From a virus, in the IMG/VR virus record IMGVR_UViG_3300017752_000135, positions 1 to 25,728 of that record: 25,728 nt of DNA; one strand, given 5' to 3'. How positions within the stretch are numbered: the stretch's first letter is position 1; every line of letters begins with the position of its first letter. A model generated the notes under the pieces. The model did not search any database. It saw nothing but the letters and a program-made list of their open reading frames with translations, and was not told the origin of the DNA. The position numbers and the translations under genes were made by a program. Below are positions 1 through 25,728 of this stretch, piece by piece.

Positions 1-833
1 ACTGCATTGCGTGGTTCGTTATCATATATTATTATTGCATTCTCTTTAAGATTAGATATCTTTTTAAAATCACTACCACCAACTGCTATAGAGTTTGGTA
101 GGAATAGACTATCTATTGGCCCTTCTGTGACATAGATAGTTTTTGACTTGTCCACATTATTATTGTTGTAGATGAGTGGAACGTCATCTACGAATCTCAT
201 AGTTAAGTATCTCAGAGGTGAATCATTTATTGCTCTACCACTTATACCAATCAATTCTCCATTCTCTGCGTAGAATGGAAATACTATACGAGAATCATTA
301 CCTAAGACCCTCTCTCTATACTTAGTATGTAAAAAAGAGAGAGATTGTGCCTGTTGTACGAACAACAGTTTCTTAATTATTTCATCGTCTATCTTTCGGT
401 CTTGGAGATACTCTCTTGCCTCTCCTTTTTCCCATGCCGAAACACAGACAGCAGGTAAATTATTCTCGACAGTCGTATTTAGAGGTTTTGATTTTGGAAC
501 AAATTTAAAGTCATTTGCACTAGGCATCTTTCTTTTCTTGACTTTAATTTTTGTACCACCCTTCTCTTGAAGATACTCCTTCAAGTATTCTCTATGGATA
601 TCGGGGAAGTTATCCTTAAGGAAGTGAACAGACGATGTAGATTTACCACAATTGTGGCACTTGTATACAAAGTTTTGTTCCACCACAAAATGATACCCAC
701 GTGCTTTGTGAGGATTCGTTTGAGAATCACCACAGTAGGGACATCTGTGATTAAGAGTTTTTTCGTTCTTCCACTTGCAAACATCCAAACGGGATGCTAC
801 CATACTTAAGTATTTGCGTTCTAACCATATCAT
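1..833 (-). CDS. 61: DNA primase, T4 gp61-like (C-terminus outside window)
   Basis: Primase that makes RNA primers for lagging-strand synthesis; in T4 it works with the gp41 helicase. The frame is open through the left edge (277 codons visible). An N-terminal zinc-binding domain has Cys pairs at residues 31/34 and 59/62 (CPYCGDSQ and CHNCG). A TOPRIM signature follows (VTEGPIDSLF, then AVGG and, near the edge, a YDNE acidic site). The start at 833 (MIWLERKYLS) fits the N-terminus I recall for gp61 homologues; the internal Met at 803 would remove conserved residues. A good sigma70-like promoter at 841-869 leaves only seven bases between its -10 box and the ATG and there is no Shine-Dalgarno, so a near-leaderless mRNA is inferred. 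The helicase and polymerase genes lie about 14-20 kb away. Confidence 0.93.
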   Translation of the reverse strand, partial: MIWLERKYLSMVASRLDVCKWKNEKTLNHRCPYCGDSQTNPHKARGYHFVVEQNFVYKCHNCGKSTSSVHFLKDNFPDIHREYLKEYLQEKGGTKIKVKKRKMPSANDFKFVPKSKPLNTTVENNLPAVCVSAWEKGEAREYLQDRKIDDEIIKKLLFVQQAQSLSFLHTKYRERVLGNDSRIVFPFYAENGELIGISGRAINDSPLRYLTMRFVDDVPLIYNNNNVDKSKTIYVTEGPIDSLFLPNSIAVGGSDFKKISNLKENAIIIYDNEPRNA

Positions 834-840
834 ACTAGCT

Positions 841-869
841 ATTATACTAGAATGATATGATTATCACAA
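841..869 (-). promoter_or_regulatory. sigma70-like promoter for primase
   Basis: Read on the minus strand: TTGTGA (864-869), 17-base spacer, TATAAT (841-846). The -10 box ends seven bases before the primase ATG at 833, so transcription should start at or within about two bases of the start codon. It lies in the intergenic gap after the 70-residue gene. The AGTATAATA core recurs at other operon starts in this window. Confidence 0.75.
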
Positions 870-891
870 GGGGGTTTCGTAAGGAATCTTA

Positions 892-1104
892 CTATTCGTC
901 TTCAGCTGGTTTTACGGCTATGCCTGGAGCTTCACCTGTCTTTAACCAATGGTCAAGTCTTTCGTTATACTCTTCCATAGCAACGTCATATGACGCCTTA
1001 GCTAAATCGTATCCAGTAGTACCTTCCGCTGGCATGTTGCCATCTTCATCAGCCATTGATGGTTTCAGAAGATGGAAATCTTCCGCTTTTCTTTCGTCTG
1101 CCAT
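892..1104 (-). CDS. Small acidic protein, unknown function (70 aa)
   Basis: I do not recognise this family. The protein is short, rich in Asp and Glu, and predicted soluble, with a helical middle (about residues 30-55, YDLAKASYDVAMEEYNERL). It has no Cys and no membrane segment. The start at 1104 is supported by a strong Shine-Dalgarno, AGGAG, seven bases upstream of the ATG. It is the last gene of the 3272-892 unit and is followed by the primase promoter. Size, ribosome site and position support a real gene. Confidence 0.75.
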   Translation of the reverse strand: MADERKAEDFHLLKPSMADEDGNMPAEGTTGYDLAKASYDVAMEEYNERLDHWLKTGEAPGIAVKPAEDE

Positions 1105-1129
1105 TTTTATCTCCTAAAATATATGTCAG

Positions 1130-1927
1130 TTAGTTATTTATGTTATTTATATCTTTTTTCTTCGGAACTCGTACTACTATTCTAGGTGGTTCGGGTTTCC
1201 TGTAAGAAGATATAAGACCTGTAGCGGTCACCAATAACAACAATGCTAGAGGGTCAAACACAAATATCAATGCTATTATAACATATCTCACTGCGTTGTC
1301 GAGATAGTTTTTTGCATTATCTTGTCCGTATATCATTTCTGCAACGTACATGATTGGGCCAACCTTCCCTTCTTGTTGTAACTGGAGTCTCTCAAATGGT
1401 AACTTCTCAGTATTGAGTGTTACTATCTCATCTACAATTTGGTCAATAGAAACAGCGATTTCTTGTCGTTCATCTTTCTGTCTTCTATCTATATAGTTCC
1501 TGTCTTTTGGTTGTGCAGTGTCTATGATATTATCTAGACTTGAAACTCTGCTCTCTAATCTTTGTAATTGATTCTCTTTTGACTCTATTCTTTTGTCTAT
1601 GATAGACATCTCTAGAGAATATGAATCACCTTCTAGTGCGGTTTCAATGTTTGCTTTTGATAGAAATCCGAATATGCCTAACGATGTAATCAACATGAGT
1701 ATAACTACTGCGGAAGCAAGATAATACTTCATGTAGTTAAGTTTGTCCCAAAACATATGAACGTAAGCTGCAGTAACTATTTTACCAAATTCCAGTGCAC
1801 TCATCATAACTATTGTGGACATGTATGCACCCGCAAATATAATCCCCATCCCTATAACAGAGAAATAGGCAGCGATGCCCGCTATCATTAGACTTGTTGC
1901 TAATGCCAAATAGTTCAGAAATTGCAT
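1130..1927 (-). CDS. Multi-span membrane protein with central coiled coil (265 aa)
   Basis: An uncharacterised membrane protein resembling ones I recall from T4-like marine phages. Hydrophobic segments are visible at about residues 5-26, 28-48 and 68-90. A charged, heptad-rich region at about 100-185 starts SLEMSIIDKRIESKENQLQR and would form an extended coiled coil. A last hydrophobic stretch lies at about 213-239. The tail is basic and Pro-rich (PRIVVRVPKKK). The four-span topology would put the coiled coil on one face of the inner membrane. It starts directly after the phosphatase stop codon (ATG at 1927, stop at 1931), so the two are probably translationally coupled. No catalytic motif is seen. 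Superinfection exclusion or a lysis or membrane-remodelling role are guesses only. Confidence 0.85.
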   Translation of the reverse strand: MQFLNYLALATSLMIAGIAAYFSVIGMGIIFAGAYMSTIVMMSALEFGKIVTAAYVHMFWDKLNYMKYYLASAVVILMLITSLGIFGFLSKANIETALEGDSYSLEMSIIDKRIESKENQLQRLESRVSSLDNIIDTAQPKDRNYIDRRQKDERQEIAVSIDQIVDEIVTLNTEKLPFERLQLQQEGKVGPIMYVAEMIYGQDNAKNYLDNAVRYVIIALIFVFDPLALLLLVTATGLISSYRKPEPPRIVVRVPKKKDINNINN

Positions 1928-1930
1928 AAT

Positions 1931-2686
1931 TTATTTTGGTTTTCTAGTCCAAAGTTCGTAGAATCTTTTGTCTCGTTTTCGTTTCATTGTAGTAGGCATT
2001 GATATAGCACTACCTGTTGCGTTCACTGGCGCATCTTCATTTAGTTTTTCCATCCGCATATATCCCATCAAGTCATCAGCAAGTTGTAGACCAGCGGTAT
2101 AATCTGAAGGATAATGTAATCCTGCTTCAACTCTACCCCATCCACATGTATGAGCGGCTTCATGTAATTCTTTTCGGTGGTCGGGATATAAACTTGCGTA
2201 GTAATTAGCAACCACTCTAGATTGTACTGCATGTCCACTTGGATAAGCAGGAGTCTTTGCAGTCGGTGTAACGAATGGTTTAAAGTCCATCTTTAATGCA
2301 TCTGCCAATTGATATGGTCTTGGACGATTAAAAAAGTTTTTAAAGTGTCTTACAACAGGACTGCATTGTCTTTCAATATACTCTATAGTTGCGTCTTCAA
2401 AGTCTAAATTGTTCTCTTCTAAGTATGCTTTGATATAGTACGAACCATCTTCATCGCAATCAACGTACTGTCTTTTGATTTCAGGTGTTGTATTTTTAAG
2501 TAATTGCTGAATTTTTTTGATGTCATCTAGGGTAGCAGTTGAGTTATTTGCTGGTGGTACGGCAACTGATATTTTTTGCCAACCAGTAGACCATAAGTCT
2601 ATGTCTTTATACTTAGGTTTCTTCAACTCCGCTTGGTGTCCATACACCATGTCGTTGACTTTTGTTACTTCCTCAATAAACATCAT
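1931..2686 (-). CDS. PAP2 / class A acid phosphatase family protein
   Basis: Predicted PAP2-superfamily phosphatase (251 aa). The three-part signature is complete: K-x6-RP (K116 to P124, in KNFFNRPRP), PSGH at 149-152, and R-x5-H-x3-D (R185, H191, D195). In the family, the second His attacks the phosphate and the PSGH His is the acid. It lacks the six-helix membrane pattern of lipid phosphate phosphatases and has no clear signal peptide. It therefore looks like a soluble vanadium-haloperoxidase/acid-phosphatase-type enzyme whose substrate cannot be told. The gene overlaps the upstream gene by 14 bases and begins ATGATG, so the exact Met is uncertain. Its purpose in a phage is unknown; phosphate scavenging or dephosphorylation of a lipid or nucleotide is possible. 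Confidence 0.85.
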   Translation of the reverse strand: MMFIEEVTKVNDMVYGHQAELKKPKYKDIDLWSTGWQKISVAVPPANNSTATLDDIKKIQQLLKNTTPEIKRQYVDCDEDGSYYIKAYLEENNLDFEDATIEYIERQCSPVVRHFKNFFNRPRPYQLADALKMDFKPFVTPTAKTPAYPSGHAVQSRVVANYYASLYPDHRKELHEAAHTCGWGRVEAGLHYPSDYTAGLQLADDLMGYMRMEKLNEDAPVNATGSAISMPTTMKRKRDKRFYELWTRKPK

Positions 2687-3272
2687 CAGCGGTTACCAAT
2701 ACTCTGTGTTCTTCTAGAAATCCTATGTAAACAGGAATACCATACACTATACTATGTTCTGCTACAATCTGTATAGGTGTTTTTGGTCGATATCTGCAAT
2801 CATTTTGATAGATGGCAAGTCTAAGATTGTATGTAACTCCCACACGTAATTCTGCTAGATTAATAGTTTCTTGAATAGATTCAGATGTGACCAATTCATT
2901 TTCTTTTAAATGTCTGTAGAACTTTTCACACAACTCATCTGCTTGGTCTTCAGTCAGTCTAGTTTCTTCTTTAAGTAGTGCAAGTGCAATTGCATATGAA
3001 GCGAACTGCGATTTACCAAAAGGAACTCGTTCAATCAACTTCTTTAGATTGAATACGAGTCTATGTAAAGGTGTGTATGATGCTTTTTCGGAAGCAGTGA
3101 CTGGTTTGTTTTCTAGTTTGACAGCAGGATTTTTAGGGTCGGGCTTATGTGTAATCCGTTTACCCTTCTTGTCTATGTATCCAAATTTAAAGGCTTGCGT
3201 CTTCTCAAAAGGTGTTGTTAACATCTTGAGGATACGGAATACTATTAGTGTGTCTATAATTCTAGCGGCCAT
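2673..3272 (-). CDS. Conserved T4-like phage protein, unknown function (199 aa)
   Basis: No known domain recognised. The sequence has a helical N-terminus (ARIIDTLIVFRILKMLTTPF), a basic Pro- and Lys-rich middle (about 30-60), and an Ala-rich helix near residue 95 (FASYAIALALLKEE). The last 60 residues are beta-like (VTYNLRLAIYQND; IVYGIPVYIGF). It resembles uncharacterised proteins I recall from T4-like cyanophages, probably virion or assembly related, but I cannot name the role. A TATAAATA box at 3278-3285 lies five bases from the ATG and there is no Shine-Dalgarno. The gene overlaps the downstream phosphatase gene. Confidence 0.8.
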   Translation of the reverse strand: MAARIIDTLIVFRILKMLTTPFEKTQAFKFGYIDKKGKRITHKPDPKNPAVKLENKPVTASEKASYTPLHRLVFNLKKLIERVPFGKSQFASYAIALALLKEETRLTEDQADELCEKFYRHLKENELVTSESIQETINLAELRVGVTYNLRLAIYQNDCRYRPKTPIQIVAEHSIVYGIPVYIGFLEEHRVLVTADDVY

Positions 3273-3277
3273 ATATC

Positions 3278-3285
3278 TATTTATA
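3278..3285 (-). promoter_or_regulatory. T4-late-like promoter TATAAATA
   Basis: Exact match to the T4 late promoter octamer on the minus strand, five bases before the ATG at 3272. In T4, transcription starts about five to six bases after this box, which here would be the start codon itself. The following bases (GATATATG) are the same as those after the box at 13058-13065. Confidence 0.6.
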
Positions 3286-3652
3286 CCTGTCGGAGAGTCA
3301 TTGCGAGTTTCTCATCGATAGGAACTTCAACTTCAAACCCCTCTTCTACGTATCCTAGATATAACAGCATCGTTTTAATCGATGACCAGTATTCTACATC
3401 CTTGATTTTAAATTTTAACATCCTCATTGATGCATCGTATCCAAAGACATTAAAGATGCAAATAAGGTGATTTAGCATAAGACGTTCTCTCAGTTCATCA
3501 TGTTGATAGTATCTGAAAAGAAGTCGTTTAAGGTATCTAAACCTACGTAAGTCTTCATAGAAGTCATCCATGTCTTCACACTGTGGGTCATCATAGTGTT
3601 TTATGGCGTAGGCGGCAAAGTTCTTTGCTGTTAGTTTGTCAAATAGACTCAT
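3281..3652 (-). CDS. Conserved T4-like phage protein, unknown function (123 aa)
   Basis: Small, mostly helical protein with a conspicuous central block around residues 58-80 (RLMLNHLICIFNVFGYDA, then RMLKFKI). This block matches an uncharacterised family I recall from T4-like marine phages, with a hydrophobic LNHLI...NVFG core. There are no catalytic motifs or membrane segments. The ATG at 3652 has no obvious ribosome site. A perfect hairpin (3673-3693) sits in the 51-base gap between the previous gene and this start. The gene ends nine bases before the next start, so the two are probably co-expressed even though a late-type box lies at the junction. Confidence 0.8.
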   Translation of the reverse strand: MSLFDKLTAKNFAAYAIKHYDDPQCEDMDDFYEDLRRFRYLKRLLFRYYQHDELRERLMLNHLICIFNVFGYDASMRMLKFKIKDVEYWSSIKTMLLYLGYVEEGFEVEVPIDEKLAMTLRQV

Positions 3653-3672
3653 AATGTATTAAATTGTTTTGG

Positions 3673-3693
3673 TTGCACTAATATTTAGTGCAA
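3673..3693 (-). terminator. Perfect 9-bp hairpin between genes (possible terminator or processing site)
   Basis: TTGCACTAA and TTAGTGCAA form a perfect nine-pair stem around a three-base loop. It lies in the gap after the 132-residue gene. Only three pairs are G-C, and no run of T follows on the minus strand, so it is a poor intrinsic terminator. An RNase processing site or mRNA end-protecting hairpin fits as well. Confidence 0.4.
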
Positions 3694-3703
3694 GTGAAGA
3701 GCG

Positions 3704-4102
3704 TTATGCTAAAGAACCGTATACTTTAAATGAACCAGTATCTAATTTTTCAGTTCTAATCTTCATAGTAAAGTTAGTCTTCTCTTCTTCAATTTCATCA
3801 TGTGGGGTATCAACTGTTTTACCAATGATATCACCGTAACGTGAAAATGAGATTTCAAACTCACCACTCTCACTCATGTCTATATCATTGATATTACCAT
3901 CATGTGATAAACCAAGTAGAGATAGTTTTGCTTCCATTTGTGCAACGGCAGCTCTAGGGTTGATAAACTCCATAGATGCGGTATGACCTAGGATAGCATT
4001 AAGTCTTGCCTTAACGTCTGCGTCATCGATGTTATGTTCACCCGCCATGCCTTCGTAGCCTGGGTTAACGTCTTCTGTGAGATATGCTTTAAATGTTTTC
4101 AT
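3704..4102 (-). CDS. Predicted capsid-internal protein with T4-like targeting N-terminus (132 aa)
   Basis: The body of the protein is unrecognised: helical to about residue 65, then beta-rich (GEFEISFSRYGDIIG; TNFTMKIRTEKL; SFKVYGSLA). The N-terminus, MKTFKAYLTE followed by Asp, closely resembles the capsid-targeting peptide of T4 internal proteins (MKTYQEFIAE followed by Ala), which the gp21 protease removes after the Glu. Cleavage after E10 is the matching prediction. I therefore infer a head-internal or scaffold-associated protein. A GATAAATA late-type box lies five bases upstream of the ATG and there is no Shine-Dalgarno. Related N-termini occur in the genes at 9822-10874 and 10879-12165. 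Confidence 0.75.
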   Translation of the reverse strand: MKTFKAYLTEDVNPGYEGMAGEHNIDDADVKARLNAILGHTASMEFINPRAAVAQMEAKLSLLGLSHDGNINDIDMSESGEFEISFSRYGDIIGKTVDTPHDEIEEEKTNFTMKIRTEKLDTGSFKVYGSLA

Positions 4103-4107
4103 AGTTT

Positions 4108-4115
4108 TATTTATC
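4108..4115 (-). promoter_or_regulatory. T4-late-like promoter GATAAATA
   Basis: NATAAATA-type box on the minus strand, five bases before the ATG at 4102, the same spacing as at 3272, 10874 and 13052. It lies in the 26-base gap between two genes. Confidence 0.55.
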
Positions 4116-4128
4116 CTTTTTACGTGTT

Positions 4129-5079
4129 CTACAGACCAAAAGTTCTAACTTCAGAGTCAGTATGGTTAACAATATCGTCTTCTTGGTTTAAGAATATGTT
4201 CTGTTCGCCACTAGTAGGTGACTCACCTTCAGAAAGTCCGTATGTATCCCACCATTGACTCGGCCAATTGAACAATTCAGAGTTTTCACTTCTCTTGACA
4301 CCCCCAATAGTGTGTTTTGCATCCCACTCTTGGGCAGCAAATTCAAGTGCTTTAGACCCCATCCCTTCAAAAATCATACTGTTAACATCGTGTTCCTGTA
4401 ACCATTTGATGGCAGGATACCATGAAAGACCACCTTCAGTTTCGTTGTCGGCATCTTCTATTGCGTCTTTTTCAATACCGCTAACAGTTTCTTTATAATT
4501 CTGTAAAAGTCTATAGTTTTTTGACTTCAATACTTCAGTAAAGTAATCACATACAGGTATTTCACCGTACAATACAATATCAGCTATTGCTAGTTTATCA
4601 GAACAGTGTCCATCTAAACCTCTTGACTCCCATTCTGTTTGGAAATTTCTCATCCAAGAATAGTGTGGTTGACCATCTTTAGTACCTTCATCAGCAGCTG
4701 CAAAGAAATTTGGTATGAATGTATCACGTTGAACATCTACACCATTTTTGGTCACTGTTATTGGGGAACTCTTGTAAGGTTGTTTACAAGGATATATCAA
4801 CATAGCACCAAATATTGGAGCATCTGTAGTAGTACCTGTTGACCTAATTTCCTTTAATACCGTCTCATTGGGGACGTATCGCATTACAAACCATGCGTGG
4901 ACTGGAAAATTTGACTTAATGTAATCAATATCATCAAGAAACAAATCTTTAAACTCTTCGTCTGTTTGAGTTGTATAACCAGTTGTGTGTAAACGTCTAA
5001 CGTAAGATGCTTCAATCAACCTAAGAAGGTCTTCACTAGGTAAGTCTTGTTCTATTGCGGTATGAAAAATCTTTGGCAT
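4129..5079 (-). CDS. Unknown protein, late block (316 aa)
   Basis: Not recognised. It is soluble and acidic, with a mixed alpha/beta pattern. Near the N-terminus a helical stretch (SEDLLRLIEASYVRRL) precedes aromatic, beta-like segments (HAWFVMRYVP; IFGAMLIYP). The middle has a helix ending YFTEVLKSKNYRLLQ, and the C-terminal 90 residues are Trp-rich (WYPAIKWLQEH, QWWDTYGL). The alternation around IFGAMLIYP and KSKNYRLLQ would be compatible with a GNAT-like fold, but no acetyl-CoA loop is clear. The start at 5079 has an AGGGG-type ribosome site about eleven bases away. It sits just downstream of the 288-residue gene, which has a similar size and style. A virion role is plausible from position only. 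Confidence 0.75.
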   Translation of the reverse strand: MPKIFHTAIEQDLPSEDLLRLIEASYVRRLHTTGYTTQTDEEFKDLFLDDIDYIKSNFPVHAWFVMRYVPNETVLKEIRSTGTTTDAPIFGAMLIYPCKQPYKSSPITVTKNGVDVQRDTFIPNFFAAADEGTKDGQPHYSWMRNFQTEWESRGLDGHCSDKLAIADIVLYGEIPVCDYFTEVLKSKNYRLLQNYKETVSGIEKDAIEDADNETEGGLSWYPAIKWLQEHDVNSMIFEGMGSKALEFAAQEWDAKHTIGGVKRSENSELFNWPSQWWDTYGLSEGESPTSGEQNIFLNQEDDIVNHTDSEVRTFGL

Positions 5080-5092
5080 AACAAATTACCCC

Positions 5093-5959
5093 TTAAGCAT
5101 ATGGTGGGTAAATACCACCGACTTTAGTTGTGGTAAACGGCCAAGCGCATGGTTTAATCTCATCGGGAAATCTATTTGCATAAGCTGGCCCGAACTGCGA
5201 ACATCCTAACTGATAAGCGGGTGTAGTGTTGTCTTCTACATAATTGAATACAGGAGTCGCATTCATCACTGTTCCAGCACTTGGATGACCAGCAGGGAAA
5301 CCACCATTGTTTTCCCAATTTATCATCAGGTCTCGTATTGCATTAAAATATTGTTTTTGTTTTAATCCTGTAGCACAATGTAACACATTTTTGTATCCAT
5401 CGGCTTTAATGGCAGTATGAATAGCGATTAAAAATGCATCGGATATGTGCAGTGATGATGCCCAAATAGAAGATGATGTTCCATCAAGCATAGGGTTATA
5501 CATAACTGTATCCATAGCGACACATTCATCTCTCCAATCACCACTACCAACCTCTTGAGCCCATAGGGTGTTTAAATCGGGTATTGAATCAGCTGTCATG
5601 ACGTATGTATCATTTTCACCCTTAATAGAGTGCATCAACTGAAAACCGATAATAGTAGAACCATCAAAAGTTCTCACGATATATGCATCACAACCAAAAG
5701 TTTGCTGAATAACCCCACTTAAGAAGTCAGAAATATATGTTTTGACTTTGAGTTTTGCTTCACTAATATCGTCAGTGTAATGCGGGTTATACTCATCAAT
5801 ATCCCCTTCGTTATTAAAGGGGCTATGTGCTTGGTGGGTAAAAAGTCGTTTTTGATTATCTTCTGACCACAGAATATCAAGTTCTGCATCCGTTAGCATG
5901 ACCTTGTCTACCGTTGTTGTAATGGTAGACAGGTCGCAATTCCCAAACGTATTGCTCAT
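5093..5959 (-). CDS. Unknown protein, late block (288 aa)
   Basis: Not recognised. The N-terminal third is acidic, with an aromatic surface-type composition (NPHYTDDISEAKLKVKTYIS). The middle alternates beta strands and helices (AYIVRTFDGSTIIGFQLMHS; HISDAFLIAIHTAIKADGYK), which could suit a GNAT-like fold. The C-terminus is rich in Pro, aromatic residues and Gly (AYANRFPDEIKP; VGGIYPPYA), common in phage structural proteins. The start at 5959 has AGGA eleven bases upstream. It lies between the SwmB-like structural protein and the 316-residue unknown with short gaps, so these three genes probably form one unit. Confidence 0.75.
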   Translation of the reverse strand: MSNTFGNCDLSTITTTVDKVMLTDAELDILWSEDNQKRLFTHQAHSPFNNEGDIDEYNPHYTDDISEAKLKVKTYISDFLSGVIQQTFGCDAYIVRTFDGSTIIGFQLMHSIKGENDTYVMTADSIPDLNTLWAQEVGSGDWRDECVAMDTVMYNPMLDGTSSSIWASSLHISDAFLIAIHTAIKADGYKNVLHCATGLKQKQYFNAIRDLMINWENNGGFPAGHPSAGTVMNATPVFNYVEDNTTPAYQLGCSQFGPAYANRFPDEIKPCAWPFTTTKVGGIYPPYA

Positions 5960-5978
5960 AATTTAAATTCCTAAACTG

Positions 5979-6533
5979 TTATGCAACTACTGTAATTGTA
6001 CCAGCAGCAGTTCCAATTCCAGCAACATTAGTAATAGTTGATGCAGTGTTAGTACCTGTATCTTTAATTGTTCCACCGTTCAATGCAACTGCGTTTGCAC
6101 CAATTGAAAGTACATCATCAGCATCAGTAGCGGCATTGGCAGCTGCAATTGCTAATGTAAATGTAAGTTCGTTAGTACCTGTTCCACTTGCATATGACAA
6201 TGTGTGGTTAGAATTAACACTGTTAACTACAGTTAATTGTGGTGTTCCAGTTACGTCAACTGCTTCGTTGAATACTACCTTAACAGATAGTGTTCCACCG
6301 TCTGACTTATCAAATGCAGTGATGTTCCAGTCGATATCAGTGATATCAGCGGCACCAAGTGCAGTTGTGAGTGCGGAACTAGACCATGCAACCAATGTCT
6401 CAGTCAATGTTCTTGAACCCACTACTTTTTTAAGTTCCCATCCGTGTGGTTTAGCAGATGTATTTGTTTTGTCGGAGTCAGATAACCAGTTAGGTTTACT
6501 CTCTGTTCCGCTTGTATGTCCCCATAATGGCAT
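5979..6533 (-). CDS. Virion structural protein with SwmB-like beta domain
   Basis: Predicted structural or decoration protein (184 aa). The N-terminus (MPLWGHTSGTESKPNWLSDS) is a motif I recall from structural proteins of marine T4-like phages. From about residue 65, the sequence resembles the SwmB-type repeat of large bacterial surface proteins: a VKVVFNEAVDVTGTPQL core, then YASGTGTNELTF, then LNGGTIKDTG. That implies one Ig-like beta-sandwich. Composition is Thr-, Ala- and Ser-rich with no Cys, unlike the Lys-rich genes after it. GAGAGGA eight bases before the ATG supports the start. It may sit on the capsid or tail exterior and bind glycans; its virion location is inferred. Confidence 0.78.
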   Translation of the reverse strand: MPLWGHTSGTESKPNWLSDSDKTNTSAKPHGWELKKVVGSRTLTETLVAWSSSALTTALGAADITDIDWNITAFDKSDGGTLSVKVVFNEAVDVTGTPQLTVVNSVNSNHTLSYASGTGTNELTFTLAIAAANAATDADDVLSIGANAVALNGGTIKDTGTNTASTITNVAGIGTAAGTITVVA

Positions 6534-6549
6534 ATCTATTTCCTCTCTT

Positions 6550-7107
6550 TTATTTTGTTGCTACCTTTAAGATAGCGTTAAATGCTTTTTTAAACCCTTT
6601 CGAGTCCTTTTGCATCATGTTTAAGTATTTAGACCGTATTGGCGCTTTGATACTCATCAAAGTTTTGTAAACCTTTGAAGCATCTCCTGCCTTTACTTTA
6701 GTCTTATTCATATCATCAGTACGGACATCAGTATCTTTACCTGTGTCATCTATAGATGCAAGTTGAACAAGAACATTTGCGTCTGCGTGTTTCTGTGTTC
6801 CCTGTGCACCATAGTCTAAAGCATTGACTGCCCTCATGATAACTTCGTCTTCGTCTGCTTCCCTATACTTACCACCAGCCATCTTGCTGATTTTGTCTAG
6901 TCGAGCACGTAAATCTTTTTCGTCTTTTGCAGCTGATACTGCACGTGCAATTTTCTTATTACCCGCATCGGACATCATTCCGAAATCGGCAACTTTCTCC
7001 ATTACTTGAGCAGTCTTTTTAGCCGAGTCTTTGATGTATCCAAGTTTTTTAATTCTTTCTTTGAAAGATTTGTACCTTGCATCTAAACCTAAATTCTTAT
7101 CGGTCAT
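6550..7107 (-). CDS. Unknown helical, Lys-rich protein (185 aa)
   Basis: Not recognised. It is soluble, highly charged and predicted mostly helical, with amphipathic stretches (KERIKKLGYIKDSAKKTAQ; KKIARAVSAAKDEKDL) and no Cys. The final 50 residues are basic (SIKAPIRSKYLNMMQKDSKG). Its start overlaps the stop of the 348-residue gene as TAATG, with GGGAG eight bases upstream, implying translational coupling. Style and position fit an internal head, scaffold or DNA-associated virion protein, but no motif proves that. Confidence 0.75.
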   Translation of the reverse strand: MTDKNLGLDARYKSFKERIKKLGYIKDSAKKTAQVMEKVADFGMMSDAGNKKIARAVSAAKDEKDLRARLDKISKMAGGKYREADEDEVIMRAVNALDYGAQGTQKHADANVLVQLASIDDTGKDTDVRTDDMNKTKVKAGDASKVYKTLMSIKAPIRSKYLNMMQKDSKGFKKAFNAILKVATK

Positions 7108-8153
7108 TAGGACTCCCTAATAGCAGATGCATATCTGTCCATGTTTGAAGTTTCTTCTTTGTACATGTTCAGTTCGTATCTTTTGTTGTCAAGGTTTGCA
7201 ACTTGTACTTGGATGCCTTTCTTACCATCCTTTCCCTTCAGTCGATATGAATTTGTTTTACCACTTGATGGTCTCTTAGGCCCCATTGCGACTTTATCAT
7301 CAATCTCTTTTGGGTCTATCTCAATACCAAACTTTTTCTTAGAGTATGCATATGCATGTTGCATTGCACCACTAAATGTTTTGTGATATAGGTCATATCC
7401 TGTTGAAGATTTAGCTTCAAAGATTGATTCTGTAATACCAAGTTTTTTCATCTCAGCTTCGATTTCTTTATTGATTGCTTTTAGAGCATTCAATGAAGGA
7501 TTTTTAACCTTTGACTTATTTTGTGCTTTGTCGATTGCTTCCATCTCTTTTGCTTTCTTCATTAATAAGTTTGAGTATTTTAGGTACTTGCCTTCGGTAA
7601 CTTCTTCTTTCATACCCATAACCTTATGGGCAAGTTTAACAAGAACGGTAATGTTTGCACTTTCCATTTTCTTCTTGTTACCATCGTTTACTTTGTCGTA
7701 AACCTTTGAAATCATAGATGCAGTGAACATGTCCAACATGACTCCACCTACTTTAGATGCTGATTTATCTGATACAATCTTTTGGATTTCAGGCATCAAA
7801 TTCTTTTCAATTAAAAGTGATTCGTCTAGGGATTCTACTTCTTGATTTGAAATATATGATTCGTTTGCATATTGAAGTGCTTTCTGAACGTCTTTGTTTT
7901 TTAGAATTGCGTTACCGTAATACTTTGCAATCTCTTTTCTTGCAATAGAATCTGCACCACTAAGGTCTAAAGCAACTCCTACAGCTTTCTTAACTTCTGC
8001 ATCTTTAACTTTGTTCTTTTTAAAATAGGCTGCGATTTCTTGACCAGTAAGTTTCATCTTACCATAAGCGCCAAGTGCATCGACTTTTCCATCTTTATCT
8101 AAGACTTTCTTTTCTTTTAACTCTTGAAAGATGTTAGGTTGAAAGTGATTCAT
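7107..8153 (-). CDS. Predicted virion/scaffold protein with prohead-protease-like sites (348 aa)
   Basis: No enzymatic motif recognised. Residues 1-240 are Lys-rich and helical. The last 100 residues form a distinct beta-containing domain (GYDLYHKTFSGAMQHAYAYS; GKKGIQVQVANLDNKRYEL). Several sites resemble T4 gp21 prohead-protease cuts: V185-T-E187 before Gly188, I240-T-E242, and I244-F-E246 before Ala247. The last site lies exactly at the border between the helical part and the C-terminal domain. I infer a protein that is processed in the prohead and possibly injected with DNA. The ATG at 8153 has GAGG seven bases upstream. It is adjacent to other Lys-rich small proteins that start and stop within a few bases of each other. 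Confidence 0.75.
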   Translation of the reverse strand: MNHFQPNIFQELKEKKVLDKDGKVDALGAYGKMKLTGQEIAAYFKKNKVKDAEVKKAVGVALDLSGADSIARKEIAKYYGNAILKNKDVQKALQYANESYISNQEVESLDESLLIEKNLMPEIQKIVSDKSASKVGGVMLDMFTASMISKVYDKVNDGNKKKMESANITVLVKLAHKVMGMKEEVTEGKYLKYSNLLMKKAKEMEAIDKAQNKSKVKNPSLNALKAINKEIEAEMKKLGITESIFEAKSSTGYDLYHKTFSGAMQHAYAYSKKKFGIEIDPKEIDDKVAMGPKRPSSGKTNSYRLKGKDGKKGIQVQVANLDNKRYELNMYKEETSNMDRYASAIRES

Positions 8154-8154
8154 A

Positions 8155-8538
8155 TTAAACCTCGGTTGCGTTTTTCCACATGTCTCTGACTACGTCTTCG
8201 ACTTTAACTTTTCTTTGGTCTTTTTCAGCAACTCTACGTCTAGTTCCGTCTGCTTTAATCCACTCATCGACTTGTTCTTCTTCTTCTTTTTCTTTCTTTT
8301 TGTCGATTGCTTTTTGAAGAGCGGGTGGAAGTTTACCTTCTTCAACCGCTTCGTCTTTACCTTTGTAGTTCTTGTCTACATAGTTGAAAAATTCTTTCTT
8401 TTTGTCACCTAATTCAGCGGGTGAATCTACACCGAACTTTTTAAGTGCCTTCTTAAAGAATGCTTGATATTCAGCAGAACCTTCTAAAACTTCTTTAGTG
8501 GCTTCTACTAAACCTTTTGGTAGTTGATTGATGCTCAT
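8155..8538 (-). CDS. Conserved phage protein, unknown function (127 aa)
   Basis: Highly charged small protein. The first 60 residues form a compact helical domain, with LPKGLVEATKEVLEG followed by AELGDKKKEFFNYVDKNYKG. I recall this as a recurring but uncharacterised block in T4-like marine phage proteins. The second half is a Lys/Glu-rich linker (KKKEKEEEEQ) followed by a basic tail (WIKADGTRRRVAEKDQRK). The start at 8538 overlaps the preceding stop and has GGGAG about ten bases upstream. It is probably co-translated with its neighbours in the late block; a virion role is inferred from position only. Confidence 0.75.
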   Translation of the reverse strand: MSINQLPKGLVEATKEVLEGSAEYQAFFKKALKKFGVDSPAELGDKKKEFFNYVDKNYKGKDEAVEEGKLPPALQKAIDKKKEKEEEEQVDEWIKADGTRRRVAEKDQRKVKVEDVVRDMWKNATEV

Positions 8539-8846
8539 TGTACTAATTCTCCCTTTTCAAAATAATTAAAAAGCATTGATTTTTTATCTTCGGTTAGTTC
8601 CAATGATTTTGCAAGTCTACCTAACATGTTCTTTTCAAGAAGTTTGGTGTTGATATCTTCATCGGATTCTTCATGAGCGTCTTCTACTATGGGTTCATCA
8701 AAATCAGTTAATAACATCAAGTCAATTTCTTCTGAAATTGTTTGGTCATCTGTCTTGATAGTTTCTTCAACGACAGGTGTAGGTGCATCCTTAATAAAAG
8801 AACGTACTTTTTCTAACTCTGATTTCCAATCTGCTTTATAACTCAT
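8535..8846 (-). CDS. Small acidic protein, unknown function (103 aa)
   Basis: Not recognised. The middle (about residues 24-70) is strongly acidic and likely disordered. It is flanked by a short N-terminal amphipathic helix (WKSELEKVRSFIKD) and a C-terminal helical segment (GRLAKSLELTEDKKSMLFNY). It could be an assembly chaperone or scaffold-type protein, but nothing proves this. A TATAAATA box overlaps the stop codon of the upstream gene and ends six bases before this ATG, which has no good Shine-Dalgarno. The gene's stop overlaps the next start by four bases. Confidence 0.72.
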   Translation of the reverse strand: MSYKADWKSELEKVRSFIKDAPTPVVEETIKTDDQTISEEIDLMLLTDFDEPIVEDAHEESDEDINTKLLEKNMLGRLAKSLELTEDKKSMLFNYFEKGELVQ

Positions 8847-8852
8847 ACTCTT

Positions 8853-8860
8853 TATTTATA
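8853..8860 (-). promoter_or_regulatory. T4-late-like promoter TATAAATA
   Basis: Exact late-type octamer on the minus strand. It contains the stop codon of the 90-residue gene and ends six bases before the ATG at 8846. Confidence 0.6.
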
Positions 8861-9128
8861 TAAACTCAATCTTGAGAACCAAGTTTGAATCTACTTTCTC
8901 CTTATTCATTAGTTTATATTTCACTTTTTCAGGCAGTAAAAATTTATTACCTGTTTCCAATTTATTACCAAGTTCAGTGTTCTCGTATTGAATTTGCCAA
9001 CCTTCACCTGAAAGAACATACACCATGTCTTTTCGTTTAGTTTGAATCCAAGGTGTTGTTGTGTCATATGTCCGTATGACGTATTTGTCGTGAGTCCCGT
9101 GTTTTTCCAGCCGTTCCTCTTTGACCAT
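8856..9128 (-). CDS. Small beta-rich protein, possibly cupin-like (90 aa)
   Basis: No confident family. The alternation of strands and turns (KYVIRTYDTTTPW; DMVYVLSGEGWQIQYEN; TGNKFLLPEKVKYKLMN; NLVLKIEFI) suggests a small beta barrel and would be compatible with a minimal cupin. The metal-binding His cluster of enzymatic cupins is absent, so a structural or binding role is more likely if the fold is right. GGAG ten bases upstream supports the ATG at 9128. It lies between the DUF5824-like gene and the acidic 103-residue protein. Confidence 0.7.
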   Translation of the reverse strand: MVKEERLEKHGTHDKYVIRTYDTTTPWIQTKRKDMVYVLSGEGWQIQYENTELGNKLETGNKFLLPEKVKYKLMNKEKVDSNLVLKIEFI

Positions 9129-9142
9129 TAGCGTTTACTCCA

Positions 9143-9832
9143 TTATTTAACTTTGGCGGCTAAATCTTTGTCTGCACCGCCCCACGTACCTTTACCTTTT
9201 GTGATGAAAGAATTTACCCTTGCAAATGCCCATTGTGGTGCAGTAGTGCCAGGTCTATGTCCTGTTTTATAAGCAGCAAGTCCTCTATTATAGACTTGTT
9301 TCAAAATACCAAGTGATATACCACTCTTCTCTGCTTTTGCCTTTAGACCGTTATCACCTTCCTCATCTATCTGTTCAACGATTTCTTGGTGTGCTTTATC
9401 GACTGCAGCTGGTTTAATTTTACTTATAAACTTCTGAAACCTTGCAAAGTCTTCCTTACCAATAAAAATATCACCATCTCTGACATTAACGAATGATAGT
9501 TTAAGAAGACCACTTTTCACTGCGAGTAGTTCAAACTTACTGTCACCAGCTATTCTTTTTGTTAGACCCTTAGCTTCATCCATCTCCAACTCTTCAAATG
9601 ATTCTTTGATGGGTTTAATTTTAATTGCGTCATTGTAAGGATAGTCTTCCAAGGGATTACCAAATACAGATGAGAAATGTTTCTTTGTTCTATCATGTGT
9701 TTCGTGAAATGCTTTCTCACGTTCTTTGATAAAAGATTCCACGTTTTGACCAGGCGTATCTTCGGAATACGAGATTCTTGCTTCGTCTGTTCCTTGTTCT
9801 AATACACCGTTATCTGTTTTATTACCTGTCAT
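9143..9832 (-). CDS. DUF5824-like C-terminal domain protein (229 aa)
   Basis: Function unknown. The last 65 residues (KAEKSGISLGILKQVYNRGL, then GHRPGTTAPQWAFARVNSFI) match a domain I recall as DUF5824. It is frequent in T4-like cyanophages and other marine phages, where it ends otherwise different proteins. The N-terminal two thirds are charged and include an acidic, helix-forming segment (SFEELEMDEAKG). I chose the ATG at 9832 rather than the in-frame TTG at 9844 because GGGAG lies five bases before 9832. This start overlaps the end of the 350-residue gene by 11 bases. The recurrence of the domain in virion-type gene clusters suggests a structural or injected protein. Confidence 0.8.
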   Translation of the reverse strand: MTGNKTDNGVLEQGTDEARISYSEDTPGQNVESFIKEREKAFHETHDRTKKHFSSVFGNPLEDYPYNDAIKIKPIKESFEELEMDEAKGLTKRIAGDSKFELLAVKSGLLKLSFVNVRDGDIFIGKEDFARFQKFISKIKPAAVDKAHQEIVEQIDEEGDNGLKAKAEKSGISLGILKQVYNRGLAAYKTGHRPGTTAPQWAFARVNSFITKGKGTWGGADKDLAAKVK

Positions 9833-10874
9833 GGTTACTCCCAAAAATGTCTTTTAATGTTTTTTCTGTTGTGATAGTCTTAGATGTAGTCTTGAAATCT
9901 TTTTTACGCATGATAGTCTTGTTGACTACCTCAAACTCTTCCTTGTTGCGGTCATACTTGATAACAACAGGTAAGTTTAAATCCATTTGCAAGTCTTTGA
10001 TGACTGCTTCACTATCGGGATTCTGTCGAATACTCTTTGCTTTGTTTTTTGCAATCTTCTTGAACACACGTTGTAACTCTGCAACTGTTATAGCAGGGTC
10101 ATTACGGTCATCATTCATGCGGTCAGCGAAATGTTTGGTGAACTCAATATCAACCCCAAACTTTTTAAGGATTCTGTCAGCAAACTTTTCAAGGTCATTG
10201 AGTTGTTTTTGGGATACGTCTTCTCCAAACATTTGTTTATACTTTTTAGTATGAACCGATGTCTTAGTTTTAGCATCTTTATCGCCTGGAGCTGGGCCGC
10301 TTTTCTTTGCTTTAAAATGTGCATCCCTAGCATCTTTAGTTTTTTTGTCGAGACCTTTGTAATACTTCTTGGGTTGAGTACCATCTTTATGTTTTACGTC
10401 TCTGTCTTGTTCTTCTTTATCGTTCTTGAGAAATAGTCTACCTTTAGACTGCATTTTTGCACTGACTTTTGATTTGAGACCAGCAGTTCTAAACAGACTG
10501 TTGATGAAATTAACTCCTGCTTCTCTGTTCTTTTGCAGTGACGTTACCATTTGTTTCTTAATGTCTTTTATTGCAACATCAATAACCATCAAGTCATCTG
10601 CAACAAGTTTACCCTCTTCAATACTTTGTAAGTATTTTGAGTCTTCGATATCAGGCAGAGTATCTTCCTGTTGGTCTCTCTCTGCTTCTGCTTCATCTTT
10701 CTTAGACTGTCTGTCGGATTCTCTTTCATGTTTTGCTTTGAGAGATTCTACCTCGTCTTCGTGTCTTCGTTTGAGGTCTTCAACTTCACGTGCTTGGTCA
10801 GCTTTTAAAGACGCAGATTCCTCTGGCCCTTCGGTTAACCATTCAGATTGTTTGTAAGTTTTTGTTATTCTCAT
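9822..10874 (-). CDS. Coiled-coil protein with targeting-type N-terminus and conserved C-terminal domain (350 aa)
   Basis: Three parts are visible. The N-terminus (MRITKTYKQSEWLTE before Gly16) ends in L-T-E, like a T4 capsid-targeting peptide cut after Glu15. Residues about 20-75 are a nearly continuous charged coiled coil (RHEDEVESLKAKHERESDRQ). The C-terminal 110 residues form a compact alpha/beta domain starting EFTKHFADRMNDDRNDPAIT. I recall this domain from several phage proteins; its HF...R...R pattern is reminiscent of small RelE/DUF4258-like folds, but I would not call it a toxin. A TCTAAATA late-type box lies five bases upstream of the ATG. Head-internal location is inferred. Confidence 0.78.
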   Translation of the reverse strand: MRITKTYKQSEWLTEGPEESASLKADQAREVEDLKRRHEDEVESLKAKHERESDRQSKKDEAEAERDQQEDTLPDIEDSKYLQSIEEGKLVADDLMVIDVAIKDIKKQMVTSLQKNREAGVNFINSLFRTAGLKSKVSAKMQSKGRLFLKNDKEEQDRDVKHKDGTQPKKYYKGLDKKTKDARDAHFKAKKSGPAPGDKDAKTKTSVHTKKYKQMFGEDVSQKQLNDLEKFADRILKKFGVDIEFTKHFADRMNDDRNDPAITVAELQRVFKKIAKNKAKSIRQNPDSEAVIKDLQMDLNLPVVIKYDRNKEEFEVVNKTIMRKKDFKTTSKTITTEKTLKDIFGSNHDR

Positions 10875-10878
10875 ATGT

Positions 10879-12165
10879 TTATTTAGACTTCTTTTTTAGA
10901 AGTTCCTGTTCTCTCCAAGACTGTGCCATTTTGTTATTAGGGTATCTTGATGTCCATCCCAATAGTTTACTATACAAAGAATCTGCTTTCTTATTCAAGT
11001 CTGCTGGGGTATCATCATTTTGAATTTCCACAAAGTCTTTCTTAAACATTGCTCTAAATGCTTTAGCATTCTTCTGTGAGTTTTCCCAATCACCCTGTAC
11101 AATTTCCTTTGGTAGTTTTCTACTACGCATAGCATTACGTGCCTGTGCGTTTTCTAGGTTTGCATTCACAAATACCATTTTGTATTCGTATCCTAGTTTA
11201 TCAAGCATTTTTTTGTAGTTTGAAATCTTGGATGACTTAGCTGCAGTAGTGTCGAATATCAATCCTAACCTACCATCTAGGTATCTGTCAAGGGCATTAC
11301 CTGTAATCTTCTTTGCCTTTGCACGTATGGGGTCAACCTTAGAGAAGTCTGCACCCCTTAAGTCTAGACCCATTCCTGCTTTCTTAAGACCAGCTTCAAA
11401 TGCTTTGTCTGTGTTTACGAGTTTTAAACCTAGTGGTTTTAGTGCAAGTCTATCTACGACTGTAGATTTACCACTGCCTGGCCCACCCATTAGGAATACT
11501 GCTTTGAAGATGCCTGGGTCATAAACACCCTCTGTAATTAGGTCTTCTCTGATATACCATGGTACGGTTTCTTCTTTGATACCCATACCAGTTCGCACAT
11601 CTTTGTATAATGACTGTGCAATTCTTTTGTTCTTACTTGGAACACCATCTACGAATGCATCAAAGTCATCTTCGGATGCAAGTGCTCTCATTTTAGATGC
11701 GCTCATTCCTGATACGTCATCCGCATCGGGGTCTCTTTCACCCGCAGATATAATCTGTATTGAATTGAATTTATAGAAACCGTGTTTACCTTTCTGTCCG
11801 TTATACTTCTTAATAAGCATGTCGAACTCTTTAACTCTATCTGAACCTACAACCATACGAACATCGGTGAATCCTTTGTTGTGTAAGTCTGTTACAATTT
11901 CAAAGATAGTTCTTGCAGGCGTATTAATAACACCAACTTTCGGGAAGAACTTCTTAAGGTAAGATATTTTTTGTTTGTAACTGAGAGGATTCTTTTTAGG
12001 GTCACTTGAATGTGAAGTGTAAATCAAAGGCGTAAACCCACCCTTAGATGATGCTTCCAGTTTCTTAACTAGTTTTGCATGACCAGTAGTCGGGGGATTA
12101 AAACGTCCGAATGTAAAAGTTGCACCTTTTTCTTTTGCTTCGTTGAATGATTTAAATGTTTTCAT
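10879..12165 (-). CDS. Nucleotidyltransferase-P-loop kinase fusion (428 aa)
   Basis: Two enzyme domains are fused. Residues about 15-165 are a cytidylyltransferase-like nucleotidyltransferase: GRFNPPTTGH (21-29, the T-x-G-H form of the HIGH motif) and MSASKMR (154-160, the ISSTxxR-type motif). Residues about 218-400 are a kinase of the AAA_33/zeta/polynucleotide-kinase group: Walker A GGPGSGKST (227-235), a Walker-B-like LGLIFDTTA segment, and an RNAMRSR lid. NadR has the same domain order (NMN adenylyltransferase then ribosylnicotinamide kinase), so NAD salvage is one option; a polynucleotide kinase or zeta-like kinase is another. The N-terminus MKTFKSFNEAKE resembles the T4 capsid-targeting peptide, and LITE at 209-212 followed by Gly lies in the linker, like a prohead-protease site. 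The start overlaps the upstream stop as TAATG. Confidence 0.82.
   Translation of the reverse strand: MKTFKSFNEAKEKGATFTFGRFNPPTTGHAKLVKKLEASSKGGFTPLIYTSHSSDPKKNPLSYKQKISYLKKFFPKVGVINTPARTIFEIVTDLHNKGFTDVRMVVGSDRVKEFDMLIKKYNGQKGKHGFYKFNSIQIISAGERDPDADDVSGMSASKMRALASEDDFDAFVDGVPSKNKRIAQSLYKDVRTGMGIKEETVPWYIREDLITEGVYDPGIFKAVFLMGGPGSGKSTVVDRLALKPLGLKLVNTDKAFEAGLKKAGMGLDLRGADFSKVDPIRAKAKKITGNALDRYLDGRLGLIFDTTAAKSSKISNYKKMLDKLGYEYKMVFVNANLENAQARNAMRSRKLPKEIVQGDWENSQKNAKAFRAMFKKDFVEIQNDDTPADLNKKADSLYSKLLGWTSRYPNNKMAQSWREQELLKKKSK
10880..10887 (-). promoter_or_regulatory. Late-type promoter TCTAAATA
   Basis: CTAAATA-type variant of the T4-like late box on the minus strand, five bases before the ATG at 10874. 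It overlaps the end of the nucleotidyltransferase-kinase gene. The spacing equals that at 3272, 4102 and 13052. Confidence 0.5.
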
Positions 12166-13052
12166 TAGTCCTTAACCTCATTAGGATTTTTAGCCATGGT
12201 GCGTCTTTGGTCACGAACTAAATCATTCATGATTTCCATGTTCTCATCACCAGTCTTACTTGTGTCGTATTCGTATGCCTTTTCGGGGTCACCCACAATC
12301 CACCAATCATCATGTCTCATCTTAACATCAGTTTGTGCTGGGTAAGAAGGTAAAGCGTAATTAGTTTCCTCAGTTACACCCCCAAGTTTCTTTTTAATTT
12401 TTGCCTTTTCTTTTGCAATGACATCTTTACGAATCTTCATAGCAATTTTCTTAATTGCTTTCTGTTTTCTTGCCATTTGTTTTTCAAGAGCTGCCTTTGC
12501 ACCAATACCTAAGTCTGCTTTAGACTTACCTTTGAGAATCTTTTTCTCAATTGACTTTCGTGCCTGTAGTTCTGCTTTCTTTTCAATCTGACCTTTCTGT
12601 AATTGAGGTTTCTTAGCAGCTTTCTTTCTCGCCCTCATAATCTTTGCTTTGTTCTTTCTGAATGCTTGTTTCATTTTCATTCTAGTCTTCTGTGAAACAA
12701 CTTCATCCAAATGTTCACCAAATGTTGGTAGTCTAAAGTCTTCGTCAACCTTAGCACCTGACCGCCATTGGTAACATGACCAATAGTTTGCTTTCCATTT
12801 TGGGCCTGGGTCTGTGTCACAACCCATTCTTGAACGATATGCTTTCAATCGTTTTGGGTCATCACGTTTGATTTCCATATTAGGGTCACCAAATGTGACC
12901 TTAACAATGTTTCCTTTGTCGTTTTTTACATAGACCCCAAACTTTTTCTTACTGCCAGACGGAAGTCTAAAGGGGTCATTAAGTTTTACCTTTTTACCTT
13001 CGTGTTCTGCTTCGGTAATTTCGTGGTCGTAATTGCATGTACAGTCTGTCAT
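12165..13052 (-). CDS. Basic protein with conserved phage N-terminal domain (295 aa)
   Basis: Residues 18-100 form a conserved block I recall at the ends of many phage head-associated proteins (sometimes listed as DUF5872, which I cannot verify): FGVYVKNDKGNIVKVTFGDP, then KRDDPKRLKAYRSRMGC, then GPKWKANYWSCYQW. It has paired Cys and a possible small zinc or beta fold. Residues 120-240 are an extremely Lys-rich helix (over a third Lys/Arg) that could bind nucleic acid. Sites I12-T-E14 before Ala15, and a V-T-E near residue 245, resemble prohead-protease cuts. I chose the ATG at 13052 rather than an upstream in-frame ATG at 13100, because 13052 directly follows the upstream stop and a GATAAATA box with five-base spacing. 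A DNA-associated virion protein is inferred. Confidence 0.78.
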   Translation of the reverse strand: MTDCTCNYDHEITEAEHEGKKVKLNDPFRLPSGSKKKFGVYVKNDKGNIVKVTFGDPNMEIKRDDPKRLKAYRSRMGCDTDPGPKWKANYWSCYQWRSGAKVDEDFRLPTFGEHLDEVVSQKTRMKMKQAFRKNKAKIMRARKKAAKKPQLQKGQIEKKAELQARKSIEKKILKGKSKADLGIGAKAALEKQMARKQKAIKKIAMKIRKDVIAKEKAKIKKKLGGVTEETNYALPSYPAQTDVKMRHDDWWIVGDPEKAYEYDTSKTGDENMEIMNDLVRDQRRTMAKNPNEVKD

Positions 13053-13056
13053 ATAT

Positions 13057-14262
13057 CTATTTATCCCATTTCTTTTGTGCGGTAAAGTTATTATATGCAA
13101 ATTCCATACGGTCTACAAGTTTAACTGCACCACCTTCTTTATCAATTGCAACATAACCTTCGGGGTTTACAACTTTAAACCCTTTGTCTGTTCTTACGAA
13201 TGTACCAATACTCTTAACTCTGTTTAAAGCATTGATAATAATCATCTTACCTTCTACTAGATTTGCTTGAAACACTGTTAGGTTATCAATCATCTTTCTT
13301 AAACCTCTGAGTTCATTTGCAAAATCTTTAGCAAGTTCTCTCTTAATGTTTTTAGTCTTTTCTTGTTTAACTTTTGCAATCATCTTCTCTTCCCAATACT
13401 TATCTACATAGTTTAGATAGTCTTGAGTATTAGGATTGAACTTGTTGGCACGTATCAAAGAATTTGCGTATGTCTTGTATGTAGCTCCCGAAGCACCTTT
13501 AGCACTCATAGCTTCCATAACTTTTTGGAACTTGTTTAGGTCACCCTTCTTGATACCGTGGAATGCTTTACCTGTCGTAGTCAAAACTTTTTGTAGTTGC
13601 AATGCTTCCTTAGCAGTCATTGAACCTGTACCACTGACATCTTTGTATGTGGCATCGTCCATCCACACATCACCCTGTTTCAGTCCTTTAATGTTTGCAC
13701 CAAACTTAGCACCAAGACCTTCGATTGTAGAACCACTGTATGTGGTATGGAATACAATACCCATTTGAGACTTAGCGATATCTTTACCTAGTTGTGAATC
13801 CTCTTTGACTGCGTAAACAATTGTGTTTGGGCCAAATGTAAGGTATGTACCGTCATCAAACTTTTTCTTTTCTATGTCTGCTTTAGTGTACATTAAATCA
13901 CCCTGTAGGATTTCTTTCAATCCAACCTTTGATAGGTATTTGAATGCAGTTAGAAATTTACTTTCTAGGTCACCCTTAAGTTCGGGTGCGTCTTTGATTT
14001 CCTGTTCGGATGTATAATGTAGTTGTGCTTTAGTAAACAAAGATTTCTTTGCAACAAAAAACTTACCAGTTTCGGGATGAGGCCCTGCCCATATAGCGGG
14101 TGCACCGTCCCATTTAACCGTCATATTTACTCTAGAGTTACTATGACCCTTTAGCATTTTGCGTAGTTCTAATAGAAAGTAAATAGCAGAACGTCCACCA
14201 TCAATACCATTATTGATGATTTCGTCCTCTAAGTGTTCTAAATGTAAATTTTTAACTGCCAT
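13057..14262 (-). CDS. KxDG-motif protein, DUF6267-like; possible nucleotidyltransferase/ligase fold (401 aa)
   Basis: I recall this family (DUF6267, from memory) from T4-like marine phages, with no known function. Residues about 47-54 read TVKWDGAPA, matching motif I (K-x-D-G) of the ATP-dependent ligase/capping-enzyme superfamily, in which the Lys becomes adenylated. Downstream, EILQGDLMY could be motif III (usually GE), and GIVFHTTYSG or NTIVYAV a motif IIIa-like strand. Motifs IV and V are not clear, so the ligase link is tentative. The gene follows a sigma70-like promoter (14271-14299) whose -10 box ends eight bases before the ATG, with no Shine-Dalgarno. Two genes further on is a kinase-nucleotidyltransferase fusion, which would fit end repair. 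Confidence 0.8.
   Translation of the reverse strand: MAVKNLHLEHLEDEIINNGIDGGRSAIYFLLELRKMLKGHSNSRVNMTVKWDGAPAIWAGPHPETGKFFVAKKSLFTKAQLHYTSEQEIKDAPELKGDLESKFLTAFKYLSKVGLKEILQGDLMYTKADIEKKKFDDGTYLTFGPNTIVYAVKEDSQLGKDIAKSQMGIVFHTTYSGSTIEGLGAKFGANIKGLKQGDVWMDDATYKDVSGTGSMTAKEALQLQKVLTTTGKAFHGIKKGDLNKFQKVMEAMSAKGASGATYKTYANSLIRANKFNPNTQDYLNYVDKYWEEKMIAKVKQEKTKNIKRELAKDFANELRGLRKMIDNLTVFQANLVEGKMIIINALNRVKSIGTFVRTDKGFKVVNPEGYVAIDKEGGAVKLVDRMEFAYNNFTAQKKWDK
13058..13065 (-). promoter_or_regulatory. T4-late-like promoter GATAAATA
   Basis: Late-type box on the minus strand ending five bases before the ATG at 13052 and overlapping the stop codon of the KxDG gene. The run ATAAATAGATATATG is shared exactly with the promoter and start at 3272-3284. 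Confidence 0.58.
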
Positions 14263-14270
14263 AATAGTAG

Positions 14271-14299
14271 ATTATACACCTTTTGAATGTGTTTGTCTA
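14271..14299 (-). promoter_or_regulatory. sigma70-like promoter for the KxDG gene
   Basis: Minus strand: TAGACA (14294-14299), 17-base spacer, TATAAT (14271-14276), eight bases to the ATG at 14262. Five of six -35 bases and all -10 bases match consensus. A CATAAATA late-type box (14301-14308) lies immediately upstream, giving two promoter classes in tandem. Confidence 0.75.
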
Positions 14300-14300
14300 C

Positions 14301-14308
14301 TATTTATG
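14301..14308 (-). promoter_or_regulatory. T4-late-like promoter CATAAATA
   Basis: Late-type box on the minus strand that includes the stop codon of the 58-residue gene. Its expected start near 14295 would give a leader of about 30 bases before the ATG at 14262. This is unlike the five-base spacing seen elsewhere, so the box may be accidental. Confidence 0.4.
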
Positions 14309-14480
14309 TTTTTTGAAGTGGTGTCGAATGCAAGTGCAATTCAATAGTATCAATAGCACCAGTGAGGCGTTGCACCTCACAAGTATCTTTTTCTCTTCTT
14401 GCGATTCTTAACTTTTTCTTAAGTACAACCTTCTGTTGTATCAAATCAAGAACCTCTTTAGATTTCAAATTCTTCGTCAT
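14304..14480 (-). CDS. Small charged protein, unknown function (58 aa)
   Basis: A short open frame in the 250-base gap after the helicase. The protein is Lys/Arg-rich and predicted to be one long amphipathic helix or coiled coil: EVLDLIQQKVVLKKKLRIAR, then DTCEVQRLTGAIDTIELHLH. The heptad-like spacing of Leu, Ile and Val argues against a chance frame. The ATG at 14480 has no strong Shine-Dalgarno. An ACTAAATA late-type box lies 21 bases upstream, just after the helicase stop. A G+C-rich hairpin (14362-14380) lies inside the gene. Function unknown. Confidence 0.55.
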   Translation of the reverse strand: MTKNLKSKEVLDLIQQKVVLKKKLRIARREKDTCEVQRLTGAIDTIELHLHSTPLQKT

Positions 14481-14501
14481 AATATTACCAACTTGTAATA
14501 C

Positions 14502-14509
14502 TATTTAGT
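14502..14509 (-). promoter_or_regulatory. Possible late-type promoter ACTAAATA
   Basis: CTAAATA-type box on the minus strand between the helicase stop and the 58-residue gene. The spacing to the ATG at 14480 is 21 bases, longer than for the other boxes, so support is weak. Confidence 0.35.
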
Positions 14510-14514
14510 TAATT

Positions 14515-15927
14515 TTACATCTTAAAGTCGCTAAATTTATCACTTCTTCCTCTATCTGCAACTGGAATTGAATCATCAAAATTAGAAGTTGCACTGTCTA
14601 CCAACTCTTCTTGCGCCTCTTGTTCACAATCATAGAGTTTCATACGACTTCTATCGACACCAATAACAAATCTTTTGAATACAGTTGGGTCATTGTATCT
14701 GTTTTTCAACTGTTTGACCACTAGTTGGTCTAGTTCATCTAACTCTTCTGAAGTTATCAAGGCAAACATAAAGTCGGCAGTAGCAGGCAATCCAAATGAT
14801 TCGGATGTATCTTCAAGACCAACATCAGTTGAACCAAATCCACTTCTTGTAGTTTGAGTTGCACTCATAATTGGTACATCATATTCAACTGCAAGACCAC
14901 GCATCTCTTCAGCAATACTCTTAACCAATGTGTAAGAGTTAGCACCAGCGCCTGGTTTGATTCGTAATGAACCACATATGTTTAGATAGTCAATATAGAT
15001 GACATCGGGTTTGAAGTCCTTTTTGAGTTCAAGTTCCTGTAACAAATGTCTGAAGTGACCAACGTGAGCAGCTGCAGTAGGATACTCCTTAATGAACACT
15101 CTACCTTTAGTCTTGTCCTTTAACTTGTCAATCTTCTTACCATACATTGACTTAGACATATCAGGCAGTTCTTTGATTGGTATATTCAAGATGTTTGCAT
15201 CTATCCTTTCTGCAATCCGTTCCTCTGCCATCTCCATAGTAATATACAAAACATTCTTACCCATGAGTAAGTGTGCAGAAGCCATATGACACATGAAAAG
15301 GGACTTACCTACGCCTGTTCCTGCTAAGCAGATGTTCAAGGTCTTATTAGGTAAGCCTCCCTTAGTAATCTTGTTGAAGTATTCTAAGTCAAATGGTATC
15401 TTTTCTTCTTCTGTTGTATAGAAATCGTGTCTACTTTCAGCATCTTCTAATACATTGTGACCCACGTTAGCATCAAATGTAACTGATAGTGCGTCTCTAA
15501 GAAGTTCGGGGATTTCACCAGTAGAACGTTGGGACTTTTTGTCCACGACTTCGATACTGTCCATAAGTGCAAGATAGATTGCTCTGTCTTGACACCATTT
15601 CTCAGTCTCACCCGTCAACCATTCTTCTGGCGTATCCTCTTCAAATGAAGTAAACCCACCTACAACCGATTTAGCTGAACCTAGAATGTTGTCTGATAGT
15701 TCATCATTCGCATCTAGGTCGATGAGAAGTGCTTCGGTTGTAGGGGGTGTACTAAACTTTAGAAAGTAGGTTTGTACCTGTTCAAATACAGTGCGTTCAT
15801 CCACCTCAGTGAAGTATTCACTTTTAATGTACGGAAGAACTTTTCTACTAAATGTTTCGTTATGAACTAGATTCTTCAGAATCGTCTGTTCCAGTCTCGC
15901 TGTTTTTTCCATACTTAAAATACTCAT
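14515..15927 (-). CDS. 41: Replicative DNA helicase, DnaB/T4 gp41-like
   Basis: Hexameric 5'-3' helicase of the replication fork (470 aa; T4 gp41 is 475). An N-terminal helical domain (about 1-150) precedes a RecA-fold ATPase domain. Walker A is AGTGVGKS at 202-209, followed by the DnaB-typical [16 protein letters not shown] segment. Walker B is [10 protein letters not shown], and a later block runs [10 protein letters not shown]. The C-terminus is acidic. The start at 15927 overlaps the end of uvsX by 68 bases; the Met at 15912 is an alternative. Expression is likely from the uvsX promoter by readthrough. It is expected to pair with the gp61-like primase encoded at the other end of the window. 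Confidence 0.93.
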
Positions 15928-16915
15928 TAACTACTACTTCTAATTTCTCCATCACATCGGGTGTGAAGTATTTTTCGGGGTTGTTGTTGATTGTTTTACC
16001 AAACTCGGTTTTACCATTCGGTAGCAACACCCTTGTACTCTGCTTCTTGAATACATCAAAGGCAAGAGCAAGGTCTAACAAACCATAGTATCTATCAAGA
16101 CCTTTATCATATGTAAGTCTGACATCTACCATTCTGTTCTCCACAGTCAATCTTGATTTAGCATTCTTACAATGAATGATGTTACCAATGATTTCTGTGC
16201 CTTCCTTCTCTTTTCTTTTAGACAAGTAGATAATTGATGAAGCTGCATACTTGAGACCACTTCCACCACCCATTTCTTTTTGTGGGAACATGGAACCGAT
16301 AACGTCATAAGTGTGATTGGTTACAATCATTGGCACTTTTGCACGACCAAGTTTAAGAGTAAGAACTCTGAATGCACCCTTAGTAATTTGGGCACGTGTC
16401 ATATCCTTCGTCTCTTTTCCTTCTGCAGTATCTTCAATCTCTTTAGTAGTTGATAACATACCTAGAGAATCAAGTACGAACATCATAGGCGGACGTTCTG
16501 ACTCATCTGATTCTAGATACTTATCGAGTATATTAATAGATTGATTTCTGAATTCTTGAACCGTAACTACAGGCACAATAACAATACGATTGGAATCGAT
16601 TCCTCGTTCCTCAATCATGTCTCTTGTGATAGCAGATTCTGATTCAAAATATATCACAGCAGCTTCGGGGTGGTCTTCCAAGAATTGTTTGACCATACCT
16701 AATGCAAAGAAAGTCTTACCTGTGGCAGACTCACCCGCAATTGCAGTGATTTTGTTTTTTGGTAGTCCACCGTATAGTGAACCACTAAGTAATGCGTTAA
16801 AGATGTAACTGCCTGAATCAACAAACGAATCTACATCCCCAGCCGCAACGCCATCGGAAACAATACCAGCGTATTCGTTCCCAGTGGACTTGACTAAGTC
16901 TTTAATAAATGACAT
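15860..16915 (-). CDS. uvsX: Recombinase UvsX, RecA-like
   Basis: Strand-exchange ATPase for recombination-dependent replication and repair (351 aa; T4 UvsX is 391). Walker A is GESATGKT at 61-68; Walker B is [11 protein letters not shown]. An [20 protein letters not shown] segment marks the UvsX-type DNA-binding region. The C-terminus is acidic and Ser-rich (TDDSEESSS), as often in RecA proteins. GGAG nine bases upstream supports the ATG at 16915. Unlike the operon-leading genes here, it has a leader of about 20 bases after a TATAAT at 16941-16946. The helicase gene follows with a 68-base overlap. Confidence 0.94.
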
Positions 16916-16940
16916 AACACTTCTCCATAATGTATAATCT

Positions 16941-16946
16941 ATTATA
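16941..16946 (-). promoter_or_regulatory. Probable -10 box of the uvsX promoter
   Basis: AGTATAATA on the minus strand, the same extended core seen before the primase and the DruA-like gene. A -35 box at 17 bases is poor (TTCCCC). The predicted start leaves a leader of about 20 bases containing the GGAG ribosome site of uvsX. Confidence 0.45.
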
Positions 16947-16977
16947 CTGTATCTAGTACAATAGGGGAAGAGGGTTT

Positions 16978-17151
16978 TTAGTCCTTTTTATTCCCATTTT
17001 TAAGCTTTGATTTCTCAGAGTCAAATTTAACGTGTTCTTCCATCATTGTTTTGATGGTATGTAATTCGGTCTCTATGTGCACAATGAATCCAAAAATAAT
17101 ACTGATTAAGATGATGTAAATAATATCCATCCACTCTATTCCTATTATCAT
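16978..17151 (-). CDS. Small single-span membrane protein (57 aa)
   Basis: A short gene in the gap between the nuclease and uvsX. One strong hydrophobic helix spans about residues 9-25 ([18 protein letters not shown]), followed by a charged cytoplasmic-type tail ([20 protein letters not shown]). Its ATG overlaps the nuclease stop as ATGA, typical of coupled phage genes. A second Met at residue 8 sits just before the membrane segment. No family recognised; a holin- or antiholin-like role, or membrane anchoring of a replication partner, are guesses. Confidence 0.65.
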
Positions 17152-17612
17152 GATTCTATGCCAGCCTTTTCGTAACTCATATCAACTACTTTAGAATCGA
17201 TTAATTTTTTCCTGTTCAACATGTGGTGTGCTTTGGTTTCTTCTTTAGACCCACCATAATATGGTACTGCGTGTCCTTCTTCAACTAACACATCTGTGAC
17301 AAGTTTAGTAACTCCATTCATTTCAACTTCAAAGTCTCCTAAGATTCTTCCAAATTTACCTTTCATGTCCTCACCGTTTCTATTAATCTGTGTCTTCAAT
17401 ACGGTAGTTTTACCTAGTATTTCTTTCAATCGCTTCTTAGATGCTAAACCAAATTTCTTTTCAACCTTATCTCTTGTTCGGCTTTCGGGGGTATCAATAC
17501 CCATTATTCTAACTCTTTCGTCAGATAAAATGATTCCGAAACCAAGGTCAATGTCCACATCTACTGTGTCACCGTCAACTATTTTTCTTATTTTTGCTCG
17601 GTATTCATACAT
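17148..17612 (-). CDS. Thermonuclease (SNase)-like nuclease
   Basis: Predicted calcium-dependent nuclease of the staphylococcal nuclease family (154 aa from the ATG at 17612; 157 from 17621). The active-site set is present and almost identically numbered to SNase: DGDTVDVDID (D20 region), R35, D40, E43 in RVRIMGIDTPE, and R89 in KFGRILGDF. No signal peptide, so it acts inside the cell, possibly on host DNA or in DNA repair; its position between polymerase and uvsX suggests a role in DNA metabolism. A CATAAATA box at 17621-17628 overlaps the upstream ATG, so a transcript from it would begin near 17614. That favours the 17612 start (MYEYRAKIRKIVDG) and a leader of only a few bases. Confidence 0.87.
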   Translation of the reverse strand: MYEYRAKIRKIVDGDTVDVDIDLGFGIILSDERVRIMGIDTPESRTRDKVEKKFGLASKKRLKEILGKTTVLKTQINRNGEDMKGKFGRILGDFEVEMNGVTKLVTDVLVEEGHAVPYYGGSKEETKAHHMLNRKKLIDSKVVDMSYEKAGIES

Positions 17613-17620
17613 AACAGGCA

Positions 17621-17628
17621 TATTTATG
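17621..17628 (-). promoter_or_regulatory. T4-late-like promoter CATAAATA
   Basis: Late-type box on the minus strand in the 23-base gap between gp43 and the nuclease gene. Its last base is the A of a possible ATG at 17621, so transcripts would begin inside that codon's reading frame. This supports the next Met at 17612. Confidence 0.5.
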
Positions 17629-17643
17629 CCCTAGGTGTTTTTA

Positions 17644-20145
17644 TTACGAGAAAAACGAATCCAAAGATGCAACGGGTTCGGGATTCCAACCAATCAGTCC
17701 AATAACTGCTTTCAATGGTTCAACGAATGCTTTGTCGAACTGCATGTCATGGTCAATGAATCTGTGTAAATCAAACTCTTTTGGCAATCCACCAGTGAAC
17801 GATATGACATTTTCATTGATAGGGTTCGGTGTAGTCAAGTATGAGAAATGTAGTTGGTTTCCATCTTTGATTACCTCGTACCGCATGTCAAGATTTTTCT
17901 CTTTGAGTAAGTGATTGTAAAGCAAAGCACCTCTTACGTGTATGGGTGTTCCTTTAGAGTAAATCATAGACCTATCAGAGTATTGCTTAAGACCCCTACA
18001 TCCTCTAGGAAATGCAACGTCTTCAGGCGGCAACGTCCTAAAGTCTCTACGGGCAGTCTCAACAAATTCCCATAAGTCCTGTTCCGTCCCGTTCATGACA
18101 ACCTTAAATGCGTCTGTAAGTTTACCTCTGACCCACTGTGGTGTACTAGACTTAGCAGTCTCAATACCCATCATCTTGAGTTTAGGTTCTTTCAGTCTAA
18201 CACCTTCGTTGTCGTGAACGTTTAGGATGTATCGTTTCTTTGCAGTCCAAATACCACGGTCAGCGATTACTTCTCGACCCATTTCCATTTTCTGTTGAAA
18301 TGCGTTAGTATCCTTTGCAAGTTGTTCATATCCTTCAGCAAGTACAGGTTCAATCTTGTCCTGTGCTATAGTATTAATAAACTCTACAATTTTTTCTTTC
18401 GGTGTATCTTCGGGGAATACTTGTCTGACCAAATCATCTAAAGTAATGTACAACGAATCAGTATCAATAGCAATCACATAGTCCTTGTCTTCTGTTTTAA
18501 GAACATTGTTTAACCACTGGTTGATTGTCTTCTCACCCCACTTGATAATCAACTGACCGCTTGTGGTGATTGCCTCTGCAAGGTCAACATCAAAGAATGC
18601 GAACCATTGATTAGCAAGAGCACCATAAGCGGAGTTGAGTGCAATCTTACGAACCTGTTGGTTATTGTATGCACGCTTGATTTTTGTTTCTAAAACTGTA
18701 CGTTGTTTCTTATCTGAAACACTTTCCAGTTCAATTTGATATCCAATCATTTTCTTCTTCCATAACTTACGTTCATCATAGAACTGTTGCATAAGTTCGG
18801 GAAGGAAACCTTGTTTATCTCTTTTGAATTGTGCACCGTTAGGTGTTACAGCATAGTCACCATCAACAACTTGTGTACCGTCCAGTAACTTCTGCACAGA
18901 AGTATCAACCTTACCACGAATCATTTTCTCAGGCGATATGTTGTACTGCATAATAATATGCGGATACAATGAGTTCAAGTCGAAACTTACAACCCAATCA
19001 TGACCACCAACCAATGGTTCTTTTACGTAAGCACCCTCAATCTTATTGGTCTTTTCTTGACCACGTAATTTTTGTGGGGGTGTCTGAATACCCTGTTCCT
19101 TGAGGAAGTTGTAAATAATGGTTTCCCAATACTTAACCATACCAAATGTATCTGCATAATTACACTTAGCAGTATACGCCATTGATTGAATCAACTCAAT
19201 GAAACCAAGTTTGTCTTCCAGTTCTTCAATCAATTCTACGTCACGTACATTGTATTCTAAGAACAATGGGTAGTTAGTTCTATACAATGTATGGAGTGAA
19301 CCATACTCTGTGTAGTCCAGTTTACCTTTACCTAGTTCAACGTGAGCAATGTGGTCTAGTTTGTAACTTTCCTGTTTAGTAAATGTATTCTTACGATACA
19401 GTTCTAGATAATCTAGGACATTTACACCATATAACGTGAACACTTGATTCTTCTGATAACCATATTGGGTGAACTCTCTTACGTCAGACATTCTCCAAGG
19501 CGACAGTTTTTTGTGGTATCCATCACCAAATAGTCTATCAAGTCTGTTACAAATATATGTTATATCAAATGAGTTTACATTCCACCCTGTGATAATATCA
19601 AATGACTGCTTGTCCCAATACTTAACGAACTCTTCCATTAGGAATGCTTCGTCAGCACATTCAACATAGTCAACGTTATCGGGTGCAGTGTCCCAAGGGC
19701 CAATACCAAATGTTACTGAGTTTTTACCGAAAGGTTTGATTGTGATTGCGTTGACCTTTTCCTTCGCCTCCATCGGGTCGGGAAATCCATCCTCACACTC
19801 ACACTCAATATCAAGTGAAGCACAACGAATTAACTTTGTGTTGGGTTCTATTGTTCCGTGAAATTTATCAGCGATGTATGTGTATACGTAACGGTCATAT
19901 CCGTGGATATCAAACCCCTCTACGTGTGCATACTGTTCTCTGAATTTACGAGCACCACCCATAGAGTTTAGATTGACAACCTCAAGTGGTTGACCATCCA
20001 GTGACCTATAGGCAGTTTGACCCTTCTTTGATTTGACGTAATGGTTAGGACGATAGGAAACTTGAAGTTTGACCTTCTTGTTACCTTGATATCCTGTTAC
20101 CAGTATCTTGTCACGTGTTCTTGCTACATTAGTGTAAAAATCCAT
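17644..20145 (-). CDS. 43: DNA polymerase, family B, T4 gp43-like
   Basis: Replicative polymerase with 3'-5' proofreading (833 aa; T4 gp43 is 898). Exo I is SLDIECE (D112, E114), Exo II GWNVNSFDITYICNRL, Exo III region YNVRDVELIEELE. Polymerase motif A is SFDLNSLYPHIIMQYNISP, motif B KIALNSAYGALANQ, and motif C AIDTDSLYIT with the two catalytic Asp. The KKRYILNVHD segment is typical of phage gp43. All key residues are present, so it should be active. The gene stands alone behind its own promoter (20152-20180), whose -10 box ends six bases from the ATG, with no Shine-Dalgarno. Confidence 0.96.
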   Translation of the reverse strand: MDFYTNVARTRDKILVTGYQGNKKVKLQVSYRPNHYVKSKKGQTAYRSLDGQPLEVVNLNSMGGARKFREQYAHVEGFDIHGYDRYVYTYIADKFHGTIEPNTKLIRCASLDIECECEDGFPDPMEAKEKVNAITIKPFGKNSVTFGIGPWDTAPDNVDYVECADEAFLMEEFVKYWDKQSFDIITGWNVNSFDITYICNRLDRLFGDGYHKKLSPWRMSDVREFTQYGYQKNQVFTLYGVNVLDYLELYRKNTFTKQESYKLDHIAHVELGKGKLDYTEYGSLHTLYRTNYPLFLEYNVRDVELIEELEDKLGFIELIQSMAYTAKCNYADTFGMVKYWETIIYNFLKEQGIQTPPQKLRGQEKTNKIEGAYVKEPLVGGHDWVVSFDLNSLYPHIIMQYNISPEKMIRGKVDTSVQKLLDGTQVVDGDYAVTPNGAQFKRDKQGFLPELMQQFYDERKLWKKKMIGYQIELESVSDKKQRTVLETKIKRAYNNQQVRKIALNSAYGALANQWFAFFDVDLAEAITTSGQLIIKWGEKTINQWLNNVLKTEDKDYVIAIDTDSLYITLDDLVRQVFPEDTPKEKIVEFINTIAQDKIEPVLAEGYEQLAKDTNAFQQKMEMGREVIADRGIWTAKKRYILNVHDNEGVRLKEPKLKMMGIETAKSSTPQWVRGKLTDAFKVVMNGTEQDLWEFVETARRDFRTLPPEDVAFPRGCRGLKQYSDRSMIYSKGTPIHVRGALLYNHLLKEKNLDMRYEVIKDGNQLHFSYLTTPNPINENVISFTGGLPKEFDLHRFIDHDMQFDKAFVEPLKAVIGLIGWNPEPVASLDSFFS

Positions 20146-20151
20146 ACTGTA

Positions 20152-20180
20152 AGTATACTACAGTAGTGACTATTCTGCAA
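20152..20180 (-). promoter_or_regulatory. sigma70-like promoter for gp43
   Basis: Minus strand: TTGCAG (20175-20180), 17-base spacer, TATACT (20152-20157), six bases to the ATG at 20145. It overlaps the end of the upstream 73-residue gene. The predicted transcript starts at the start codon. Confidence 0.65.
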
Positions 20181-20391
20181 GTGTCTTTCTTGCGGGAAAC
20201 AACAATTCTCTGACAGTGTTTAGTTTATCTTTTGCTTCTGCAAGCTTTTCAACTTCTGTTTCTAAAGCTTGAACGATATCGGGATGTTCACCAATCCCTG
20301 TTGGATTTGATTGGTATACCATAGCATTTGCAGTGTGAACTGCAACATCACCCTCTAGTTTCTTTTCCAAGGCCCTTAATAAATCTGCCAT
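20170..20391 (-). CDS. Small coiled-coil protein, conserved in T4-like phages (73 aa)
   Basis: Function unknown. Two helices flank a loop (NPTGIGEHPDIV) that I recall as conserved in short proteins of T4-like marine phages. The C-terminal helix is amphipathic (ALETEVEKLAEAKDKLNTVR). The ATG at 20391 overlaps the lysozyme stop (TAATG), so translation is probably coupled. It is the last gene of its operon and its end overlaps the gp43 promoter. Confidence 0.75.
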   Translation of the reverse strand: MADLLRALEKKLEGDVAVHTANAMVYQSNPTGIGEHPDIVQALETEVEKLAEAKDKLNTVRELLFPARKTLAE

Positions 20392-20846
20392 TATACTGCT
20401 CTTACCATTTCTTGTAGTTCAACTGAACGTCTTCCTACTTGTTTAAACCAACGTGAATCTTCCATTTCAACTGCGACTTTTTCCCAGTCTTCAGATACAA
20501 CACCTTTCCACATGTTATTGAATTTGCCGAATCTAGATGCACCCAAATTAAATGTCATGTTGATTAACACGTGTTGGATATCTTCAGGCAAACTGTAGAA
20601 GTCTGACCCACCTTTCGATTCAAATACATGAATAGTTTCTTCGACATGCTTGTCAAAGTCTGCTTCGTAATATGCATCAACTACTTCTTGACTTACTGGA
20701 GTTCCAGCAGGTTGTCCGTGTTCCGCATCACCTTCTTTGATTAAGTGACCAACACCTAAAGTTAGGTATCCAAGTGAATCTGCATATACTTCTAGCACTT
20801 CACCTTCGTGTCTTTTAATCTGTTCCTTTAAGATTTCTCTGTTCAT
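20391..20846 (-). CDS. e: Endolysin, T4-type lysozyme (GH24)
   Basis: Muramidase that cuts peptidoglycan (151 aa; T4 lysozyme is 164). The catalytic triad is visible with a constant offset of three from T4: E14 in HEGE, D23 in YADSLGYLTLGVGH, and T29. A C-terminal helical half ends WFKQVGRRSVELQEMV. No signal peptide or anchor helix is present, so release probably needs a holin that I did not find in the window. I chose the Met at 20846 because GAGG lies seven bases upstream and it aligns with T4; a longer frame to 20867 adds RKARKK before it. The start lies inside the end of the upstream gene. Confidence 0.93.
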   Translation of the reverse strand: MNREILKEQIKRHEGEVLEVYADSLGYLTLGVGHLIKEGDAEHGQPAGTPVSQEVVDAYYEADFDKHVEETIHVFESKGGSDFYSLPEDIQHVLINMTFNLGASRFGKFNNMWKGVVSEDWEKVAVEMEDSRWFKQVGRRSVELQEMVRAV

Positions 20847-21129
20847 TTTTTTCCTCGCTTTTCGCAACTTGTTCCTCTAGGAGTTCCACTAGGATATCTC
20901 CCATGAAGTTATTTAGGTCTTCATTTTGTTCTACTTCTTCAACCGTCATTCCTTCGGGCACTCTTCTAATAGTTCTTTGGAAATTGAGTTCGGGTTTACC
21001 ATCTACAAACTCAACAGAACCAAACTGCCAAACTACACCAGTGAATTCACCTTTAATAATTTCGATAGCATAGTGCTCATCGTCCTTTTGATTAGGGTTT
21101 TCTACAATCCTACAAAATGATTCAAACAT
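20815..21129 (-). CDS. Conserved T4-like phage protein, unknown function (104 aa)
   Basis: Not recognised functionally, though similar to short proteins I recall in T4-like phages. The centre is beta-rich (HYAIEIIKGEFTGVVWQFGS; KPELNFQRTIRRVPEGM). The C-terminus is an acidic helix (NNFMGDILVELLEEQ) ending in a charged tail. ATG at 21129 is used here; a TTG at 21135 overlaps the SDR stop (TTGA) and has GGGGG eight bases upstream, so a two-residue longer protein is quite possible. It overlaps the lysozyme start. Confidence 0.75.
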   Translation of the reverse strand: MFESFCRIVENPNQKDDEHYAIEIIKGEFTGVVWQFGSVEFVDGKPELNFQRTIRRVPEGMTVEEVEQNEDLNNFMGDILVELLEEQVAKSEEKNEQRNLKGTD

Positions 21130-21131
21130 AC

Positions 21132-21698
21132 TCAATGTGTTGTCCCCCTCTGAAACTCTTTTAACTGTTGTGACTCTCTATAGTTATGATGTGCCTGAAC
21201 CGTCATCTCTGCTACTTCAAGTTCGGGATAACTTGTGACCAAACTGTAAACCAAACCAGCAACATCATTTTTAGATACACTTGGCATTGGTGAGTTTAAT
21301 AGTCCTAAACATAACGTAGTCATCTTGTATCGTTTTTCTGAATTGTATTGATAGTTATTTGCAAGATGGTTCAAGGATGCTTTGGCAGCTGCGTAAAGAT
21401 AACCCTTAGATATGTTTGGTTGAGCTGCACGTGATGAAAAATTGATAATGAATTTACTATCATCATCTACCCATGCGTTATGGGCTATTTCTAAAATCTT
21501 TGTTTGTTCAAAATCATCATGAGCAAAGTTAATTAATACATCAACATTTTCCCACCCCCACCAAAGGTCACCATTCATAGTTATATCTTCTATACGTGGT
21601 GTAAACACTTCTATGGTTTCACCTCTGTATGGAGTTGCTTCCAATGTATCGATGATGGTTTTCGCTAAACCACTAGTTCCTGTTATTGCTACTTTCAT
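21132..21698 (-). CDS. SDR-like NAD(P)-dependent oxidoreductase/epimerase (188 aa)
   Basis: Predicted Rossmann-fold short-chain dehydrogenase or epimerase. The dinucleotide motif is GTSGLAK at 7-13 (a variant of TGxxGxxG), a central strand reads DVLINFAHDD, the catalytic Ser is in INFSSRAAQ (88-89), and the YAAAK motif is at 102-106 (YxxxK). It is shorter than typical SDRs (about 250 aa), missing much of the substrate-binding C-terminus, so the substrate cannot be told. It overlaps the radical SAM gene by 26 bases, implying the two act in one pathway. No Shine-Dalgarno is seen at its ATG, consistent with coupling. Confidence 0.8.
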   Translation of the reverse strand: MKVAITGTSGLAKTIIDTLEATPYRGETIEVFTPRIEDITMNGDLWWGWENVDVLINFAHDDFEQTKILEIAHNAWVDDDSKFIINFSSRAAQPNISKGYLYAAAKASLNHLANNYQYNSEKRYKMTTLCLGLLNSPMPSVSKNDVAGLVYSLVTSYPELEVAEMTVQAHHNYRESQQLKEFQRGTTH

Positions 21699-22602
21699 AA
21701 TATTTTGTTACCAAATCAAATGATGGTTTCCCAAACAGCGAACCATCTACACTGCACTTGTTACAAGGCGAATGACTTCTATCACCCTTCATTAATCTTT
21801 TACGAATCTTTGTCATAGGTTTACTGAACCACACATCATGTAATGACATGGTCAATAGATTACCTACAACATGTTCTCTGCCCCAATCATTGGAACAGAA
21901 TAAAACATCACCATTCCAATCAACAAACATTTTATAAAAAGGATAATGACACGGTTTACCTTTAAGCGTTTCAATTGCAGTCTCCTCTACTCCTACCCAA
22001 TCCATTACTCCACTACGGTTATTAAGAATCAAACCATGTTTCTCAAAGTCTCCCCAATGCATTCTAAACTTATATTGTTCTTCTCTAATTCGTGCTTCTG
22101 CTAACATCTCATCAAAGTGTTGCATTTGTTCTATGCCATCATATAGATTGATGTAGAGTAAAACTAGCCCACTTTTAAATAGATTAGTTACATAGTCTAC
22201 ATCTAGTTTGTCACCGTTAGTGTTACACTCTATAGTTGCATGTGGTAATTCAAATCTAAACTCTTTTATAATTTCGGGGAACCAAGGATTAAGTAAGTTT
22301 TCTCCAAATCCACTAAATGATATCTTACCGTTAAATCCATTAGCACCCAATTCTTCCGCAATGGTTTGAGCACCTTTAACTGTGAGGTGTAAGTTTCTAT
22401 TGGGAAATATTTTTGGGTCGTGTCTTGGACAGAATTCACAAGTTCTATTACATAACTCAGTGGTATTAATTTCTACTGTTAGAATAGAATCAAGAGGTCT
22501 GAGATTTTTAGCTTGTTTGTCCCAATGTTTCTTTTCCTGTTCTCTTCGATGTTCAAGGAAGTCGTATTGGTCAACTGCTGTAATTGGTATATTTTTACTC
22601 AT
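21673..22602 (-). CDS. Radical SAM enzyme with SPASM-like C-terminus (309 aa)
   Basis: Predicted radical SAM enzyme. The 4Fe-4S motif CNRTCEFC (C51, C55, C58; CxxxCxxC) is followed by GGE-type and strand motifs (ISFSGFGENLL, then ATIECNTNGD). The C-terminal region has Cys residues at FYKMFVDWNGDVLFCSND and SPCNKC, as in SPASM/twitch auxiliary-cluster domains of peptide or sugar modifying enzymes. The substrate is unknown. Its ATG lies just seven bases after the encoded CCA end of tRNA-Gly, with no Shine-Dalgarno, so translation probably depends on a short U-rich leader left by tRNA processing. The SDR gene follows with overlap. Confidence 0.85.
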   Translation of the reverse strand: MSKNIPITAVDQYDFLEHRREQEKKHWDKQAKNLRPLDSILTVEINTTELCNRTCEFCPRHDPKIFPNRNLHLTVKGAQTIAEELGANGFNGKISFSGFGENLLNPWFPEIIKEFRFELPHATIECNTNGDKLDVDYVTNLFKSGLVLLYINLYDGIEQMQHFDEMLAEARIREEQYKFRMHWGDFEKHGLILNNRSGVMDWVGVEETAIETLKGKPCHYPFYKMFVDWNGDVLFCSNDWGREHVVGNLLTMSLHDVWFSKPMTKIRKRLMKGDRSHSPCNKCSVDGSLFGKPSFDLVTKYYESSNNRN

Positions 22603-22609
22603 AAAAAAC

Positions 22610-22683
22610 TGGAGCGGGTGGGAAGAATCGAACTCCCGTCAAAAGGTTGGAAACCTCTTGTAATGCCACTATACGACACCCGC
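22610..22683 (-). tRNA. tRNA-Gly (anticodon UCC)
   Basis: A full cloverleaf of 74 bases including an encoded CCA (22610-22612). The acceptor stem GCGGGTG pairs perfectly with CACCCGC; D arm TCGTATAGTGG; anticodon stem AGAGG/CCTTT around a seven-base loop TTTCCAA (anticodon TCC); T arm GGGAG-TTCGATT-CTTCC. The 5' half is close to E. coli tRNA-Gly(UCC) as I recall it. It is embedded in an operon between the DruA-like gene (stop five bases upstream) and the radical SAM gene (ATG seven bases downstream). Confidence 0.93.
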
Positions 22684-22688
22684 TTAAC

Positions 22689-23825
22689 TTATCGAATTAT
22701 GTCAATGTCTTCTGCATTGACGTTCCATGTTTCTAATTCAGTTCTGAGTCTGTCTTCTGATTTAAGTTTGTCATATCTTTTACCAGCAAGTTTTTTCCAC
22801 CAATCAACAACACCTTCTAACTCATAACGGTCATAGTTTGGTGCTTTCTTGAGGGTGTCCGTTTCTAGATTTAGATAATCGACCACATTCTCATAACCAT
22901 AATTTGAAAAGTATTGTCTCTTCCTTTCGGTGAGGCGTTTCGCATCTTCAAATGTTTTATTGAACTCTGCTAACTTTTCTTTGTCATGTATATTTAGTGA
23001 GTTTTTTATAGTAGAAATTTGTTTCTGAATAGTCTTCATTTTTCTAGACGATGCATCTTCATGTACTAATGGTTTGCCATCATTTTTAGTTTCAAACCAA
23101 TACTTCAAATCTCTATAATTCTCATCATTAATAGAAGGCACAAAGTCTGATACAGTCAAACCCTTGAACCTTAAGAACGGTTTCATGCCATCATACTGTG
23201 ATGCAGTTTTGGATGAACCATATAATGATGTAGTTTCAAACCCACAAAAATTTGTATTGTACTTTTTGTTCAGTGCTCTTCGAGCATGGTGTGAACAACA
23301 GATAGCTGCAAGTAATTTACCGCCAAGATAATTGTACCCAAATGGTTGAGTAGGTACAATAGTAAAACCCATAATAACACTGTCATTAAACCTCTTCATT
23401 GTATCTTTGCACATAGTGTCTAATGGTTTACCAAGCATATCATTTCTAGGTTTAGAGTTGATAGTCGGTGAACCGAATCTGATAAAACCTACAATTTTGT
23501 TTGTGTTCTTTTCATACACAACCCACTTTAAAGTCTTGCCTGGAATTGACTTTTCCAAGGCATGTGAAGTGGTGATTTCTAAGTAGTTATCATATAAGTC
23601 ATTTGATAAGACTCTACATTCAAATTCCATGTCATGGGGATGCATTGAGAAGTCACTGAACATATCATCTTCAGGCCCCATGCCTGGCAATGACGTAGGT
23701 AAGTTTGCGACTCGTTCTAGTTTTACTTTTCTTAGGTAATCATCTATACGGTCAAATCCATTGTAGAAGTCGATAAAGACTTGGGAGGCGTATAGAGAAT
23801 CTTCTTTTGATAATATTAGAGACAT
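22689..23825 (-). CDS. DruA/DUF4338-like protein (378 aa)
   Basis: Residues about 95-230 resemble the DUF4338 family, to which the Druantia defence protein DruA belongs: LKWVVYEKNTNKIVGFIRFG, then FNDSVIMGFTIVPTQPFGYN, then LGGKLLAAICCSHHARRAL, then ETTSLYGSS. The family is also found in phages and mobile elements; its biochemical role is unclear to me. The last 110 residues are a charged helical extension (SSRKMKTIQKQISTIKNSLN). I chose the Met at 23825, not the one at 23849, because a near-consensus promoter ends six bases before it. The gene leads an operon continuing through tRNA-Gly into the lysozyme. The match is from memory, so moderately sure of family, unsure of function. Confidence 0.72.
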   Translation of the reverse strand: MSLILSKEDSLYASQVFIDFYNGFDRIDDYLRKVKLERVANLPTSLPGMGPEDDMFSDFSMHPHDMEFECRVLSNDLYDNYLEITTSHALEKSIPGKTLKWVVYEKNTNKIVGFIRFGSPTINSKPRNDMLGKPLDTMCKDTMKRFNDSVIMGFTIVPTQPFGYNYLGGKLLAAICCSHHARRALNKKYNTNFCGFETTSLYGSSKTASQYDGMKPFLRFKGLTVSDFVPSINDENYRDLKYWFETKNDGKPLVHEDASSRKMKTIQKQISTIKNSLNIHDKEKLAEFNKTFEDAKRLTERKRQYFSNYGYENVVDYLNLETDTLKKAPNYDRYELEGVVDWWKKLAGKRYDKLKSEDRLRTELETWNVNAEDIDIIR

Positions 23826-23831
23826 GTACTT

Positions 23832-23860
23832 ATTATACTGAATAAGCACATGCCTGTAAA
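23832..23860 (-). promoter_or_regulatory. sigma70-like promoter for the DruA-like operon
   Basis: Minus strand: TTTACA (23855-23860), 17-base spacer, TATAAT (23832-23837), six bases to the ATG at 23825. Five of six -35 bases match consensus. It lies in the gap after hsp20 and predicts a leaderless mRNA. Confidence 0.78.
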
Positions 23861-23869
23861 GAGGGTTTA

Positions 23870-24292
23870 TTAAGAAATTTTAATTTCTTGAGGTTTATCC
23901 TCTTCGGGGATTTCCCTCTTCAAGTAAACAAACAAGATACCATCTAGCAACTCAGATGATTCAACTTTGATATCATCAGCAAGTGTAAATGTTCTCTTGA
24001 ATGAACGTGATGCAAGTCCTCTATGGATGTATTCCATGTCATCTGGCTCTGCATCCCTAACACCCCCAACAATGGATAAAATCTCTTTCTCTTTAGTGAT
24101 TAAGATATCGTCCTTACCAAAACCAGCAACAGCCATTTCAATACTGAAATTTTCTGCATCGTGTTTTACAATGTTGTAAGGTGGGTAGTTATTATTTGAA
24201 GGTGCGGAAGCACGTTCCAATAGTTGAAAGGTTCTGTCGAACCCAATTGCGAATGGGAATGATTTCCCAAATACGTCATCGTACATAGTCAT
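23870..24292 (-). CDS. hsp20: Small heat-shock protein, IbpA/Hsp20 family
   Basis: ATP-independent chaperone that holds unfolding proteins (140 aa). An N-terminal FDRTFQLLERA segment precedes the YPPYNI entry to the alpha-crystallin domain. The domain runs through FSIEMAVAGFGKDDI, a YIHRGLASRSFKRTFTLAD block, and the GILFVYLKREIPEE end, all close to IbpA. The C-terminal I-x-I tail (EIKIS) that binds neighbouring dimers is present. Similar genes are common in T4-like cyanophages. AGGAG seven bases upstream fixes the ATG at 24292. It is a single-gene unit with tandem early- and late-type promoters. Confidence 0.94.
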   Translation of the reverse strand: MTMYDDVFGKSFPFAIGFDRTFQLLERASAPSNNNYPPYNIVKHDAENFSIEMAVAGFGKDDILITKEKEILSIVGGVRDAEPDDMEYIHRGLASRSFKRTFTLADDIKVESSELLDGILFVYLKREIPEEDKPQEIKIS

Positions 24293-24355
24293 AGCTTTTC
24301 TCCTTTTAATTTAAGCAAGATTATTATGTGCAACCTCTAATGAGCATTGCAATAG

Positions 24356-24363
24356 TATTTATA
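24356..24363 (-). promoter_or_regulatory. T4-late-like promoter TATAAATA for hsp20
   Basis: Exact late-type octamer on the minus strand, about 64 bases before the hsp20 ATG, giving a leader with a Shine-Dalgarno. Flanking AATAGT and ACTATT form a short inverted repeat around it. Confidence 0.55.
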
Positions 24364-24368
24364 ACACT

Positions 24369-24396
24369 ATTATATGGGTTTTTTAAAAAATTTCAA
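24369..24396 (-). promoter_or_regulatory. sigma70-like promoter for hsp20
   Basis: Minus strand: TTGAAA (24391-24396), 16-base spacer rich in T and A, TATAAT (24369-24374). It lies immediately upstream of the late-type box at 24356-24363, so hsp20 may be expressed both early and late. The gap 24293-24403 holds these promoters and no gene. Confidence 0.65.
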
Positions 24397-24403
24397 GGGG
24401 TTT

Positions 24404-24757
24404 TTATCTTTTCTTACAATATTTTTTTGATTGTTGCACAGCATCTATATTGTTTGCAACTACTATGGACATGAGAAAGTTCGTCTCTGAAAAGACTTTT
24501 GAGTTCAAAGTATTATGCCTTCTATCGTGTTCTATAGCAGGTAGTAGAACTGCAGTCTTTACTAGAAACATTTTACCTACTGAGGGTGATTCACCAAGGA
24601 TAGGATTTAATTCTTTGACACAATCATATTGAAGACCTTTATATGTTGTATAGATGTCTAGGAGTTGAAGTGATACAAATGTTGCCCACTCAAGGTCACT
24701 TACAGGTTCATGTAATTGGAGTATAGATAGTGACCTTGTCGCTCTTTCCTTTGACAT
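24404..24757 (-). CDS. Small membrane protein, DUF5658-like (117 aa)
   Basis: Resembles DUF5658-type small membrane proteins (from memory): hydrophobic helices around FVSLQLLDIYTTYKGL, with the family-like D-x-x-T-T and E-L-N-P (KELNPILG), then KMFLVKTAVLLPAI, and perhaps FLMSIVVANN. The tail is basic (KKYCKKR). I chose the ATG at 24757 because AGGA lies five bases upstream. The same frame runs on to 25003, but that part only shadows the cyclase gene. It overlaps the cyclase end by 50 bases, so the two are likely coupled. Function unknown; a membrane partner of the cyclase is a guess. Confidence 0.7.
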   Translation of the reverse strand: MSKERATRSLSILQLHEPVSDLEWATFVSLQLLDIYTTYKGLQYDCVKELNPILGESPSVGKMFLVKTAVLLPAIEHDRRHNTLNSKVFSETNFLMSIVVANNIDAVQQSKKYCKKR

Positions 24758-25728
24758 TAATCCTATCAACTTCTGAGAATTTTCTATCTGTACAGAGTTG
24801 ATAAGTTCTTTCCGATAACAACAAGTCAACCCCATCATAATTTCTTGTTTGTCCTTCGAGTCTAGCACCAAGGTTGACGGCATCTCCAATGACGGAATAG
24901 TCAAATCTAAGTTCGCTCCCCATGTTTCCAACGATGCACTCGCCAGAACTAATACCAATACCCACGTTAATGGGTGGAAGAGAAAGTGGTTTAAGTTCTT
25001 CATTCAATACCTTTGTTGCTTCAAGAACTTCTAGTGCTGATTTAACTGCTAACTCAGCATGGTCTTCACAATCTAGAGGGGCGTTCCAAAAACTCATTAT
25101 GCAATCACCCATGTACTTGTCGATGGTTCCATTATTATTTAGAATTATCTTAGTCTGCATATCAAGAAATTTGTTAATTAGTTCTACTAATCCTTCGGGG
25201 TCATCTTGGTGCATATAGTGTTCGCTTATGGGGGTAAATCCGATTATGTCCATGAACATGAAGGACATCTCCCTTCTATCTCCACCAAGTTTCAATTTTG
25301 ATGGGTCTTTTTGTAGTTCTTCAACCATATCAGGCGATAAATATTTTTGGAACTGTTTCTTAATTTGTTCTTTCAATTGATACGTAGTGAAGTATTTGTT
25401 GAAAGATGCGTGACCAAAAACTAACAATGAGGCAAGAGATGAGTAAAAAACATCGAGCAAAATCAAGTTCTCCATCCAAACGTAGTAGCCCATATACGCC
25501 TGCAATCCAACGACACCTAGACTCCCTATCCCCGAAAGAATTGTGGGAAGTCTGTAGACCATTGCCAATATTACTAGAGAAGAAAACAGAACAAGAACAA
25601 TCTCTAGAAATTCAAGATAGTAGAATCGTTGTATTTGGAATCCTGTCAAGACGGTCTGAATTAAATTCGCTTGTACTTCATGGGGATACATTGCACCCAT
25701 TGGGGTTGAAACTGGATTACTCAGACCT
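24708..25728 (-). CDS. CHASE2-type class III adenylate cyclase (N-terminus outside window)
   Basis: Receptor-type cyclase making cAMP. The visible 339 residues begin with the end of a CHASE2 sensor (STPMGAMYPHEVQAN), then three membrane helices (about 37-57, 61-80, 87-105), a linker starting QFQKYLSPDMVEEL, and the catalytic domain. Metal-binding Asp are D160 (FMDIIGFT) and D208 (KYMGDC). Substrate-selecting K204 is present, with Ser278 where Asp or Thr is usual. N285 and R289 (GDAVNLGAR) complete the transition-state site. Lys rather than Glu points to ATP, not GTP. All catalytic residues are present, so activity is expected. The frame is open to the right edge. CHASE2 is a bacterial extracytoplasmic sensor domain, so this looks acquired from a host. 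Confidence 0.88.
   Translation of the reverse strand, partial: GLSNPVSTPMGAMYPHEVQANLIQTVLTGFQIQRFYYLEFLEIVLVLFSSLVILAMVYRLPTILSGIGSLGVVGLQAYMGYYVWMENLILLDVFYSSLASLLVFGHASFNKYFTTYQLKEQIKKQFQKYLSPDMVEELQKDPSKLKLGGDRREMSFMFMDIIGFTPISEHYMHQDDPEGLVELINKFLDMQTKIILNNNGTIDKYMGDCIMSFWNAPLDCEDHAELAVKSALEVLEATKVLNEELKPLSLPPINVGIGISSGECIVGNMGSELRFDYSVIGDAVNLGARLEGQTRNYDGVDLLLSERTYQLCTDRKFSEVDRINVKGKSDKVTIYTPIT

Follow-up and report, generated by a model that had tools for sequence, protein, structure and literature searches.

A truncated receptor cyclase in a T4-like phage

The window analysed here is an entire IMG/VR virus record of 25,728 bp. At its end, on the minus strand (24708..25727), lies an open reading frame of 339 codons that has zero internal stops and is still open where the contig finishes. 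The encoded protein matches phrog_35576 (E 2e-117) across profile positions 278-618 of 681. Because the match begins at position 278, the 5′ part of the gene must be missing, and the window holds the C-terminal 339 codons of a protein whose nearest full-length relative has about 603 amino acids. A Pfam profile search places a class III cyclase catalytic domain (Guanylate_cyc, PF00211; E 1.3e-18) at residues 153-335 (24723..25271). Three transmembrane helices precede it, at residues 36-59 (25551..25622), 62-87 (25467..25544) and 93-118 (25374..25451), the last running into a cytosolic linker. They were located by alignment to helices 302-325, 328-353 and 359-393 in the AlphaFold model of a full-length relative from contig L003. 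Of the periplasmic CHASE2 sensor, complete in L003, the window retains only the C-terminal end (25569..25724), which covers the last 56 profile columns (200-255 of 257) with an E-value of 1.2e-4, under the family's curated cut-off. We regard the reading frame as likely to be the terminal portion of a CHASE2 receptor adenylyl cyclase encoded by the phage, and the final gene of a larger cassette, a judgement made jointly with the envelope-sensor model developed below.

The neighbouring genes, all on the minus strand, provide a phage context. A gene for a small DUF5658 protein (24404..24757) has a start codon that overlaps the 3′ end of the cyclase gene. Of 70 related contigs, 57 have DUF5658 after the cyclase, and 67 keep the downstream neighbour Hsp20, a small heat-shock protein (23870..24292 in the window). 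Further along are a T4-like B-family DNA polymerase (17644..20145), only 48% identical to those of cyanophages, and a UvsX-like recombinase with a DnaB-like helicase (14515..16915). Together with Hsp20, these constitute a T4-like phage gene set. The gene adjoining hsp20 (22689-23849) encodes a partial DruA domain (PF14236, E 3e-9; phrog_19197, of unknown function) and is conserved in the window's clade. A tRNA gene (22613-22683) lies between it and a radical SAM/SPASM gene, which is followed by a gene for a short-chain-dehydrogenase-like protein (21132-22602 for the pair, which is conserved in sister phages); L003 has a tRNA-Gly (TCC) at the place matching the window tRNA.

The order cyclase-hsp20-polymerase is repeated at the DNA level in L003, L039-L044, L058 and others. 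The window is therefore not chimeric, and the presence of the same junction in several independent contigs rules out a chimeric or bacterial origin. The synteny of cyclase, hsp20 and replication genes that the first-pass annotation had pointed to thus recurs in related phages, but the weight placed on these neighbours was excessive: the conserved partners, csgF-csgG-curlin-fecR, sit on the side of the cyclase that the window lacks.

Domain architecture and active site

A scan of viral contigs returned 369 matching stretches; 80 were kept, with identities of 75-90%. The hit in L084 (CAKLQH020000011.1, 'Acinetobacter phage MD-2021a') was set aside: its neighbours mfd, hscA and iscU are chromosomal, and the record, which also has cyaA, looks like a piece of bacterial chromosome. 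Full-length phage homologues mostly have 602-629 amino acids, and their CHASE2 domain is complete. The L003 protein, 89% identical to the window, contains both domains, CHASE2 spanning residues 10-317 (E 2e-30) and the cyclase residues 418-601. Its AlphaFold model (mean pLDDT 85) comprises an N-terminal transmembrane helix, an alpha/beta periplasmic domain, three further transmembrane helices and a cyclase fold. This is the layout of a CHASE2 receptor, in which the periplasmic domain lies between the N-terminal helix and the other three, and the window preserves its end only. The closest solved structures to the modelled cyclase fold are bacterial class III enzymes such as CyaC, CyaB and Cya2. 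CyaB (3r5g) and CyaC (1wc0/1wc1) share their catalytic fold and active-site residues with the window cyclase, but have sensor domains that differ from CHASE2.

Residues D160, K204, D208, S278, N285 and R289 are located where the first-pass annotation had placed the catalytic positions. They include the class III hallmark set of two metal-binding aspartates and a transition-state asparagine and arginine within the cyclase homology domain. All six positions are kept in 77-78 of 78 full-length phage homologues. Among bacterial relatives, the five residues other than S278 are conserved in 80 of 80, and the S278 position holds Ser in 71 and Thr in nine. A serine here, previously singled out as an oddity at the base-choice site, is the family norm. 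The broader claim, that the phage encodes a CHASE2 receptor cyclase whose active site is intact, is borne out by the profiles, the full-length relatives and the catalytic residues. In one contig (L023, 10001-11008), Tyr replaces the first metal-binding Asp, reflecting either a sequencing error or an inactive copy.

The pairing of K204 with S278 is of the adenylyl type (Lys plus Asp, Thr or Ser), as opposed to the Glu/Cys or Glu/Gly of guanylyl cyclases. In alignment with CyaB, the lysine for adenine is common to both enzymes, and S278 aligns with the Thr that this adenylyl cyclase carries at the second site of base contact. Where the window protein has K204, the guanylyl cyclase Cya2 carries Glu, and ATP is therefore the likely substrate. 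Judged by these residues, the product is very likely to be cAMP. The dN/dS of the window fragment, measured against five relatives, is about 0.12-0.17, and the protein is therefore under purifying selection.

The curli cassette

Fifty relatives extend upstream of the cyclase start by more than 5.5 kb, and all 50 carry csgF, csgG and fecR there, with curlin-like proteins encoded in between. The window has none of these genes, as its contig stops before reaching them. Judging by these relatives, the window would belong to a cassette found in marine T4-like phages, with the order csgF-csgG-curlin-fecR-curlin-cyclase.

This cassette has been described before. A pelagiphage cassette for type VIII secretion (T8SS) that includes FecR and an adenylate cyclase is reported from podo- and myoviruses (PMC9599517, 2022); its gene order is that of the window's relatives, and its cyclase is homologous to the CHASE2 cyclase of the window. 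That account points out that bacterial curli operons have neither FecR nor the cyclase, draws on an analogy with Gammaproteobacteria to tie the cyclase to T8SS regulation, and describes a phage cassette without CsgD. The curli part has also been described elsewhere, with sibling capture or lysis control proposed (PMC7029224, PMC9004378). Pelagibacter phage HTVC008M has a gene annotated as adenylate/guanylyl cyclase (49% identity to the window), and a cyclase is likewise annotated in four records of Methylophilales phage Melnitz (37% identity), which has the same cassette as HTVC008M. These annotations and PMC9599517 overturn the earlier statement that no T4-like phage was known to carry a complete receptor cyclase. 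The window cyclase is not a first and would be a further member of a phage cassette already in the literature. Those open-licence papers that mention CHASE2, phage and adenylate cyclase together do not, going by title and abstract, deal with phage enzymes.

Some features distinguish the window and its clade from the published cassette. Two contigs of the clade, L003 (8676-9197) and L026 (8697-9197), encode a cell-wall hydrolase of the Hydrolase_2 family (PF07486; E 5e-24 in L003; PHROG endolysin) between the second curlin and the cyclase. The window cyclase is followed by the DUF5658-hsp20 pair, the window ends before the curli genes, and its type of catalytic domain differs from that of several of its nearest sister phages. 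Just before csgF, L003 also encodes two related small membrane proteins (4067-4676; phrog_18771), one with a weak holin match.

The phage cassette is unlike the bacterial csg operon, which combines csgF, csgG and curlin but lacks both FecR and a CHASE2 cyclase. Three alphaproteobacterial csgF-csgG loci (about 18 kb) contained neither FecR nor a CHASE2 cyclase. Conversely, searches with single queries turned up neither CsgG nor CsgF next to bacterial CHASE2 cyclases in the stretches fetched for 80 loci. The phage cassette is therefore best read as a curli module that appears to have been joined to a FecR-CHASE2-cyclase module.

FecR as a probable partner of CHASE2

Bacterial genomes provide a clue to what FecR does in this cassette. 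The stretches fetched around the cyclase's 80 best bacterial relatives encode a FecR-domain protein in 32 cases, and in 16 it lies directly upstream on the same strand. Across 16 whole bacterial genomes, partly chosen for known FecR neighbours, FecR lies within 8 kb of 23 of 38 CHASE2 genes, against 0.58 expected, and is upstream on the same strand in 21 of those 23. Of the 22 CHASE2 genes in these genomes that played no part in the choice, 11 still have FecR nearby. Further, an operon of FecR and a CHASE2-histidine kinase is known from Burkholderia (PMC5192318). FecR and CHASE2 proteins are thus genetic partners in bacteria. The alphaproteobacterial pairs have the phage arrangement of CHASE2, three transmembrane helices and class III cyclase, with the same catalytic set including Ser and with fecR upstream in many cases, but these cyclases are only 29-38% identical to the phage protein. 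Given this bacterial partnership, the phage FecR is probably the partner of the cyclase and not an iron regulator. That FecR acts as the input of the CHASE2 domain is fairly likely.

Phage FecR proteins are unlike their bacterial counterparts in one respect. All 25 of 25 distinct C-terminal tails end in a curlin-like strand, with a hydrophobic-x-hydrophobic-x-Gln motif near the last residue. The same motif is present in six of 911 control reading frames from the same contigs and in one of 32 bacterial FecR neighbours, although the Fisher p-value for this enrichment is only a guide because the FecR tails are related by descent. A structural model of FecR has a modest mean pLDDT of 64, its C-terminal strands, spaced about 10 residues apart, being better modelled. 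Its N-terminal domain resembles the surface-signalling domain of PupR (Foldseek matches to PupR/FecR), and no solved curli fibre was among the Foldseek matches of the model. We would give even chances to a physical link between FecR and the amyloid.

Exchange of catalytic domains

Sensor and catalytic domain do not share a single history across these phages. Relative to the window, the cyclases of L026 and L035 are 96-99% identical in the transmembrane region and 65% identical in the catalytic domain. The same comparison with window 24708-25727 gives a near-identical CHASE2/transmembrane part and a catalytic domain at about 65% for L026 (9203-11059), L035, L031 and L040, and DUF5658 was not detected after the cyclase in these four. 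This pattern indicates intragenic recombination. In Melnitz, the CHASE2 domain groups with that of HTVC008M and the catalytic domain falls outside the phage clade. The Melnitz cyclase (L083, 13179-15230) also has Ser in place of Asn at a catalytic position and is possibly weak or inactive. Catalytic domains have been exchanged behind conserved CHASE2 sensors, such that sensor and output recombine.

Cyclic nucleotide receptors and competing explanations

Receptors for cyclic nucleotides are scarce among the genomes that we surveyed. Seven related phage records, including two complete isolate genomes, yielded no cNMP-binding domain (PF00027) and no CRP-like receptor. Host genomes were represented by 79 members of the family of one SAR11 genome identified by its 16S. 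This reference genome was assigned to SAR11 by a 16S probe, and its 16S also contains further published SAR11 probe sites. A cNMP-binding domain occurs in four of the 79 genomes, leaving 75 without a recognisable one, and a class III cyclase is above the cut-off in two. For SAR11-type hosts, these low counts weaken readings that depend on CRP or on interference with Pycsar defence.

Close to the published view is the proposal that the cyclase raises host cAMP and reprogrammes transcription via CRP, as in enterobacterial curli control. It draws on the T8SS analogy with Gammaproteobacteria, and this phage, whose polymerase is distant from those of cyanophages, may have a host with CRP. Against it are the rarity of cNMP-binding domains in both the SAR11 family and the phage records, and the missing CsgD, such that we consider this explanation unlikely. 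The earlier suggestion that infection raises host cAMP stands as a possibility in itself, but the receptor to read such a signal is mostly missing. The first-pass annotation also raised interference with cyclic-nucleotide defence, whereby the cyclase would flood or mimic Pycsar-type signals and so blunt them. The product class would be the same, and this is a phage gene maintained by purifying selection. Yet the class III cyclase that such a defence needs is above the cut-off in only the two SAR11-family genomes, extra alarm nucleotide would activate such an effector instead of blocking it, and the gene is fixed beside curli genes, not defence genes. Counter-defence is not favoured for SAR11-type hosts, and we hold it to be extremely improbable. 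The phage locus also differs from a Pycsar system proper, where the cyclase (PycC) is paired with a gene for a cNMP-binding effector, PF00027 being absent from all seven phage records.

A further explanation treats the catalytic part as a relic or scaffold. The CHASE2/transmembrane part would then be what matters, for example in FecR/curli docking, and the cassette would serve lysis timing by the pore, as in the Melnitz paper. In some phages a conserved sensor is indeed followed by a swapped or degenerate catalytic domain, and the replaced Melnitz domain with its Asn to Ser change means that some phages may do without the activity. The genes for an endolysin-type hydrolase and holin-like proteins close by in L003 also fit. 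However, catalytic residues are retained in nearly every homologue (the 77-78 of 78 above), the dN/dS of the fragment is low, and the swaps in the window's clade bring in intact cyclases, making a catalytic relic very unlikely.

A proposed model of envelope sensing

We consider it likely that the cyclase is a sensor of curli or envelope state that makes cAMP. In this model, CsgG and CsgF would form an outer-membrane pore that exports the curlin-like proteins. A secreted FecR, with its surface-signalling-type domain and curlin-like last strand, would be tied by its tail to these exported proteins and would inform the periplasmic CHASE2 domain of the state of the fibre or envelope. From there the signal would cross the transmembrane helices to a cyclase dimer and be converted into cytoplasmic cAMP. 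Our best guess is that the phage would benefit through the timing of late events or lysis, or through surface remodelling. We also speculate, with rather little confidence, that FecR uses its curlin strand to co-assemble with, or be exported beside, the phage curli fibre and so gates the cyclase. This would amount to an amyloid-coupled receptor by which the infected cell gauges fibre or envelope state, timing late infection.

Implications for marine phages

Beyond the accounts of the cassette cited above, what is new is the FecR-CHASE2 partnership, the curlin-like FecR tail, the catalytic-domain swaps and the receptor gap. Along with an outer-membrane pore and curlin-like proteins, marine phages encode a receptor-cyclase module that is not found in their known hosts. 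With FecR as the probable partner of CHASE2 and its curlin-like tail as a probable link to the fibre, a testable receptor model replaces the reading of FecR as an iron regulator. With no recognisable cAMP receptor in the phages surveyed or in most genomes of the SAR11 family, what the signal acts on becomes a sharp question. If the amyloid-coupled reading is true, late infection would be timed by a second messenger that the streamlined host does not normally use.
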